Assembly (NCBI RefSeq): GCF_016907715.1
Contig: NZ_JAFBCM010000001.1
Span: forward strand, 6,014,001-6,078,000
Direction: 5' to 3'
Length of the DNA stretch: 64,000 bases
From: Tenggerimyces flavus
GTDB taxonomy: Bacteria > Actinomycetota > Actinomycetes > Propionibacteriales > Actinopolymorphaceae
The position numbers were made by a program, and so were the translations under genes. Position 1 is the stretch's first letter, and every line of letters begins with the position of its first letter. The notes beneath the pieces were generated by a model. It did not search any database and was not told the DNA's origin. It saw only the letters and a program-made list of their open reading frames with translations. Of the stretch, positions 1-64,000 are shown in pieces.

Positions 1-7
1 TCACATT

Positions 8-1159
8 TCAGGCGATGCGCCGGTAGTCGCGCGTCGGCCAGGCGAGCGCCGCGAAGATCTGGATCGCCGCGGACTGCTCGAGCGTCTCCGGTCGGTAGGA
101 CGGGTCGTACGGGCCGCCGCCGGAGGGCGGGAAGCGGAACAGTCCGAGGCTCGGGTCGCGGTTCTCGTTCCAGATGTGGGTGGCGTACCGCTCGACCACC
201 TGCCGGTACTTCCTGTCGTGCGCGACGGAGTCCAGCAGCAGCAGGTTCTTGAACCAGATCGCGTTGAAGATCGCGGGCTGGTCGAAGTAGCGGTCGTTCT
301 CCGTCCAGTACGTGATCGCGGCCTGGGCGTCGGCGCGCGCATTCGCCTTGTACGTCGGGTTCTTCGTGGCGCGGTAGAGGACGCTGGCGGCGCCGATCAT
401 CGCGCCGGAGTTGTACGTCCACAGCGTCTGGTTGACCGTGCCGTCGGGCGCCATGTCGTTCCAGTACAGGCCTTCCGGCGACCGGAGACAGGTGCGGTTC
501 CAGTTGTAGAGCCGTTCGGCCCACTGGCGGTACGACTTGTCGCGGGTCTGCTCGTAGAGATGCGCGGCGAGCTGCGAGCCGAGGCCGGTGACGTTCGCGG
601 CACGGATGTCGACCCAGGTCGCCTCGACCCACTGCATGCCGCCCGGGCACGGGAGGTCGCGCTCGTTCCAGCCTCGGATCACCGTGGTGAACGCGCGCTT
701 GGCGTCCTTCAGGTGGTCCCGGTCGCGGCTGAACGCGTAGCGGCGAACGTGCTCGAGACCGACGATCGCGTTGTCGTCGTAGAAGATGTCGCCACCTCCG
801 CCGAGCGGCGGCGGGACGTACGACAGGTAACCCGGCTTGCCGTTCCAGACGCCGTAGTACGTCTCGAGAGCGTCGAAGCGCTTGGCGATGTCCTTGCGGT
901 ACTTGCTGTTTCCGGGCGTGTTGGCGACGTCGATCGCGGCTGCGGTGGCCTCGCGCATCGGCCACATGTAGGAGTAGGGGTTCTCGCCCTCCTGGCGCGG
1001 ATACTTCTCCAGGTAGTGGCCGTCGACGTACAGGTACTGCTGCATCGCCTGGTACGAGTCTTCGGCGCGGTCCGACCAGACGTTGCCCTGAGCTTGGGCG
1101 GGAGTGGCGACGGCGGTGGCGAGCAGGAGCGTTGTCGCGACGAGCGCGAGCCTGCGCAT
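8..1159 (-). CDS. Secreted glycoside hydrolase family 76 (alpha-1,6-mannanase type)
   Basis: This 383-residue protein begins with a Sec signal peptide (two Arg, a hydrophobic run, cleavage near residues 20-24). It has the (alpha/alpha)6-barrel pattern of GH76, and the motif FYDDNAIVGL puts the paired catalytic aspartates at about residues 128-129. GH76 enzymes cleave alpha-1,6-mannan backbones such as fungal cell-wall mannan outside the cell. The gene lies only 4 bases after the ABC ATPase gene on the same strand, so it is probably the last gene of the importer operon. That context suggests the transporter takes up the released manno-oligosaccharides. Family assignment is secure; the exact substrate is inferred. 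Confidence 0.85.
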   Translation of the reverse strand: MRRLALVATTLLLATAVATPAQAQGNVWSDRAEDSYQAMQQYLYVDGHYLEKYPRQEGENPYSYMWPMREATAAAIDVANTPGNSKYRKDIAKRFDALETYYGVWNGKPGYLSYVPPPLGGGGDIFYDDNAIVGLEHVRRYAFSRDRDHLKDAKRAFTTVIRGWNERDLPCPGGMQWVEATWVDIRAANVTGLGSQLAAHLYEQTRDKSYRQWAERLYNWNRTCLRSPEGLYWNDMAPDGTVNQTLWTYNSGAMIGAASVLYRATKNPTYKANARADAQAAITYWTENDRYFDQPAIFNAIWFKNLLLLDSVAHDRKYRQVVERYATHIWNENRDPSLGLFRFPPSGGGPYDPSYRPETLEQSAAIQIFAALAWPTRDYRRIA

Positions 1160-1163
1160 AGGG

Positions 1164-2003
1164 TTAGTTCCCTTCGTACGTCACGGCACTGGTGTCCCAG
1201 ACGACGTCCGGGTCGGGGACCGGGATCGAGCTGATGAGCAGCTTCGAGTAGGAGTGCTGCGGGTCGTCGATGACCCGCTGCGTGTCACCGCGTTCGACGA
1301 TCTCGCCGCGGTACAGGATGCAGATGTCGTCGCCGATCTGGTACGCGGTGCTGAGGTCGTGAGTGATGTAGAGGAACGAGATCGCGTGCTCGTCGCGGAG
1401 CCTCAGCATGATGTCGAGGATCATCGCGCGGAGGCTCGCGTCGACCATCGAGACGGGCTCGTCGGCGACGATGAGCCTTGGCTTGAGCAGGTAGGCGCGG
1501 GCGACCATCATGCGTTGCCGCTGGCCGCCGGACAGCTGGTGCGGGTGCTTGTCGAGCACCTCGTCGCCGCGCATGCCGACGACGCTGAGCGCGTCCTCGA
1601 TCAGGTCGCGCGCGGCATTGTCGTTGCTGGCAAGGCGGAACCGCTTGATCGCGACGTCGAAGATGTGCCGGATCTTGTAGAACGGGTTGTAGACGCCGAA
1701 CGGGTCCTGGAAGACCGCCTGCACCTCGCGCCGGTACTCCAACCGCTGGTCCTTCGGCAGCCGCTGGATGTCCTGCCCGCGATAGCGCACGGTGCCGTCG
1801 GTGAGCTTGGTGAACCCGAGGATCGTGTCCGCCAGCGTCGTCTTCCCGCTACCGCTCTCGCCCGCGATCGTGGTGATCGTGGCCGGCGAGCCGGAGAGCA
1901 CGAGGTCCACGTCGTCGAGCGCCTTCGTAGACTCCTTGCCCTTCTTGTAGATCTTGGTCGCACCCGACACCTCGAGCAACGGCGTCCCATTGGACTCAGC
2001 CAC
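1164..2003 (-). CDS. ABC importer ATP-binding subunit, DppF/OppF type
   Basis: The protein has 279 residues if it starts at the GTG at 2003. It shows Walker A GESGSGKT at about 48-55, signature LSGGQRQR and Walker B LIVADEP, in the arrangement of the peptide/oligosaccharide family-5 importers. I prefer this GTG because GGAGG lies 8 bases upstream. An in-frame GTG at 2021 would add six residues. The start and its ribosome site are the same sequence as the end of the sister ATPase gene (stop at 2426), which suggests the two genes once overlapped at this junction and were later pushed apart by the repeat array between them. It energises uptake at the inner face of the membrane. Confidence 0.88.
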   Translation of the reverse strand: MAESNGTPLLEVSGATKIYKKGKESTKALDDVDLVLSGSPATITTIAGESGSGKTTLADTILGFTKLTDGTVRYRGQDIQRLPKDQRLEYRREVQAVFQDPFGVYNPFYKIRHIFDVAIKRFRLASNDNAARDLIEDALSVVGMRGDEVLDKHPHQLSGGQRQRMMVARAYLLKPRLIVADEPVSMVDASLRAMILDIMLRLRDEHAISFLYITHDLSTAYQIGDDICILYRGEIVERGDTQRVIDDPQHSYSKLLISSIPVPDPDVVWDTSAVTYEGN

Positions 2004-2025
2004 GGCGGGCCACCTCCCCACCCAA

Positions 2026-2416
2026 GCGAGTTGTTGGACAGATGTCGCCTTCTAGACGGACATCTGTCCAACAAGTCCGGTCGGCAACTGTCCAACAGGT
2101 CGACAGAGGCTCAGCCACGGCGGGCCACCTCCTCGATGCGGTCCTCGTCCGACACCGCGACGAAGTGGCAGGGCGAGCGGACCTGCTGGCCGACACGATG
2201 GCAGCGGCACGCCGGCGAGTTGTTGGACAGATATCGCCCTCTAGCCCGAGATCTGTCCAACAACTCCGGTCGGCAACTGTCCAACAGGTCACTCGTCCGA
2301 CGACCCGCGAGCTCGCGATCGCAGTTGCAGCGGCACGCCGGCGAGTTGTTGGACAGATATCGCCCTCTAGCCCGAGATCTGTCCAACAAGTCCGGTCGGC
2401 AACTGTCCAACAGGTC
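2026..2416. repeat. Three-copy array of 76-bp palindromic repeats
   Basis: Three near-identical 76-base units lie at 2026-2101, 2215-2290 and 2341-2416. Each starts GCGAGTTGTTGGACAGAT, contains the inverted partner ATCTGTCCAACAA about 20 bases later, and ends AACTGTCCAACAGGTC. Copies 2 and 3 differ at one position and share about 15 further bases on their left (from 2201 and 2327). Copy 1 is more diverged in the centre. The stretch 2004-2425 holds no gene I can support; open frames across it are artefacts of the repeats. In RNA each unit would fold into a stem-loop between the two ATPase cistrons. Confidence 0.85.
2112..2178 (-). pseudogene. Duplicated 3-prime tail of the upstream ABC ATPase gene
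   Basis: Bases 2112-2178 repeat the last 67 bases of the neighbouring ATPase gene (2426-2492) with a single mismatch. The 17 bases beside them (GACAGAGGC and the repeat end) are also shared with the true gene end. The copy carries the same stop and the same GGAGG-like motif but no upstream coding sequence. It is therefore a by-product of the duplication that built the repeat array rather than a gene. It implies that a segment of about 150 bases (repeat unit plus gene tail) was copied as a block. Confidence 0.75.
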
Positions 2417-2425
2417 GACAGAGGC

Positions 2426-3367
2426 TCAGCCACGGCGGGCCACCTCCTCGATGCGGTCCTCGTCCGACACCGCGACGAAGTGGCCGGGCGAGACCTCTTC
2501 CATCTCTGGTGACGGTCGCGGCGTACGGAGATCCGGCGTACGGACCACGTTCACCACCAGGGGCTTGCGCTCCTTGATCGACGGGATCGACGCGATCAGG
2601 TGCCGCGTGTACTCGTGCCGCGGGTTGCGGAACAGCTCCCGTACGGGCGCGATCTCCACGATGTTCCCCGCGTACATCACCGCGATCCGGTCCACCAGCT
2701 GCGCCTGCAGAGCCATGTCGTGCCCGATCAGGATCATCGAGCTGTTCAGCTTCGCCTTCACGTCCAACAACGTCTGGGCCACCGCCCGCTGTACGACGAC
2801 GTCCAACGCCGAGGTCGGCTCGTCGGCGATGATCAACGCGGGCGACAGGGCGATCGACATCGCGATGCACACCCGCTGCTTCATCCCGCCGGACAGCTCG
2901 TGCGGATACAGACTCGCCACGCGGCCGGGCAGATTCACCAGCGCCAGCAGCTCCAACACCCGCGACCGGATGGTGGCGCGCGACTGCTTGCCCTCGTGCG
3001 TCTCGATCGCGTCCGCGAACTGCTCGACGATCCGCGCCACCGGGTTCAGCGAGTTCATCGAGCCCTGCGGGATCAGCGACATCTCGGTCCAGCGCTTGCG
3101 CCGGAGCGAGGGCTCGTCCAGGGCCAGCACGTCCTCGCCGTTCAGCAGAACGGAACCGCCCACGATCCGTCCCGGCGGCGACGTCAGCCGGAGTACGGCC
3201 ATCGCCGCGGTCGACTTGCCCGAGCCCGACTCCCCCACCAGGCCGAGCGTCTCGCCGCGCGCGACCGAGAAGGTCACCCCGTTCACCGCGATCACGTCGC
3301 CACCCTGCGTGCGGTAGTGCACGCGCAGGTCGCGAACGTCCAGGACCGGACCGGCCGGCGAGGTCAT
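2426..3367 (-). CDS. ABC importer ATP-binding subunit, DppD/OppD type
   Basis: The 313-residue ATPase has Walker A GESGSGKS at about 45-52, signature LSGGMKQR and Walker B LIIADEP. The C-terminal section of about 60 residues is typical of the DppD family and ends in VARRG. I start it at the ATG at 3367, which overlaps the stop of the permease gene by 4 bases (ATGA), so translation is probably coupled. A much longer frame runs upstream through the permease genes, but it reads against them and is a shadow. The 3-prime end is duplicated downstream (2112-2178). With the second ATPase it forms the motor of the family-5 importer. Confidence 0.9.
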   Translation of the reverse strand: MTSPAGPVLDVRDLRVHYRTQGGDVIAVNGVTFSVARGETLGLVGESGSGKSTAAMAVLRLTSPPGRIVGGSVLLNGEDVLALDEPSLRRKRWTEMSLIPQGSMNSLNPVARIVEQFADAIETHEGKQSRATIRSRVLELLALVNLPGRVASLYPHELSGGMKQRVCIAMSIALSPALIIADEPTSALDVVVQRAVAQTLLDVKAKLNSSMILIGHDMALQAQLVDRIAVMYAGNIVEIAPVRELFRNPRHEYTRHLIASIPSIKERKPLVVNVVRTPDLRTPRPSPEMEEVSPGHFVAVSDEDRIEEVARRG

Positions 3368-4257
3368 GCCTTCGCTCCTCGAAGCCGCGGGTTCGCGATC
3401 TCGTCCAGCCCGATCGCGATCAGGAACAGCCCGATGAAGATCACCATCAGCACCAACGTCGGCAGTCCCCACCACCACCACATCCCACGCAGGATCGCCG
3501 AGCCCTGGATCGCGTTCGACACCGTCATGCCCAACGTCGGAACGCGCTGCGGACCAAGCCCGAGCGCCTCCAGCCCGACCGCCGCGAGGATGCCGCCCGA
3601 AGCCGAGCCGATGAACGCCGCCGCGAGGTACGGCAGCAGGTTCGGCATCATCTCGCGGAACATGATGTTCGGCGTCGACAGCGCGGACAGCCGCGCCATC
3701 CGTACGTAGCCCATCTCGCGCATCGACAGCACCTGCGCGCGAATCACGCGCGTCGGTCCTGCCCACGCGAACAGGGCGACGATGAGCGCCATCGTGAAGA
3801 CGCTCATCTCCCGTACGTACGCCGACACCACGATCAGGATCGCCAACGACGGAATCGTCAATGCCGTATCGGAGATCGTCCGGATCACCGCGTCGACCGG
3901 ACCGCCGAGATAGCCGGCCGCGAAGCCGAGCATGATCCCGATCACCATGCTCGTCACGCCGACGACCAGCCCGACCTGCAACGTGGTCGGACCACCGGAG
4001 ATCAGCAGCGCGAGCATGTCGCGCCCGCTGTTCTCGGTGCCGAGGGGATGCCCCGGCGAGCCGGGCGCGAGGTTCAGCGGCGAGCTCGCCGCCCGTGCGA
4101 GCTTGGTGTCCCAGAAGAGCCGCCCGAGCAGCGTGAACAGGAGGACAGCCAAGATCATCGCGCCGCCGAAGACGAGCTTGCGGTTGAGCCAGGTCCGTCG
4201 CGACCGCGGACTCGGTGCGTCCTCGGCCTCTACCTGGGTGACGGTCATGACATCCAT
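3364..4257 (-). CDS. ABC importer permease, DppC/OppC type
   Basis: The 297-residue membrane protein has a first transmembrane helix at about residues 28-48, a periplasmic loop and five further helices. The binding-protein-dependent transport (EAA-type) region lies around the stretch RVIRAQVLSMREMGYV. GAGGAGG stands just before the ATG at 4257. It overlaps the following ATPase gene by 4 bases and follows the other permease after 3 bases. Together the two permeases form the channel of the importer. Length and topology match DppC-family proteins. Substrate cannot be read from the sequence; the neighbouring mannanase suggests oligosaccharides. Confidence 0.9.
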   Translation of the reverse strand: MDVMTVTQVEAEDAPSPRSRRTWLNRKLVFGGAMILAVLLFTLLGRLFWDTKLARAASSPLNLAPGSPGHPLGTENSGRDMLALLISGGPTTLQVGLVVGVTSMVIGIMLGFAAGYLGGPVDAVIRTISDTALTIPSLAILIVVSAYVREMSVFTMALIVALFAWAGPTRVIRAQVLSMREMGYVRMARLSALSTPNIMFREMMPNLLPYLAAAFIGSASGGILAAVGLEALGLGPQRVPTLGMTVSNAIQGSAILRGMWWWWGLPTLVLMVIFIGLFLIAIGLDEIANPRLRGAKA

Positions 4258-4260
4258 CGA

Positions 4261-5271
4261 CTACCTCCTCTCGTACGAGATCCGGGGATCCAGCAGCGGA
4301 TAGACCAGGTCGAGAATCAGGACCGCGGTCACCGTGGTCAGGATCAGGATGAACACGATCCCCTGGATCACGGTGAAGTCGGAGTTCGTGATGGCCTGGT
4401 ACAGCAGCGCGCCCATGCCGGGATAGCCGAACAGGTACTCCACCAGCACGGTCCCGCCGACGACGCTGCCGAGTCCGAGCACGAGCGCCGTCACCTGCGG
4501 CAGGATCGCGTTCCGCACCTCGTACTTGAACAGCACGCGCAACGGCCGCAAGCCCTTGGCCTTCGCCAAGGTGAGGTAGTCCTCCCCCGCGACCGTGATC
4601 ATCATGCCGCGCATGCCCAAGGCCCAGAAACCCATACTGGCAAGGACGATCGACAAGGCCGGCAACGTCCCGTGCTGGACCACGCTGTTGATGTACGCGA
4701 AGCTCAGCCCCGGATCGAGGTCGGCTCGAGCCCCACCCGAGATCGGGAAGAGCCCGAGCGCGAACACGAACACGTAGATGAGGAAGATGCCGAGGATGTA
4801 GAACGGCACCGCGGTGAACGTCAGCGACACCGGCAGCAGGACCTTCAACACCCGCGGCGTCTTCACCCACGCCATCAGCGCGCCGACGATCGTCCCGAAC
4901 AGGAACGACAGGAACGTCGCGATCGCGAGCAGCCCGATCGTCCACGGCATCGCCCGGCCGATCATCTCGCTGACCTCGGTCGGGAACTGCGCGAGCGAGT
5001 AGCCGAAGTCGAGCGTGGCCAGGTTCTTCAAGTACTGCAGGTATTGCAGCATCAGCGGGTCGTCCAGGCCGAACCGCTCCCGCCACGCCGCGATCAGCTG
5101 CGCACTGCCCTCGACGCGGCCACCCTGCGCAGTGATCCGGGTGATCATCGCGGTCACCGGATCGCCGGGCGCCATGCGAGGAACGAAGAACATGATCGTG
5201 GCGCTCGCCCAGATGGTGAAGACGAACATCCAGATGCGATGGAGGACGTAGTTGACCGAGAGTCCGCGCAC
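4261..5271 (-). CDS. ABC importer permease, DppB/OppB type
   Basis: This 336-residue protein starts at a GTG at 5271 behind AGGGGGATC. It has the DppB layout: an N-terminal helix (YVLHRIWMFVFTIWASATI), a long extracytoplasmic loop containing FGLDDP, then five helices with the transport domain (SMGFWALGMRGMMITVAGED) in the second half. It lies 12 bases after the binding-protein gene and 3 bases before the second permease, so it belongs to one operon running from 7116 down to 8. It forms half of the transmembrane pore. Family call is firm. Confidence 0.9.
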   Translation of the reverse strand: MRGLSVNYVLHRIWMFVFTIWASATIMFFVPRMAPGDPVTAMITRITAQGGRVEGSAQLIAAWRERFGLDDPLMLQYLQYLKNLATLDFGYSLAQFPTEVSEMIGRAMPWTIGLLAIATFLSFLFGTIVGALMAWVKTPRVLKVLLPVSLTFTAVPFYILGIFLIYVFVFALGLFPISGGARADLDPGLSFAYINSVVQHGTLPALSIVLASMGFWALGMRGMMITVAGEDYLTLAKAKGLRPLRVLFKYEVRNAILPQVTALVLGLGSVVGGTVLVEYLFGYPGMGALLYQAITNSDFTVIQGIVFILILTTVTAVLILDLVYPLLDPRISYERR

Positions 5272-5283
5272 TGGCAGATCCCC

Positions 5284-7116
5284 CTACGCCGGCCGGAGGC
5301 TGTGGATGATCTTGTGCGCGTTGCCCCAGTCCAGAGTCGGCTGCAGGTAGTTGTCCTCGCTCGTGGCCCAACCCGTCCAGACGCTCGTGTCGAACGCGTA
5401 CAACTTGCGCGCGTGCGCGATCGGCAGGAACGGCAGCTCGCGGAGCCAGATCCGCGAAGCCTGGATGAACGGCTGGTCGATGCCCTTGTCACCCAGCGGA
5501 AGGTTGGCGAACTTGTCCACGAGCGTGGAGTACTCGGTGTTTCGCCACCGCTCGGAGTTCGCCGTCGCGGCCTTGCCGACGGCGACTACGTTGCGCTGGT
5601 GGAACAGGTCCATCGAGTTCCACGGCTCGCTCACCGAGCCACAGGCCGACCAGTCGGCGGCGGCCTCGTACTTGCCCTTGTTGAGGTTGTCGCCCCAGGT
5701 GCCGATCGCGAGCTTGCGTACGGTGGCGTTGATACCGATGCGTTGGAGCTGCTCGCCGACGACCTCCGCGTACCGCCAGATCTCGATGAAGTCCGTCGGC
5801 GCGTCGATCTGCAGCCGGAGCTCCTTGCCGTCCTTCGTCCAGAACCCCTCGCCCTGACGCTTGTAGCCCTTGCGTTCGAACGTCGCCTGCGCCTTGTCGG
5901 CGTCGTGGGTAAGGATCGGGTACTCCTCGAACAGCCCCTCGCTCTCCAGCAGCTTCACGTACTCCTGGATCGCCGGGTAGTTCGGGAACATGAACCGCGC
6001 GGGCGTGGTCGTGCCCTCGTACGCGATCTTCACGACCTCTTCGCGGTCGATCGCCTGGTTCAGCGCCCAGCGCATCTCGCGGTCGTTCCACGGAGCGACG
6101 GTGTTGTTCGGCGTGAGCAGCCGCGTACACGGGTCGGACCACGCGTACGGGGTGTCCGGCAGCCAGGAGATGATGTCCTTGTTGCGCGCCTTGAGGCTTT
6201 CGAACGCGCCCGCGGTGAGGTCGGCGATGCTGTCCAGCTGGTGATCGGAGGCCCGGGCGACCCGGATGTCCTCGGTCTCGCTGACCACCCACTCGAGCTT
6301 CTCGGGCTTGGGCAGCTCCTTGAAGTCGACCTTCGCGCCCCACCAGTCGTCGCGGCGCGCGTAGGTGAAGCGCGTCGGGCTGGCGGAGGTGAGCTTGTAG
6401 GGGCCGGTGAAGATGGGCCAGCCCTTGGCCTTGTCGTAGTTCTTGAACTTGATCGGGTCCTGCCCGTTCCAGATGTGCTCGGGCACGACCACGATGCTGC
6501 TGTGCAGCTTGACCGAGAAGTAGTCGAGCTGGAAGCGCGGGTTCGGCTTGTTCAGCGTGAACTCGACCGTGGTCGCGTCGACCTTCTTGACCGACTTCAC
6601 CCACAGCTGCATGGGCGCCGCGTTGTTCAGCTCCGCGTGCTTCTTCAGCAGGTTGATCGTGAAGACCACGTCGTCGGCGTCGTACGCCTCGCCGTCCGAC
6701 CAGGTCACGCCATCGCGGATCTTCAACGTCCACACGTCTTGCGACTCGTTCGGCGTGAACGTCTCACCCAGCCAGGGCTCGATCTCACCGGACTCGTAGT
6801 TGAGCATGAACAACGGCTCTTGGACCGCCTGGTGGAAGCCAGCGCTGTTGGTGAAGCCCGTGATGAGCGGGTTCCACAGTTCCGGTGACTGCACCCGGCC
6901 GCCGTGGTGGTCGAAGATGACCGTCTTCGACCGTTCGCTGTCCGCGCCCCCACTACCTTGTGGCCTGCTGGCGGCACCTTCACAAGCCGAGAGCATGGCC
7001 GCGACCGGACCGATGCCCATCCCCGTGACAGCAATCCCGCGCAGGAGAGTCCGGCGAGATAGTCCCCGTGTGACTTGTGCACTTCCCTGTGGGAAAGCGC
7101 CGCTGCTGTCCGTCAT
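5284..7116 (-). CDS. Family-5 solute-binding lipoprotein with Tat-type signal
   Basis: The 610-residue protein is a peptide/nickel/oligosaccharide-type (SBP_bac_5) binding protein. I start it at the ATG at 7116 because AAGGAAGG lies about 10 bases upstream; an upstream in-frame start would add 32 unlikely residues. The N-terminus has a twin arginine (SRRTLL, residues 20-25) and a lipobox ending LSAC with Cys45, so it is probably Tat-exported and lipid-anchored. The body carries typical features such as VWTLKIRDGVTWSDGEAYDADD. It is the first gene of the importer operon. Family-5 proteins bind peptides or oligosaccharides, and here the mannanase at the operon end favours sugars. Confidence 0.88.
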   Translation of the reverse strand: MTDSSGAFPQGSAQVTRGLSRRTLLRGIAVTGMGIGPVAAMLSACEGAASRPQGSGGADSERSKTVIFDHHGGRVQSPELWNPLITGFTNSAGFHQAVQEPLFMLNYESGEIEPWLGETFTPNESQDVWTLKIRDGVTWSDGEAYDADDVVFTINLLKKHAELNNAAPMQLWVKSVKKVDATTVEFTLNKPNPRFQLDYFSVKLHSSIVVVPEHIWNGQDPIKFKNYDKAKGWPIFTGPYKLTSASPTRFTYARRDDWWGAKVDFKELPKPEKLEWVVSETEDIRVARASDHQLDSIADLTAGAFESLKARNKDIISWLPDTPYAWSDPCTRLLTPNNTVAPWNDREMRWALNQAIDREEVVKIAYEGTTTPARFMFPNYPAIQEYVKLLESEGLFEEYPILTHDADKAQATFERKGYKRQGEGFWTKDGKELRLQIDAPTDFIEIWRYAEVVGEQLQRIGINATVRKLAIGTWGDNLNKGKYEAAADWSACGSVSEPWNSMDLFHQRNVVAVGKAATANSERWRNTEYSTLVDKFANLPLGDKGIDQPFIQASRIWLRELPFLPIAHARKLYAFDTSVWTGWATSEDNYLQPTLDWGNAHKIIHSLRPA

Positions 7117-7181
7117 TGGTTCCGACCTTCCTTGCAGGTACACCCGTCCGAGCAGAGTGGTGTGGAGGTCCGGTGAGGTAT

Positions 7182-7357
7182 CGATAACATAATGCTGGCT
7201 TCCAGACGGCACAAGACATCGTTGCCGTCGTGTTAACCGTCCAGACCATGGATGGCCGATTTTCTTCCGTGCATGGCGGTTTTTCGAACCTCTTCACCGC
7301 CGTTGACGAAATTCGCCTCTTGCAAGGCGACCCTCACCCGGGCATGGTGTCGTTAAC
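7182..7357. promoter_or_regulatory. Divergent promoter region with LacI-type half-site candidates
   Basis: The 264 bases between the importer operon (starts 7116) and the isomerase-like gene (starts 7381) must hold both promoters. Similar short motifs recur: CGATAACATAATG at 7182-7194, GTTAAC at 7232-7237 and CGTTAACATTGCG at 7351-7363. They resemble LacI-family half-operators, and a LacI regulator is encoded at the end of the divergent operon. No convincing -35/-10 pair could be assigned. This is inference from motif similarity only. Confidence 0.3.
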
Positions 7358-7380
7358 ATTGCGCTCTCAGGAGGCTCGTT

Positions 7381-9105
7381 GTGGCTGGCACGGTCCCGTA
7401 CGACGCCAACCCGGCCTACCCGCCCGTCGGCGACCAGGTCCGGCAAGGTTGGGCGGCGGTGGTCGGCGAGTTGCCGGCCGGTCCGGCGGTGCTGAGCCTC
7501 GACGGGCCAGGGATCCTGGACTGGGCCGCGGCCGTCTCCGGACTCGACGCGGCCTTGCGCGACGCGGGACGAACGGTCCGAACGGTGGACGTACGGGACT
7601 CGTTCGCACCGTGGGAGAAGATCGTCGCGCTCACCGAATCCCCAGCCCTGCCTGACGATCCGGACTTCGCGACGCTCGCTTCGCAGGAGCTCGCGGACCT
7701 GTTCGACGAGCTCCCCGCGGTGACACCGTCGCCGTCGGAGCTGGTCGTGGTGTTCGGTCCCGGCGCGGCTTTCGTACGGCACGACGCGCTCTGGTACGTC
7801 GACCTGCCCAAGCGGTACGCGGAGGCTGCGGTCCAGGCCGGCACCGGCCGCAACCTCGGACAGCCCGAGGAGGGAGCCGGCGCGGGAACGACGCGGCGGC
7901 TGTTCTACTTGGACTGGCCGATCCTGGACCGGCATCGCGACGCGGTAGCGGGACACATCGACCGCTGGTTCGACCTGCAGGACACGCTGCAGCCCGCGTC
8001 GCTGTCGGGCGAGTCGCTGCGGTCCACCGCGGCCGCGCTCGCGACGCGACCCTTCCGGACTCGGCCAACGTTCAACACCACCTCGTGGGGTGGGCACTGG
8101 GCACAGAACGAGCTGGAGCTGAACACGTCGGCCCGCAACACCGCGGTCGGCTACGAGCTGATCGCGCCGGAGAGCGGCGTGCTGCTCGGCGTCGAGCCGG
8201 GCGGACAGGTCGAGGTGCCGTTCCAGCTCCTCGTCAGTCAACAGCCGGTTGACGTCCTCGGTCCGCAGGTGCACGAGCGGTTCGGTACGTCGTTCCCGAT
8301 CCGTTTCGACTACCTCGACACCGTCGGCGGCGGCAGCCTCTCGGTGCACTGCCACCCTCGGTCGGACTACATGCGCGAGGTGTTCGGCTGGCCGTACACC
8401 CAGCACGAGACCTACTACATCCTTGTGACGGCTGAGGATCGGCAGGTCTACCTCGGCCTGCACGACGGCGTCGACATCGAGGCGTTCCATGCGCGGGCGC
8501 ATGCGGCGGACGCCCATGGCGAGCCGTTCGACATCGAGGACTTCGTCCAGACGTTCCCGGCGACGCAGCACCAGCTGTTCCTGATCCCGGCCGGCACGCC
8601 GCACGGCAGCGGCGAGGGCAACGTGGTGCTCGAGGTCAGCGCGACGCCCTACCTGTACAGCCTGCGCTTCTACGACTGGCTCCGCAGCGACGCCGAGCAA
8701 CGGCAGCGGCCGGTGCACGTCTCGCACGCGTTCGCGAACCTGGACGCCCGCCGGCAGGGCGCGGCGGTACGAGAGCAGCTCGTCCAGTCCCCGCGGCTGC
8801 TGCGGACCGCGCCGGGCGGCTGGAGCGAGGAGCTGCTCGGCGCGGCGCCGGACATGTTCTTCGACGTTCGCCGGATGGTGATCCCGGCCGGGCAAGTCGC
8901 GGTTGACGACACCGAGGGAAGGTTCCACGTACTGAACGTCGTCGAGGGCGACGGCGTGATGGTCGAGCCGCGCGGCAGCCTCGGGCACCGGCTCGCGTAC
9001 GCGGAGACCATGGTCGTGCCGGCTGCCGTCGGCGCGTACCGGTTGCGCGCGCTCGGCACCGGCCAGGTGCGCGTGGTGAAGTCGCTCGTGACGGCGACGA
9101 CCTGA
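7381..9105 (+). CDS. Class I mannose-6-phosphate isomerase-like protein with extra N-terminal domain
   Basis: The 574-residue protein starts at a GTG behind AGGAGG. Its C-terminal half is a cupin of the type I phosphomannose isomerase family: LSVHCHPRSDY gives His323/His325, QHETYYIL gives Glu343 and AGTPHGSG gives His408, matching the usual metal ligands. Such enzymes interconvert mannose-6-phosphate and fructose-6-phosphate. The first 230 residues are extra. They look like a P-loop-type fold (LSLDGPGILDWAAAV, later RRLFYLDWPILDRHRD) but have no Walker A glycine-lysine motif, so kinase activity is unlikely. Next to the mannanase-importer operon and a ROK gene, it fits mannose catabolism in the cytoplasm. 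Confidence 0.78.
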   Translation: MAGTVPYDANPAYPPVGDQVRQGWAAVVGELPAGPAVLSLDGPGILDWAAAVSGLDAALRDAGRTVRTVDVRDSFAPWEKIVALTESPALPDDPDFATLASQELADLFDELPAVTPSPSELVVVFGPGAAFVRHDALWYVDLPKRYAEAAVQAGTGRNLGQPEEGAGAGTTRRLFYLDWPILDRHRDAVAGHIDRWFDLQDTLQPASLSGESLRSTAAALATRPFRTRPTFNTTSWGGHWAQNELELNTSARNTAVGYELIAPESGVLLGVEPGGQVEVPFQLLVSQQPVDVLGPQVHERFGTSFPIRFDYLDTVGGGSLSVHCHPRSDYMREVFGWPYTQHETYYILVTAEDRQVYLGLHDGVDIEAFHARAHAADAHGEPFDIEDFVQTFPATQHQLFLIPAGTPHGSGEGNVVLEVSATPYLYSLRFYDWLRSDAEQRQRPVHVSHAFANLDARRQGAAVREQLVQSPRLLRTAPGGWSEELLGAAPDMFFDVRRMVIPAGQVAVDDTEGRFHVLNVVEGDGVMVEPRGSLGHRLAYAETMVVPAAVGAYRLRALGTGQVRVVKSLVTATT

Positions 9106-9124
9106 CCAAAGACGGGATGGCCCA

Positions 9125-9991
9125 GTGAGTCGTGACATGGTGCCGGTGATGGACATTGGCGGCACGCATGTCACCGCGGCACTGGTGTCCGTCGATCGGC
9201 AAGCTGTGGTTGACGACAGCCGCCGGAGCCGCGAGCTCGACGGCTCGTGGTCGGCAGCCGCCTTGCTCGCCGAGCTGGTGGCCTGCGCCTCGTCGGTCGG
9301 CGCTCCTGTTGACGCGACGTGGGGCGTCGCGGTGCCCGGCCCGTTCGACTACACCGACGGCATCGCGCGGTACCACGATGTCGGGAAGTTCGACGCGCTC
9401 TCCGGCGTCGACGTCGGGAAGGCCTTGGCTGCGGGGATTTCGCCCGCCCCACGATCGGTGGCGTTCCTCAACGACGCCCACGCGTTCGCGCTGGGCGAGT
9501 GGGCCGGCGGGTCGATGTCGGGGCACGATCGCGCGCTGGCGTTGACACTTGGGACCGGCATCGGGTCGGCGTTCGTCTCGGCCGGTGCGATCGTGGACAC
9601 GGGCCCGTCCGTGCCGTTGGAGGGGCGAGCGGATCTGCTGCTCATCGACGGCCACCCGCTGGAGGAGACCGTGTCACGGCGGGCGATCCTCGCTCGGTAC
9701 GGCGACTCGGTCGACGTGGCGGAGACCGCCGCTCGCGCGCGTTCCGGCGAGTCGCGCGCTGGCGACGTGCTGCGGGACGCGTTCTTCGCGCTGGGGTTGG
9801 CGTTCCGGCCGTGGGTGGCTCGGTTCGGCGCTACGGTCGTCGTCGTGGGTGGGTCGATGGCCGACTCGTGGGACCTGGTCGAGCCGCCGTTGTCGGCCGG
9901 CCTGGACGGTCCGGCGCTTCGCCGGTCTGCGCTCGGGGCGGACGCGCCGCTGGTGGGCGCGGCGATCCGTGCTCAGGGAGGGGTCCGATGA
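9125..9991 (+). CDS. ROK-family sugar kinase-like protein
   Basis: The 288-residue protein starts at GTG 9125, 19 bases after the isomerase-like gene. It has the ATP-binding phosphate-1 motif MDIGGTHVTAAL, the catalytic-region sequence FLNDAHAFALGEW and a phosphate-2 motif LTLGTGIGSAFV. ROK kinases phosphorylate hexoses such as glucose, mannose or N-acetylmannosamine. The usual ROK zinc-binding cysteine cluster is missing: the equivalent region reads IDGHPLEETVSRRAI. It may therefore be a divergent kinase or a sugar sensor. Gene order suggests it supplies the hexose-6-phosphate for the preceding isomerase. Its stop overlaps the LacI start by 4 bases. Confidence 0.75.
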   Translation: MSRDMVPVMDIGGTHVTAALVSVDRQAVVDDSRRSRELDGSWSAAALLAELVACASSVGAPVDATWGVAVPGPFDYTDGIARYHDVGKFDALSGVDVGKALAAGISPAPRSVAFLNDAHAFALGEWAGGSMSGHDRALALTLGTGIGSAFVSAGAIVDTGPSVPLEGRADLLLIDGHPLEETVSRRAILARYGDSVDVAETAARARSGESRAGDVLRDAFFALGLAFRPWVARFGATVVVVGGSMADSWDLVEPPLSAGLDGPALRRSALGADAPLVGAAIRAQGGVR

Positions 9992-11007
9992 GTGTCGACG
10001 GCTCCGCGCACGCGCCACGACGGATGCCGACCATGCGCGACGTGGCTGAGCAGGCTTCAGTGAGCCCGATGACAGTTTCGCGCGTCCTGCATGAAGATCC
10101 GCGAGTCTCCTCGACGACGCGCGACCGGGTGTTGGCCGCAGTCGACGCGTTGGGCTACCGCCGCAACGAGGTCGCGCGCAACCTGCGGCTCGGCAGCAAG
10201 TCCGGGCTGATCGGCCTCGTGGTGACGAACCTGGCAAACCCGTTCTACTCGCAGTTCGCGCTCGGCGTGGAGGCGATCGCGGGAGCGAACGGGCTGCGCG
10301 TCGTTCTCACCAACACCGACGAGGATCCCGAACGCGAACGGGTGCTGGTCGAGGAGCTGTCGGCGCGACGGATCGACGGGATGATCGTGGTGCCGTCGGG
10401 AGCGGACCACTCGCACCTCGACCCGTTGGCGCCGGGCGGGGTACCGGTGGTGCTGGGTGCGCGGCCGCCGTCGGGTCTGCCGTTGGACTGCGTGCTGGTC
10501 GACGACTTCGGCGGTGCCCGTTCGGCGACCGCCGCGTTGCTGGCCGGCGGGCACACGCGGGTGGGCTTCCTGGGGTTGCCGCCTTCGGTGTGGACGTCGT
10601 CGGAACGGTTCCGCGGCTTCTGCGTGGCGTTGGAGGAGGCCGGCGTGCGGCTCGAGTCGCGGTACGTGCGGGTGTCCCAACGGACCATCCCCGCCGCGGA
10701 GGAAGCCGCCCGCGCGCTCTTGTCCCTGCGCCGTCCGCCTACCGCCCTGTTCTGCGCGAACAGCCGGAACACGCTGGGCGCGTTCCGGGCGATGTCGCAG
10801 GTCGCCCCGTCGACCGCGCTGGCCGGCTTCGACGACTTCGAGCTGGCCGACGTTCTCGGTGTTCCGTTGATCGTGGCGGCGTACGACCCGCGCGAGCTCG
10901 GCCGTACCGCGATGGAGCTGCTGCTGCGCCGGATGTCCGATGAGGACCCGCCGCTGGAGCCGCGCCGCATCGTCGTACCGGCCACGGTCGTGCACTACGG
11001 CGGGTGA
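9988..11007 (+). CDS. LacI-family transcriptional regulator
   Basis: The 339-residue protein has the LacI helix-turn-helix near its start (MRDVAEQASVSPMTVSRVLHE, hinge about residues 55-65) followed by a periplasmic-binding-protein-like sensor domain. I start it at the ATG at 9988, which overlaps the ROK gene stop (ATGA); a longer upstream frame is only open by GC bias. It is the last gene of the operon and is the natural candidate to control the divergent importer-mannanase operon and its own operon in response to a mannose-type sugar. The ligand is not deducible from the sequence. Confidence 0.9.
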   Translation: MSVDGSAHAPRRMPTMRDVAEQASVSPMTVSRVLHEDPRVSSTTRDRVLAAVDALGYRRNEVARNLRLGSKSGLIGLVVTNLANPFYSQFALGVEAIAGANGLRVVLTNTDEDPERERVLVEELSARRIDGMIVVPSGADHSHLDPLAPGGVPVVLGARPPSGLPLDCVLVDDFGGARSATAALLAGGHTRVGFLGLPPSVWTSSERFRGFCVALEEAGVRLESRYVRVSQRTIPAAEEAARALLSLRRPPTALFCANSRNTLGAFRAMSQVAPSTALAGFDDFELADVLGVPLIVAAYDPRELGRTAMELLLRRMSDEDPPLEPRRIVVPATVVHYGG

Positions 11008-11008
11008 C

Positions 11009-11488
11009 TCACCCGCACCGAAGCTGTGCTTCGAACTCGGCCTGGCTCACGACGCGGTCGCCCTCTTCCTGACCTTGCAGGAGCACCTGACCCGGCCGCA
11101 GCTGATCCGTGACGCCGAGCCGGAACCGCACGGACCCGGTCGAGAAGCTGTTGTCCTTCGTCCCGCCGTAGGCGTGGTAGGCGGTCTCCTCGCGAAGCTT
11201 CGGCGCACCTTCGAGCTGCCAACCGTTGCTGCCGGGATCGTCGAGCCGGAACGACGCCACCTGCCCGGTGAGTCGCGGGGCGACGTACACCGCGTCGGTC
11301 ACCTCACCCCGCTCGTCCTCGTGGTAGACGGTCACGCTGTCGGGCTGGGTGGGACCACACCAGGCGAGCACGACGGTCAGGTGCCCGCCGTCGTCCACGC
11401 CGACGCCGGTCAGCCCGTTGGTGGGCACCGAGCATGCGACGAGCGGCATCGACAGCGCTGCCACGACCAGCGCGAGAAGTCCTCGCAT
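11009..11488 (-). CDS. Small lipoprotein of unknown function
   Basis: The 159-residue protein starts at ATG 11488 with a lipoprotein signal: hydrophobic stretch LLALVVAALSMPLVAC, with Cys19 as the probable lipidated residue. The rest is a beta-rich domain with Asp/Glu-rich loops and a Trp-Cys (LAWCGPTQPDSVTVYHEDE). I do not recognise a family. It converges on the LacI gene with a single base between the stops, and lies downstream of the DrrAB-type operon behind a hairpin, so it is probably transcribed alone. It would be on the outer face of the cell membrane. Confidence 0.75.
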   Translation of the reverse strand: MRGLLALVVAALSMPLVACSVPTNGLTGVGVDDGGHLTVVLAWCGPTQPDSVTVYHEDERGEVTDAVYVAPRLTGQVASFRLDDPGSNGWQLEGAPKLREETAYHAYGGTKDNSFSTGSVRFRLGVTDQLRPGQVLLQGQEEGDRVVSQAEFEAQLRCG

Positions 11489-11563
11489 GCGCCGAGGATA
11501 GGTCTCGCCGGGGTGTGGAATGTGGCGTTCGTACGAATCCGAAGCCCCAGACAGGAACGCCCT

Positions 11564-11594
11564 CAACCCGGCACGCTCGTGGCGTACCGGGTTG
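11564..11594 (-). terminator. Hairpin downstream of the exporter operon
   Basis: CAACCCGG at 11564-11571 pairs perfectly with CCGGGTTG at 11587-11594 across a 15-base loop. A second weaker stem (GGAGC with GCTCC) follows on the operon side. It lies 38 bases beyond the permease stop at 11632, between that gene and the lipoprotein gene. There is no clear T-run, which is normal for actinomycete terminators. Confidence 0.5.
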
Positions 11595-11631
11595 GAGCGC
11601 CCCTACCCAGGGCTCCGGGTCGCTAGGAGGG

Positions 11632-12420
11632 TCACCGGGTCGAGTCCCGCTTGTAGAGGGCACGCGACCAGAAGAAGCCGACCAGCGTGATCAGCACGCA
11701 CCATCCGACGGAGAGCCAAGCCGCGTTGCCGATCGGGGTGCCGAACAGCAGGCCACGGATCGTCTCCATGATCGGCGTGAACGGCTGGTACTCGGCGAAC
11801 CACCGCAGCACGGTCGGCAGCGAGTCGGTCGGGACGAACCCGCTGCCCAGGAACGGCAGGAACGTCAACGGCATCGGGGTGTTGCTCGCGGTCTCGACGG
11901 ACTTCGCGACCAGACCGAGCGCGATGCACAGCCAGGTCATCGCGAAGCCGACCATCCCGACCATCCCGACGAGGCCGAGCCATTCCAGCAGGCCCGCCTT
12001 TGGACGGAACCCGATGCCGAATGCGACGGCCGTCACGACCGCGGTGATGACGTACGTCTGCGCGACGCCACCGAACGCATGCGAGGCAAGGACGGACGGT
12101 TTGAAGATCGCCATCGTACGGAACCTCGCGATGATGCCCTCGGTCATGTCCATCGCCGAGGAGACCGCGACCCCCTGCGCGCTGGCGGCGATCGCCATCA
12201 TCAGGATGCCGGGGACGACGTAGTTGACGTACTCCGCGCGGCCGCCGCCGTCGCCGAGGCCGGCGCCGAGCGTGCCACCGAACACGAACACGAACAGCAG
12301 CAGGAAGATCACCGGCATGCCGACCAGCAGCAGCGTCATGCCCGGGTAGCGCCAGATGTGCAGCAGCTTGCGCTTGAACATGGTCGCGGTGTCGGCCGCG
12401 GCGTAGGTCAGGGTGCTCAT
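11632..12420 (-). CDS. ABC-2 type exporter permease (DrrB-like)
   Basis: The 262-residue membrane protein has six predicted helices in the ABC-2 layout (first helix TLLLVGMPVIFLLLFVFVFGG) and the typical cytoplasmic region between helices two and three (SAMDMTEGIIARFRTM, a hallmark of DrrB-family proteins). Its start overlaps the stop of the ATPase gene by 4 bases. DrrAB-type exporters move lipophilic compounds, drugs or lipids out of the cell, and several confer resistance. The operon also encodes an EXLDI protein, so the unit is EXLDI, ATPase, permease. The cargo is unknown. Confidence 0.88.
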   Translation of the reverse strand: MSTLTYAAADTATMFKRKLLHIWRYPGMTLLLVGMPVIFLLLFVFVFGGTLGAGLGDGGGRAEYVNYVVPGILMMAIAASAQGVAVSSAMDMTEGIIARFRTMAIFKPSVLASHAFGGVAQTYVITAVVTAVAFGIGFRPKAGLLEWLGLVGMVGMVGFAMTWLCIALGLVAKSVETASNTPMPLTFLPFLGSGFVPTDSLPTVLRWFAEYQPFTPIMETIRGLLFGTPIGNAAWLSVGWCVLITLVGFFWSRALYKRDSTR

Positions 12421-13370
12421 GAGACCGTTTCCTTCTCCTTGGGCTGACCGGTGAGGGCCAGGAAGACGTCGTCGAGATCGGGGGTGTGAACGGACAGCTC
12501 GTCGACCTTGATCGCGTTCCGGTCGAGCGTGTCGAGCAGGCTGCGCAGCGACTGCACGCCGCCGTCGCTCGGGACCTGCAGCGTGAGTGCTTCGTCGTCG
12601 CGGTGCTGTCCGCCGAGCTCACGTGCCGCCGCGTCGAGGTCGTGCTCGCTGGGGAACTTGAGCAGAACGTGGCCGCCGTCTACCCTGCGCTTCAGCTCGG
12701 CTGGTGTGCCCTGCGCGATCAGCCTTCCGTGGTCGAGGACCGCGATCTGGTCGGCGAGCTCGTCGGCTTCCTCGAGGTACTGCGTGGTGAGGAAGATCGT
12801 GACCCCGTTCGCGACGAGGCGCCGGATGATCTCCCACATCGTGCGCCGGCTGCGCGGGTCGAGGCCGGTCGTCGGCTCGTCGAGGAAGATGATGCGAGGC
12901 TCGTCGACGAGCGTCATCGCCAGGTCGAGCCGCCGCTTCATGCCGCCGGAGTACGTCGACGCCATCTTCTTGCCGGCGTCGACGAGGTCGAACTGCTCGA
13001 GCAGGTACTCGACCCGTCCGTTGATCTCGTGCTTCGGAACGTGCCTGAGGCGAGCCATCAGGCGGAGGTTCTCGGCGCCGGTGAGGAGACCGTCGACCGC
13101 GGAGAACTGGCCGGTGACGCCGATCGACGCGCGTACGCCGTCCGGGTCCTTCGCGAGGTCGTGGCCGTCGATGCTGACCTGGCCCTCGTCGGCGGTGATG
13201 AGGGTGGACAGGATGTTGACCGTGGTGGTCTTGCCGGCACCGTTCGGGCCGAGGAGCGAGAAGACCGTGCCGGCCTTGACCTGCAGGTCGATCCCGTCCA
13301 GGACGACCTGGTCGCCGTACGACCGGCGGAGGCCGTGGACCTCGATCGCCAGTCTTTGCTGTGGGGACAT
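12417..13370 (-). CDS. ABC exporter ATP-binding protein (DrrA-like)
   Basis: The 317-residue ATPase has Walker A GPNGAGKT at 41-48, signature YSGGMKRR, Walker B IIFLDEPTTGLD and the DrrA-type C-terminal extension of about 90 residues (TLQVPSDGGVQSLRSLLDTL) that regulates assembly with DrrB. It partners the permease with which it overlaps by 4 bases. It is 81 bases after the EXLDI gene on the same strand. Its role is to drive export at the membrane. Whether the operon protects against a drug or exports an own product is not visible here. Confidence 0.9.
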   Translation of the reverse strand: MSPQQRLAIEVHGLRRSYGDQVVLDGIDLQVKAGTVFSLLGPNGAGKTTTVNILSTLITADEGQVSIDGHDLAKDPDGVRASIGVTGQFSAVDGLLTGAENLRLMARLRHVPKHEINGRVEYLLEQFDLVDAGKKMASTYSGGMKRRLDLAMTLVDEPRIIFLDEPTTGLDPRSRRTMWEIIRRLVANGVTIFLTTQYLEEADELADQIAVLDHGRLIAQGTPAELKRRVDGGHVLLKFPSEHDLDAAARELGGQHRDDEALTLQVPSDGGVQSLRSLLDTLDRNAIKVDELSVHTPDLDDVFLALTGQPKEKETVS

Positions 13371-13451
13371 GTCTTGTCCGCCTTTCCTTTTGGGCAGGGG
13401 TGATCAGCCGGCCGACTCACTGTCGTGCCGGGTGTGTTCTTTGTGTGTTTC

Positions 13452-13958
13452 TTAGATGTCCAGGTCCTCGACCGCGGGTTGGTCGGCGAGCTTGATGACG
13501 ATCCCGTACAGCTCGGCCGGGATCTTCTCCTTGAGCTCCTCGAGGGTGTCGACGATCGTCAGCGTCTGGTCGCCCTTGACCACGCCCCAGTTGGCGACGT
13601 CGAGGCCGACCCAGCTGCGCCAGCCGGTGCTGGTCGACTTGTACTCGTCGGAGCGCTTGAGGTGGACGACGTACTTCCCGGTGCGGCTGCGGTAGACGCG
13701 GTACTCCTCGACCAACCCCGTCGGCTGCGCGCGGCCCCACTCGCCGAGCAGTACGCCGACGAACCGCACCTTGCGGCCGACGCCCGGCCCGACCTGGACG
13801 ACGATCTCGTCGAACCCCTCCTGCCGCCCCTCCTCCAGCGCGATCAGCCTGCGGAGCGCGGTGGTGATCGCCGCGGACAGATTGCCGCCCACCAACTCCT
13901 GAGCCCGCGCGAACAACGGCAGATCCCCGTCCGCGACGTAGATCGTCTTCTGTGGCAT
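13452..13958 (-). CDS. EXLDI-family protein
   Basis: The 168-residue protein ends in EDLDI, the C-terminal signature after which the EXLDI family is named. The N-terminus (KTIYVADGDLPLFARAQELV) resembles a short strand-helix DNA-binding or dimerisation segment. The middle is beta-rich (KYVVHLKRSDEYKS). Members are found beside DrrAB-type exporters. GGAGG precedes the ATG at 13958, and the promoter just upstream is filled by two palindromes, which suggests the protein may control its own operon. That regulatory role is inference; no biochemical function is established to my knowledge. Confidence 0.82.
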   Translation of the reverse strand: MPQKTIYVADGDLPLFARAQELVGGNLSAAITTALRRLIALEEGRQEGFDEIVVQVGPGVGRKVRFVGVLLGEWGRAQPTGLVEEYRVYRSRTGKYVVHLKRSDEYKSTSTGWRSWVGLDVANWGVVKGDQTLTIVDTLEELKEKIPAELYGIVIKLADQPAVEDLDI

Positions 13959-13984
13959 GTCGTTCCTCCATCCAACTGACGACG

Positions 13985-14014
13985 ACTATACATATATGTA
14001 TGTGTACACGTCAA
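13985..14014 (-). promoter_or_regulatory. Promoter with two embedded palindromes for the EXLDI-exporter operon
   Basis: Read on the minus strand there is a -35 TTGACG (14014-14009), an 18-base spacer and a -10 TATAGT (13990-13985), about 27 bases before the EXLDI start codon. The spacer and -10 hold a perfect 14-bp palindrome ATACATATATGTAT (13988-14001) and an adjoining 8-bp palindrome GTGTACAC (14002-14009). The block is strikingly AT-rich for this genome. A repressor bound here would block RNA polymerase. Confidence 0.6.
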
Positions 14015-14066
14015 GGATGAAGTCTCCGCAGGTCAGACCGCTGTCACCTACTCTGAGGCCGTGGGG

Positions 14067-14432
14067 ATGTTCAACGTGGTCAGTGCGGACGCCAGCTGCC
14101 CGCAATGTGGCGATCGGCGGGAGGTGCGGGTCCAGTTCAGGCACGGGGTCCTCGACCTGCACGTCTACCGGCTGGGCGAAGAACTGCGGTGGGACGAGAG
14201 CAGTCGCTGCGCGTTCGTCCGCCGGACCACCCGCTCCTGGTGCGGTGGCTACGGCCCGCCCTGCGAGGCTTGCGGCTATGACCAGGAGTTCGCCACCTAC
14301 GCGGTCGTCTTCGACGGCGGGCGAGTGACCGAGCTTCTCGTCGCGCCACTCGGTCAGGTCTTCCCCGACCCCGTGGAGGCTCTCCCCCTCGCCGAGAACG
14401 AGCTGCCGAGCGCCGGGCCGATGGGACGCTAG
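14067..14432 (+). CDS. Small double-CxxC protein, function unknown
   Basis: The 121-residue protein carries two cysteine pairs, CPQC near residue 11 and CEAC near residue 70, which probably bind one zinc ion, plus two extra cysteines. I chose the ATG at 14067 because GAGG lies 8 bases upstream; a GTG two codons earlier is too close to that site. It is divergent from the EXLDI operon, and its promoter must share the same 100-base region. The protein has no signal peptide or membrane segment. I do not recognise a function; similar small rubredoxin-like domains often mediate protein or nucleic-acid contacts. Confidence 0.65.
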   Translation: MFNVVSADASCPQCGDRREVRVQFRHGVLDLHVYRLGEELRWDESSRCAFVRRTTRSWCGGYGPPCEACGYDQEFATYAVVFDGGRVTELLVAPLGQVFPDPVEALPLAENELPSAGPMGR

Positions 14433-14454
14433 GCGAACGTGCGACGCTTGTCGC

Positions 14455-14670
14455 ATGGCCTCGAGCTCCGCACGCGACCTCCGCGATCACACCGCCGAAG
14501 TGCTGCGGCGCGTCGAGGCCTGCGAGGAAGAGCTCGTGCGATCTGGTCAGCGCCGAACGTGGATACCAGCCCTTGAGGTCGTGCGCGAGCTTCAGCGCCT
14601 TGGCCCGGACACCACCGGGCTCGCCGACGACCTCCGAGGGACCTTGGCTGACGAGGTGATCAAGCTCTGA
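14455..14670 (+). CDS. Shortened Phd/YefM-like antitoxin, no partner toxin
   Basis: The 71-residue protein starts [20 protein letters not shown], which matches the DNA-binding N-terminus of Phd/YefM antitoxins, and ends with the toxin-wrapping tail seen in actinomycete members ([20 protein letters not shown], then LADDLR). Between these parts about 14 residues usually present (the strand with SGRPVARL) are missing. Usually a PIN-domain toxin gene follows directly; here the next gene is the sigma factor on the other strand, overlapping its 3-prime end by 11 bases. It is therefore an orphan and probably decayed. No strong ribosome site is visible. Confidence 0.55.
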
Positions 14671-15859
14671 GCCGGCTCTCGAGGAACGTGCGCTCCGTCT
14701 CGTTGTCGGTGAGCGCGATCGCGGCCTCGTAGGCGGCGCGTGCTTCGTCCGCACGGTCGAGGCGGCGGAGGAGGTCGGCGCGGATGGCGTGGTAGAGGTA
14801 GAAGTCGTTCAAGGCCAGCGCCTCGACCAAGGGCAGGGCCGCGGCGGGCCCGGAGACCTCGGCCACGGCGACTGCTCGGTTCAGCGCCACGACGGGGCTG
14901 GGCGCGATGGCCATCAGCTGGTCGTACAGCGCGACGATCTGGCCCCAGTCCGTCTCCCCAGCCGAAGCCGCGGAGGAGTGCACGGCGTTGATCGCCGCCT
15001 GCAGCTGGTACGGCCCGGGCCGGTTGCGCCGCAGGCAGAGGCGGACCAAGCCCTGCCCCTCCAAGACCAGCGCCCGGTCCCACAGCGATCGGTCCTGGTC
15101 GGCCAGCAAGACCATCGACCCCGAAGCAGACACCCGCGCACGCCGCCGCGAGGAAATCAGCAGCATCAGCGCCAACAACCCGACGTTCTCCGGCTCGTCC
15201 GGCATCAGCTCGACGAGTAGCCTCCCCAGCCGGATCGCCTCCAAGCACAGGTCATCCCGCACCAACGAAGACCCAGAGCTCGCCGTATAACCCTCGTTGA
15301 AGATCAGATACACGACAGCGAGAACGCCAGCCAGCCGATCCGGCAGCTCTGAAGAGGAAGGCACGCGGTAAGGGATCCGCGCGTCCCGGATCTTGCCCTT
15401 CGCCCGCACGAGACGCTGCGCCATCGTCGTCTCGGAGACGAAGAACGCCCGCGCGATCTCGGCGGTCGTCAGCCCACCCAGCAGCCGGAGCGTCAAGGAC
15501 ACCCGCGAGGGCAGCGCGAGCGAGGGGTGGCAGCAGGTGAAGATGAGGCGGAGCCGATCGTCTCGCACGGGCCCCTCCTCCACGGGTTCGGACTGCGCGT
15601 GCAGCAGCGCGGCCTGGGCGTACTTGTCCGACCGGGCGGACTCGCGCCGCAGCCGGTCGATCGCGCGGTTCCGCGCGGTGGTGATGATCCAGCCCGCCGG
15701 GCTCGGCGGCACACCCGCCGAAGGCCAGAGTTCAACCGCGCGAGCGAACGCGTCCTGCACCGCCTCCTCGGCGACGTCGATGTCGCCGAAGACGCGCACC
15801 AGAACGGAGACCGCGCGCCCGTACTCGGCGGCGAAGATCCGGGAGATCTCGGCGGTCAT
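14660..15859 (-). CDS. ECF sigma factor of the ECF42 type (long C-terminal extension)
   Basis: The 399-residue protein starts at ATG 15859. Residues 1-170 hold sigma-70 regions 2 and 4 ([21 protein letters not shown], then [24 protein letters not shown]). The remaining 230 residues form the helical, TPR-like extension of this group ([22 protein letters not shown]), needed for activity in characterised members. ECF42 sigmas are encoded with YCII/DGPF-domain proteins and need no anti-sigma factor. Here the YCII gene is immediately upstream with a 4-base overlap. Expression is probably autoregulated from the promoter at 16252-16279. Confidence 0.9.
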
Positions 15860-16212
15860 GCCTCGGCTTCGCCGTCGAACGGACGGACCTCGATCGCCAA
15901 CGGAGTCAGGATCGCGGCCAGCTTCCGTCCCCACCCCAAGGCCTCGTCGAGGTCCGACGCCCGGATGACCGTGAAGCCGCCGAGCACCTCCTTGCCCTCG
16001 GCGAACGGCCCATCGGTCGTCACCACCACACCGTCCTGCGCCCGCAGAACCGTCGCCGTGGTCGGCGGGTGCAGCCCACCCGCGAACACCCAGGCACCGG
16101 CAGCCTGCATCTCCGCGTTCAGCTGAGCGAGCTCGGCCATCACCGGCGCGAGCTCGGCCTCGGACGGCGCGCCCTCATACGACATGTTGATGCTCAGTAG
16201 GTACTGCTTCAT
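15856..16212 (-). CDS. YCII-related (DGPF-domain) protein
   Basis: The 118-residue protein is a small ferredoxin-like YCII domain. The stretch [16 protein letters not shown] contains the DGPF signature typical of proteins encoded beside ECF42 sigma factors, and GGLHPP is also characteristic. It is the first gene of a two-gene operon whose stop overlaps the sigma start (ATGA). Genome-context studies link this pair, and the YCII protein is a usual target of the sigma factor. Its catalytic role, if any, is unknown. Confidence 0.88.
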
Positions 16213-16251
16213 GCGCCAACCCCTTCGGCAGCAGGAACTTCGTCACTGTCT

Positions 16252-16279
16252 ACACGAAAGAGCAAAGAGCAGATCGACA
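16252..16279 (-). promoter_or_regulatory. Candidate ECF42-type promoter
   Basis: On the minus strand TGTCGA (16279-16274) is followed after 16 bases by TCGTGT (16257-16252), about 40 bases before the YCII start at 16212. TGTCGA is the -35 motif I recall for ECF42 promoters, with a CG-containing -10. This would make the YCII-sigma operon autoregulated. The match rests on memory of the consensus. Confidence 0.4.
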
Positions 16280-16282
16280 GCG

Positions 16283-17008
16283 TCAGGAAAGTTGGGTCAG
16301 CAACAGGATGCCGAGCCCGTTCACGGCCCAGTGCAGGCCAGCGCTGGCGAGCAGGCTGCCGCTGCGGCGCCGAATCTCGCACAGCACCAGGCCGGCGAGG
16401 CACGTGAACGCGACCGCGAGCCCGACGAACGCGAGCGGCGGGAGGATCGTCCACTCCACCGTCGTCGACTCCTGGCGCAGGCTCGGCAGCACATGCCACG
16501 CGGCGAACAACACCGACGACAGCAGGCTGCTCACCACCGCGCCGCGATGCCGTTGCAGCAACCCGAGCAGAACGCCGCGGAACGCTATCTCCTCGATCAA
16601 CACCGTTCCGAGCGGTACGAGAACGAGCATCGCCAACCACGCCGAGCCCGACGACTCGAGCTGGACCGACACCGCTGTCAACAACGCCTTGCCGAACGGC
16701 ACGAAGAGAGTCACCGCGTAACCCACGGCCACCACCCCGACGAGCAGCAACGTGTAGACCGCTCCGCGGCGCAGCGACCGGCGCGCCAATCCCAGCTCGT
16801 CCCACGTCAGCCCCGCACGCCTCGCCAGAAACACCAGCAACATGGCTACCAGAGGCGCCGCCACCAGCCCGGCGACCGCCGGACCGAAGCGCAGGATCAG
16901 GTGCACACCAGCGAGGAGCAGGACGACGACGGTCAGCAGCGCGATCGACCGCTGCCGGCGCGACGACAGCCACGGGCGGGACAAAGTGGCCGTTAGGGAC
17001 GCTCTCAC
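16283..17008 (-). CDS. CPBP-family intramembrane metalloprotease
   Basis: The protein has about 241 residues from the GTG at 17008 (an ATG at 17080 would add 24 unlikely residues). It has seven or eight hydrophobic segments and the full CPBP motif set: EEIAFRG (Glu-Glu and Arg), FAAWH, and a final HWAVN. CPBP (Rce1-like/Abi) proteins cleave substrates within the membrane or serve as bacteriocin self-immunity factors. It is the last gene after the MFS transporter on the same strand, 172 bases downstream, so it may have its own promoter. The substrate is unknown. Confidence 0.78.
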   Translation of the reverse strand: MRASLTATLSRPWLSSRRQRSIALLTVVVLLLAGVHLILRFGPAVAGLVAAPLVAMLLVFLARRAGLTWDELGLARRSLRRGAVYTLLLVGVVAVGYAVTLFVPFGKALLTAVSVQLESSGSAWLAMLVLVPLGTVLIEEIAFRGVLLGLLQRHRGAVVSSLLSSVLFAAWHVLPSLRQESTTVEWTILPPLAFVGLAVAFTCLAGLVLCEIRRRSGSLLASAGLHWAVNGLGILLLTQLS

Positions 17009-17180
17009 CACGCCAGCATTCCCACGCAGCGCCGAACAACACACCGGACCTGCGTCAAGGAGCCCCCTTGGCGTTGACATCGGAGCGGCCGACGCCCGCC
17101 TGACTCGATAACGTCGCCTGCGTGCCCACCCTAGGCGAGTCGGAGCCGCTCGGCTTGGCCAGGTCCGGCGAGCAGGCTCG

Positions 17181-18425
17181 TCAGGTACGAGCCGACTCCC
17201 GCTCGGTGACGAACTTCCGCAGGCCCGGCGTCGAGACCGCCACCGCGAGAACGGCGAGTACGCACAGCACGCCGCCGGACACCAGGGCCACCAGCCCGGA
17301 CGTCGCACCCGCCACCACCCCGCCGCGGACGTTGCCGAGGTCCGGCCCGGCCACGCCCACGATCTGCTCGGCGGCGAAAACCCTTCCCCGCAAGGCATCT
17401 GGCGTACTCAGCTGGATGATCGTGCTGCGCGACACGACCGTCATGGTGTCCGCCGCACCCGCGACAGCGAGGAACACGAGCCCGAGCCAGGGTTGAGAGG
17501 AGAGGCCGAACAGCGCCAACGCCACGCCCCAGCCGGCCGAGCCGACGAGCATCACGACGCCCGGCCGCGGGAGCCTGGTGAACGTACCCGAGAACGCCGA
17601 AGCGCCCACTCCGCCGACGGCGATCGCGGTGAGGAAGAGTCCCAATGTCCTTGGGTCGTTGCCGAATCGTTCGGCGTTGATCAACGGGAACAAGCTGAGC
17701 GGCATCGAGAACAGCGTCGCGGCGAGGTCGGTGGCGAGCGCGCCACGTACCAACGGGCTGCGGACGATGAACGCCAGCCCGTCGACGATCCCCGAGAGTC
17801 CGGGCCGCGGCACGTCACCGGTCGCACGCATCGCGGGGAGGCCGAACGCGCCGATGAACGCGCAACCGAACGACACCGCGTCGACCAGATAACAGGCACC
17901 GACACCCCACCAGCCGATGACCAAGCCGCCGAGGGCGGGACCTATCAACATCGTGCCCTGGAAGGAGATTCTGTTCAGCGCGAGGCCGGCGGCGGCCTGC
18001 TGCGGGGGCAGCAAATGTGGGATGAACGTGCGCGCCGCGGGTCCCGCGCCGGCGCCGAACGCCGCCTGGGTCGCGACGATCGCGAGGACGATGAGCACCT
18101 GGTCGTTGCCGGCGAGCGCCTGGATCGCGAGCACGGCCGAGCAGACGGCCTGGCCGGTGATGGCCGCGAGGTAGAACTTGCGGCGGTCCAGCCGGTCGAT
18201 GAGATTGCCGGCGAACAGGCCGAACGCGAGCAGCGGCGCCGCGTGCGCGATCCCGACGGCGCCGGTCCAGACCGGGCTCTCGGTGAGCTGCCACACCTGG
18301 AACATCACGGCGACCACCGCGAGCTGGCCGCCGAAGCCGGAGAACGTCTGCCCGATCAACAGCCGGCGGAACGGTCGGGACGTCCGCAGCGGGGTGAGGT
18401 CGAGGAACGCGTGCCTCACTCCCAT
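17181..18425 (-). CDS. MFS transporter (MFS_3/enterobactin-exporter-like)
   Basis: The 414-residue protein starts at ATG 18425 and has twelve hydrophobic segments. The motif NLIDRLDRRKFYLAAITG after helix 2 corresponds to the MFS loop 2-3 signature, and RTFIPHLLPPQQAAAGLALN is typical of the MFS_3 exporter subfamily. It overlaps the end of the MarR gene by 10 bases and is translated after it, so the regulator very probably controls this exporter. Likely role: proton-driven efflux of a small toxic molecule or siderophore. Confidence 0.85.
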   Translation of the reverse strand: MGVRHAFLDLTPLRTSRPFRRLLIGQTFSGFGGQLAVVAVMFQVWQLTESPVWTGAVGIAHAAPLLAFGLFAGNLIDRLDRRKFYLAAITGQAVCSAVLAIQALAGNDQVLIVLAIVATQAAFGAGAGPAARTFIPHLLPPQQAAAGLALNRISFQGTMLIGPALGGLVIGWWGVGACYLVDAVSFGCAFIGAFGLPAMRATGDVPRPGLSGIVDGLAFIVRSPLVRGALATDLAATLFSMPLSLFPLINAERFGNDPRTLGLFLTAIAVGGVGASAFSGTFTRLPRPGVVMLVGSAGWGVALALFGLSSQPWLGLVFLAVAGAADTMTVVSRSTIIQLSTPDALRGRVFAAEQIVGVAGPDLGNVRGGVVAGATSGLVALVSGGVLCVLAVLAVAVSTPGLRKFVTERESART

Positions 18426-18910
18426 GCCGTGCTCCCGCGAAGCTGGTCGAGGATGCGGTCGTGGAAGCTCTTGTGTACAAGGGCCTTCTCGATGTCCTGA
18501 ACGGCTTTGCTGAGGGGGTACGGGAGCTCGTCCTCGAGCGCGACGAGGGCAGCCTCGGTCGCCTGCCACTCGGCGGCGAGCTTCTCGACGATCTGCCGGG
18601 ACTTGTCGGTGAGGTCGACCACCTTGTTGCGGGCGTCGCTGCCCGCCGTCGTCTCGACGAGCCCGGCCGCCCGCATGGCGGCGACCTTCTGGCTCATGGC
18701 GGAGTGGGTGCGGTGAACGGACGTGGCGAGGTCCTTGATCGTCATCGGGCCTCGGGCGTGGAGCCGGAGCAGCTCCATCACGTAGCTCGGCTTGAGCTCG
18801 GGCAGGTCGCTCTCGACGTACAACCGCGCGATGTCGTCGTCCATCCGCGCCTGCAGGAGCCGAAGCGGACGCCAGATCGACTCGTCGGTGGGATCCGGAA
18901 CGTTGGGCAC
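18416..18910 (-). CDS. MarR-family transcriptional regulator
   Basis: The 164-residue protein has the MarR winged helix (LPELKPSYVMELLRLHARGP, then TIKDLATSVHRTHSAMSQKV, and the wing ETTAGSDARNKVVDLTD). It heads a two-gene operon with the MFS exporter. The promoter region contains a 28-bp imperfect palindrome (18921-18948), 10 bases before the start codon, the expected place for autorepression. MarR proteins typically release DNA on binding phenolic or lipophilic ligands and derepress efflux. Confidence 0.87.
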   Translation of the reverse strand: MPNVPDPTDESIWRPLRLLQARMDDDIARLYVESDLPELKPSYVMELLRLHARGPMTIKDLATSVHRTHSAMSQKVAAMRAAGLVETTAGSDARNKVVDLTDKSRQIVEKLAAEWQATEAALVALEDELPYPLSKAVQDIEKALVHKSFHDRILDQLRGSTAWE

Positions 18911-18920
18911 GTCGAGTATT

Positions 18921-18948
18921 GTAACAGTACTTATATAAGCGCTGTCAC
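18921..18948. promoter_or_regulatory. Probable MarR operator
   Basis: GTAACAGTACTTAT (18921-18934) and ATAAGCGCTGTCAC (18935-18948) form a 28-bp dyad with 11 of 14 positions matching and no spacer. The centre TTATATAA is AT-rich and may be the -10 element. It lies directly upstream of the MarR-MFS operon. Confidence 0.6.
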
Positions 18949-18979
18949 GTTATGCCGGAGCGCCGCCGGCCGCCTGACT

Positions 18980-19030
18980 GGGTCGGGGGCACCCTCGTCC
19001 GAACCTATGGGACCAGGGCGCCCCCGACCC
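18980..19030 (-). terminator. Strong hairpin after the ribosomal protection gene
   Basis: A 21-base stem (18980-19000 with 19010-19030) has only two mismatches and a 9-base loop. It lies 62 bases after the stop of the ribosomal protection gene and before the MarR operator. No T-run follows, as is common in this group. Confidence 0.65.
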
Positions 19031-19091
19031 AAACCGACCAGCGCGGGCGCCATCGTGCTCGACGTTCCCGCGCACGAGCCGGGCGACGCCG

Positions 19092-21026
19092 TCAGCCTTC
19101 CAAGCCCTGGCGCATGACCCGCTTCACCACCCGCAGGTACTGGCGGCGGTCGAGCGGGTTGTGATCCGTCCGCGGCCGGCTCGGTAGCGCACCCCGTACC
19201 GGGTCGTAGTGGTCGAAGCTGGACTCCAGCACGCCCTCGCCATGGGTCAGCTCCGGGAGCTGGCGCTGCAGCGAGTCCACCTGCGCCGCCGGGATCAGGC
19301 CCTCGACAACGGCCACCGCACCACGCAGGTCCTGGGACAGCGGCACCGCACCGAGACGGCCGAGCAACGGCTGGATCGGCCCGAGCGCATCGCCCGGGAT
19401 CTCCAGGAAGAACCGGTGCGTCGGCTCGTACACCCGCACCCCCGCCTCGGCCAGCGCGTCCATCAGCACCAGCGGCGTCAGGTGGCGGAAGTCGCCCGCC
19501 GTGCTCGACCACTTGCTGAAGCCGTACGGAGGCGGCGGCGTGAAGCCCGAGTGCGTCATCAGGACCTCGATGTCGGTCACCTGCCACCCGTGCAAACCCT
19601 GCGCGAGCGTCTTCCGCACGGTCTCCTCGGTCGCCCGGATGAACGAGTACGGCAACGACCCGAGCTCGACCTCCAGCCCGAACCGCACCCCGGAGCCCAC
19701 CGGCAGTGGCGCCACCCGCAGCCCGACGGTCGCGCGGTACGGGTTGTCGTCATCACCCATGAAGTCCACAGCGGCGCCACACCCGGAAGGCCGCTCGACA
19801 CAGATCGTCGTCGTCTCCCGGAACTCGACCGCGACCCCGTACTCACTCGCCAGCGTCGCCTCGATGACCTCCTTCTGCACCTCGCCGTACAGCGACAGGT
19901 AGAGCTCGTTCCGCACGTCGTCCTGGCGCAGGTTGATCAACGGGTCCTGCTCGGCCAGCTGTGCGAGCGCCGTATGCAGCCGTCCCTTCTCCGAACGCTC
20001 GCGCGGCACGACCACGGTCTCCAGCGTCGGCGGCGAGAACTGCTGCCGCGGCGCGTTCGACGCCGGCAGGCCGACCGCGTCACCGATCTGGATCTCGGCG
20101 AGCCCGGTCAGCTTGCCGATCTCCCCCGCGGACACCTCCGACCGCTGCGGCACAGAACCCTGAGCGAACACGTTGATCCCGGTGACCTTGCCCTCGTGAC
20201 CGTCGCCGAACGGCAGCCTCTCGCGGGTGTGCACGGTGCCGGAGAACAGCCGTACGTACGCGACCTTCTCCCCCGCCGACCCGCGCTCGACCTTGAACAC
20301 CGTCCCCGACACCGGACCGTCCACGTCGCCCGTACGCGCGGGCAGCAACGACGCGATCCCGCGGGTCAGCTCCGGCGTGCCGGCGCCGGTGATCGCCGAG
20401 CCGGCGAACACCGGATGCACCAGAGCCCGTCGCGTCTGCGCGGCGAGCTCCCGCCGGATCACGTCGTCGCCGAGGCGAGCGCCGTCGACGTACGCCCGGA
20501 GAAACTGGTCGTTCCGCTCGGCGAGCTGCTCGACGATCCGAGAAGCTCCGGCGAGGTCGCCCATCGGCACGACCGCGGGAGTGAGCCTCTCGGCGATGTT
20601 CGCCAGCACACGGTCCGGGTCGGCGCCACGACGGTCGATCTTGTTGACGAAGATCAGGGTCGGGATCTCGAGCCGCTTCAACGCGCGCATCAGCACCCGC
20701 GTCTGCGCCTGGACGCCCTCGACCGCGGAGACGACGAGCACGGCGCCGTCGAGCACACTGAGGACCCGTTCCACCTCGGCGATGAAGTCCGGGTGGCCCG
20801 GGGTGTCGATCAGGTTGACGGTGACGTCGTCGATCGGGAACGAGACGACGGCAGCCTTGATCGTGATGCCGCGCTGGCGTTCCAGCGCGAGTGAGTCGGT
20901 CTGGGTGCTCCCAGCGTCGACACTGCCGACCTCGTCGATGACCCCCGCGGCGTAGAGCAGCCGCTCGGTCAGGCTCGTCTTACCGGCGTCGACATGGGCC
21001 AGGATTCCCAGGTTGAGCGTGGTCAC
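19092..21026 (-). CDS. Tetracycline-resistance-type ribosomal protection GTPase (TetM/OtrA family)
   Basis: The 644-residue protein starts at GTG 21026 behind GAAGGA. It is an EF-G-like GTPase with G1 AHVDAGKT (10-17), G2 RGITIKAA, G3 DTPGHPDF and G4 NKID, then the EF-G domains II-V. The overall length equals TetM, TetO and OtrA proteins, which dislodge tetracycline from the ribosome. Chromosomal copies are common in actinomycetes and may protect against own or neighbours' antibiotics; some do not confer resistance. The gene appears monocistronic with a strong hairpin behind it. No tetracycline biosynthesis genes are nearby. Confidence 0.85.
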   Translation of the reverse strand: MTTLNLGILAHVDAGKTSLTERLLYAAGVIDEVGSVDAGSTQTDSLALERQRGITIKAAVVSFPIDDVTVNLIDTPGHPDFIAEVERVLSVLDGAVLVVSAVEGVQAQTRVLMRALKRLEIPTLIFVNKIDRRGADPDRVLANIAERLTPAVVPMGDLAGASRIVEQLAERNDQFLRAYVDGARLGDDVIRRELAAQTRRALVHPVFAGSAITGAGTPELTRGIASLLPARTGDVDGPVSGTVFKVERGSAGEKVAYVRLFSGTVHTRERLPFGDGHEGKVTGINVFAQGSVPQRSEVSAGEIGKLTGLAEIQIGDAVGLPASNAPRQQFSPPTLETVVVPRERSEKGRLHTALAQLAEQDPLINLRQDDVRNELYLSLYGEVQKEVIEATLASEYGVAVEFRETTTICVERPSGCGAAVDFMGDDDNPYRATVGLRVAPLPVGSGVRFGLEVELGSLPYSFIRATEETVRKTLAQGLHGWQVTDIEVLMTHSGFTPPPPYGFSKWSSTAGDFRHLTPLVLMDALAEAGVRVYEPTHRFFLEIPGDALGPIQPLLGRLGAVPLSQDLRGAVAVVEGLIPAAQVDSLQRQLPELTHGEGVLESSFDHYDPVRGALPSRPRTDHNPLDRRQYLRVVKRVMRQGLEG

Positions 21027-21168
21027 GTACGTACATGTCCTTCGGGTAGGCGACAACTCCCTTCGAGTGGGACATGCACGCAGCTCGCATCACAGACTCC
21101 TTCAGACCTGGCTGACCAAGATGTGGGCAGTACATCAAAGCCTTCGAGCGCCTCGCAACCCGAATACC

Positions 21169-22164
21169 TCAGTCGGTCGACGTCGCGGGGTCTCCGTCGA
21201 CGGCCTTCGCGAGCCTCGGTACGGCGAGGTCGATGGCGTACGGGAGGCTCAGCGGGCTCCCGAAGCCGAGCGCGCCGGAGAAATCGGTCCCGAACGTGCC
21301 GAACCAGACCGTCCGCTTCTCCGTCACCACCGACAGCTGCTGGAACAGCCGGTTGCCGGCGAACGCGGCGGGCTCGGATCCGAGGACGGCGAGGACGTCG
21401 TTCTCCAGCAGCTGCAGCTGCTCCCCGCTGATCTGCCCGCTCTTGGCCGGCGCGGCGAAGCCGAGGTTGGTGAAGAACTGCGCCCGCGGGTCGGTGGGCT
21501 CGAGGATCCACACCTGACCGTCCAGGCCGAACATCGCTCCGAGCTTCTTGCCCTGGAACGCCTGGTTCGCGGCCTTGGCGTCGGCGAACTTCTTCTCGAC
21601 GTCGGCGACGAGCTGCTTCGCCTTGTCGTCCTGGCCGAGGGCCATGCCGGTCAACAGCGTCTGTTCCTTCCAGTCGATGTTGCCGTCGGCGGTGACCGGG
21701 CCGACCGTCGGCGCGATCGCCGCCAGCTTGTCGAACTGCACCTTGTCGACGAACGAGTACAGGCCGAGGATCAGATCGGGCTGGAGCGCGGCGACCTTCT
21801 CGAAGTTGATCTCGTCGCCGACGTTCACCGGCTGGGTCCCACCGAGGGCCTCCTGCGCCCACGGCCGAGTCTCCTCCTTGAACTCGCCGATGAAGTCGCG
21901 AACGCCGAGTGGCTTGACGCCGAACGCGAGCGCGAAGTCCGCCTCGTTGAAGCCCACGGTGACGACGCGGGTCGGCTTTGCGGGGATCGTGGTGGTGCCG
22001 AACTGGTGCTTGATCGTGACCGGAAAGGCCTGCGCGGCGGCGGGAGTAGTGGCGCCCCCCTCGGTCGGCGCCGGCGCCGCGGCCTCCGGCGACGAACTGC
22101 CGCACGCCGCGGCGGCCGCGAGCAGCGCTCCGGCAAAGATGACGCTGGCGAGTCGACGGCTCAC
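21169..22164 (-). CDS. Iron-siderophore ABC transporter binding lipoprotein
   Basis: The 331-residue protein starts at GTG 22164 behind GGAGGGG. Its lipobox ends AAAAC with Cys21, so it is a lipoprotein. The body is a FecB/FhuD-type periplasmic-binding fold with the typical long helix between lobes ([20 protein letters not shown], then [17 protein letters not shown]). No permease or ATPase genes follow; it is alone, as is common for actinomycete siderophore receptors that share permeases. A DtxR/IdeR-like iron box lies 21 bases upstream, supporting iron-repressed expression and ferric-siderophore uptake. Confidence 0.87.
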
Positions 22165-22184
22165 GGATCCCCTCCAAGATCGAG

Positions 22185-22203
22185 TTACCTAAGGCTTACC
22201 TAA
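22185..22203 (-). promoter_or_regulatory. DtxR/IdeR-like iron box
   Basis: The 19-base element TTACCTAAGGCTTACCTAA resembles the actinomycete iron-box consensus (TTAGGTTAGGCTAACCTAA type). It is symmetric around the central G except at two paired positions on each side. It lies just upstream of the GTG start of the siderophore-binding lipoprotein, where a ferrous-iron-bound repressor would block transcription. Confidence 0.65.
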
Positions 22204-22241
22204 CCATACGAGAGTCGGGGTCGAACCAAGCCCCACCGCAC

Positions 22242-22344
22242 CATCCGGCCCACCCACCCCCGTCATCCGGCCCAGCCGCCCCGCCATCCGGCCCAGCCGT
22301 TCGGCCCATCACCCCCGCCATCCGGCCCACCATCCAGCCTCCGG
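22242..22344. repeat. Imperfect short tandem repeats (CATCCGGCCCA)
   Basis: The motif CATCCGGCCCA occurs at about 22242, 22264, 22285 and 22319, with a degenerate copy after it (CATCCAGCC). Spacings are about 21-34 bases and are filled with C-rich sequence. It separates the iron-lipoprotein promoter from the GH67 promoter. No coding potential is visible. Confidence 0.55.
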
Positions 22345-22360
22345 TGGCCGCTTGCGGTAG

Positions 22361-22389
22361 TTGACCTGGGACAGGTCGCCACCTACGTT
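22361..22389 (+). promoter_or_regulatory. Putative promoter of the GH67-like gene
   Basis: TTGACC (22361-22366) and TACGTT (22384-22389) are spaced by 17 bases, about 40 bases before the GTG at 22429, which has AAGGGGA as ribosome site. The match to the housekeeping consensus is moderate. Confidence 0.4.
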
Positions 22390-22428
22390 CGCGGGGCCAT
22401 CAATCTGCAACCAGGCAAGGGGATCGCT

Positions 22429-25400
22429 GTGACGGACGGCTTGACACGTCGTGGATTCGTAGCCGCCGCTGGCGCGGCGCTGGCGGTGGGCTGGCGCGAC
22501 TGGTCCGACGTGCGCGTCGCGCTGGCCGATACAGGACTGCCGGACGAGGACGGCTCGAACCTGTGGCTTCGCTACCCGCTCATCGACGACGCGGCGCTGC
22601 GGAGCGCGTACCAACGCGTGCTCACCTACGTCGTCGCGCCACCCGCCGACAACCTGGTCCTGCAGAGCGCCGCGGGCGAGCTCACCAGCGCCCTCAAGAC
22701 CGCACTCGGCCGCGACCTCCCGTCGAAGCCGAACGTGTCCGGCCACGGAGCGATCGTCGTCGGCACCCCCGACTCCTCGGCGCTCGTCGCGCAGCACGCC
22801 GACCGGACGAAGCTCGGCGAGCTCGGCCTCGAGGGCTACACGATCCAGCGCAAGAAGATCAACGGCTTCGACGCGATCCTCGTTGCCAGCAACGGCGAAC
22901 GCGGCGCGCTGTACGGAACGTTCCACCTGCTCAGACTCGTGCAAACCCATGCCAGTCTGGACAAAGTCAACCTCAGTGACAGCCCCGCCAACCAACTCAG
23001 GCTCGCGAACCACTGGGACAACCTCGACCGCAGCGTCGAACGCGGCTACGCCGGCGACTCGGTCTTCTTCTGGAACGAGCTCCCGCAGACGCGGCCCAGC
23101 TACGAGACGTACGCCCGCGCGCTCGCTTCGGTCGGCATCAACGGCACCGTCATCAACAACGTCAACGCGAACGCGCAGTTCATCTCCCCGGAAATGCTGA
23201 CCAAGCTCGCGCCCCTCGCCGCTGTGCTGCGCAGGTGGGGCATCGCGATGTACGTGTCGGTGAACTTCGCCAGCCCGATCCTCCTCGGCGGACTCGCTAC
23301 CGCCGACCCGTTCGACGCGGGCGTCAAGCAGTGGTGGAAGGACAAGGCGACCGAGATCTACGCGACGATCCCCGATCTCGGCGGCTTCCTCGTCAAGGCC
23401 GACTCCGAGGGGCAGCCTGGCCCGATCTCGTACGGCCGCACGCACGCCGACGGCGCGAACCTGCTCGCCGAAGCGCTGAAGCCGCACGACGGGATCGTGA
23501 TGTGGCGAGCGTTCGTGCACGACTTCGACGCGCTGGAGTGGTCGAACAAGTCGTACGAGACGTTCACGCCGCTGGACGGCAAGTTCGCCGACAACACCGT
23601 CGTGCAGATCAAGAACGGGCCGATCGACTTCCAGGTCCGCGAGCCGGTCCATCCGCTGTTCGGCGGGCTACCGAACACGAACTCGATGATGGAGCTGCAG
23701 ATCACCCAGGAGTACACCGGGCAGTCGACCCACCTGTGCTACCTCGTCCCGATGTGGAAGGAGGTGTACGACTTCGACACCCACGCGAAGGGCACGGGCA
23801 CGACCGTCGCCGACATCGTCTCCGGCCAGACCTACGGCTACGGGCTCAGCGGCGTCGCCGGCGTGATGAACTTCGGCGACGACACCGACTGGACGCGCAA
23901 CCAGCTCAACGCCGCCAACACGCACGGGTACGCGCGCCTCGCCTGGAACCCTTCGCTGCCGGCGCGCGCGATCGCGAACGAGTGGACGCGGCAGACGTTC
24001 GGCAACTCCTCGCGCGTCGTGAACCTCGTCAACCGCATCTTGCTCGACTCGTGGCAGACGTATATCGACTACACGAACCCGCTCGGCATCAGCTTCCAGA
24101 TCACGGCCGACCACTTCACGCCGAGCCCGCAGACCAACACGATCTGGCACCAGGCCGACGAGAACGGCACCGGCTTCGACCGTACGGTCGCGACCGGCAC
24201 CGGCTACACCGCCTTCTACCACTCGCCGGTCAAGGAGCGGTACGAGTCGGTGGCGTCCACTCCTGACGAGCTGCTGCTGTTCCTGCACCACGTGCCGTAC
24301 TCGCACAAGTTGAAGTCCGGCAAGACCGTGCTGCAGCACATCTACGACAGCCACTTCGACGGCCGGACGTCGGTCGTGCAAATGCGGCAGCTCTGGCAGA
24401 CGCTCCGCGGGCACATCGACGAGAAGCGCTGGGCGGACACGCTGGAACGGTTCGACCGCCAGCTCGACCAGGCGACACTGTGGCGCGACACGATCGTCGG
24501 CTACTACTTCGCCGCGTGCCGGATCCTGGACACGAAGCGCTCCTGGGTCCAGATCACACCGAGGGCCACCTCGGCCGTCCACCTGCAGGGTGGATGGCCG
24601 AACCTGATCGAGCTCGAGGTCGCGAACGCCTCCCCCACCACCGCCGAGCTCGTCGCCGGCCTGCCTGCCCGCGAGGGCTGGACCAGCGGCACGGCGACGA
24701 TCTCGCTGCCCTCTCGGGGCATCGGGAAGGAGCGCATCCCCGTCAACCCCGGCTTGCGTCCGGAGACGGCAGTGCTGCGCCCGACGTTGAAGGCGGGCAA
24801 GCTGCCGGCACTCATCACCGAGATCCCTGTCATCACCGCACCGGCGGGCCGGCGCTGCAGGCTGGCGCTGGACGCCGGCTCGCCGACGAGCCCGGTGCTC
24901 GACGGCTACCGGCGACTTTCGCCTTCTGACGCGTGGGATTCGGCCCGCGGCTACGGCTGGGTCGACGGGGCGCCGCAGTCTCGGGACCGCAACCAGCCGG
25001 ACCCACTGCTCCGCGACTTCGTCAACGACACCGTCGCCCGGACGCTGCGGCTGACGATCCCGGCCGGCGAGCATTCCCTGTACCTGTTGACGGGAGAGAC
25101 CAACAGCGACTCATTCCCGACGACGGTTCGACTGGACGGCGAGGTCGTCGGGACGAGCGTGTTCCTGCCGGGTGGGCAGTTCGAGTGGCTGTCCATTCCC
25201 GTGAACGGTGGCGCGTCGGGCGGGACGATCGACCTGGAGTTCAGCAACGTTCCCGGGCAGCACTGGCACCTGGTCGCGGTGGCGATCCCGGACGAGGCGC
25301 TCGCCGCTCCCCCGGCGATCATCAGCGAGCTCACCGCGCCGTCGTTGGTGTTCGGCGGCCAGTCGCAGGCGGTCCCGGTGCAGGTGACGGCGACGGACGC

Positions 25401-26049
25401 GGCAGTGGACGTGACGGTCCGCGCGGTGGTGCCCGCCGGCTGGACCGCCGCGCCGGTGTCGGCGCGGGTGACGCCGGGGACGCTGTCGGACCTGGAGCTC
25501 ACGATCGTTCCCGACGGCACGCCTTCACTGGCGTCCGTGCGGATCGAGGTCGTCGTCGACGGCGTGGTCACGGACACGCGGGAGCTCGAGCTGGTCTCCG
25601 TTCCGCCGGCAGCGTCGCTCGCGCTGGCGATCGATGCTGGCACGACCGCGAGCCCGCTGGTCACGGGCTATCAGCAGCTGTCGAACCAGGCCTGGGACGC
25701 TGCCCGCGGCTACGGATGGGTCGGTACGGCGTCGATGAACCGCGACCGCGCGCTGCTCGACGACCTGCGTCGCGACTTCGTCAACGACACCGTGCCGCGC
25801 ACGTTGCGGATCGCGGTGCCGGCCGGCGCGCACGAGGCGTACGTGCTGGTGGGCGACGCGAACCAGCCGTCGGCGCCGACGTACATCCGGTCGGAGGGCC
25901 AGCCGCTCGCGCAGAGCCCGGCGTTGGGCAACGGCGCGTTCGCCTGGGTGCGGATCCCGCTGGCCGGCGGCCGTACGTACGACCTGGAACTGTCCGGCGA
26001 CGCCGCCGTGCACTGGCACCTCAACGCCCTGCTGCTGCGAGCTACGTGA
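22429..26049 (+). CDS. Tat-secreted GH67-like alpha-glucuronidase with duplicated C-terminal domains
   Basis: This 1206-residue protein begins with a Tat signal (TRRGFVAAAGAALAVG). Residues about 40-750 match the GH67 alpha-glucuronidase layout, including the strand KADSEGQPGP around residue 325 that carries the probable catalytic acid, and NGPIDFQVREP and MELQITQEY around 400-425, where the other two carboxylates lie. GH67 enzymes remove glucuronosyl side groups from xylan fragments. The C-terminus is unusual: two related domains (about 812-960 and 1063-1205, each with AWD(S/A)ARGYGWV, DFVNDTV and HWHL), separated by a NEW3-like beta domain. They are probably carbohydrate-binding. Characterised GH67 enzymes are about 700 residues, so the tail is extra. 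Confidence 0.78.
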   Translation: MTDGLTRRGFVAAAGAALAVGWRDWSDVRVALADTGLPDEDGSNLWLRYPLIDDAALRSAYQRVLTYVVAPPADNLVLQSAAGELTSALKTALGRDLPSKPNVSGHGAIVVGTPDSSALVAQHADRTKLGELGLEGYTIQRKKINGFDAILVASNGERGALYGTFHLLRLVQTHASLDKVNLSDSPANQLRLANHWDNLDRSVERGYAGDSVFFWNELPQTRPSYETYARALASVGINGTVINNVNANAQFISPEMLTKLAPLAAVLRRWGIAMYVSVNFASPILLGGLATADPFDAGVKQWWKDKATEIYATIPDLGGFLVKADSEGQPGPISYGRTHADGANLLAEALKPHDGIVMWRAFVHDFDALEWSNKSYETFTPLDGKFADNTVVQIKNGPIDFQVREPVHPLFGGLPNTNSMMELQITQEYTGQSTHLCYLVPMWKEVYDFDTHAKGTGTTVADIVSGQTYGYGLSGVAGVMNFGDDTDWTRNQLNAANTHGYARLAWNPSLPARAIANEWTRQTFGNSSRVVNLVNRILLDSWQTYIDYTNPLGISFQITADHFTPSPQTNTIWHQADENGTGFDRTVATGTGYTAFYHSPVKERYESVASTPDELLLFLHHVPYSHKLKSGKTVLQHIYDSHFDGRTSVVQMRQLWQTLRGHIDEKRWADTLERFDRQLDQATLWRDTIVGYYFAACRILDTKRSWVQITPRATSAVHLQGGWPNLIELEVANASPTTAELVAGLPAREGWTSGTATISLPSRGIGKERIPVNPGLRPETAVLRPTLKAGKLPALITEIPVITAPAGRRCRLALDAGSPTSPVLDGYRRLSPSDAWDSARGYGWVDGAPQSRDRNQPDPLLRDFVNDTVARTLRLTIPAGEHSLYLLTGETNSDSFPTTVRLDGEVVGTSVFLPGGQFEWLSIPVNGGASGGTIDLEFSNVPGQHWHLVAVAIPDEALAAPPAIISELTAPSLVFGGQSQAVPVQVTATDAAVDVTVRAVVPAGWTAAPVSARVTPGTLSDLELTIVPDGTPSLASVRIEVVVDGVVTDTRELELVSVPPAASLALAIDAGTTASPLVTGYQQLSNQAWDAARGYGWVGTASMNRDRALLDDLRRDFVNDTVPRTLRIAVPAGAHEAYVLVGDANQPSAPTYIRSEGQPLAQSPALGNGAFAWVRIPLAGGRTYDLELSGDAAVHWHLNALLLRAT

Positions 26050-26647
26050 CCGCCCTGCCACGGAGCAGCGGCACGTAGATGTCGTCGACGATCTCGACCA
26101 GCACCTCGTCGGGGACGTTCGGCGTGCCGCGGGTGACGAACTCGTTGCGCAGCAAGGCGATCGCCACGGTGGCCGCGCGCGGGTGCAGCGCCTCCGGCGC
26201 GAGCTCGCCGCGGGCCACGGCGCGCCCGAGGACGGTCAGCCAGAGCGCGCTGCCGCCGTCGTTCGACGCCTCCTGCACCTGGCTGAGCAGCTCCGGCCCG
26301 ACGCCGGCGAGCAGGCCGCGCAGGACCTCGCCGAGCGGCGAGGACCAGTGCTTGTTGGCGCCTCGGAGCAGCTCGAGCGCGTCGCCGCGGAGTGTGCCCG
26401 TGTCGGGGACGACCGTGCTCTCGTGCGCGAGCTGCCGGTACGCGGCGACGCCGAGCGCGGCTCGGTTCGGCCAGCGGCGGTAGATCGCGTTCTTGTTCGT
26501 GCCCGCGCGTTTGGCGACCCGGTCCATGGTGAACCCGGCGTACCCGACCTCGGCCAGCTCGGCGGCGGCCGCGGTCAGGATCGCCTGCTCGAGAGCAGCT
26601 CCGCGTCGGCGTTCCGTCACGTGACGTACCTTACTTGACGGTTCCAT
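26042..26647 (-). CDS. TetR-family transcriptional regulator
   Basis: The protein has up to 201 residues. The N-terminal helix-turn-helix is typical (ILTAAAAELAEVGYAGFTMD, then VAKRAGTNKNAIYRRWPNRA). The true start may be the GTG at 26620, which has AAGTAAGG upstream, rather than the ATG at 26647. It converges on the GH67 gene with an 8-base overlap and is divergent from the TIM-barrel gene. The shared promoter region contains a perfect 9-bp inverted repeat (26656-26678), probably its operator. The ligand is unknown. Confidence 0.87.
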   Translation of the reverse strand: MEPSSKVRHVTERRRGAALEQAILTAAAAELAEVGYAGFTMDRVAKRAGTNKNAIYRRWPNRAALGVAAYRQLAHESTVVPDTGTLRGDALELLRGANKHWSSPLGEVLRGLLAGVGPELLSQVQEASNDGGSALWLTVLGRAVARGELAPEALHPRAATVAIALLRNEFVTRGTPNVPDEVLVEIVDDIYVPLLRGRAVT

Positions 26648-26655
26648 CCAGACCT

Positions 26656-26678
26656 ATAGGGTACTTGACGTACCCTAT
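26656..26678. promoter_or_regulatory. Probable TetR operator
   Basis: ATAGGGTAC and GTACCCTAT form a perfect 9-bp inverted repeat with a 5-base spacer (TTGAC). The motif TACTTGACG also occurs about 31 bases away on the regulator side (26631-26639). Its location between the TetR gene and the divergent TIM-barrel gene fits repression of both. Confidence 0.7.
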
Positions 26679-26692
26679 GGGAGAGGCGAGCC

Positions 26693-27694
26693 ATGCGCGG
26701 CAACGGCATCTGTTACGACACGGGATTCCTGAACGCGGGAAGCAGCACGCACGAACCGTTCGACCCCGACCGGGTCGCGTCGGATCTGCGCGCGATCCGG
26801 GACGAACTGCACTGCACAGCGGTAAGGATCACCGGCGGCGACGTGGAACGGCTGAAGCTCGCCGCCACCCACGCGGCGCACGCGGGCTTGGAGATCTGGC
26901 TCTGCCCGTTCACGAACAACCTGACCAACAACGAACTGCTGGCTGTCCTCGAGCAGTGCGCCGACCACGCCGAACTTCTCCGGCTCGCGGGCGCCGAGGT
27001 CGTGCTCCTGACCGGATCCGAGCTCAGCCTGATGAACCAGGGCATGGTCCCGGGCGAGACGTTCGTCGACCGGAGCAAGGCGCTCGCGGCGCGCGACCCA
27101 GCGGTGTTCACCGCGATCCCAGAGCGCTTGAACGCGTTCCTCGCCGAGGCCGTGGCGCGGATCCGCGCGCGGTTCGGCGGCAAACTCAGCTACGCGTCGC
27201 TGCCGTTCGAGGGCGTGGACTGGACGCCGTTCGACTACCTCGCCACGGACACGGGATATCGGTGGGCGGAGATCGCCGGGCAGTTCCCCGGGCTGGTCCG
27301 CGCGTACGTCGAGCAGGGCAAAGCTTTGGGCAAGCCGGTCGCGTTCACCGAGTTCGGCTGCGCGACGTACCGTGGCGCGTCGGCCGAACGTCCCGCGGGC
27401 TCCGACGCGGTGGTGTGGTCGGAGGAGACGGGTCGGCCGTTGGGACTCGCGCGTTCATACGTTCGCGACGAGGACGAGCAGGCGCGCTGCCTGCGCGAGA
27501 CACTCGAGGTGTTCGAGGCGGAAGGTGTGGACTCGGCGTTTGCTCATGTCTTCGCGTGGTACGTCTTCCCTCATGACCCCGACGATCCGACCCGCGACCT
27601 CGACGTTGCCGGCTCGGGAGTGGTGAAGGTTCTCGAAGATGGGACCTGGAAACCGAAGAAGGCCTTCCGAACGCTCGCTGAGCACTACCGTTAG
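26693..27694 (+). CDS. TIM-barrel protein resembling a glycoside hydrolase clan member
   Basis: The 333-residue cytoplasmic protein has an alternating beta/alpha pattern with acidic residues at strand ends: TGSELSLMN near 115, LPFEGVDWTPFD near 178 and AFTEFGCAT near 220 (a glutamate in the position of a clan-A nucleophile). Homologues I recall are annotated only as hypothetical or, without good reason, as abortive-infection proteins. It has no signal peptide. It is controlled by the divergent TetR gene through the operator at 26656-26678. Its substrate is unknown; the neighbourhood suggests sugar metabolism. Confidence 0.7.
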   Translation: MRGNGICYDTGFLNAGSSTHEPFDPDRVASDLRAIRDELHCTAVRITGGDVERLKLAATHAAHAGLEIWLCPFTNNLTNNELLAVLEQCADHAELLRLAGAEVVLLTGSELSLMNQGMVPGETFVDRSKALAARDPAVFTAIPERLNAFLAEAVARIRARFGGKLSYASLPFEGVDWTPFDYLATDTGYRWAEIAGQFPGLVRAYVEQGKALGKPVAFTEFGCATYRGASAERPAGSDAVVWSEETGRPLGLARSYVRDEDEQARCLRETLEVFEAEGVDSAFAHVFAWYVFPHDPDDPTRDLDVAGSGVVKVLEDGTWKPKKAFRTLAEHYR

Positions 27695-27721
27695 GTTTGG
27701 TAACGATCGTGGCCGTGTGAT

Positions 27722-27747
27722 CGAGCGCACTCAACAATTCGCGCTCG
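27722..27747 (+). terminator. Hairpin between TIM-barrel and epimerase-like genes
   Basis: CGAGCGC (27722-27728) pairs with GCGCTCG (27741-27747) across a 12-base loop (ACTCAACAATTC). It starts 27 bases after the stop codon at 27694. It could be a terminator or an operator for the next gene. Confidence 0.4.
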
Positions 27748-27753
27748 GGGGGT

Positions 27754-28836
27754 GTGTTCAGCACTGTGAGGAATAAGACGTTGAGCCGTCGTGGCGTGCT
27801 CGCAACGGTGCCGCTCGCGCTTGCCGCGAGCTGTGCCCGGCAGGGGCTCACGGCGGATCCCGGCGCGCAACCAGGCAAGGCGCCGACGTCGCCGGGGGCG
27901 ACCTCGAGCACGACGGCTTTGCCGCGGAGCCCGAGTCCCAGCCCGAGTCCGACGCCGAGTCCGACGCCGACAAAACCCTTGCCGTACAAGGTTTCCGGCC
28001 TTCTGCCGGCCACCGACGTACCGGATGGACGGCAGCCGTGGCGGGACCGGTCGGCGAAGAAGGTCGACAGGTTCACCCGCGACCGTTACGGCGTGCGCAT
28101 GTTCGAGTGGAAGGGCAAGCTCTACAACCATCCGGTCGCGCAGATCCAGTACGGGCTGCAGAATCTGTCCGCGTACCGCGCGACCGGCGACGTGTTCTTC
28201 CTCAACCGAGCTCGGCTGCAGGCCGAGCGGGTGATCTCGAAACACGTCGTGCTGCGGGGGGCGTTCTACTACCCATATCCGTACAACTTCTCCCATGGGC
28301 AGCACAGCGGCTTGAACTTCAGGGCGCCGTGGTACTCAGGGATGGCGCAGGGCGAGTCGCTCAGCCTGTTCTCGCAGCTGGCGCGGCTGGACGCGGTGCC
28401 GGCGGCGGACCGGCAGGAGTACCGGCAGGTCGCAGAGCGGACGTTCCCGTCCCTGCGGCTGTTCGACGAGGTGAACCCGTGGGTGGTGAACATCGACAAG
28501 GGGTACTACTGGATCCAGGAGTACCCGGCGCTGGCGCCGGGGGCACCGGACTACACGTACAACGGGTTCATCTTCGCGATCCTGGGGCTCTGGGACTACC
28601 ACCTGCTGACCGGTGACCCGGCGGCGGCACAGCTCTTCGACGCTTCGTGCACGACGATCGACAAGTACTTCACGAACTTCCGCAACCCCGGCGGCCCGGC
28701 GTACTACTGCCGGACGCACCGGATCCCGACGCCGAGCTACCACTCGATCCACGTCGTGTTGCTGTACGCACTGCACTTCCTGTCGGGTGACGAGCGGTTC
28801 AAGACGTACGCGGAGCTGCTCAAATCTGACGCGTGA
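27754..28836 (+). CDS. Lipoprotein with D-glucuronyl C5-epimerase-type domain
   Basis: The 360-residue protein starts at GTG 27754 (a second GTG at 27766 is possible). The N-terminus has a twin arginine (SRRGVL, residues 11-16) and a lipobox ending AASC with Cys27, then a Ser/Pro/Thr linker (about 55-78). The rest resembles the C-terminal domain of D-glucuronyl C5-epimerases: YPYPYNFSHG, MAQGESLSLFSQLARL and DYTYNGFIFAILGLWDYHLLTG. Those enzymes convert glucuronate to iduronate in heparosan. In bacteria the domain also occurs in uncharacterised exoenzymes, so the reaction is uncertain. It lies in a cluster with glucuronidase-type genes. Confidence 0.7.
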   Translation: MFSTVRNKTLSRRGVLATVPLALAASCARQGLTADPGAQPGKAPTSPGATSSTTALPRSPSPSPSPTPSPTPTKPLPYKVSGLLPATDVPDGRQPWRDRSAKKVDRFTRDRYGVRMFEWKGKLYNHPVAQIQYGLQNLSAYRATGDVFFLNRARLQAERVISKHVVLRGAFYYPYPYNFSHGQHSGLNFRAPWYSGMAQGESLSLFSQLARLDAVPAADRQEYRQVAERTFPSLRLFDEVNPWVVNIDKGYYWIQEYPALAPGAPDYTYNGFIFAILGLWDYHLLTGDPAAAQLFDASCTTIDKYFTNFRNPGGPAYYCRTHRIPTPSYHSIHVVLLYALHFLSGDERFKTYAELLKSDA

Positions 28837-28957
28837 GGAGCGTCTCGGCGTTGAGCAGTGCCCTTACGGCGCCGCAGGGGCAGCGCTGGTAGGAGACCCA
28901 GCCCTCGCTCGTCGGATGGCTCGAGGCGGTGGTCCAGCGGTGTTCGCATGTATCCAT
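28820..28957 (-). CDS. 45-residue Cys-rich small protein
   Basis: A 45-codon frame starts at ATG 28957 and overlaps the 3-prime end of the epimerase-like gene by 17 bases, converging on it. It reads CEHRW near the start, then SSHPTSEGWVSYQRCPCG. The three cysteines and two histidines suggest a small zinc-binding knuckle. I recall very similar 40-50 residue hypothetical proteins in other actinomycetes. It is too short for usual gene callers. Function unknown. The next 260 bases up to 29221 hold no other gene. Confidence 0.55.
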   Translation of the reverse strand: MDTCEHRWTTASSHPTSEGWVSYQRCPCGAVRALLNAETLLTRQI

Positions 28958-29221
28958 ACCTTCGACGATGGCGCGGCTGGCGGGTCGCGCCATCGGCGAT
29001 CGTTGCCTATCTCTGGACGGTGGGTTGCCGACATCGGCGGTGCTCGGTCGGCCCAGCCACCCGATCCCCCGCGTCCGGCCCGTTCCTCAACCGACATATG
29101 TAGATCAAGCCGCACCACCGCCTCGTCACCCCCCGTGGACGGGGGCCGTTCAGCGGGTGGTGCCCAGGTTGTCGGGCTTGGGCCCTACGATCGTGCTCCG
29201 GACGAGTGAGGGCGGAGGACC

Positions 29222-30136
29222 GTGAGCGGGATCGAGGGCAACACCCACGTAGAGCGCAAACAGGTTCCGTTGGTCGTCGACACCGACCTGGGCGGCGATC
29301 CCGACGACGCGATAGCGCTGGTGGTGGCCGCGGGGCTGCCCGAGCTGGCCCTGGTCGTGACCTCGGACGAGCACGAGGGCAGGCGCGCACGCCTGGCGAG
29401 GCACCTGCTGAACCTGCTCGGACGTTCCGACGTCCCCGTCGTGGCCGGACGCGACCTGGGCAACACCAAGGACTGGGCCGCCGAAGGGCTCGTTCCCGAC
29501 ACCGTGCCGGCGCAGCCGAACGACGTGGTGGCCGCCGTCGACGAGATCAGCGCCAACGCGTCGGGCGTACGGTGGCTGACGCTGGGCCCGGCCTCGAACC
29601 TCGCCGACGTCCTCACTGCGCGCCCCGAGCTGGCCGAGCGCCTCGCGCTGACGGTGATGTGCGGCGCGCTGGCGTACCGCGACCCCGAACGAGCCGAGCA
29701 CAACATCCGCCTCGACGTCTCGGCGGCCCGCGGCGTGTTCACCACGATCCGCAACCCGTGGCTGCTGCCCGCGGACGTCACGTTCACCGCGGCGAACGAG
29801 GTCACGCCGGACTCGCCGGAGTACGCGCTCATCAGCCGCCCCGGCGCACCTACCTGGGCGACGTTGCTGACCGCGCACCTCGACCAGTGGTTCGCGAACT
29901 TCCACCCCGGCACGATGCTGCACGACGCGCTGGCCCTGGCGTTGTGCATGCGCCGCCCGTTCCTCGACGTCGTCGCCCGGCGGATCGAGCTCGACGACCT
30001 CGGCCGGATGACCGTGTCCGACACCGGCTGGCCGGTCTCGTTCACCCGCGGCGCCGACTACGCTGGGTTCCGTCTCTGGCTGCGGTCGCGGCTGGAACGA
30101 GCACTCGACCGGGAGACGATGTCAAGCCTAGGTTGA
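29222..30136 (+). CDS. Inosine-uridine-type nucleoside hydrolase
   Basis: The 304-residue protein starts at GTG 29222. The N-terminal metal-binding motif DTDLGGDPDDAIAL corresponds to the DxDxxxDD signature that holds calcium in IU nucleoside hydrolases, and WLTLGPASNLADVL is another family landmark. The enzymes cleave N-glycosidic bonds of ribonucleosides in salvage. In the final region the usual active-site His/Asp pair appears as TMLHDALALAL. Substrate preference cannot be read. It lies 16 bases before the VOC gene, forming a two-gene operon. Confidence 0.82.
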   Translation: MSGIEGNTHVERKQVPLVVDTDLGGDPDDAIALVVAAGLPELALVVTSDEHEGRRARLARHLLNLLGRSDVPVVAGRDLGNTKDWAAEGLVPDTVPAQPNDVVAAVDEISANASGVRWLTLGPASNLADVLTARPELAERLALTVMCGALAYRDPERAEHNIRLDVSAARGVFTTIRNPWLLPADVTFTAANEVTPDSPEYALISRPGAPTWATLLTAHLDQWFANFHPGTMLHDALALALCMRRPFLDVVARRIELDDLGRMTVSDTGWPVSFTRGADYAGFRLWLRSRLERALDRETMSSLG

Positions 30137-30152
30137 CACGGGAGGATCGCGG

Positions 30153-30839
30153 ATGATCTACGAGCTCAACCACGTCGGTATGAGGATCCGCGATCTCTCC
30201 GCCAGCCTTGCGTTCTACGTCGACCAACTGGGCGCTGTCATCGTGGACGAGTTGTTCGTGGCCAACGGGCAGACCGACCGCGTCCACATCCAGCTGGCCG
30301 GCGGGCTGATCGAGCTCCTGCACCCGCACCAGCCGGGTCCCGACGTCACGTGGGGCGTCGACCACATCGGCTTCATGACCGACGACCTGGACGGCGATCA
30401 TGCGCGGCTGGTCTCGCGCGGTTTCACGTTCTCCACGCCCCCGAAAGTCGCGGGCTCCGGCCAAGGCCGCCTCGCGTTCCTGTCCGACCCGAACGGGGTG
30501 CGCGTCGAGCTCCTGCAGCGCTCAGAGGAGTTCCGCGTGCCGCCGATCGAAGGCCCCGTCCAGGCGTTGGCCCACATCTCCCTCTCCGCGCCGAACCTCG
30601 AGGAGGCGGTGACGTTCTACCGCGACGACCTCGGCATGAGCCTTGTCGAGACCGACGGAACCGGAACGTACCTCCGCCACCAGAACGACACCATCGAGCT
30701 GGTGAACACCACGTCGGACCGCCCCATCCGCGGCCTCACCCTCCGCATCGACAGTCCGGCGAATGGCCCGTTGACCGACCCCGACGGCACCCGCATCGAC
30801 CTCATCGCTGCCGGTGAAGGACGATCGCCAAGACGCTGA
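30153..30839 (+). CDS. Protein with two VOC (glyoxalase-like) domains
   Basis: The 228-residue protein has a full VOC domain at about 3-125 (NHVGMRIRDLSASLAFYVDQ, IQLAGGLIELLHP, VDHIGFMTDDL, GVRVELLQ) and a second, shorter one at about 135-222 (LAHISLSAPNLEEAVTFYRD, DTIELVNT, DGTRIDLI). VOC proteins are metal-dependent lyases, dioxygenases or resistance proteins. The first domain keeps His/Glu residues in ligand positions (NHVG, IELLH). It follows the nucleoside hydrolase by 16 bases. Substrate unknown. Confidence 0.82.
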   Translation: MIYELNHVGMRIRDLSASLAFYVDQLGAVIVDELFVANGQTDRVHIQLAGGLIELLHPHQPGPDVTWGVDHIGFMTDDLDGDHARLVSRGFTFSTPPKVAGSGQGRLAFLSDPNGVRVELLQRSEEFRVPPIEGPVQALAHISLSAPNLEEAVTFYRDDLGMSLVETDGTGTYLRHQNDTIELVNTTSDRPIRGLTLRIDSPANGPLTDPDGTRIDLIAAGEGRSPRR

Positions 30840-30980
30840 CGCCGCCCGCGGTGAACGGGGTCGAAGATCTCGTCATCCATGACTACAAGACGCTCACACC
30901 ACGCTGTTGTGCATGGCCCGATTCCAACATGAGACGTCGCCGTCGTCCCTCCAAGTGCGGCTTGGATGCACGCGTCGAAC

Positions 30981-31385
30981 CTACTCCGGGAAGATGGTGC
31001 CAATACCCGGCCTGTTGAAAGTCAACGCCATGTCACGTGGCGACCTGTCCGTCTTGTTTTTGCAGTCAGGATCGGCACCCGCCTCCAACAGCATCTGAAT
31101 CAACTCAGGCACGCCGCCCTGGAAGGCAAATACCGCACACCACAACGGCGTGTTGCCGTAGGAGTCACGAGCGTCAACTGGCGCCTCGGCGTCAAGCAAC
31201 GCTCTGGCAGCCTCCACATGTCCTTGCTGGCATGCCATGTGGAGCGGCGTGAGGAGCGAATCGTCAACAGCAGCGACATCTTCTCCCTCCGCGACGAACC
31301 GGCCAATGGCGTCGGCGTCCCCCGCGACCGCTGCCTGGTGAAGCCGCAGCCGACCTTGTTGGTCGCGCCGTCCACGGCTGTTCAT
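30981..31385 (-). CDS. Ankyrin-repeat protein, probable immunity protein
   Basis: The 134-residue protein has three ankyrin repeats (RLRLHQAAVAGDADAIGRFV, TPLHMACQQGHVEAARALLD, TPLWCAVFAFQGGVPELIQM) plus a capping helix. Its ATG at 31385 overlaps by 4 bases the final stop of the broken GH-E nuclease gene. Ankyrin proteins are a known class of immunity proteins of polymorphic toxins, and the toxin-then-immunity order and overlap fit. The DNA here is visibly less GC-rich than the surroundings, which suggests transfer. The frame is intact, although the toxin is not. Immunity role is inference from context. Confidence 0.75.
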   Translation of the reverse strand: MNSRGRRDQQGRLRLHQAAVAGDADAIGRFVAEGEDVAAVDDSLLTPLHMACQQGHVEAARALLDAEAPVDARDSYGNTPLWCAVFAFQGGVPELIQMLLEAGADPDCKNKTDRSPRDMALTFNRPGIGTIFPE

Positions 31386-31789
31386 CTCGGCTCCTCATAT
31401 CGACGGCTCATGTTCGATCAAGCGTACTCATACCAGTATTGCGACGGATCGTTCTCATACTCGGTCAGCTTCTCGCGCGACCAACCTTGCTCGCGCGCCA
31501 GCTTCTGCGTTCGCGACCGCTCCAAGCCGGGGCGGTGTCCCGTCCCCCTCGAGAATCCCCACACCGGTGTTTCGGTCGTACAGCTTCCCCATCCGGAGCC
31601 CGTTGAGCGTCCAAGATCGCTTCTCTTGTGCCCTTCCGCAACTGGGCGACGTTCGCTCGCGCTCCACTCGTCGGACCAGGGACCCACTGAACGTCGGGGA
31701 CATCGTCCTCGTTGACAGGGCATCGCACACCCAGCGTAATCACCGTCAATGACCCGCTTCGCGGCGTCGATCCACCCTCTCCCGGTCAT
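31382..31789 (-). pseudogene. Frameshifted GH-E family (HNH/Endo VII) nuclease toxin tip
   Basis: Reading three frames in order on the minus strand rebuilds a GH-E nuclease domain: RKGTREAILDAQRAPDG in one frame, KLYDRNTG in the next, then RGTGHRPGLERSRTQK and QGWSREKLTEYENDPSQYW in the third. G-H-x-P-G-x-E is the family-defining motif. The frames change near 31593 (a GGGG run) and near 31562. A TGA at about 31418 interrupts the last part, yet the bases after it still encode SNMSRRYEEPR, the expected C-terminus, ending at a stop that overlaps the ankyrin start. The 5-prime part (GWIDAAKRVIDGD, VRCPVNEDD) may be another module. No secretion domains are attached. Confidence 0.65.
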
Positions 31790-31950
31790 CTCCCTCCCAT
31801 GACGTACGGAGCGACTCGCTCTGCGAAGCCGTAAGCTGCTTCCCCGGCGTCGAGCAGGCTCCACGCGTTCTGGACGTCGGTGGCTGGGAGTCGCCCGTCA
31901 AGGGCGACGACGATCGCGCGAACAACGCCCGTGACGGTCTCCAGGTCCAT
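31786..31950 (-). CDS. Small immunity-like ORF (54 residues), possibly truncated
   Basis: The frame starts at ATG 31950 and contains VRAIVVALDGRLPATDVQNA and WSLLDAGEAAYGFAE, which resembles the N-terminal half of MafI-type and related small immunity proteins (usually 80-100 residues). Its TGA overlaps the ATG at 31789 of the following broken toxin segment (ATGA), the same junction type as toxin-ankyrin. It lies 34 bases after the GAF-ANTAR gene. Similarity is from memory and the protein is shorter than the family. Confidence 0.4.
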   Translation of the reverse strand: MDLETVTGVVRAIVVALDGRLPATDVQNAWSLLDAGEAAYGFAERVAPYVMGGR

Positions 31951-31983
31951 CCTTCGCACCAGGGATGCGCGGTGACGACTCCT

Positions 31984-32760
31984 TCAGGACCCGGTGACGC
32001 CGAGGGTGGTGGGGTCGCGGACGATGGCGAGGGCCGCGTCGCCGAGGCGGAGGTGGTGGTGGCGGGCGTGGGTGCGGAGCAGGTTGAACGCCTCGTCGAT
32101 ACTGACGCCTCGGTACTGGGACAGGACGCCCTTCGCCTGTTCGATGACGATCCGGCTGTTCAGCGCGGCCTGCAGTTGCTCGGTGAGGACCTCGCCACGC
32201 CGGATCGTGCGCTCCTGCAGCAGGCCGATCGTCGCCACGTCCGCGAGCGCCTGGACGACCTGGAGGTCGCTGTCCGGCACCGTTCCGACCCGATCGCCGA
32301 AGAGGTTGAGGGCGCCGAGGACCTCGGTCCGAAGCCGGAGCGGGAACGCGTACACCGATCGGTAGCCCGCCTCGGCCGCCCGCGGCGCGAACAGCGGCCA
32401 GATGGACGACGCCGTGGTCAGGTCGACGTTCTGCACCTGCGATCCGGTGCGATAGGCGTCCAGGCAAGGCCCTTGCTGTGCCTGGATCTGGAACAGCTCG
32501 AGCAGCGATGCCGTCTCGTCGGACGCCGCCATCACCTGGAGCTGCCCGTCCCCGGCGGCCAGCATCAGCCCGGCCGCGCTGACGTCCACGAGCGACGTCG
32601 CATGCCGGGCGACCATGTGCAGGAACTCGACGAGATCGAACTCTTCCACCAACGTGTCGGCGACTTCGACAAGCACCTCCGCCAACCGCTCGGCCGGGAT
32701 CGTGGTCATGGCGGCATTCCTCTCGTTCTCGACATCGTACGGCCGTGGCTCTTCGGTCAT
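31984..32760 (-). CDS. GAF-ANTAR regulator
   Basis: The 258-residue protein has a GAF domain (about 25-170, including QGPCLDAYRTGSQVQNVDL and YAFPLRLRTEVLGALNLF) and a C-terminal ANTAR domain (about 190-245, with ALNSRIVIEQAKGVLSQYRG and FNLLRTHARHHHLRLGD). ANTAR domains bind paired RNA hairpins and act as antiterminators. Its start overlaps the stop of a second ANTAR protein by 4 bases, so the two are translated together and may form a heterodimer. The start could also be the internal Met18. The signal sensed by the GAF domain is unknown. Confidence 0.85.
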   Translation of the reverse strand: MTEEPRPYDVENERNAAMTTIPAERLAEVLVEVADTLVEEFDLVEFLHMVARHATSLVDVSAAGLMLAAGDGQLQVMAASDETASLLELFQIQAQQGPCLDAYRTGSQVQNVDLTTASSIWPLFAPRAAEAGYRSVYAFPLRLRTEVLGALNLFGDRVGTVPDSDLQVVQALADVATIGLLQERTIRRGEVLTEQLQAALNSRIVIEQAKGVLSQYRGVSIDEAFNLLRTHARHHHLRLGDAALAIVRDPTTLGVTGS

Positions 32761-33485
32761 GGGTGCTCCAACGTCAGGCGGCCGGCCACCACGTCCTTGG
32801 CCACGTCCACCAACGGGCGATCATGGGCGTACGCGTACGCGCGCAGGATGGCCATCGCCTGGTCCAACGGGACTCCCAGTTGCACCATCGCCATCCCTTG
32901 CGCCTGATACACCTCGAGCCGGTATGCCAGCGCTTTGTCCAACCCAGCAGCGGCATTCCCCATCGGAGCCCGCTGCTGGCCGTCGAGGAGCGCGTCGACG
33001 GCGATCTCGGCGTACGCGAGGGCCATCGTCACCGAGTCCCGCGTCAACGGGCCTGGCTCCGCACGGTAGACGTCGAGTACGCCGAGCCGCGCGGCGCCGA
33101 TCTGCAACGGGAACGCGAACACCGCGCGGACACCTCTCTCCAGCACCGCTGGCCAGTAGGCCGGCCAGCGCGCGGCCGCCATCGAGTCCAGCCCCGCCTC
33201 GAGCACGGGACGCCGGTCGGCGAACGCGCTCATACAGGGCCCCTCGCCGAGGGTGAACTGCAGTTCCTCGAGCGTCGCGCTGGCCCCGTCGGACGAGGCG
33301 GCGACACCGCGCGCGCCGTCGTCACTCAACAGGCTCACGCCGGCTCCGGACGCCGGCAGCATGCGTACCGCCGACACGCACAAGCCGCGAAGCCATGCAA
33401 CGGTATCCGACTGCTGACCGTTGCCGTTGAGCTCGCGCGCGATCTGTTCCCGGATGCGAGCGACTCGACCGGGATCAGCGTCCAT
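32757..33485 (-). CDS. GAF-ANTAR regulator, second copy
   Basis: The 242-residue protein starts at ATG 33485. A GAF domain (about 30-165: GAGVSLLSDDGARGVAASSD, LGEGPCMSAFADRRPVLEAG, VFAFPLQIGAARLGVLDVYR) is followed by an ANTAR domain (LDKALAYRLEVYQAQGMAMV, QLGVPLDQAMAILRAYAYAH). The long upstream open frame is not coding. The ANTAR core keeps an alanine/glutamine pattern but is more diverged than in the neighbour. The genes overlap by 4 bases. This pairing of GAF-ANTAR proteins is frequent in actinomycetes; the RNA target is unknown. Confidence 0.82.
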   Translation of the reverse strand: MDADPGRVARIREQIARELNGNGQQSDTVAWLRGLCVSAVRMLPASGAGVSLLSDDGARGVAASSDGASATLEELQFTLGEGPCMSAFADRRPVLEAGLDSMAAARWPAYWPAVLERGVRAVFAFPLQIGAARLGVLDVYRAEPGPLTRDSVTMALAYAEIAVDALLDGQQRAPMGNAAAGLDKALAYRLEVYQAQGMAMVQLGVPLDQAMAILRAYAYAHDRPLVDVAKDVVAGRLTLEHP

Positions 33486-33695
33486 CGGGCATCGGGGTCC
33501 TTCATTGAACGGACACACGCTGCCCTCGTGGCAACACGACGACCCTACGCTCAGGTCCGTCGGCCAAAGCGCTGACCGCGCCGAGGTCAGCGGTCTATAG
33601 TCGTGGCCACGGGGGCCCGCGTGTACATCTCGCGCAGGCCCTTCTTGCCGCCCTAGACCCGGTGGCAAGCGCCTCGCCGCACCGAGGAGACCCGG

Positions 33696-33950
33696 ATGAC
33701 CGCGCTTCGGCTGCTCCCCCGCCATCCCCCTCCCGACGTGGTCAGGCTGCGAAGGCTCATGTGCGACGCACCCGGACACCGTCCTGACACCGGCGCCAGC
33801 ACCCAACTCGAACGCCTTCCCGTCCTCAGCGCTGCCGAGTCCACCGTCGTCGCCGAACTGCTCACCGAACTGGCCGAGACAGGTGATCCGCGGCTGGCCG
33901 CCCTCGCGACGGAGATGGCGAGCCGACTCCACGACCGACTCAGCCTGTAG
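33696..33950 (+). CDS. Small protein of unknown function (84 residues)
   Basis: The frame starts at ATG 33696 behind CGAGGAGA. The C-terminal half is helical and acidic (ESTVVAELLTELAETGDPRL, then ATEMASRLHDRLSL) and would form an amphipathic hairpin; the N-terminus is basic and proline-rich. It is divergent from the ANTAR operon and followed after 3 bases by a near-perfect 18-bp stem, so it has both a start and an end signal. I do not recognise a family. Confidence 0.55.
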   Translation: MTALRLLPRHPPPDVVRLRRLMCDAPGHRPDTGASTQLERLPVLSAAESTVVAELLTELAETGDPRLAALATEMASRLHDRLSL

Positions 33951-33953
33951 ACC

Positions 33954-34000
33954 GTGGGCTGGGACCCCGACAAAGGGGAGGAGTCGGGGACCCAGCCCAC
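33954..34000 (+). terminator. Long hairpin terminator
   Basis: Bases 33954-33971 pair with 33983-34000 (17 of 18) around an 11-base loop. It starts 3 bases after the stop of the 84-residue gene. The stems begin GTGGGCTGGG and end CCCAGCCCAC. The next 230 bases (34001-34232) show nothing I can assign. Confidence 0.7.
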
Positions 34001-34232
34001 AAACATCCACCGACAACCCACCCGACCCTTCGGATTCGCCTCTTACTCCGCGTTGCATGTGCGATGCTGAGGGTCGCGGCACCCCCCTGATGGCCGCGCG
34101 CTCGGCGGGTGGGGTTGAGTCACCTCCCCCCTCGGCTCTCCCGCCCGCTGGGCATTCCCACGCACCTCGATCCGCGAACCGGACAAAGACGCCCCAGAAC
34201 GCTCAAACGCCTTCTGTACTTGGGTGAACAGC

Positions 34233-34349
34233 GTTGAAGATCGCGACGAATACTTGCGAACGCCGGGTCTCCCGACGCGTCAAACGGCACGATGCTCCTC
34301 GGTGGCCTCTCCCTTGAGCTAGGAGCAAATCCCTGTGGCGATCTTCAAC
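34233..34349 (+). promoter_or_regulatory. Leader with long-range inverted repeat across the nuclease start
   Basis: GTTGAAGATCGC (34233-34244) is a perfect reverse complement of GCGATCTTCAAC (34338-34349), which covers codons 2-5 of the nuclease gene, just after the GTG. If the transcript starts upstream of 34233, the two could pair and bring the ribosome site (AGGAG at 34321) into a closed loop. No promoter was identified. Confidence 0.35.
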
Positions 34350-36779
34350 AAACGTTGGCGCCTCCTCGCGGCGGGACTGCCGCTCGCGTTGGTCACGGCG
34401 ATGGCCGGGTTCACCGGCACCGCGAACGCCCTGTCGACCGACGTCGTGATCTCCGCCGTGTACGGCGGTGGCGGCAACTTCGGAGCGACGATCAAGAACG
34501 ACTTCATCGAGCTGGCGAACCTCACCAGCAACCCGGTCAGCGTCGACGGCTGGAGCGTCCAGTACGCCTCCGCGGCGGGTGCCGTCTTCCAGATGACCAA
34601 CCTGTCCGGCAGCATCCCGGCGAACGGGCGGTACCTGGTCCAGCAGTCCGCCGGTGCCAGCGGCACGCTGAACCTCCCCACGCCCGACGCGACCGGCTCG
34701 ATCCCGATGTCGGCCACGTCCGGCGTCGTCGCGCTCGTCACGGCCCAGATCCCCTTGGTGGGCTGCGGGATCAGTTGCGCGACCGCGCCGAACGTCAAGG
34801 ACCTCATCGGGTACGGCGCGACGGCGAACGTCGAGACGCTCGCCGCCCCCGGGCTCACCAACAGCACGGCGAACGCCCGTTCCGGCGCGATGGTCGACAC
34901 CGACAACAACTCCGTCGACTTCACCTCCGGCGTCCCGAGCGCGACGAACACCGCCGGTGTGACGGTCCGGGCCGACGACGGTCCCACCGACCCGACTCCC
35001 GGCAGCGTTCGCATCCACGACATCCAGGGCTCTGGCCGGATCTCGCCGATCGTCGGGCAGAGCGTCACCAACGTTCCCGGCATCGTCACCGCCGTACGGA
35101 CGACCGGCAACTCGCGCGGGTACTGGTTCCAGGACCCGACCGTCGACGCCGACCCGCTCACGAGCGAGGGCCTGTTCGTGTTCCTGGGCCAGACCTCGCC
35201 GACCGTCGTCCCCGGCGACTCCGTACTGGCCACCGGCCGGGTCACGGAGTTCCGCCCGGCGGCCGGGGCGCAGACGCTCACCGAGCTCGGCGGCCCGATC
35301 AGCACGATCAAGGTCAGCGGCGGCAACGCGCTGCCTGCGCCCGTGACGGTGACGCTGCCCGACGCGTTCACGAAGTCCGGCGCCCTCGAGGCGCAGCCGC
35401 TGGAGCCGAGCAGCTACGTGCTCGACTGGCTCGAGGTCAACGAGGGCATGCGGGCCACGATCAACCAGTCCACGCGTCTGATCAGCCCGGTCAACACCGA
35501 GTTCGACGAGCTGTGGGTGACGTTCAAGCCGACGCAGAACCCGACTCCACGCGGCGGCGTGGTCTACAAGTCGTACGACGACCAGAACAGCGGCCGGTTC
35601 TTCATCCAGTCGCTGATCGGCGCGCCGCCGGCGAACGTCGGCTCCACGCTCGCCGCAGGCACGACCGGCGTGATCGACTACCAGTCGTTCGGCGGGTACG
35701 TGCTGCAGGCGACCGAGCTCGCCGCGATCACCGAGGGCGGGCTGAAGAAGCAGAAGGTGCTGCCGCCGAAGAAGGCCGGCGACCTGTCCGTCGCGACGTA
35801 CAACGTGGAGAACCTCGACCCGGACGACCCGGACGCGAAGTTCGCCCGGCTGGCGCAGGACCTGGTGTTCAACCTCGGCTCGCCGGACATCGTCGCGCTG
35901 GAGGAGATCCAGGACAACAACGGTGCGACGAACAACGGTGAGGTCGCGGCGAACGAGACGCTCGCCGAGTTCATCGCCGCGATCCAGGCTGCGGGTGGAC
36001 CTACGTACGACTGGCGTTCGATCGACCCGAACGACGGCACCGACGGTGGGGAGCCGGGCGGCAACATCCGCCAGGCTTTCCTGTTCAACCCCGCGCGTAC
36101 GACGTTCGTCGACCGTCCCGGCGGCGACGCCGACACGGCCGTCTCGGTGCTGCGGGCACGTCCGACCAGCAACCAGGTCTCGCTGTCGGTCTCGCCCGGC
36201 CGGATCAACCCGAGCAACACCGCGTGGGCGTCGAGCCGCAAGCCGCTCGTCGGCGAGTTCCTGTTCGACGGCAACAAGCAGCTGTTCCTGGTCGCGAACC
36301 ACCTCAACTCCAAGGGCGGCGACCACCCGCTGACGGCCGCGGTGCAGCCGCCGAACCGGGTGTCTGAGGTGCAGCGGCTCCAGCAGGCCGCGCAGGTGCG
36401 CGACTTCGTCAAGGACCTGTCGGAGAAGAGCGCCGGCCGTGCCCGCGTCGTCGTACTGGGCGACCTGAACGACTACCAGTTCAGCCCGGTGATCCAGTCG
36501 CTCACCGAGAGCGGGACGGTGCTCAAGACCCTGATCGACACGTTGCCCGTCGACCAGCGGTACAGCTACATCTTCGACGGCAACTCGCAGGTGCTCGACC
36601 ACATCCTGGTCAGCCCGGCGATCAAGGGATACTCGTACGGTGTGGTGCACATCAACGCCGAGTTCTCCGACCAGGCGAGTGACCACGACCCGCAGGTGAT
36701 GCGGATCCTGACCGGCTGCGACGTCAGCCCGTTGCCTACCCGCTGCCTGCCGGGCAGCCCGGTGGTCGACGTCCCGTAG
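34335..36779 (+). CDS. Secreted nuclease: lamin-tail domain plus endonuclease/exonuclease/phosphatase domain
   Basis: The 814-residue protein starts at GTG 34335 with AGGAG upstream. A Sec signal covers about residues 1-33 (LLAAGLPLALVTAMAGFTG). Residues about 35-200 form a lamin-tail domain (SAVYGGGGNFGATIKNDFIE, VDGWSVQYASAAGAVFQMTN). A central beta/OB-like section follows (SVRIHDIQGSGRISPIVGQS, VPGIVTAV). The catalytic EEP domain starts near 480 with VATYNVENLDPDDPDAKFAR, then IVALEEIQDN, FLVANHLNSKGGDHP, VLGDLNDYQFSPVIQSL and SDHDPQVM, all active-site motifs. This is the architecture of ExeM/NucH-type extracellular DNases. It probably degrades DNA outside the cell for nutrients. Confidence 0.88.
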   Translation: MAIFNKRWRLLAAGLPLALVTAMAGFTGTANALSTDVVISAVYGGGGNFGATIKNDFIELANLTSNPVSVDGWSVQYASAAGAVFQMTNLSGSIPANGRYLVQQSAGASGTLNLPTPDATGSIPMSATSGVVALVTAQIPLVGCGISCATAPNVKDLIGYGATANVETLAAPGLTNSTANARSGAMVDTDNNSVDFTSGVPSATNTAGVTVRADDGPTDPTPGSVRIHDIQGSGRISPIVGQSVTNVPGIVTAVRTTGNSRGYWFQDPTVDADPLTSEGLFVFLGQTSPTVVPGDSVLATGRVTEFRPAAGAQTLTELGGPISTIKVSGGNALPAPVTVTLPDAFTKSGALEAQPLEPSSYVLDWLEVNEGMRATINQSTRLISPVNTEFDELWVTFKPTQNPTPRGGVVYKSYDDQNSGRFFIQSLIGAPPANVGSTLAAGTTGVIDYQSFGGYVLQATELAAITEGGLKKQKVLPPKKAGDLSVATYNVENLDPDDPDAKFARLAQDLVFNLGSPDIVALEEIQDNNGATNNGEVAANETLAEFIAAIQAAGGPTYDWRSIDPNDGTDGGEPGGNIRQAFLFNPARTTFVDRPGGDADTAVSVLRARPTSNQVSLSVSPGRINPSNTAWASSRKPLVGEFLFDGNKQLFLVANHLNSKGGDHPLTAAVQPPNRVSEVQRLQQAAQVRDFVKDLSEKSAGRARVVVLGDLNDYQFSPVIQSLTESGTVLKTLIDTLPVDQRYSYIFDGNSQVLDHILVSPAIKGYSYGVVHINAEFSDQASDHDPQVMRILTGCDVSPLPTRCLPGSPVVDVP

Positions 36780-36793
36780 CCCCAGCTCGACTC

Positions 36794-36833
36794 GAGAGCG
36801 CCCGCCCTGTCCGCAAACAGAGCGGGCGCTCTC
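36794..36833 (+). terminator. Terminator of the nuclease gene
   Basis: GAGAGCGCCCGC (36794-36805) pairs perfectly with GCGGGCGCTCTC (36822-36833), 16-base loop, followed by TT. It lies 15 bases after the stop codon. Confidence 0.75.
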
Positions 36834-36850
36834 TTGCGTGCTCCGGGTTT

Positions 36851-36901
36851 GAATGAAGGGCACCTTCATTCGAACCTATTGAATGAAGGTGCCCTTCATT
36901 C
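36851..36901. repeat. Pair of 21-bp palindromic units (copies a and b)
   Basis: GAATGAAGG-GCA-CCTTCATTC at 36851-36871 and GAATGAAGG-TGC-CCTTCATTC at 36881-36901 are each perfect 9-bp stems with a 3-base loop. The loops are reverse complements, so the two copies lie in opposite orientation 9 bases apart. Two related units occur at 37380 and 37714. Confidence 0.8.
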
Positions 36902-37047
36902 AAAACCAGGGCGGACGGACCCGGCTTCATCGACACCACAAGAGACCGGGGGCTCCACAAGAGCCGCGAGCACGGCAACAAGCCCCGAGCAAGAAGGAAC
37001 CTGGCCCGGGCACCCGTTCCGGGGGCAGGGGCGGCGCGTGAAAAACA

Positions 37048-37156
37048 GGTGGCCGGGCCGGGGCGAGTCAAGGGTCGCGATCGCGAAGCGACGCCTCTCT
37101 CCCCTGCGCGAAGCGCCGCCAGAGAGACGCCCTTGACGCGCCCCGGACCGGCCACC
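37048..37156. repeat. Large inverted repeat with 27-bp arms
   Basis: The arms 37048-37074 (starting GGTGGCCGG) and 37130-37156 (ending CCGGCCACC) match at 25 of 27 positions. The 55-base centre holds two copies of GCGAAGCG and a further short stem (CTCTCT with AGAGAG). Nothing between 36902 and 37379 looks coding. Confidence 0.7.
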
Positions 37157-37379
37157 ACCATCGACCGCCGCAACAGCCCACGGACAGCACCAACCCCGAA
37201 CAGCTGGGCAACGCAGATTCGAGCTCGCCCACCCAACGAAGCCATCGAAGAAGGCCAACCGGATCGGTGAGACGCAGCTCGTCCAAGAGAGGATGGCAGA
37301 CCGAGGCTCGACGACCAACCGGTGGTGACGGGGGTGTGCGGCGAGTGCCGCTGGAGTGGCCGACCGACGGCGAGGGTTT

Positions 37380-37734
37380 GGATGAAGGGCACCTTCATCC
37401 AAGAGGCCGGTAGGTCACGCGGGTTCCATGAACGATGGCGGCCCCGGTTTGCACAGCGGTTGCGACTTCCCTAACCCGGCCGGGGTTTACATCGTGGCAA
37501 GCATGGCCAGAAACCCCGTTTCGGCTAGGCAAGTGCGCAAAGCTGTGGACGACCGGCGGCGAGTCGCTCGAGAGTAGGCCCCTCAGACGACGAGCCGGGC
37601 CCATCCACCATGTCCCATCAAACTGTGGGGTTCTGGTCGCGACACGCCGGCGTGTCGCGACCAGAACCCCACACTTTCGCGAAGGGCGGAGGGTCCCCTC
37701 AGACGACGAGGTTGGATGAAGGTGCCCTTCATAC
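37380..37734. mobile_element. MITE-like segment bounded by inverted 21-bp units
   Basis: Unit c (37380-37400, GGATGAAGG-GCA-CCTTCATCC) and unit d (37714-37734, GGATGAAGG-TGC-CCTTCATAC, one stem mismatch) face each other and bound 355 bases without a gene. Inside are a 16-bp direct repeat CCCCTCAGACGACGAG (37579-37594 and 37695-37710), the 50-bp palindrome at 37624-37673 and another stem CGGGGTTT/AAACCCCG near 37470. No transposase is encoded. Classification as a miniature mobile element is a guess; it could be a cluster of independent repeats. Confidence 0.35.
37624..37673. repeat. Perfect 50-bp palindrome
   Basis: The sequence from 37624 (TGTGGGGTTCTGG) to 37673 (CCAGAACCCCACA) is perfectly self-complementary with no spacer, centred between 37648 and 37649 (ACGCC-GGCGT). 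After one mismatch the symmetry continues for three A-T pairs on each side. It would extrude as a cruciform or give a 25-bp hairpin. It is flanked by the 16-bp direct repeats at 37579 and 37695. Confidence 0.9.
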
Positions 37735-37779
37735 AAACGGTGTGGCGGGGAGGGTGGTCCGTCGGTCAGGATGCGGGGT

Positions 37780-38442
37780 ATGACGAGCGAGGATCTCAGA
37801 GCGCTGTTGCGGACCGTTCCGACGCTTACGGGCACAGGCCCGGCGTTCGATCCGGACGATGCTCCCGAGAATCCCCTTCCCCTGTTCGTCGACTGGCTCG
37901 TCACCGCGATCGAGCACGACGACGTCGCCGAGCCGGCCGCGATGACGCTGTCCACCGTCGACGCGAACGGCAGGCCTTCCGCGCGCGTACTGATCCTCAA
38001 GAACGCCGACGAGGCGGGGTGGCAGTTCGCCTCCAGCGCGCTCAGTCGGAAGGGTCGCGAGCTCGCGCAGAACGGGGCCGCGGCGTTGACGTTCTACTGG
38101 GTTCCACTCGCGCGGCAGGTACGGATCTCCGGCATCGTCAAGGCCGCCGACCCGGACGACTCGGCCAACGACTTCCTGGCCAGGAACGAGAGCGCACGCG
38201 CGGCCGCGATCGCCAGCCGACAGAGCGAGCCGCTCGCCCACAAGAACGACCTCGACCGGGCCCTCGCCGAGGTGGCGGCACGGATCGAAGAGGACCCAAC
38301 CCTCACAGCCAAGGACTGGACGCTCTACACCCTCCAACCCGACGAGATCGAGTTCTGGCAGGGCGACAAGAACCGCCAACACCAACGGCTCCAGTACCGA
38401 CGCTCGACCGACGGCTGGCGCCGCACCCGCCTCTGGCCCTAA
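37780..38442 (+). CDS. pdxH: Pyridoxamine/pyridoxine 5-phosphate oxidase family protein
   Basis: The protein has about 220 residues from ATG 37780 (an ATG at 37771 would add three). It follows the PdxH pattern: FMN-contacting SARVLILKNAD, LTFYWVPLARQVRISG, and the C-terminal substrate/FMN motif EFWQGDKNRQHQRLQYRR. PdxH oxidises pyridoxamine or pyridoxine 5-phosphate to pyridoxal 5-phosphate with FMN. Many actinomycetes make PLP by PdxST, and PNPOx-like proteins then act in salvage, so a divergent oxidase is possible. Its stop overlaps the convergent DUF779 gene by 4 bases. Confidence 0.82.
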   Translation: MTSEDLRALLRTVPTLTGTGPAFDPDDAPENPLPLFVDWLVTAIEHDDVAEPAAMTLSTVDANGRPSARVLILKNADEAGWQFASSALSRKGRELAQNGAAALTFYWVPLARQVRISGIVKAADPDDSANDFLARNESARAAAIASRQSEPLAHKNDLDRALAEVAARIEEDPTLTAKDWTLYTLQPDEIEFWQGDKNRQHQRLQYRRSTDGWRRTRLWP

Positions 38443-38816
38443 ACCAGCCCCAGCTCCATCGACTCCTCGTCGCTGAACAACCGCGAACGGATCAGGAACC
38501 GCACTCCCTCCGGAGCCTCGACCGAGAACCCACTCCCCCGCCCCTTCACCACGTCGACGGTGAGATGGGTGTGCTTCCAGTACTCGAACTGGTTCGCCGA
38601 CATCCAGAACTTCACCGGCTGATCGAGCCCTTCCACGACGAGGGAACCGAGGTGGATGTCGGCCGCGCCCGTACGGAACTCTCCGTCCGGGTAGCACATC
38701 GGCGAGCTGCCGTCGCAGCAGCCGCCGGACTGGTGGAACATCAACGGACCATGCACCACGGTGAGGCGGCGGAGCAGGTCCGCCGCCTCCGCGGTGAGCG
38801 CCACGCGCTCGACCAT
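38439..38816 (-). CDS. DUF779 protein associated with aldehyde dehydrogenase
   Basis: The 125-residue protein starts at ATG 38816, 20 bases after the aldehyde dehydrogenase gene. It contains the family's cysteine-rich stretch HQSGGCCDGSSPMCYPDGEF and, later, FWMSANQFEYWKHTHLTVDV. The cysteines and histidines probably bind a metal. DUF779 proteins are nearly always encoded beside ExaC-type acetaldehyde dehydrogenases, but their role is not established to my knowledge. The two genes are likely co-transcribed under the divergent GAF regulator. Confidence 0.85.
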   Translation of the reverse strand: MVERVALTAEAADLLRRLTVVHGPLMFHQSGGCCDGSSPMCYPDGEFRTGAADIHLGSLVVEGLDQPVKFWMSANQFEYWKHTHLTVDVVKGRGSGFSVEAPEGVRFLIRSRLFSDEESMELGLV

Positions 38817-38836
38817 CGCCGAATCCCCAACCAGGC

Positions 38837-40360
<1,524 letters not shown>

Positions 40361-40384
40361 TGATCCTCCTGGCAGGAACTCGCG

Positions 40385-40428
40385 ACGTTGCCGGCAACGT
40401 AAGTCGGGCAACGTTGCGCGAACGTTGC
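40385..40428. promoter_or_regulatory. Paired operator palindromes between aldehyde dehydrogenase and its regulator
   Basis: ACGTTGCCGGCAACGT (40385-40400) is a perfect 16-bp palindrome, and GCAACGTT-GCGCG-AACGTTGC (40408-40428) is an 8-bp inverted repeat with a 5-base spacer. Both use the half-site GCAACGTT. Their centres are 25.5 bases apart. They lie in the 115-base divergent region, 24 bases upstream of the dehydrogenase start. Confidence 0.7.
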
Positions 40429-40475
40429 ACGCCGAACCGGTTGCATCACGACGCGTTCCGAGCGAGGCTGGCGAC

Positions 40476-41933
40476 GTGGACGCACCAGAACGGGCGCGCC
40501 ACCTGTCTGCGCTCTACGACGTGGTGCTCGGCGGACGCCGGATGCCGGGAACGGTGCGTCCGCTGGTCGCCGCCTCGTGGCAGCGTTCACTCGAAGCCGC
40601 GGTCGATCCCGACCTGCAGGCGCCGCCGATCGTGGTCTCCGACGCCGAGCTCGAGGCGCTGCGTTCGTCGCATCCGCTGAACGCCGTGCTGCCGATCCTG
40701 CGCCAGACGTTGACCTCGATCGCCGACGAGGCGTCGCACATCATGATCATCACCGACGCGCGCGGCCTGATCCTGTGGCGCGAGGGCGCGGCCGACGTAC
40801 GCCGGCTGGCCGACCAGATCGCCTTGTCGGAAGGGGCGATCTGGTCCGAGGACGCGATCGGGACGAACGGCATGGGCACCGCGCTCGCCGCCGACCAACC
40901 CGTCCAGATCCACTCCGCCGAGCACCTGGTCCGCAAGATCCACGCCTGGACCTGCGCCGCAGCGCCGGTGCACGACCCCGACACTGGTCGGATCGTCGGT
41001 GCGGTCGACGTGTCAGGGCCGCTGCGTACGGTCCACCCCGCGATGCGGGCGCTGGTGACCGCCGCCGCGCAGCTCGCGGAGGGACAGTTGCGGGTGCGGA
41101 TGGCGGCGTCGGACGAGGCGATGCGCGAACGCAACATGCGCCATCTGCACGAGCTCGGCCCGCACGGCGGCGCGCTGCTGAGCGCGAGCGGCCGGGTCCT
41201 CGCCACCGAACCGTACGGCTGGCTGCCCGAGCGCCTCGACGTCTCCGCTGGCACCGGCCGGATCGAGCTCGGCGACGGGCGGGACGGACTGGTCGAGCCG
41301 CTCGACGAGGGCTTCCTGCTGCGCGTTCCGCGAGCGCGGCGGGCGGTGCCGCGGCGGCGGTCGCTGCGCCTGACGTTCCTCGGCTCTGCGCCGCCGACCG
41401 CGGTCGTCGACGACCGACGGGTCGTGCTGACGCTGCGGCCCGCCGAACTGCTTGCGCTGTTGGTCGTTCATCCCCACGGCCTTACCGCCGAGCAGCTGAC
41501 CCTCCATCTGTATGGGGATTCCGGCAACCCGACGACTGTCCGCTCGGAGATGCACCGGCTCCGCGGGCTGCTCGGCGACGGTGTGTTCGCGACCAAGCCG
41601 TACCGGATCGTGGCCGACGTCTCCAGCGACGCGACCGACGTACGCTCCGCGGTCCGGCGGGGAGACGTCGCCGCCGCGGTCGCGGCCTACGCCGGGCCGT
41701 GGCTCGAACGGTCCGACGCTCCCGCCCTGCGCGTCGAACGCGACGAGCTCGACGCCGTCGTCCGCCGCGCTGTGCTGGACTGCGCCGACGCCGACCTGGT
41801 GTGGGCGTTCGCCGAGACGAGCACAGGGGCCTCGGACCTGGAGGTGTACGAGCTGCTGGACACCATGCTCCCCGAGCACGACCTTCGCCGCCCCGCCGTC
41901 GCGGCCCGCCTGCACCGGCTCACCGTCAGCTGA
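40476..41933 (+). CDS. GAF-domain transcriptional regulator of the aldehyde dehydrogenase operon
   Basis: The 485-residue protein starts at GTG 40476 with GAGG 8 bases upstream. The N-terminal half resembles the AcoR sensor part ([56 protein letters not shown]). It lacks the sigma-54 AAA+ domain of AcoR. The C-terminal part (about 310-400: [36 protein letters not shown]) looks like a winged-helix DNA-binding domain of the SARP/OmpR type. Such GAF regulators commonly neighbour ExaC-DUF779 operons. It probably binds the palindromes upstream and responds to an aldehyde or alcohol. Confidence 0.78.
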
Positions 41934-41969
41934 CCGTTTCCCCTTCGGGAGCTGGTCGTTGGTGCGACC

Positions 41970-42935
41970 ATGCTTGCGGAGGTTCGGCCCGTGGACGAAC
42001 GCGACGGCAGGGCGGAGGTCCTCGAGGTCGGCCGCGACCCGAGGACACGGCGGCCGGTGCCGCCGGTCAGCCGGTGGGTCGCGCTCGGGCTGGTCCTCGT
42101 GCTCGGGCTGGTCGCCGGATCGGGTGCCACGTACTGGTTCCTCGACCGCCGCGCCGAGCAACGCAGCAAGGCCGCCGTCCAACTCCTCGCCAGGCTCGAC
42201 GGCGGGATCGCGATCGTCGACCCGACCGACGGCTGCGCGACCGCGACCGTTCGCCTCTACAACGTCGGCGCGCACCCGCTCACGGTCGACGAGGTCAACG
42301 CGGACCTCACCGGCCAGGGCATGAACCAGAGCCGCCCGTTCTGCCAGCTGCAGGAGTCCACGCCGCATCCGATCGTCCTGCGGCCCCGAGCCTCCGAGCC
42401 GTGGACGATCGTGTTCCGGCTCGCCTGCGACCAGATCTGGGGCACGCCCACATATCGGGCGACGGTCACCACCGTCCTTGGCGAACGGCGCGAAGTGTCC
42501 GCTCCCATGGAGAAACCTGACGCGCCACCGTCGGCGAACTTCTCCTGCGACGGCAGCCCCGACATCAGCTGGAACAACCTCACGAGCCCGTTGCAGGGCA
42601 CCGGTCGGGACACGTCGTTGCTGCTGTCGGGCGTCATCCGGACCACGACCGGCCGCCAGGAGCTGCTGTCGTTGCGGCTCTCCGACGACAGCGGTCTGCG
42701 GATGACGCTCGAGCCGGAGAGCCCGCTCTCGCTCAAGAACGAGTCCGAGACGATCGGTGTCCGCGTCTCCGTCGCCGACTGCGAGCAGGCGCAGGCGTAT
42801 CCGGACAGCTCGATCCAGTTGCGCGTACGGACCCGGCTCGGGATGGCACTCGTCGACGTCCCGTTCGACGAGCCGCGAGCGGTGACCCGTTCGCTCGTCC
42901 GCCTGGTCGACGCGGTGTGCGGCAGCCAGGGCTGA
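41970..42935 (+). CDS. Membrane-anchored protein of unknown function
   Basis: The protein has up to 321 residues (ATG 41970; a GTG at 41991 is a possible later start). One transmembrane helix lies at about 37-57 (WVALGLVLVLGLVAGSGATY), so a short cytoplasmic tail is followed by about 260 extracytoplasmic residues. This part has two beta-rich halves with paired cysteines (DGCATATVRLYNVGAHPLTV, RLACDQIWGTPTY, NFSCDGSPDISWNN, VADCEQAQAYPDSS). It looks like two Ig-like domains with disulphides. I know no family name. It is probably monocistronic. Confidence 0.65.
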   Translation: MLAEVRPVDERDGRAEVLEVGRDPRTRRPVPPVSRWVALGLVLVLGLVAGSGATYWFLDRRAEQRSKAAVQLLARLDGGIAIVDPTDGCATATVRLYNVGAHPLTVDEVNADLTGQGMNQSRPFCQLQESTPHPIVLRPRASEPWTIVFRLACDQIWGTPTYRATVTTVLGERREVSAPMEKPDAPPSANFSCDGSPDISWNNLTSPLQGTGRDTSLLLSGVIRTTTGRQELLSLRLSDDSGLRMTLEPESPLSLKNESETIGVRVSVADCEQAQAYPDSSIQLRVRTRLGMALVDVPFDEPRAVTRSLVRLVDAVCGSQG

Positions 42936-42951
42936 GCCGCACCATCCCTGG

Positions 42952-43173
42952 TCATCCGCCGAACCTATCCGGCGCGCCGAGGTCGCGGATGAGCAGCAGG
43001 GTCGCGCCCATGTCGCGGAGCCGGGTGAGTAGGCCGTACAGCTCCGCCTGGTCCGCGACGAGCCCGGTCAGGGTCGACGTACCGTCGCTGTGGCGGACGA
43101 GCTCGAGGTCGCCGAGCCAGGCGCATCGGTGCGGGTCCAGGTGCCCCTTGACTCGGATCTCGTAGCGGCTCAT
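42952..43173 (-). CDS. Small conserved-looking protein (73 residues)
   Basis: The frame starts at ATG 43173, overlapping the stop of the broken DUF2306 gene by 4 bases. It reads RYEIRVKGHLDPHRCAWLGD, then TSTLTGLVADQAELYGLLTR and ends with a short hydrophobic strand (ATLLLIRDL). This resembles a family of short actinomycete proteins predicted to form a beta-alpha-beta fold. It is the last cistron of a three-gene operon with membrane proteins. Function unknown. Confidence 0.65.
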   Translation of the reverse strand: MSRYEIRVKGHLDPHRCAWLGDLELVRHSDGTSTLTGLVADQAELYGLLTRLRDMGATLLLIRDLGAPDRFGG

Positions 43174-43807
43174 CGCCGAGCACCCACCAGCACGCGCGGA
43201 CGGCGGATCGCCCATTCGGCGACGGCCAGGTTGAGGACCCAGGCGACGCCGAGGTACAGGTCGCCGCGCAGCTCGCCGGTGCCGAACAGGGCCTCGCCGA
43301 AGCCGACGGTGAACGCCTGGGTGCCGGCGGCGAGCGCCAGGGCGTACGCCCGGATCATCCACGCGCGGTGCCCCGCGAAGTCACGGCGCCGGATGGCGGC
43401 GAAGCCGAGGACGATGCTGGCGACCATGCCAGACGAGAACAGCAACCGCAGCAGGAAGAGCAGGTCTCCCGTCCCTTCCTTCTGCGGGTAGAACAACGTC
43501 ATCCACAGCGCCGATCCCGCGACGGCCAGCCCGGCCACCACCAGGACCCGGCCGGCGGCCCGGTGCCAACCGGGCCGCCGCCTCCGAAGCCGTGCGGAGA
43601 ACTGGAACGCTCCCCCGAGCGCGTAGACCACGGCACCCACGATGTGCAGGACCAGCGGCAGAGGCGAGGCCGCGAACCGTACGTCGGTCGCGATGAGTGC
43701 GGGCCGCCGAGCAGCTCCACCAGGCGGATCGAGCCGATGCCGATCGGGATGGCGTTGATCAGGAGCAACACGGCCGGGACGTGCCAGCTCCGCCGCTGGG
43801 TGGTCAT
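43170..43807 (-). pseudogene. DUF2306-type membrane protein gene with a frameshift
   Basis: Translation from ATG 43807 gives a normal beginning (RRSWHVPAVLLLINAIPIGI, then SIRLVELLGG), but the rest of the protein ([56 protein letters not shown]) is in another frame. The break lies at 43701-43710 in a GGCGGCCCG stretch and needs one added base. Joined, the protein would have about 212 residues and 5-6 helices with the conserved GWHR and HRAWMIR motifs of the family. The 4-base overlaps at both ends suggest a gene that was functional until recently, or a sequencing error. Confidence 0.7.
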
Positions 43808-44475
43808 CGGACCGCGAGCCGCTCGGCGTGCGCGTTCTCGGTGGTCGCCTGCGGGGCAATGGAGCGCCACAGCGAGATGCCGAGACCGACGAGGGCGATG
43901 CCGGTGGGGAACGCGATCAGCCGGTCGACCAGGTGCGGCACGAGCGGGACCGCGAGGGCGGCGAGCGTGCCGGCCGCGAGGAGCGCCGCCGCCCAACGGG
44001 CGAGGATCCCGGCGCGGAAGACCGCGATGCCGAAGATCACGCCACCGGCGAGGTAGGTGACCGCGGAGACGAGGTTCGTGACCGCCAACGCACCGATGTC
44101 GCCGACGACCGTCCCGCCGGAGGCCATCGCGAGCACGTCGTTCACGTATGCGGGCGACGTGCCGGCCAGCGAAGGGAGAACGTACCCGGCGACGAACGCG
44201 ACGCTCATCATCACCAGGTACGCGGTGCTGAACAGCACGTATCCGACGAGCCCGAGGATTCCCAACTGCCTGACCTGGCGCAGATAGATGCCGGTGATCC
44301 CGGCGAGTGAGAGGGCCGCCATCGCGACCTTCATCGTGTTGCGGACGATCCACTCGGTCGTGCTGACCGAGGCGAGCTCCAGGTGGGGATGGCCGATCTG
44401 CACGGAGACGAACAGCAGTCCGGCGACGACGGCGCTGACGCCGGCCGCCTTGCCGAGGGTGGAGGTGGTGATCAT
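43804..44475 (-). CDS. Multi-pass membrane protein of unknown function
   Basis: The 223-residue protein starts at ATG 44475 with AAAGGAAG upstream. It has six hydrophobic segments (VSAVVAGLLFVSVQIGH, MAALSLAGITGIYL, YVLFSTAYLVMMSVAFVAGY and others). It resembles hypothetical membrane proteins of DUF4386-like character. Its stop overlaps the start of the DUF2306 gene (ATGA), so they form an operon. The operon follows the LAL regulator on the same strand, separated by a hairpin. Function unknown. Confidence 0.7.
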   Translation of the reverse strand: MITTSTLGKAAGVSAVVAGLLFVSVQIGHPHLELASVSTTEWIVRNTMKVAMAALSLAGITGIYLRQVRQLGILGLVGYVLFSTAYLVMMSVAFVAGYVLPSLAGTSPAYVNDVLAMASGGTVVGDIGALAVTNLVSAVTYLAGGVIFGIAVFRAGILARWAAALLAAGTLAALAVPLVPHLVDRLIAFPTGIALVGLGISLWRSIAPQATTENAHAERLAVR

Positions 44476-44538
44476 CGCTGCGCTTCCTTTGCTTCCGGTG
44501 TTGAGGATTGACCTGAAGGTAGGAAGCGAGGTGGTGAC

Positions 44539-44566
44539 CCGACATCACCAGATGAGGTGATGTCGG
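44539..44566 (-). terminator. Perfect inverted repeat after the LAL regulator
   Basis: CCGACATCACC (44539-44549) and GGTGATGTCGG (44556-44566) form a perfect 11-bp stem with loop AGATGA. It lies 9 bases beyond the LAL stop (44575) and 64 bases before the next gene start. It could equally be an operator for the membrane-protein operon. Confidence 0.55.
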
Positions 44567-44574
44567 ATGGTGAT

Positions 44575-46920
44575 TCAGAGCAGGCCGAGCTCCTTGGCGC
44601 GATGGACCGCGGCCTGCCGGGAGTTCACGTCCAGCTTGGTGAAGATGTGCTTGGTGTGGGTTCGGAGCGTGTTGAGCGATACGTACAGCTTGCCGGCGAT
44701 CTCCGGGCCGGTCAGCGTCGTGGCGAGCAGGCGTACGACGTCTCGTTCCCGCTCGCTCAGCGGCCCCGCGTCGACTGCCTCGCGGTCTTCTTCGGCGGCG
44801 AGCAGGCGGGCGAGCGTCTGCCGGTTGTACTCGGTGAGGTACGACACCTCACTCGTCGCGACCTCGTGCTCCCTCGCCCAGTCCCGCGCCGCGGCGAGCT
44901 CCCCTTGCGCGATCCACAGCCTGGCTCGCTGCGCGGGGATCGGACGTACGTCGGGGAAGAAGCCACGCAGGTAAAGGGATTCCGCCTGGTCCAGGCTCTC
45001 GATCGCGCCGTCGAGGTCTCCGCGCGCCTCCTGGAGCCCGGCCATCGCGACGTACCAGCGGTGCCGATTCTCCAACAGGGACGCGCTTTCTCCGAGCTCC
45101 TGGCTGGTGCGCAGGTGCTGCTCGGCGGCGTCGAGCTCGCACTGCTCACGAAGGATGTCGGCGAGGCCGGCGTGCAGGTCACCGACGATCGAGAGCACCT
45201 CGTGGGGATGCTTGTCGGCGGTGGCCAGGGCCTGCTCGTACAGCCGCCGCGCCTCGCGGAGTTGGCCACGCGCCCTCCACATGTCGGCGAGCGGAACGGT
45301 GCACCCGAGCGCGTCGGCGAGGTTGCCGGCGGCGCGCAAGCTCCGTGCTGCTTGGGAGAACGTCTCCACCGCGGTCTCGAGATCGCCCTTGGCCCAGGCG
45401 GACAACCCGAGGAATCCGGCGGCGCCACCGCGCGCCAGATGGTCGTCCGGCCGCGCGAGCCGGAGCGCGTCGCGGGCGTGCGCTTCGGTCCCCGCGGCGT
45501 CGCCGCGGCCCTGCGCCGCCGAGGCTCGGTAGATGGCGATCCAGGCGGGGAGGGAACGGACCTCGTCGCTGAGCTCCTCCTCACTTGCCGGGGCTTCCCG
45601 CAGCGCGCGTTCGGCGTCGCGCAGTCGCGCTTCGACGCCGTTGAGATCGCCTTCGACGAGTCGCGTCCAGGCAATGAACGTGCTGAGGACCGGCCTCGCA
45701 TGCACCAGGTGGTCGGGCAGTTTGTTCAGCCATTGTTGGAGAATTCGGTCCTGGCGCTTGCGGCGCACCTCGGTCACACCGAGCTCGACGAGGTCGGCTG
45801 CTCGGTCCAGGTCGTCGCCGGCGAAGGCGTGCGCGATGGCCCGTTCGACCTGGCTGTTGTCGGCGTACCAGCGGCAGGCCGCCTGGTGGAGGTGGCGCAT
45901 CCGTTCGGGATCGTCGGCGGCCAGGCGAGCACGCAACGCGTCGGCGAACAGGTGGTGGTAGCGGTACCAGGTGCGTGCGTGGTCGAGCGGTACGACGAAG
46001 AGGTTGGCGCGTTCGAGGTCCTCGAGCACCGCGCGGCCGTCGGGCTGTCCGGTCAGCGCGTCGCACAGTGGGGCAGTCAGGTGGTCGAGCACGGCCGTGT
46101 CGAGGAGGAAGGCGCGAACCCGTTCCGGCTGGCGGCGGAGGACCTCCTCCACCAGGTAGTCGACAACGAACCGGTGACTGCCGGCGAACGCGTCGACGAA
46201 CGCGTCGACGTCGTCGTTCCCGCGGATCGACAGCGCCGCCAGCTGCAGGCCGGCGGCCCAGCCTTCCGTCCGTACGTCGAGAGCCTCGACCTGCCTGGCG
46301 GTGAGGTCCAGTCCCATGACGTCGTTGAGGAACGTGCCGGCTTCGGTCGCGGTGAAGCGCAGGTCGGCGGCGCGCAGCTCGACGAGCTCTCCCCTGGCCC
46401 GCAGCCGCGGCAACGGGAGCGGAGGGTCGGAACGGGTGGCGATCGCGAGGCCGACCGTTCGAGGCAGGTGCTCGACGAGGAATGCCGTCGCCTCATGCAC
46501 CGCGGGGTTCGTGATCACGTGGTAGTCGTCGAGGGCGATGACTGTGGTGTCGGGGAACTCGTCGAGGTCGTTGACGAAAGTCGTGAGGATCGACTCGATC
46601 GGCAGGTCTCTCGCCGCTTCGACCATCGCCATCGCCTTCGTCGCCGCGTCGGGGCTGGAGCGCCGCAGTGCCGCCACGAGCTGGGCCAGGAACCTCCGCG
46701 GCTCGTTGTCGCCGTCGTCGAGCGACAGCCAGGCCACGCGCGCGATCGGCCCGTTCTGGAGCCACTGGCTCAGCATCGTGGTCTTGCCGAACCCCGGCGG
46801 TGCGGACACGAGCGTCAGCCTCGGCACGGCACCGTTCCGCAGCTGTCGCGTCAACCTCGGCCGGGGCACGAGCTGCCCGCGAGGCAACGGGACGTGCAGC
46901 TTCGTACCCAGGACCTCCAC
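44575..46920 (-). CDS. LuxR-type LAL/MalT-family ATP-dependent regulator
   Basis: The protein has about 781 residues from GTG 46920 (an ATG at 46977 would add 19). The start matches the LAL family ([20 protein letters not shown]) with Walker [11 protein letters not shown] at about 39-48 and the sensor region [21 protein letters not shown] central TPR-like region (about 400-700) precedes a C-terminal LuxR helix-turn-helix ([39 protein letters not shown]). LAL proteins switch on after ATP and ligand binding. It is divergent from the DHA2 exporter, a possible target. Confidence 0.88.
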
Positions 46921-47085
46921 CTCTCGAGCATAGGTACCGGACGGCCTCCACCTGGGCGGTTCTCGAGGACTCTCCATGGCCCCGCGCATGCGTCGCGCAC
47001 CGCAGGGATCCCGCCAAGAACGCCTTACCCCTAGCTGAGACGTCCAGACCTCCACCATGATCGGATCCAGCGACTGGAGGCATGG

Positions 47086-48624
47086 ATGGGCGAGGCGGAG
47101 ACCGGACAGCGCGCCGGCCGCAAGGAATGGCTGGCGTTGGCCGTCCTCGCGCTGCCGACGTTGTTGGTGTCGTTGGACACGTTCGTCATGCTGCTGGCGT
47201 TGCCGCACCTCAGCGAAGGACTCGGCGCGGGCAGCACCGAGCAGCTGTGGATCATGGACGTCTACGGCTTCATGGTGGCCGGGTTCATGGTCACGATGGG
47301 AACGTTGGGCGACCGGATCGGACGGCGCAAGCTGCTGCTGATCGGCGCGGCGGCGTTCGGGATCTGCTCGATCCTGGCGGCTTACTCCAGCAGCCCGCTG
47401 ATGTTGATCGTGGCGCGGGCGGCGCTCGGGATCGCCGGCGCGACCCTGGCCCCGTCGACGCTCTCGCTGATCATGGTGATGTTCCACGACCGCCGGCAGC
47501 GGGCGACCGCCGTCGGCATCTGGGCGGGCGTCTTCACGGTCGGCGCCATCATCGGGCCACTCGTCGGCGGGGCGATGCTGGACCACTTCTGGTGGGGCTC
47601 GGTGTTCCTGCTCGGCGTACCCGCGATGGTGGTGCTCCTCGCGGTCGGCCGGGTGCTGCTGCCGGAGTACCGCGACGTCACCGCCGGGCGGCTCGACCTG
47701 ACCAGCGTCGCGTTCTCGCTCGCGGCCATCCTGCCGATCATCTATGGCCTGAAGGAGATCGCACGCCTGGGGTGGCGCCCCGTGCCGATCGCGGTCCTCG
47801 TCTTCGGGCTCGTGATGGGGTGGATTTTCCTGCGCCGGCAACGCCGCCTCGCCGACCCGCTGGTGGATCTGGGGCTGTTCCGGCACCGCGGCTTCAGCGT
47901 GACGCTGACCGGGATGCTGATGTACTCGATGCTGTCCGGCGGGACGATGGTGTTCATCGCCCAGTACTTCCAGCTCGTGGCCGGGCTCTCACCGCTGCGG
48001 GCAGGCTTGGCGCTGGTCCCCGGCATGGTCGCGGCGATCATCGGCTTCCAGGTGGCGCCGTTGCTCGCTCGCCGTATCCGTCCCGCGTTCCTGTTCGCCG
48101 GCGGTCTCGCCGTCTCGGTGTGCGGCATGCTGATCGTCACCCAGGCCAGCGCGACCGATGGGCTCGTCCTGGTGATGATCGGGTTCGCCGTCACCAGCAT
48201 CGGCGCCGGGCCGTTGGTCAGTCTGGGCACGAACATCGTCATCGGCGCGGCGCCGCCGGAGAAGGCCGGATCCGCGTCCGGCATCGCGCAGACCGGGAAC
48301 GAGTTCGGGTACGCGCTCGGCATCGCTGTGCTAGGCAGCATCGGCGCCGCCGCGTACCGCGCGGGTCTTCCCGCCGACACGATCGCCGCCGCCCGGGACA
48401 GCATCACGAGTGCTCTCGCCGCCGCCCAGGAGCTGCCCGGCAAGGCCGGCGCGGACCTCGTCGCGCTCGCCCAACAGGCCTTCACCAGCAGCCTGCACAC
48501 GGTCGCCCTGGTCAGCGGCGTCCTGCTCGCCGCCATCGCTCTCCTCATCCTCGCCCGGCTGCGCCACCTCCCGCGCCTCAACGCCACGCAGGAAGAGGAG
48601 CAGCCCGTCGCCCATGGCAGCTAG
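47086..48624 (+). CDS. DHA2-family multidrug MFS exporter (14 helices)
   Basis: The 512-residue protein starts at ATG 47086 with GGAGG upstream. It contains the DHA2 features: helix 1 [18 protein letters not shown], motif [21 protein letters not shown], and motif C-like [40 protein letters not shown]. Length and hydrophobicity fit 14 helices (QacA/SmvA-like). It would export lipophilic cations or antibiotics by proton antiport. It is divergent from the LAL regulator and converges on the kinase-like gene with a 4-base overlap. Confidence 0.87.
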
Positions 48625-50597
48625 CTGACGGGCAGGCGAACGTCGATGACGGCCCGGCCGTCGTCGCGGACGACCGACAGCGAGCCGGCCGCTGCCTCGA
48701 CCCGGTCGCGCATCTGGTCGACGGAGAGGCTGCCGACCTCCTGGCCGGTCAACCTCAAGCGGAGTTCGTCGTCCCGAACCTCGAGGTGCACGCCGAGGGG
48801 ATCCGCGACCTCGGCCACGCAGAAGTAGGCCGCGGCCTCGAGCTGAGCGTCGAAACGCCTCTCCGCGACGGAGTCGTGGATCACCAGCCGCTCGGCGCTC
48901 CCGGTCCGAGCGAGAAGTGACACGAGCGCCATCGGCAGACCGGAGCGAACGAGCTGCGCCGGAAAAACTCCGCGAGTGATCTCCCGCAGCGCCTCGATGG
49001 CGCTGGTCAGCGACTCGGCCAGCGGGGTGATCTGGGTGCTGTCGGACAGACGTCGCAACCGGTCCGGGAGAGGTGCCAGATGAACGACGACCTGCTGGGC
49101 GATCGCCCGTTCGACTCGGCTCCGTTCGGCGTCGGCGGCGCTGATCAGGCGCCGGCGAGAGTCGGCGAGCTCCCGCGTACGACGATCGAGCCGTGCCACC
49201 TGGCCGGAGAGCTCGGCAGTGAGCCGGGCGTTGTGGAAGGCCATCACGGCCTGGTTGGCCAGGTCCGCCAGGAGCCGATGTTGCCATCGGCGTAAGGGAT
49301 GTCCGGCCGGCATCTCGACCGTAATGGATCCGAGCCGCTCCCCGCGGTCGACCACTGGCAGCTCGACGCCGGACGTCGTCGACTCCGCGGCCGGAGGGAA
49401 GACCACGACCTGATCCGGCCCGGAGTCGATCTGGAGCCGGACGACGACCCGGCTCGCGCCCACGGCGCTCGCGGCCGCCTCGGCCACCGCCGGTAGGAGG
49501 TCCGACGGATCGGAGCTGTCGCCGATGCGGCGGCTGAAGTCGGCGAGCGCCTCGTACGGGACAGCCGCCGCGCCGAACGCGAGCCGGTCGGCCACCATCA
49601 CCACGCGCCGTCGGAGCGGCTGGAACGCCAACGCCACAAGGGCAGTCGCGAGCAGCGACGGCCAAAAGCCACTGCTGGCGCCGACCTCGAAGCCTGCGAC
49701 GACGACGGCGAGCACGTACCCGACAGCGACGAGTCCGGTGGCCAGCGCGAGCACGAGGGCACGGTTGACGATGAGATCGATCTGGAGCAAGCGGTGCCGC
49801 AACACCGCGACCGCGACGCAGAGCGGGACCGAGATCAGGGCGAGCCGCAGCGGCAACCCGGCCAGCCACGTTCCCTCCACACCTTGCAGACGAGGGACCA
49901 CGAGGATGACCACCACGCCGAACGCCAAGAAGGCAGCGGACGAGGCGATCCACAGGAGCTGACGACGGGCATCGTCGGTGGCGTTGCGGAGGCGCCATCC
50001 GATGGAGACGGCCGAGCCGATCAGGCCTACGGCAACGAGGCCGACGCCGAGCGTCAGCAGCGGACCCGAGACCGCGCGGTTGCCGAGGTCCCCGCCTACG
50101 ACGAACTCGCCGGGGCGGACCGTCAACGTTCCGAGCGTATGGACGCAGAGTCCCGCGACCGCGACCCAGGCCGCCCACCGCCACCGCGACGAGGGCAGCC
50201 GGCCGTCCGGGGCGATGAGGAAGACGAGGATCAGCGCGGTGAAGGCCGGCCAGCCGAGCAGCGGCGCCGCCCAAGCGGAAACGTGAGCCCAGTAAGGGGA
50301 TCCAGGGCCGTCGCCGTCGAGCACCCAGACGCTGTACGCGTCCGCCGCCAACGTCACCGCGAGGAGTCCCGCGACGCACAACAACCAGCCGATGGGTTGG
50401 CGAGGGTGGCGCGTGACGATGAGCGCCCCCATGAGAGCGCACCCGATCGCGGCGAGCGGGGCGAGCGGCCAGCCATGGTCCGCCCAGGTCGCCTCGCTCA
50501 GCAGCGAACGGTGCGCCGCGGTGAAGACGGTATCCAGAATCCCCGCGAGCGTGGTCAGTCCCGCGACTGCCCAGGCGATCCGTGCGTGCGCCGTCAT
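48621..50597 (-). CDS. Histidine-kinase-like membrane protein lacking the phospho-acceptor histidine
   Basis: The 658-residue protein has about nine membrane helices at 1-330, then a GAF-like region (about 350-480) and a NarL-type kinase region. Where active relatives read RRLERDLHDGAQQH, this protein reads ERSRVERAIAQQVVVHLAPL, so the acceptor His is absent. The ATP-binding N-box is also degraded (YFCVAEVADPLGVHLEV) and the glycine box is unrecognisable. It is thus probably catalytically dead and may act as a sensor partner of the kinase encoded directly upstream, with which it overlaps by 4 bases (ATGA). Confidence 0.8.
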   Translation of the reverse strand: MTAHARIAWAVAGLTTLAGILDTVFTAAHRSLLSEATWADHGWPLAPLAAIGCALMGALIVTRHPRQPIGWLLCVAGLLAVTLAADAYSVWVLDGDGPGSPYWAHVSAWAAPLLGWPAFTALILVFLIAPDGRLPSSRWRWAAWVAVAGLCVHTLGTLTVRPGEFVVGGDLGNRAVSGPLLTLGVGLVAVGLIGSAVSIGWRLRNATDDARRQLLWIASSAAFLAFGVVVILVVPRLQGVEGTWLAGLPLRLALISVPLCVAVAVLRHRLLQIDLIVNRALVLALATGLVAVGYVLAVVVAGFEVGASSGFWPSLLATALVALAFQPLRRRVVMVADRLAFGAAAVPYEALADFSRRIGDSSDPSDLLPAVAEAAASAVGASRVVVRLQIDSGPDQVVVFPPAAESTTSGVELPVVDRGERLGSITVEMPAGHPLRRWQHRLLADLANQAVMAFHNARLTAELSGQVARLDRRTRELADSRRRLISAADAERSRVERAIAQQVVVHLAPLPDRLRRLSDSTQITPLAESLTSAIEALREITRGVFPAQLVRSGLPMALVSLLARTGSAERLVIHDSVAERRFDAQLEAAAYFCVAEVADPLGVHLEVRDDELRLRLTGQEVGSLSVDQMRDRVEAAAGSLSVVRDDGRAVIDVRLPVS

Positions 50598-51907
50598 CGG
50601 ACCTGGGCGGTGATCGTCGTTCCCACCCCGCGTTGCGACTCGACCGTGAGCCTGCCGCCAACCGCGTCCAGCCGGTCGCGCAGACTGGCCAGCCCGACGC
50701 CCGCCTCAGCTTCCCGTACGTCCCCCGGATCGAACCCGGCCCCGTCGTCGACGATGGTGAGGCACCAACGCCCATTGTCGGTTGCGAATCGCACGGACAC
50801 ACTCCGGGCGCCGGAGTGCTTGGCGGCGTTCTGCACCGCCTCCATGCAGCAGAAGTACAGTGCCGCCTCGAGCGCTGCCGGGAGCCGTTCGGTCGTCGTC
50901 GAGTCGATGGTGACCGGGATCGGGCTGGTACTGACCGCCAGCCGCAGGGCCGGCACCAGACCTTCGGACGCGAGCGATCTCGGGTAGATGCCGCGGGACA
51001 GCGAGGAGAGCGTCTCGATCGCCACACCTGCCGCATCGGCTTGGTGGACGAGAAGACGCGCGGCGCGTTCGGGCGATCGGCCGGCGATCGTCTGTGCCAA
51101 CCGCAGGTTGACAGACAGTGCCACCAGGTGTTGCTGAGCGCCGTCGTGGAGGTCGCGTTCGAGTCGCCGCCGTTCGGCGTCCTGGGTGGCGATGAGCCGT
51201 GCCCGGGACGCTTTGAGCTCGTCGGCTCTGGCCATCAGCTCGTCGTGACGTTCCTCGAGCTCGGCCCGGAGCCCCGCCAGCCGCAGGACGAGGCCAGCCT
51301 GGACAGCGAGCTCGACGAATAGCCGTTCCTCGACCCCGGTAAGCGCCAGACCCGGCCGTTCCCGCAGGCGGAGTACGCCCAGCAGCTGGCCGCCGTGCCG
51401 AACGGCATGGGCTCGCCGGCCTTCGCCCGCGGCCTCCGAACCGTCGGCCTGCAGGGCGGGCGGTGACCGGTCGGCCGTGGCGTCGGTGGGCCAGGTGGCC
51501 GCCAAGGTCAGCCGATCGGAGATGTTCAGCCACACCTGCGCCCACTGTGCCCCGGTCCCTTGGGCGAGCAGCATGGCCATCCGCTCCGGCAGCTCCGTAC
51601 CCGCGGCACCCGTCGCCGTCTGCGAGAAGCGACTCAACACTTCGTACGGCGTGGCGGGGGCACCGATCCCCCACCGGCTCGCCACCCGTTCCACGGCCGA
51701 CTGAACCGGCGCGAACGACAGCGCCACGATCGCGGTCGCCACCACCGACAACGGCAAGCTGGGCGCATCGGTTCGGCCGAGGATCACACCGCCGCCCAGC
51801 ACGACGACCACGTAGACGGTGACGACGAACCCGGCCATACCCACCGTTACCAGCAGGCGGTTCCCCGCGCGGCGACGCAGCCACAGGATCGCGCGGCGAA
51901 ACTCCAT
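50594..51907 (-). CDS. Sensor histidine kinase, NarL/DesK type
   Basis: The 437-residue protein has two N-terminal membrane helices (about 18-42 and 50-68), a GAF-like domain (about 85-210), a coiled coil and the kinase core. The H-box RRLERDLHDGAQQHLVALSV holds the acceptor histidine. The HATPase region has YFCCMEAVQNAAKHSGARSV, IVDDGAGFD and GVGLASLRDRL. It autophosphorylates and passes phosphate to the response regulator encoded 35 bases upstream. The downstream overlapping gene is a degenerate paralogue. The stimulus is unknown. Confidence 0.9.
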   Translation of the reverse strand: MEFRRAILWLRRRAGNRLLVTVGMAGFVVTVYVVVVLGGGVILGRTDAPSLPLSVVATAIVALSFAPVQSAVERVASRWGIGAPATPYEVLSRFSQTATGAAGTELPERMAMLLAQGTGAQWAQVWLNISDRLTLAATWPTDATADRSPPALQADGSEAAGEGRRAHAVRHGGQLLGVLRLRERPGLALTGVEERLFVELAVQAGLVLRLAGLRAELEERHDELMARADELKASRARLIATQDAERRRLERDLHDGAQQHLVALSVNLRLAQTIAGRSPERAARLLVHQADAAGVAIETLSSLSRGIYPRSLASEGLVPALRLAVSTSPIPVTIDSTTTERLPAALEAALYFCCMEAVQNAAKHSGARSVSVRFATDNGRWCLTIVDDGAGFDPGDVREAEAGVGLASLRDRLDAVGGRLTVESQRGVGTTITAQVR

Positions 51908-51942
51908 GCCCTGAGTGTCTGCCCTGCGAGGAGATCCCGTGG

Positions 51943-52611
51943 TCAGTCGGACGATCCGGTCGCCTTCAGGTACGCGAGGACGGCCATCACGCGCCGGCTC
52001 ACCTCGTGTTCGTCGACCAGACCGAGCTTCTGGAAGACCGCTCCGATGTGCTTCTCGACGGCTCGGTCGCTCATGAACAACGTCTTCGCGATCGTCGCGT
52101 TGTTCCGGCCGGTGGCCATCTCGTGGAGCACTTCTCGTTCGCGATCGGTCAAGCCCAGAAGCGGAACGTCGCTCCGCCTCCGCGCGAGCAGCGCCTCGAC
52201 CACCAGCGGATCGAGCACCGACCCCCCGCGCGCTACCTCGCGAAGTGCCCTGACGAGCTCGTCGAGATCGGTCACTCTCTCCTTGAGCAGGTAGCCCATC
52301 CCCGCCACACCGCCGGCCAGCAGTTCGAAGACGTAGTCCTCCTCGACGTACTGCGACAGGACGACGACGCCGATGCCAGGGTGGTCGGACCGGATCCGCT
52401 TCGCGGCCTCGATGCCCTCGTTCGTATGGGTGGGCGGCATGCGGATGTCAGTCAGTACGACGTCCGGGCCGTTGTCGGTGACCGCCCTGAGGAGGGAGTC
52501 CGCTTCGGTCGCGACGGCGACGACCTCGATGCCCTCGACCTCGGCCAGCAGCGAGGTCAAGCCCTCACGAACCAGGTAGTTGTCGTCGGCGAAGACCACG
52601 CGAAGCGCCAC
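51943..52611 (-). CDS. NarL/FixJ-type response regulator
   Basis: The 222-residue protein starts at GTG 52611. The receiver domain has the acid pair at DD 9-10, phospho-acceptor Asp55 in VVLTDIRMPP, and Lys in GYLLKERV. A LuxR-type helix-turn-helix follows (LTDREREVLHEMATGRNNAT, MSDRAVEKHIGAVFQKLGL). It is the first gene of an operon with the two kinase genes. The divergent DUF4386-NmrA operon (start 52799) lies just 187 bases away and is a likely target. Confidence 0.9.
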   Translation of the reverse strand: MALRVVFADDNYLVREGLTSLLAEVEGIEVVAVATEADSLLRAVTDNGPDVVLTDIRMPPTHTNEGIEAAKRIRSDHPGIGVVVLSQYVEEDYVFELLAGGVAGMGYLLKERVTDLDELVRALREVARGGSVLDPLVVEALLARRRSDVPLLGLTDREREVLHEMATGRNNATIAKTLFMSDRAVEKHIGAVFQKLGLVDEHEVSRRVMAVLAYLKATGSSD

Positions 52612-52798
52612 GTTCGTGACTCTAGCGACGACTCCCCCGGCCCGTGCCGTTCTCGTGCTTTCACTGGGTGGGGCAGGCCGCACTCGTGGTGGGGCTGACC
52701 CCCGCGGCCGTACTGCCTGCCCCATCGTGGCGAGCCTCGCTTCTTTTCTAACGTCAGTGGTGCGGCCAGTCCGCAGCCCCAGCGTTGAAAGGAAAGTT

Positions 52799-53416
52799 AT
52801 GTCTAGAAGGAAGATCGCGGTCACCGTCGGCATCTTGTTCGTCGTCCAGATGGTCACCGCCATGTTCGGGACCTCGTTGATCCAGGCGTTCGTGGACGGT
52901 GACACCGCAAGAGCGCCACTGACCCTCGGCGTTCTGCTGATGATGTGCTCCGGAGTCGCTGTCGTGGGCATCGGCATCCTGATGTACCAGGTGCTGAAGG
53001 ACGTCAACCGACGGTTGGCGATTTGGTATCCGGTGCTGCGGATCGTCGAGTTCGCCGTCTCCGCCGCGTGCGGCGTCTACATCCTGACGGAGCTCCAGGT
53101 GGTCCCGAACCACATGTTGTGGGTGTACATCCCGACCGGTATCGGTGGACTTGTCCTTACCTACTTGCTCTTCGTGTCGCGGCTGGTTCCGCGGCCGATC
53201 GCCGTTCTCGGCATCGTCGGCTATGCCGTGCTCTCGTTGGGAGTGCCGCTGGACCTCCTCGGCGTCCTCGACCTGAACGCCGGTCTCGGCCTCGCGTTGC
53301 TCGCGCCAGGTGGACTGTTCGAGGTCGTGGTCCTGCCGATCTGGTTGATCGCGAAGGGCTTCCGTACGCCGACCTCGGCGCCTCAGCTCGACCGCTCACT
53401 GTCTCTCTCCAGATAA
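52799..53416 (+). CDS. DUF4386-type multi-pass membrane protein
   Basis: The 205-residue protein starts at ATG 52799 with AAAGGAAA upstream. It has six hydrophobic segments (TVGILFVVQMVTAMFGTSLI, LGVLLMMCSGVAVVGIGILM, VLRIVEFAVSAACGVYILTE and others) and the family landmark VLKDVNRRLAIWYPVLRIVE. DUF4386 proteins have no assigned role. It is 11 bases before the NmrA-like gene. Divergent location suggests control by the neighbouring two-component system. Confidence 0.82.
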   Translation: MSRRKIAVTVGILFVVQMVTAMFGTSLIQAFVDGDTARAPLTLGVLLMMCSGVAVVGIGILMYQVLKDVNRRLAIWYPVLRIVEFAVSAACGVYILTELQVVPNHMLWVYIPTGIGGLVLTYLLFVSRLVPRPIAVLGIVGYAVLSLGVPLDLLGVLDLNAGLGLALLAPGGLFEVVVLPIWLIAKGFRTPTSAPQLDRSLSLSR

Positions 53417-53427
53417 GGAAATCACTG

Positions 53428-54141
53428 ATGAACTCCACACCAGCAAGGCTGAAGGTCTGCATCGTCGGAGCGTCCGGGAAGCTGGGCCAGTACATGGTGC
53501 GACACGCCCTCGACCGCGGCTACGAGGTCGTCGGCGTCTGTCGAGAAGCAAGCGTCGACAAGCTCGACGCGTTCAAGGACCGCATCACGATCGTTCCGGG
53601 AGCGACGGACGACCGCGAGGTCATCAAGCGTGCGGTCGCCGGTTGCGACGCCGTCCTCACAGTGCTGGTCCCGCGCGGGGTCCACAACTACTCCACCGGT
53701 ACTGCGCAGGCCGTCCTCGACTATGCCCGTCCGGCCGCTCGGCTGATGTTCTCCTGTGGCTATCACATCAGCCGCGACGGCCAGGACGTGTACTCGTGGA
53801 AGGTCAAGGCGCTCGTGAGCGTGGTCGGCAGGCTCGCGCGACTCGCTCGCCTCGTCGACCTCGAGGACCAGGTGGAAGCGTGCCGGCGGGTCTTCGCCAG
53901 CGACACGCAGTGGACTGTCGTACGCGGAAGCGACCTCGAGGAGGGCGACAGCCAGGGGCTGCCCGTCTGGAGCCGCCACGTGGGCGACCCCATCCTGAAG
54001 AGCAACCTCACCCGCCGCGTCGACTTCGCGCTTTTCATGGTCGACGCGATCGTGAACGACTCCCTCGTGCACGAGGCGCCCGCGATCGTCGGCTGCCAGA
54101 CACCCTCGGCTCTGGCGTACGCCGTCACGTCACCTCGGTGA
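53428..54141 (+). CDS. NAD(P)-binding NmrA-like/short-chain reductase-like protein
   Basis: The 237-residue protein starts at ATG 53428 behind AAGGAA. It has an N-terminal Rossmann motif (KVCIVGASGKLGQYMVRHAL), a second-strand basic residue (GVCREAS) and a region ATDDREVIKRAVAGCDAVLT typical of atypical SDRs of the NmrA/BVR-B type. The classic Tyr-x-x-x-Lys may be SWKVKALVS, so catalysis is doubtful. Such proteins act as redox sensors or reductases in the cytosol. It is co-transcribed with the DUF4386 gene. Confidence 0.8.
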   Translation: MNSTPARLKVCIVGASGKLGQYMVRHALDRGYEVVGVCREASVDKLDAFKDRITIVPGATDDREVIKRAVAGCDAVLTVLVPRGVHNYSTGTAQAVLDYARPAARLMFSCGYHISRDGQDVYSWKVKALVSVVGRLARLARLVDLEDQVEACRRVFASDTQWTVVRGSDLEEGDSQGLPVWSRHVGDPILKSNLTRRVDFALFMVDAIVNDSLVHEAPAIVGCQTPSALAYAVTSPR

Positions 54142-54288
54142 CGCGGCCCGACCGCCTCGTTGTCGCCGGCCTCCGTCGATTGCTGGAGGTCGGCGCGGGC
54201 CCGTTTCGTCTCTCGCCGTTCGGTCGGTCGTCAGGTCCGGGCCAACCATTCGTGCGGTCCGAGGGGTCGTGCTCGTGAGCCAGATGCT

Positions 54289-54321
54289 GTTAACTCTGTG
54301 TTCATCGTGCGTTAACGATCG
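54289..54321 (+). promoter_or_regulatory. PHO-box-like triple direct repeat
   Basis: Three adjacent 11-base units GTTAACTCTGT (54289), GTTCATCGTGC (54300) and GTTAACGATCG (54311) follow each other exactly in register, 26 bases before the PhoX-type gene. Actinomycete PhoP boxes are 11-base direct repeats of the form GTTCACC-N4. This predicts phosphate-starvation control of the phosphatase. Confidence 0.6.
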
Positions 54322-54347
54322 ACCGGACCGCTTCCCGAGGAGTCGTC

Positions 54348-55736
54348 ATGCCATCGTCGCGCCGCCAGTTCCTGACCCGAGCCGCGGGCACCGGAGTCGC
54401 CGTCGCCCTCGCCGGATCCGTCGATGCTCTGTTCGCCGCCCAGCCGGCGGCCGGCACGTCCGGACCACCGACCGGGTACGGACCGCTCCTCCCCGACCCG
54501 GACGGCATCTTGGACCTGCCCCGCGGCTTCCGGTACAAGATCCTGTCCCGCGAGGGGACCATCCGGCCGGACGGGCTGCCAGTGCCGAGCCGCTTCGACG
54601 GCATGGGCGCGTTCCGTGCCCGCCGGCACGGCGCCCGGCTGGTGCGCAACCACGAGTGCTCGCCGACGTCGCGGATCAAGGTGCAGGCGCCGCCGGAGCG
54701 GACGTACGACCCGGGCGGCGCCGGCGGCACCAGCACGCTGGTGATCGACCGGCGCGGCAACGCCGAGTCGGAGTACGTCAGCCTCGGCGGGACAGCGATC
54801 AACTGCTCCGGCGGTCCCTCACCGTGGGACACCTGGCTGACCTGCGAGGAGACCGAGGCCAAGGCCGGAGACACCGGCTACACCAAGGACCACGGCTTCA
54901 TCTTCGAGGTGGACCCGTACGACGACCGGCGCAACGAGTACCCGACGCCGCTGCGGTCGATGGGCCGGTTCCAGCACGAAGCGGTCGCCGTCGACCCCCA
55001 CACCGGGATCGTCTACGAGACCGAGGACGCGTTCGTCGCGCCGCTCGGCAGCTTCTACCGCTTCCTGCCGGAGCAGCCCTGTCGCGGTTGGGGCAGCCTG
55101 CGCGCCGGCGGCGAGCTGCAGGCGCTGCACGTACCGGACCTGCCGGACCTGTCGGTGGTCCAGGAGGCGGGCGAGGTGTTCGGCGGCGTCTCCTGGATGA
55201 CGGTGCCGGATCCGCTGGCCACCTCGGAGTCCGTACGCGCGCAGGACTACCCGAAGCCGATCACCGGCGGCTACAAGATCGAGGGCGCCTGGTGGGGTGA
55301 ACGGGACCGCTGCGTGTACTTCGTCTCGTCGTTCGCCCGCACCGAGCTCGGCCCGGCGATGAACCACGACGGCCAGGTGTGGAAGTACAACCCGCGGCGC
55401 AAGACCCTGCGGCTCGAGGTGATCTTCACCCGGCCGACGCCCGGTCCGGAGAACCCGGAGTTCGACGCCCCGGACAACATCTGCATGTCGCCGTACGGCG
55501 GCCTGATGATGTGCGAGGACGGCATCGGCGACGCGTACATGCTCGGCACCACCCGCGACGGCGAGGTCTTCCACTTCGCCCGCAACCGGGTGAACAACGG
55601 GACTCCCTCCGAGCCTGCCTATGGCGAGCTCGCCGGTGTGGGGTTCTCCGCTGACGGCCGGACGATGTTCTTCAACATCTACGACCCCGGCATGACCATC
55701 GCCGTCACCGGCCCCTGGAACCGCCTTCGCGACTGA
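54348..55736 (+). CDS. Tat-secreted PhoX-type alkaline phosphatase (DUF839)
   Basis: The 462-residue protein starts at ATG 54348. The Tat signal is SRRQFLTRAAGTGVAVALAG (residues 4-23). The mature part has the DUF839/PhoX pattern: DLPRGFRYKILSREG, DGMGAFRA, LVRNHEC, GGTSTLVID, WDTWLTCEET, GRFQHEAVAVDP, and DAPDNICMSPYGGLMMCEDG, whose acidic and Cys/His residues bind calcium and iron in PhoX. It releases phosphate from organic esters outside the cell. A PHO-box-like repeat precedes it. The isochorismatase gene follows after 15 bases. Confidence 0.87.
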   Translation: MPSSRRQFLTRAAGTGVAVALAGSVDALFAAQPAAGTSGPPTGYGPLLPDPDGILDLPRGFRYKILSREGTIRPDGLPVPSRFDGMGAFRARRHGARLVRNHECSPTSRIKVQAPPERTYDPGGAGGTSTLVIDRRGNAESEYVSLGGTAINCSGGPSPWDTWLTCEETEAKAGDTGYTKDHGFIFEVDPYDDRRNEYPTPLRSMGRFQHEAVAVDPHTGIVYETEDAFVAPLGSFYRFLPEQPCRGWGSLRAGGELQALHVPDLPDLSVVQEAGEVFGGVSWMTVPDPLATSESVRAQDYPKPITGGYKIEGAWWGERDRCVYFVSSFARTELGPAMNHDGQVWKYNPRRKTLRLEVIFTRPTPGPENPEFDAPDNICMSPYGGLMMCEDGIGDAYMLGTTRDGEVFHFARNRVNNGTPSEPAYGELAGVGFSADGRTMFFNIYDPGMTIAVTGPWNRLRD

Positions 55737-55751
55737 CGCTTTACTGGCGGA

Positions 55752-56342
55752 GTGCGACTGCTGAGCGTCGACTTCCAGAACGACTTCGTCTCCCCGGGCG
55801 GGGTGCACTACCGCGGCCAGCCCTGCGTCGGGTTCGTCACGGACACCGTGGTGCCGTACGCCCGCGCGCACGGCCTCGCGGTGGCTGAGATCGTCTCCGA
55901 CTACCGCACCCCGGGCGGTGACTCCGCCGATGTCACCTGCGTGCCTGGGCAGTGGGGGTTCGAGTCCGCGATCGCCGCGGCCGTGAAGCCCGCCGCGCCG
56001 TGGGTGAAGGCGTCCATCGCGCCGACCTGGGTCCGCGACGGCGGCGGTCTCGCGGACGCCGTCCCGGGGCCAGAGCGGCCCGATCCCTCGGGGTTCACGG
56101 CCTGGTTGGACGCGACGATCGGTCCGCCGGCGAGCGACGAACCGATCGTCATCGTGGGGTTGGTGTTGGAGGTCTGCGTGCTGGCCAGCCTCATCGACGT
56201 CAGGCTGCGCGGCTATCCCGCCGTGGTGTTGGCCGAAGGCGTCGACACCTACGACGGAGACCAGCGACGCAAGCAGGAGTTCCTCGACACCCTCGCCGGC
56301 TTCTGGGGACAACCGATGACCTGGAGCCAGCTCACGAGTTGA
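55752..56342 (+). CDS. Isochorismatase-family cysteine hydrolase
   Basis: The 196-residue protein starts at GTG 55752 with a weak GGCGGA site. It keeps the catalytic triad of the family: Asp in LSVDFQNDFVSPGG, Lys in WVKASIAP and Cys in VGLVLEVCVLASL, together with metal-ligand candidates. Members include nicotinamidases and pyrazinamidases. The inserted stretch GGDSADVTCVPGQWGFE is also nicotinamidase-like. It lies 15 bases behind the phosphatase gene and may be co-transcribed; a functional link is not obvious. It overlaps the convergent DoxX gene by 11 bases. Confidence 0.82.
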   Translation: MRLLSVDFQNDFVSPGGVHYRGQPCVGFVTDTVVPYARAHGLAVAEIVSDYRTPGGDSADVTCVPGQWGFESAIAAAVKPAAPWVKASIAPTWVRDGGGLADAVPGPERPDPSGFTAWLDATIGPPASDEPIVIVGLVLEVCVLASLIDVRLRGYPAVVLAEGVDTYDGDQRRKQEFLDTLAGFWGQPMTWSQLTS

Positions 56343-56724
56343 GTGGTCTACGGCTCCGCCAGGAGACCACGGCGATGGCCGCGGCGACCGCGAGGTAGGC
56401 GAGCGGAACGACCGGGCTGATGTGCAGGGCCACGACGTTGGTGACGGCCGCACTCGCGAGCAGGGCGACGAGACCCAACGCGGCCAGAAAACGCAGCGGG
56501 CGGATGAACAGACCGATCGCGCCGGCGAGCTCGAGCCCACCGACGAGGATCCGCAGCGGATCGCCGCCACCGATGTCGTGGAACATCGTGACCATCGTCG
56601 GATCGGCGATGAGCTTCGGTATGGCCCCGCCCGCGAGCAGAAGGGCGAGAACGATGCGTCCGGCCAGGAAGAGGATTCTCCCCGTGCGGTTGCGGGTGAC
56701 GACGGGAGCGGTGGTTGCGGTCAC
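56332..56724 (-). CDS. DoxX-family membrane protein
   Basis: The 130-residue protein has four hydrophobic helices (ILFLAGRIVLALLLAGGAIP, LRILVGGLELAGAIGLFI, LAALGLVALLASAAVTNVVA, PLAYLAVAAAIAVVSW) and the DoxX pattern with KLIADPTM and the GGLELAGAIGLF core. DoxX-like proteins are thiosulfate oxidoreductase subunits or thiol-stress factors; most are uncharacterised. It is divergent from the epoxide hydrolase gene, and 190 bases between them hold three TTAGG-containing direct motifs. Confidence 0.82.
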   Translation of the reverse strand: MTATTAPVVTRNRTGRILFLAGRIVLALLLAGGAIPKLIADPTMVTMFHDIGGGDPLRILVGGLELAGAIGLFIRPLRFLAALGLVALLASAAVTNVVALHISPVVPLAYLAVAAAIAVVSWRSRRPLNS

Positions 56725-56913
56725 GATGGCCTCCGATGCGAGAGCTCGAACACGTGCCTCGCACGTTAGGCGCGTACGCCCCGGCTCCGAATCCGTCGCC
56801 AGTTAGGCATCTGTCCCGGGCGAAACCTGCCACTTAGGTAGGGCGGGCTGTCGAAATCGCGGTCTCGGCTCCGACGTCTCCTGTGTTGACGTCGCGAACG
56901 AGAGGATCCCCCG

Positions 56914-58027
56914 ATGACAGAGCTCCGCCCGTTCCGGATCGAGGTGCCCGACGCGGACCTCGCCGACCTGGCCGACCGGCTGGCGCGCGTGCGCTGGGCG
57001 CCGGAGCCGTCCGGCGGCGACACCGGGTACGGCGTCTCCGTCGCCACCGTGCGCGAGCTCGTGGAGCACTGGCGCGAGCGCTACGACTGGCGGCGCTGGG
57101 AGGCCCAGATCAACGCGTACGACCAGTTCACGACCACGATCGACGGCACCACCGTGCACTTCCTGCACGTCCGGTCGCCCGAACCGAATGCGCTCCCGCT
57201 CGTGCTGAGCCATGGCTGGCCGGGCACGTTCGTCGAGTACCTGGACGTGATCGGTCCTCTGACCGACCCGCGGGTGCACGGACTCGATCCGGCGATCGCG
57301 TTCGACCTGGTGATCCCGTCGCTGCCCGGTTTCGGCTTCTCCGGCCCGACGCCCGACCTCGGCTGGGGACCGCGCCGCATCGCCGAGGCCTGGGCCGTGC
57401 TGATGGCTCGGTTGGGCTACTCGCGATACGGGGCCCGTGGGCAACGACTGGGGCTCGTTCATCTCCGCCGAGCTCGGCCGGGTCGAGCCGACGCGGCTGG
57501 TGGGTGCGCACGTCACGCAGGTCTGGCCGACTCCGCCAGCGGACGAGCCGGACTGGGCCGATCACCTGACCGGGCGGGACGTGGAGGTCCTGGCGGACTT
57601 CCAGTACACGTTGGGCAAACGCGCGTCGTACGGCCTGGTCCACGGTCAGCAACCGCAGACGCTCGCCCACGCGCTGTCCGACTCCCCGGTGGGGCTGCTC
57701 GGCTGGAACGCGCAGGTGATGGGCGGGCTCGATCCGGAGATCCTGCTCACGCACGTGACGATCCACTGGCTGACCGGCACCGCGGGGTCGTCGATCCGCA
57801 TCTACGCCGAGCATCCGCGCGAGCCCGTACCCACCACGCCCACGACCGTCCCGCTCGGCGCCGCCCTGTTCCCCGGCGACCTCGGCTCGATCCGTCACCT
57901 CGCCGAGCGCGCACATTCCCGGATCGTGTCGTGGAACGAGTACGACCGCGGCGGCCACTACGCGACCCACGACGCCCCCGACCTGTGGCTCGCCGACCTC
58001 CGCACCTTCTTCAGCACCGTGGCGTGA
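56914..58027 (+). pseudogene. Epoxide hydrolase gene with a frameshift at the catalytic site
   Basis: The first frame (from ATG 56914) encodes the N-terminal EHN domain and the start of the alpha/beta hydrolase fold (LRPFRIEVPDADLADLADRL, LVLSHGWPGTFVEYLDVIGP, LPGFGFSGP), ending in YGARG. The continuation NDWGSFISAELGR, TIHWLTGTAGSSIRIYAEHP and YDRGGHYATHDAPDLWLADL lies in another frame. One surplus G in 57439-57441 explains it. The break is beside the nucleophile Asp of GNDWGS. Joined length would be about 370 residues, normal for microsomal-type epoxide hydrolases; all catalytic residues (Asp, Tyr, His) are present. Confidence 0.85.
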
Positions 58028-58092
58028 TGGGTCCTAGGAGCGTTGAGCTTGCCGCCGCGCCCACGCAGCCGTCACCCACTGATCGGCTTCGG

Positions 58093-58761
58093 TCAGGCCT
58101 TCGGCTGGGCGATGTTCGTGCGGGCGTCGGAGACCCAGCCGCTCACCGCATGGGCGCCGGACTCGGTGGCCAACGTCGCTGCCTCGTCGAGCAAGGCGCC
58201 CGCGTCGCTGGTGCGGCCGTCCTCGGCTGCCAGGTACGCCTCGGCGACGAGGTTGGCGGCGACGCCCGCGGTGAAGCCGATCTCGCGTCGGAGGTTCGTG
58301 GACTCGGCGAGGGCCGCGCGGGCGTCGGCGGCGCGGCCGGCGTGCTGGGCCACGAAGGCGAGATGGCGCAACGCGTACGACCTGGTCAGCTCGTCACCGG
58401 ACGCCTCCGCGAGGTCGCGGGCGCGGGCGAACATCGGCTCGGTGTCCGTCTGGTCGCCGCGGATCACCTGGTGGTAGCAGCCCACCCAGAACTGCGCCTC
58501 GGCAGCGCCGCGGGTGTCGTCGAGCGCCTCGTACAGCGCGAGCGCCCGGTCGAACAGGGCGAGCTCGACCGGATCGTCGGTGGGCTGCTCCCCCGCGGCG
58601 CGCGCGGCGAGGAAGCGGGCATGCCGGATCCTGCCGCGGGCCAGCGCGGTGTCAGCCTCGACGGCGTCGAGCGCCCGGTCGGCGACGTTCAGCTCGTCGT
58701 TGGCGCCGGCGAACACCGCCGCCTCGTAGCGCTTCAGCGCCTCGATCAGTCGATCATCCAC
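58093..58761 (-). CDS. TPR-like helical protein
   Basis: The 222-residue protein consists of repeating helix pairs of TPR type (ALFDRALALYEALDDTRGAA, EPMFARARDLAEASGDELTR, LRHLAFVAQHAGRAADARAA, LVAEAYLAAEDGRTSDAGAL). It has no signal peptide, so it is cytoplasmic and probably a protein-protein adaptor. It lies 17 bases after the small secreted protein gene on the same strand. It is of a common actinomycete hypothetical type; no partner can be named. Confidence 0.7.
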   Translation of the reverse strand: MDDRLIEALKRYEAAVFAGANDELNVADRALDAVEADTALARGRIRHARFLAARAAGEQPTDDPVELALFDRALALYEALDDTRGAAEAQFWVGCYHQVIRGDQTDTEPMFARARDLAEASGDELTRSYALRHLAFVAQHAGRAADARAALAESTNLRREIGFTAGVAANLVAEAYLAAEDGRTSDAGALLDEAATLATESGAHAVSGWVSDARTNIAQPKA

Positions 58762-58778
58762 CCGCGCACCCTACGTTG

Positions 58779-59147
58779 CTAGCCGAGTTCCAGCAGGACC
58801 GCCGTGGTGGGCCGGCAAGCCACGCAGCGGAGCCAGAGGCCGACGGCGGTGAGGGTGCCGGCGGGGTTGTAAAGGTTCTGGCAGTGGGCGTCCCATCTGC
58901 CGGTGCTCTCGAGGTAGGTGCCCCGTTCGCGGCACTTCGCGCAGGCGTTGGGGTTCAGGTACTTCGAGTCCCGGTAGAAGTTGGGCGAAGGCGGACCCGC
59001 GTCCACGCAGTTGACGGCCAACGGCGCCACCTCGGCCGGCTGCGCCATGGCAGGCCCCGTACCCACGAGCCCTCCCGCCACCAGTGCGGCGGACATGCCC
59101 GCCAGAACGGTGACCTTCCTGACCCAGGTCTTCATGCCAGCGCTCAT
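58779..59147 (-). CDS. Small secreted Cys-rich protein
   Basis: The 122-residue protein starts at ATG 59147 with AGAGG 6 bases upstream (a second ATG is at 59135). A Sec signal (VTVLAGMSAALVAGGLVGTG, then AMAQP) is followed by a mature part of about 90 residues with six cysteines, in CVDAG, NACAKC, HCQ and RCVAC, all likely in disulphides. I recognise no family. An even cysteine number and a short mature domain resemble small extracellular inhibitors or spore-coat-like proteins, but this is only a comparison. Confidence 0.7.
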   Translation of the reverse strand: MSAGMKTWVRKVTVLAGMSAALVAGGLVGTGPAMAQPAEVAPLAVNCVDAGPPSPNFYRDSKYLNPNACAKCRERGTYLESTGRWDAHCQNLYNPAGTLTAVGLWLRCVACRPTTAVLLELG

Positions 59148-59281
59148 CTGAACCTCTTTCCCTCGCGTGGCATGGATCCTCGCAAAGGGCGCTGGCGCCG
59201 CCATGGCGCGACGGCTGTGGCTGGCCTCGATCTTTCGTCCGGCCCTTGGTTCGACCTGCCTGGCCCGCCCGCCCCCGCCCT

Positions 59282-59317
59282 GGGGCCAATGATCATGTTT
59301 ACCTGATCATTGGCCCC
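59282..59317 (-). terminator. Perfect 14-bp hairpin terminator
   Basis: GGGGCCAATGATCA (59282-59295) pairs with TGATCATTGGCCCC (59304-59317), 8-base loop, with TTT on the plus-strand side. It lies 66 bases after the arginase-type gene and before the secreted protein gene, so it probably ends the arginase operon. Confidence 0.7.
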
Positions 59318-59382
59318 TTTACGTGGGGTGGACGCCAGGTAGAGCGGCCACTGGCCGGGTAAGGCGACCACGATGACCGGCG

Positions 59383-60300
59383 CTACTTGGCGGCAACGAC
59401 CTCGTTCGCCAGGGCTCCGGCGAGCGCCTTGGCGAGTACGCGGGCTGTCGAGCCGTCCGGTTCGCCGTGGTCGGGGTTGAACTCGGCGAACGTCATCCCG
59501 GCGAAGCCCGGGCTCGACACGAACTCCGACAGCGCCGCCATCGCCTCGGTGGTCGTCAGGCCCTTGTTCAGCAGCGGTACGTCGGCGGCGGGCAGGTCGT
59601 AGAAGTCGATCACGTCGACGTCGAAGTGCACGACGAAGCGATCCGCGCCGAGTGCCGCGAGCGCCCGGCGCGCCGAGTGCCGCGGATCGGCCCTCACGTC
59701 CGCGGCCGGGAATCGAGGACTCGGGACCAGACCGTCCCGATCCTCCTCCGGCTCGTCGAACCCGAAGAAGCACAGCCGTTCCGGGCTCAGCAACGGGCGG
59801 CGTGGCCCGAAGCCCGCCAACGCCGAGGCCGTACCCGGCAGGTCGAGCAGGTGCCCGACTCCGAGCCCATCCAGCACGCTCTCGGGATTGTCGGGGTCGT
59901 TGATCAGGTCCTGGCCGCCGTCGAAGTACACCAGCGCCACGTTCTCGTCGGCGGCGACCGCGGCGCTGTAGAGCGCGATCGCCAACGTGCACTCGCCGCC
60001 GACGACGAGCGGCGTCCTGCCGGCCTCGATGATCTGGGAGATGTGGGCTCGGGCGTCGGACAGAACGTCCAACACCTGGCTCAGGTTGTGCGGCCGGCGC
60101 TCGACCGGATGCGGCCTCCATCGCACCACCGGGCGGTCGCCGTAGTCGTCGACCTCGAGCCCGGCCTTGCGCAGAAGCTCCATCAACCCTGCTTGCCGCA
60201 ACGCCGCTGGCGCCTTCTCCTGCCCCGGCCAGTGCGCCGCCGCGCTCGACGGAACTCCCAACAGTCCCCACGATGTCGTGTTCGCGTTCATGCGTTCCAC
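59383..60300 (-). CDS. Arginase-fold (ureohydrolase-like) protein with altered metal ligands
   Basis: The protein has up to 305 residues (ATG 60300; ATG 60291 is the alternative). The arginase fold is recognisable by GGECTLAIALYSAA, VYFDGGQDLIN, HFDVDVIDFYD and FAEFNPDHGEPD. In true arginases the ligands are His (GGDHS), Asp-His-Asp (DAHxD) and Asp-Asp (SxDxDxxDP). Here both histidines are replaced (Cys and Gly), while the four aspartates remain. The enzyme probably binds metal differently or acts on another guanidino or amide substrate. It follows the Fic-like gene by 41 bases in the same operon. Confidence 0.75.
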   Translation of the reverse strand: MERMNANTTSWGLLGVPSSAAAHWPGQEKAPAALRQAGLMELLRKAGLEVDDYGDRPVVRWRPHPVERRPHNLSQVLDVLSDARAHISQIIEAGRTPLVVGGECTLAIALYSAAVAADENVALVYFDGGQDLINDPDNPESVLDGLGVGHLLDLPGTASALAGFGPRRPLLSPERLCFFGFDEPEEDRDGLVPSPRFPAADVRADPRHSARRALAALGADRFVVHFDVDVIDFYDLPAADVPLLNKGLTTTEAMAALSEFVSSPGFAGMTFAEFNPDHGEPDGSTARVLAKALAGALANEVVAAK

Positions 60301-60341
60301 GTTAGGTGGAGTTCCGGACGATCCGCTTCCGGAGCTGGTGG

Positions 60342-60920
60342 TTACGTCGAGGGATCCGGCCGTTCGCGCAGGCCTACTCTCCGCAGTTCGGCGAGATCCC
60401 GCGGCGCGTGCTCGTCGATCGACTCGAGGCGTTCTTCCAAACCAGGATCGAGATCTCGTCCGTTCCAGGCGAGCAGGTGCAGCATGACAACGACAGCGAT
60501 CTCACGGTTGTCGGACGGGAACGGCCGGTGCCGGAGTAAGCCCCGCAGGAGAGTCGCGGCCACCTCGGCCAGGTCGTCGGATCGTTCGGCCTCGGCCCGC
60601 GCTTCACCCAGGGCGGCCTCGATCGCCTCGAGGTCTGCCTGCGCTACGTTGGCAGCCGCCTTCGCCTCCGCGAGGATGTGGCGTGCCTCGACAAGCGTCG
60701 TCTCGGTACGGAACGCCTCGACCCGGGCTTGCCGCCGCGTCAGCTCGACGAGCAAGCGCTCCTTCTCGCTCCCGTCGGGCAATGCGACGACGCGGCGGCG
60801 CATCGCACTGAGCTCGTCCAGCTGCTCGTTGTAGGAGCGTCTGCGTTCGGGGACCGGGTCCTCGCCGTCACCCCAGGCGCCGACGATCGCCAGAACCTCA
60901 GACCGGTTCGGAAGAAGCAT
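60342..60920 (-). CDS. Coiled-coil protein with a degenerate Fic/Doc-like C-terminal motif
   Basis: The 192-residue protein starts at ATG 60920 with GGGAGG upstream. Residues about 25-125 form charged helices (ERRRSYNEQLDELSAMRRRV, EARHILAEAKAAANVAQADL). The C-terminal stretch RPFPSDNREIAVVVMLHLLA followed by WNGRDLD resembles the Fic/Doc core and next helix (HPFxDGNKRTAxxxxLxFLxxNG), but the catalytic His and Gly are replaced by Arg and Asp. It could be an inactive Fic fold or a chance likeness. It is divergent from the AfsR-type gene. Function unknown. Confidence 0.6.
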   Translation of the reverse strand: MLLPNRSEVLAIVGAWGDGEDPVPERRRSYNEQLDELSAMRRRVVALPDGSEKERLLVELTRRQARVEAFRTETTLVEARHILAEAKAAANVAQADLEAIEAALGEARAEAERSDDLAEVAATLLRGLLRHRPFPSDNREIAVVVMLHLLAWNGRDLDPGLEERLESIDEHAPRDLAELRRVGLRERPDPST

Positions 60921-60971
60921 GGCCGCCTCCCTCAGCTGGGCGACCCGAACATATCGCGAAGCGATGAGTAC

Positions 60972-60990
60972 GAGATGTGGGAGACATCTC
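60972..60990. promoter_or_regulatory. Inverted repeat in the AfsR/Fic-like divergent promoter
   Basis: GAGATGT (60972-60978) and ACATCTC (60984-60990) form a perfect 7-bp dyad with 5-base spacer GGGAG, midway between the two divergent starts (60920 and 61047). It could be an operator for a dimeric regulator. Confidence 0.4.
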
Positions 60991-61046
60991 CGAAATATGG
61001 CCATCCCTGTAGGCTGAGGCCTTCCTGTGGTCATGGGGGTGAACAC

Positions 61047-63761
61047 ATGGAGTTCCGGCTACTGGGGCCGGTCGAGGTCTGGGCGGACGGTTCGCGGGTC
61101 GACGTCGGGGCGGCTCGGGCGCTCAGCGTTCTGGTGGTTCTGTTGGTGGACCTGAACCGCGACGTCGCGCCGGATCGATTGCTGTCGGAGGTCTGGGGCG
61201 ACGAGACCGGCGCGGCTGTCGGAGCGTTGCACTCGTGCGTGTACCGGTTGCGCCGCGTCCTCGACGGTGCCGAGGCTGGTACCGGAGCTGGCGCCGCGGT
61301 GGAGCGTGGGTCCCACGGCTATCGGCTGACGGCGGATCCCGAGGACGTCGATCTGTTCCGGTTCCAGCGACTGGCGGCGTCCGGTCGGGAAGCCCTGTCT
61401 GGCGGCGACTGCCTGACCGCGGTGGCGACGTTGCGGTCGGCTTTGGCCTTGTGGCGTGGGGATCCGTTCACGGGCGTTGACCTGCCGTGCGTACGGCAGC
61501 ACGCCGCCGAGCTGACCGAGCTGCGGCTCGCGGTGACCGAGCAGTGCCTCGCCGCGGAGCTCTCGCTCGGCCGCCACGATGCGGTGGTGAGCGAGTTGGA
61601 GACGCTCACCGAGCAGTACCCGTTGCGCGAGCGGTACTGGGAGCTGCGGCTCAGCGCGCTCGCAGGAGCGGGTCGCCAGGCTGAGGCGCTGGCCTCGTAC
61701 CGGCAGTTGTATCGGCTGCTCGACAAGGAGCTGGGCATCGAGCCGTCCGTTTCGGTGCGGCGGCTGCACGAGCAGATCCTGGGCGGCTTGGGCGATCCCG
61801 CGTCGTTGGACGACCATGTGCCGCGGCAGCTTCCGGCGGATCTCAGCTGGTTCGTTGGGCGCAAGGCAGCCTTGACAGAGCTCGACGTCCTGCTCTCGTC
61901 GATACGGGTCGCGGTCGTCGCGGGTGCCGCGGGGGTTGGCAAGACGACGTTGACACTGAACTGGGCGCACGGTGTGGCGTCGCGGTTCCCGGATGGGCAG
62001 CTGTACGTGAACCTGCGTGGCTTCGACCCTTCGGGACAGCCGCTGTCTTCCGACGCCGCCGTACGCGGATTCCTGCACGCGTTGGGTGTGCGGTCGGAGG
62101 TGCTGCCTGCCGACAGCCATGCTCAGCTCGCTCTCTATCGGAGCCTGACGGCCGAGCGACGGCTGCTCGTGGTGGTCGACAACGCGCTGTCCTCGTCCCA
62201 TGCGGCGCCGCTGTTGCCAGCCGGGCCTTCGTGCCGCGCCGTCGTGACGAGCCGTACGCAGCTGGCCAGCCTGGTGACAGCGAGCGGCGCGCATCCGTTG
62301 GCGCTGGAGGTGCTGGAACCGGACGAAGCGCGCGACCTGCTTCGGCAGCGGCTCGACGTACCGGACTCGCCGGTGCTCGACCGGATCGTGTCCTCGTGTG
62401 GCCGGCTCCCGTTGGCGTTGGCCATCGTCGCCGCGCGTGCCGCCATCACCCCGCACCGGCCGTTGTCCTTACTGGCTTCGCAGTTGTCCGACGCGGGGCC
62501 GACGTTGGACGCGTTCTCCACGGGCGAGCTCGACACGGATCTGCGGGCGGTCTTCCGGTGGTCGTACGACTACCTGGCCGCTCCGGCCGCGCGGGCGTTC
62601 CGGCTGCTCAGCGTTCACCCCGGCGCCTCGTTCGGCATCGACACGGCCGCGAGTCTTCTCGGCGAGCCGATCGCCGAATCCCGCCGCCTGCTTGATGATC
62701 TGACCCGCGTCCACCTCCTGGAGGAACGCGCGGACGCCCGGTACGCTTTCCACGACCTGCTACGCGTCTACGCCACCGAGCTCGCTGACGCCGACTCGGC
62801 GCGCGCCGACGCGTTCCGGCGACTCCTGGACCACTACCTGCACTCCGGTCACTGTGCAGGAACGCTCATCAGCCCGGCGTTCGCCGACCTGCCACCACCT
62901 CCTCCCGTTCCGGGCGTCGTCGTCACCGAGCCAACCGATGCCGACTCCGCGCTGGACTGGTACCTGACCGAGCACGACAACCTGGTCCGGATCATCGAGG
63001 TCGCCGCGGAGCGCGGGTTCGACGCGCACACGTGGCGGATGACGCACGACGCGATGTTCCACTTCGACCGCCGGCACCTGTGGGCGGATGCCGAACGCTG
63101 CCTGCGACTGTCCTTGCCGGCGGCCGAGGCCGATGGCCACCTGGTCGGTTGGGGTCGGACGCACAGCAACCTGGCCCGTACGTGCCTCCAGGTGGACAAG
63201 ACCGACGAGGTCCCCCACCACGTCGCGCGGGCGGTCGAGCTGCTGGAGGCGGCAGGGTCGCCGGAATGGGCCGGCTTCGCCGAATGGCACCTCACCCACC
63301 TCTGCCTCACCCGTTCCGACTATGTGGGCGGACTCGCGTACGCGCGGTCGGTGCTGGAACGATTCGAACGGGCCGGGCACGCACTGGGAATCGGCCGGTC
63401 GTACACCACGATCGCCCACTTCCAAGCCCTGCTGGGGAACCACGCCGAAGCGCTCGCCACCGGCATGAAGGCGGTACGTCTCACTCGGGCGAACGACGAC
63501 GACAACGGATCAGCCCATGCGCTGGATCGCCTCGGCTTCATCTACCTGAAGACCGGTGACTTCGCCCTGTCGAAGAAGCACCTGCGCGCGTCCCTCGAGC
63601 TGTTCCGCAAGCTGCGGAACGTGCGCAACGAGGCCGCGGTTCTCGAACGCCTCGGCGACACCCACGAAGCCGCCGACGAGGCCGGCAAAGCCCAACGCCA
63701 CTGGCAGGAAGCCCTCACCCTCCGACGCAGGCTCGACGGTCTCACCGCGTCCCCGGAGTGA
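61047..63761 (+). CDS. AfsR/SARP-family regulator with NB-ARC ATPase and TPR domains
   Basis: The 904-residue protein starts at ATG 61047. Residues 1-95 are an OmpR-like winged helix (EFRLLGPVEVWADGSRVDVG, RLLSEVWGDETGAAVGALHS), followed by the BTAD domain to about 245 (YPLRERYWELRLSALAGAGR, LDKELGIEPSVSVRRLHEQI). An NB-ARC ATPase follows with Walker A GAAGVGKTT near 292 and LLVVVDNA, then GRLPLALAI. The last 300 residues are TPR-like. Such proteins activate antibiotic or stress genes in actinomycetes. It is divergent from the Fic-like/arginase operon, a possible target. No biosynthetic cluster is visible nearby. Confidence 0.9.
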   Translation: MEFRLLGPVEVWADGSRVDVGAARALSVLVVLLVDLNRDVAPDRLLSEVWGDETGAAVGALHSCVYRLRRVLDGAEAGTGAGAAVERGSHGYRLTADPEDVDLFRFQRLAASGREALSGGDCLTAVATLRSALALWRGDPFTGVDLPCVRQHAAELTELRLAVTEQCLAAELSLGRHDAVVSELETLTEQYPLRERYWELRLSALAGAGRQAEALASYRQLYRLLDKELGIEPSVSVRRLHEQILGGLGDPASLDDHVPRQLPADLSWFVGRKAALTELDVLLSSIRVAVVAGAAGVGKTTLTLNWAHGVASRFPDGQLYVNLRGFDPSGQPLSSDAAVRGFLHALGVRSEVLPADSHAQLALYRSLTAERRLLVVVDNALSSSHAAPLLPAGPSCRAVVTSRTQLASLVTASGAHPLALEVLEPDEARDLLRQRLDVPDSPVLDRIVSSCGRLPLALAIVAARAAITPHRPLSLLASQLSDAGPTLDAFSTGELDTDLRAVFRWSYDYLAAPAARAFRLLSVHPGASFGIDTAASLLGEPIAESRRLLDDLTRVHLLEERADARYAFHDLLRVYATELADADSARADAFRRLLDHYLHSGHCAGTLISPAFADLPPPPPVPGVVVTEPTDADSALDWYLTEHDNLVRIIEVAAERGFDAHTWRMTHDAMFHFDRRHLWADAERCLRLSLPAAEADGHLVGWGRTHSNLARTCLQVDKTDEVPHHVARAVELLEAAGSPEWAGFAEWHLTHLCLTRSDYVGGLAYARSVLERFERAGHALGIGRSYTTIAHFQALLGNHAEALATGMKAVRLTRANDDDNGSAHALDRLGFIYLKTGDFALSKKHLRASLELFRKLRNVRNEAAVLERLGDTHEAADEAGKAQRHWQEALTLRRRLDGLTASPE

Positions 63762-64000
63762 TCTGCTGGTTCCCGACCCGCACCCGGAGCGGGTTGACGT
63801 CGGGCCAGTCGAGCGTGCTCTGGAAGGCCAGCAGGGAAGCCGAGATGTGGCCAGCGTCCTCGGTGAGGCGCTCCTTGTGTTGGTTCAGGGCCTCGATCAT
63901 CGCGTCGTAGATGGTGTACGGGGTGTCGCCCTCGACGAACTTGATCTCCTGAGCCGCCAGCTTGCCGATGCCCTTCATCGCCTCGCCGACCGCGGTGGCG
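63742..64000 (-). CDS. Partial gene at the right edge, C-terminal part of unknown protein
   Basis: A minus-strand frame enters from beyond the window and ends at the stop at 63742, overlapping the AfsR-type gene by 20 bases. It remains open to the edge (TAVGEAMKGIGKLAAQEI), so the ATG at 63978 is probably internal. It contains FVEGDTPYTIYDAMIEALNQ and HISASLLAFQSTLDWPDVNP. No family is recognised; the visible 85 residues suggest helices followed by a short strand end. Confidence 0.55.
   Translation of the reverse strand, partial: ATAVGEAMKGIGKLAAQEIKFVEGDTPYTIYDAMIEALNQHKERLTEDAGHISASLLAFQSTLDWPDVNPLRVRVGNQQITPGTR

Follow-up and report, generated by a model that had tools for sequence, protein, structure and literature searches.

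Between the two ATPase genes of an ABC transporter gene run in Tenggerimyces flavus lies an array of palindromic repeats, at a junction where the corresponding genes of relatives overlap. We read this arrangement as an insertion by a REP/MITE-like palindrome just behind the upstream gene (ATPase1), followed by a local duplication of which the copy that kept a start for the downstream gene (ATPase2) was retained, and we give this reading a rough probability of 0.58. Positions refer to the window, that is, the whole 64,000-nt stretch of DNA that was analyzed, unless a genome position or a locus is named.

All genes of the run lie on the minus strand, in the order solute-binding protein (5284-7212; Pfam SBP_bac_5), two permeases (4261-5271 and 3364-4257; both BPD_transp_1), ATPase1 (2426-3367), ATPase2 (1164-2003), and a GH76 glycoside hydrolase (8-1159; PF03663, E 6.7e-36). 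Both ATPases match the Pfam domains ABC_tran and oligo_HPY (for ATPase2, on 1164-2021), and, judging by spacing, the genes at 3364-7212 are presumably co-transcribed in one run with ATPase1. The ATPase1 stop codon TGA occupies 2428-2426, whereas the GTG start of ATPase2, placed from the overlap found in relatives, occupies 2003-2001. The 422 nt that separate 2426 from 2003 hold, according to repeat search and alignment, three 76-bp units in a common orientation, each composed of a 50-bp near-palindrome and a solo half-arm: palindrome A (2343-2392) and half-arm 2394-2416 within unit 3 (2341-2416), palindrome B (2217-2266) and half-arm 2268-2290 within unit 2 (2215-2290), and palindrome C (2028-2077) and half-arm 2079-2101 within unit 1 (2026-2101). 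Unit 3 is identical to unit 2 at 75 of 76 bases and to unit 1 at 71 of 76. The first palindrome unit matches other sites of the genome with E values down to 5e-15, and the duplicated junction matches its other copy with an E value of 6e-45; the repeats are therefore not a product of chance.

The original prediction had described three such units, a recurrence within the array of the last 67 bases of ATPase1, a reuse of the same sequence as the start and ribosome site of ATPase2, and a former overlap of the two genes, and all four points held up. A search of 57 genomes, that of T. flavus included, at a threshold of E<=1e-100 recovered ATPase1 orthologues (75-76% identical) in six relatives, all from one other genus of the same family, and none in 50 genomes. 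In all six, the end of ATPase1 shares 8 nt (ATGnCTGA) with the start of ATPase2, the junction carries neither an insertion nor an array, and the inferred overlapping ancestor is therefore right. In T. flavus, the minus-strand junction 23-mer GGAGGTGGCCCGCCGTGGCTGAG is present in three identical copies, each retaining the 8-nt overlap as GTGGCTGA. Copy 1 (2425-2447) comprises the ribosome site, the original ATPase2 start, and the ATPase1 stop, and overlaps the 67-base ATPase1 tail (2426-2492); copy 2 (2110-2132), within the array, carries the second tail (2111-2177), which matches the first at 66 of 67 bases; and copy 3 (1995-2017), identified by 23-mer identity and intact with its GTG, provides the ribosome site and start that now precede ATPase2.

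The likeness of these segments is uneven. Aligned 100-base blocks at 2078-2177 and 2393-2492 show 1 difference, and palindrome A differs from B at 1 of 50 bases and from C at 5 of 50. Of the 9 bases beyond palindromes A and C, 3 differ; on the opposite side, the adjoining 100 bases differ at 1. Such an array is a mosaic, and a simple tandem duplication does not account for the pattern seen between A and C. The spacer between units 2 and 3 contains a piece resembling the ATPase1 tail, with a score equalled in 22 of 2000 shuffles, which is suggestive only of a degraded third copy. Elsewhere in the genome, the duplicated junction with its half-arm had no other strong match among the 40 of 125 candidates that were scored.

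The palindrome itself proved, when the rest of the genome was searched for it, to be an independent dispersed element. Sequence, pattern, and covariance-model searches identified at least 31 distinct copies across the 8.52 Mb of the genome, including the 3 of the array; the covariance model returned 63 strand matches, and the number of distinct copies is possibly one or two above 31. Copies are 50 bp long, except for one degraded copy of 53, and the mean column identity across 26 aligned copies is 91%. The consensus reads GASTTGTTGGACAGATSTCGG for the arm, followed by a TCTA-containing loop and the mirror arm. In the 26 copies, 16 to 21 of the 21 arm positions are paired and the inverted-repeat ends are present, with stem positions 3/48 unpaired in 18 copies and 17/34 in 11; changes in the stem are hardly more compensated than in shuffles, 55 of 500 of which reached the observed covariation score. 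BLAST matches outside the array stop near the 50-bp edge. An arm match with no more than 2 mismatches in 18 bases is always accompanied by its partner arm within the same palindrome unit, so that the unit is the whole palindrome; some of the seven 3-mismatch arm matches are without a listed partner. At the same limit of 2 mismatches in 18 bases, the genome yielded no pair of like arms lying apart, a search that a pair with a diverged or lost partner would escape. By eye, the left flanks of loci L004 and L251 appear to share about 50 bp, and a second repeated sequence resembling GTGAAGTCACGATGCGGGA, perhaps another dispersed element, adjoins several palindromes (the left flanks of L004 and L251, as well as L012 and L250). 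Rfam searches with seven loci returned sub-threshold matches to microRNA precursors only, which we take as chance matches to long hairpins.

The covariance model also gave 95 matches in Actinopolymorpha alba DSM 45243 (genome G005; family Actinopolymorphaceae according to NCBI); the five other Actinopolymorpha genomes had no match at E<=0.1. Of the A. alba places listed, 64 were examined, and these copies divide into type A (29), type B (33), and 2 others, subfamilies that are by themselves abundant repeats. A GASTTG-like outer end, an inner TCTCGG, and a TCT-bearing loop are kept across the subfamilies, whereas the mid-stem differs. With all rows used, 10 of the 21 positions vary among the three consensus stems, and 6 of the 10 are paired in all three; with 26 rows each, 9 vary and 7 of them are paired in all three. 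Since the search model rewards pairing, the compensated stems of A. alba are not an unbiased test. The stem pattern of the T. flavus palindrome had no match in a scan of named genomes, and an exact pattern free of the stem matched 31 loci, all in A. alba, in a genome collection from which records near the T. flavus genome are perhaps omitted. In the array, each palindrome is accompanied by a half-arm, which is not a general part of the element: an arm-like piece lies within 70 bp of 1 of 24 T. flavus copies and 4 of 64 A. alba copies, compared with 1 of 240 and 12 of 637 control windows, respectively, each copy having two flanks. C3, C35, and C75 of A. alba have their half-arm-like pieces (2, 0, and 1 mismatches) on the side where the array has its half-arms.

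The mobile unit in A. alba may be larger than 50 bp. Many type A copies (e.g., L146, L153, and L156) share, by eye, up to about 45 bp of sequence on either side, and one of these flanks itself looks hairpin-like. In other genera of the order, the matches listed were weak: 2 in G027, 5 in G028, 8 in G033, and 1 each in G032, G041, G046, G048, G049, G052, and G053. Several of them look, by eye, like one shared coding sequence, and loci L118 and L136 (both G033) carry short direct-repeat arrays beside a weakly similar palindrome.

Copies of the palindrome favor the ends of genes over their starts. With gene ends taken from a simple codon-usage gene caller, applied alike to copies and controls, 13 of 24 copies outside the array overlap or lie within 40 bp of a 3' gene end (10% of noncoding controls), and none lies within 40 bp of a called 5' end (17% of controls). 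Four weaker copies have neither gene end within 40 bp, which brings the totals to 13/28 and 0/28. In A. alba, the corresponding figures are 15/64 against 7% of controls at 3' ends and 0/64 against 5% at 5' ends. The array fits this habit, as palindrome A begins 33 nt, and its half-arm 9 nt, after the ATPase1 stop. Of the 28 copies beyond the array, one is contained entirely in a called gene (positions 1513-1562 of locus L018; genome position 4762676), where it is in frame near the C-terminus. We take the gene to belong to the GH127 family; its nearest NCBIfam model, aceric acid hydrolase, scored below the cut-off. The insert of 17 residues (51 nt) is absent from the two closest orthologues, in A. 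alba and G007, which are 74% identical, a gap that rests on protein alignment and is split by the aligner in G007. In L240, the third-closest match at 62% identity, unrelated residues occupy the loop and the 17-residue gap is missing, and homologues beyond it vary at the loop. Judged by this sequence comparison, the insert in the GH127-like gene is a case in which the palindrome has moved at least once. A further copy, at genome position 291749 (the L013/L009 pair), supplies the last codons and the stop of a gene. Together with the palindrome at 292787, 1 kb away, it flanks one 319-codon gene; as a carried transposase, this gene was rejected, its weak REase/AbiEi-like Pfam matches being below the cut-off and NCBIfam giving no match.

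The original prediction had the element copying the junction as it inserted. Of this, the retained start and the independence of the element stood, but the copying is not a rule, with one clear and two borderline cases among 28 copies. The 250-bp flanks of 24 copies were searched for flanking repeats, and 4 copies added later were unremarkable; in all, 25 of the 28 scored within the bulk of the controls. Junction copying is therefore not a fixed part of insertion. Palindromes elsewhere that lack a junction duplication were also looked for, and most copies turned out to be of this kind, so the link between element and duplication is not general. The clear case is L026 (genome position 5045745), where a 25-bp direct repeat with one mismatch corresponds to the start of a GNAT gene and has a score found in 0.2% of 400 cross-pairs; the palindrome sits between the two copies of the GNAT start, and alignments with homologues begin at residue 2 of the downstream copy. 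Borderline flanking repeats, both with scores reached by 1.2% of cross-pairs, were seen at L021 (17 bp with one mismatch) and L012 (14 bp). The best A. alba case, C37:98431 (20 bp, one mismatch), stands at 3.5% of cross-pairs, and nearly all of the 64 copies there are unremarkable. A separate search for target duplications of 2-12 bp found the flanks of 24 copies no more alike than cross-pairs. In L026 (1380-1720), a different long palindrome (TTGAATGAAGGGCACCTTCATTC-like) lies upstream in addition to the repeated GNAT start, and by eye L016 has a similar end.

These data bear on a gene-sparing insertion, in which a long target duplication of about 15-30 bp would itself have produced the junction copies and, with them, a fresh downstream start. 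The 23-bp junction copies on both sides of the array are what such an event would leave, and the paired GNAT starts of L026, the borderline repeats of L021 and L012, and the A. alba case point the same way. However, the flanks of 25 of the 28 T. flavus copies and nearly all A. alba copies are indistinguishable from the bulk of controls, the palindrome in the GH127-like gene added 51 nt without a long flanking repeat, and, where flanking repeats do occur, their distances from the palindrome vary, reaching 206 bp. Absent duplications are weak evidence, since old ones could have decayed, and long duplications could still have accompanied a minority of insertions; as the history of this junction, we consider the explanation unlikely.

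We favor insertion followed by local duplication. The 50-bp palindrome would be a REP/MITE-like, presumably non-autonomous mobile element of two genera of one actinobacterial family, and one copy, with a half-arm beside it, would have landed just behind the ATPase1 stop, a frequent type of site. Because the start of ATPase2 overlapped this stop, the insertion would separate ATPase2 from its ribosome site. Palindromes can provoke slippage, and this one probably provoked the local duplication: slippage or unequal exchange between repeats at the new palindrome would have copied the junction along with the repeat, and conversion between units alongside these processes would be the simplest account of the mosaic. 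The copy that placed the 23-bp block of ribosome site and start before ATPase2 would then have been kept, which would make the array a relic that outlived insertion and repair rather than a regulator by design. The sequence itself does not tell in which order insertion and duplication took place; we infer the order that reads best, together with mobility as a general property of the palindrome, slippage as the cause of the duplication, and selection for the retained ATPase2 start.

A 145-codon open frame (1996-2433, minus strand) runs through the array, from the old ATPase2 GTG in junction copy 1, through copy 2 in frame, to the TGA in copy 3 that overlaps the present ATPase2 start, which gives a stop-start overlap at both ends. 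Translation of the frame, if it occurs, would carry ribosomes along the message as far as ATPase2. The frame has codon usage that is not gene-like; 2% of shuffles are open in a given frame, 3 of the 6 reading frames run open over the whole 422 nt, and copy 3 had a one-in-three chance of falling in the right frame. The open frames and the codon usage led us to reject openness as proof of selection, and on these sequence data the overlap at both ends may have arisen by chance. That a palindrome which spares genes when its insertions into tight operons are tolerated copied the overlapped junction, giving the downstream gene a start again and leaving a 145-codon bridge cistron that couples translation through the insertion, strikes us as distinctly unlikely.

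Intercistronic REP hairpins can stabilize the upstream transcript or dampen the genes downstream, and the array might by analogy be a selected regulator, stabilizing the transcript of ATPase1 or lowering the expression of ATPase2 and the GH76 gene. Single units have predicted folding energies of -40 to -46 kcal/mol, so strong hairpins are expected. The preference for 3' gene ends would suit this role, as would the share of copies in convergent gaps (6/24 in T. flavus against 14% of controls; 23/64 in A. alba against 17%). Set against it are the six relatives, which have no array at the junction, and the base pairs, which within the genome are hardly better kept than in shuffles; we regard a selected regulator as improbable. 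Neither a sigma-70-type promoter nor an intrinsic terminator (a hairpin followed by a T run) was matched at 1900-2600.

A putative binding site of a dimeric DNA-binding protein, spread by selection instead of transposition, would explain the near-constant length of 50 bp, and the C/G alternatives at fixed positions look independent between the two arms. We nevertheless hold it very improbable, given that one copy is an insert inside coding sequence, that none of 28 copies comes within 40 bp of a called gene start, and that the mid-stem differs wholesale between species. An assembly artefact, which repeated sequence within a short span might raise, is very unlikely in a genome of one 8.52-Mb contig with units that differ from one another.

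Compared with known systems, the palindrome is REP-like in the broad sense, being short, dispersed, mainly extragenic, and near 3' ends. GTAG/CGTC REPs, in the accessible part of their description, are likewise short dispersed palindromes with family-specific stems, mostly behind genes and sometimes within them, but have stems of 5-13 or 8-9 bp, compared with a 21-bp stem in 50 bp here (PMC3733652); the word actinobacteria is absent from the main text of that paper. Within the 10-nt edges of 24 T. flavus copies, GTAG, its complement, CGTC, and its complement occurred 0, 1, 0, and 2 times (1, 0, 5, and 5 in controls 200 bp away), and at the 64 A. alba copies 0, 1, 2, and 4 times (controls, 1, 2, 7, and 7). 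The Y1 transposase domain PF01797 had no match in the T. flavus genome, 9 in A. alba, 7 in G007, and 2 in G049, and we rejected a RAYT as the mover in T. flavus. With tags no commoner than in controls and a genome that lacks a Y1 transposase, the palindrome is not a GTAG/CGTC REP.

Palindromes of Actinomycetota are not new as such, since the table of RepRanger predictions, according to the available part of the report, has putative REPs in the thousands for every one of three genomes from this phylum (PMC12306157). By the same source, the default palindrome length of RepRanger is at most 32 nt, against 50 bp here, and its three genomes lie outside this family, the word Actinopolymorpha being absent from the available text (PMC12306157). 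The literature searched, mostly short of full text, yielded no description of this palindrome family, which we file as a new family of the broad REP/MITE kind. MITEs, as far as the available text of PMC10969869 describes them, are similarly dispersed, carry inverted repeats, and can form in-frame gene fusions; the present element differs in having no short target duplication (24 copies) and no distant pair of like ends that we could find. Rickettsia palindromic elements, in the same text, also insert in frame in protein genes, but they are about 150 bp long and nearly half lie in genes, compared with 50 bp and 1/28 here (PMC10969869). BIMEs, in the accessible part of PMC2817692, are clusters of palindromes with spacers, as is the array, but alternate in orientation, whereas the three units here share one orientation and have host gene sequence copied between them. 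The present case sets beside these systems a family of palindromic repeats, shared by two genera of one actinobacterial family, whose sister stems differ largely by compensated changes, and a clear before-and-after of an overlapping gene pair surviving an insertion, which together offer a testable case of small mobile repeats reshaping operons without breaking them.
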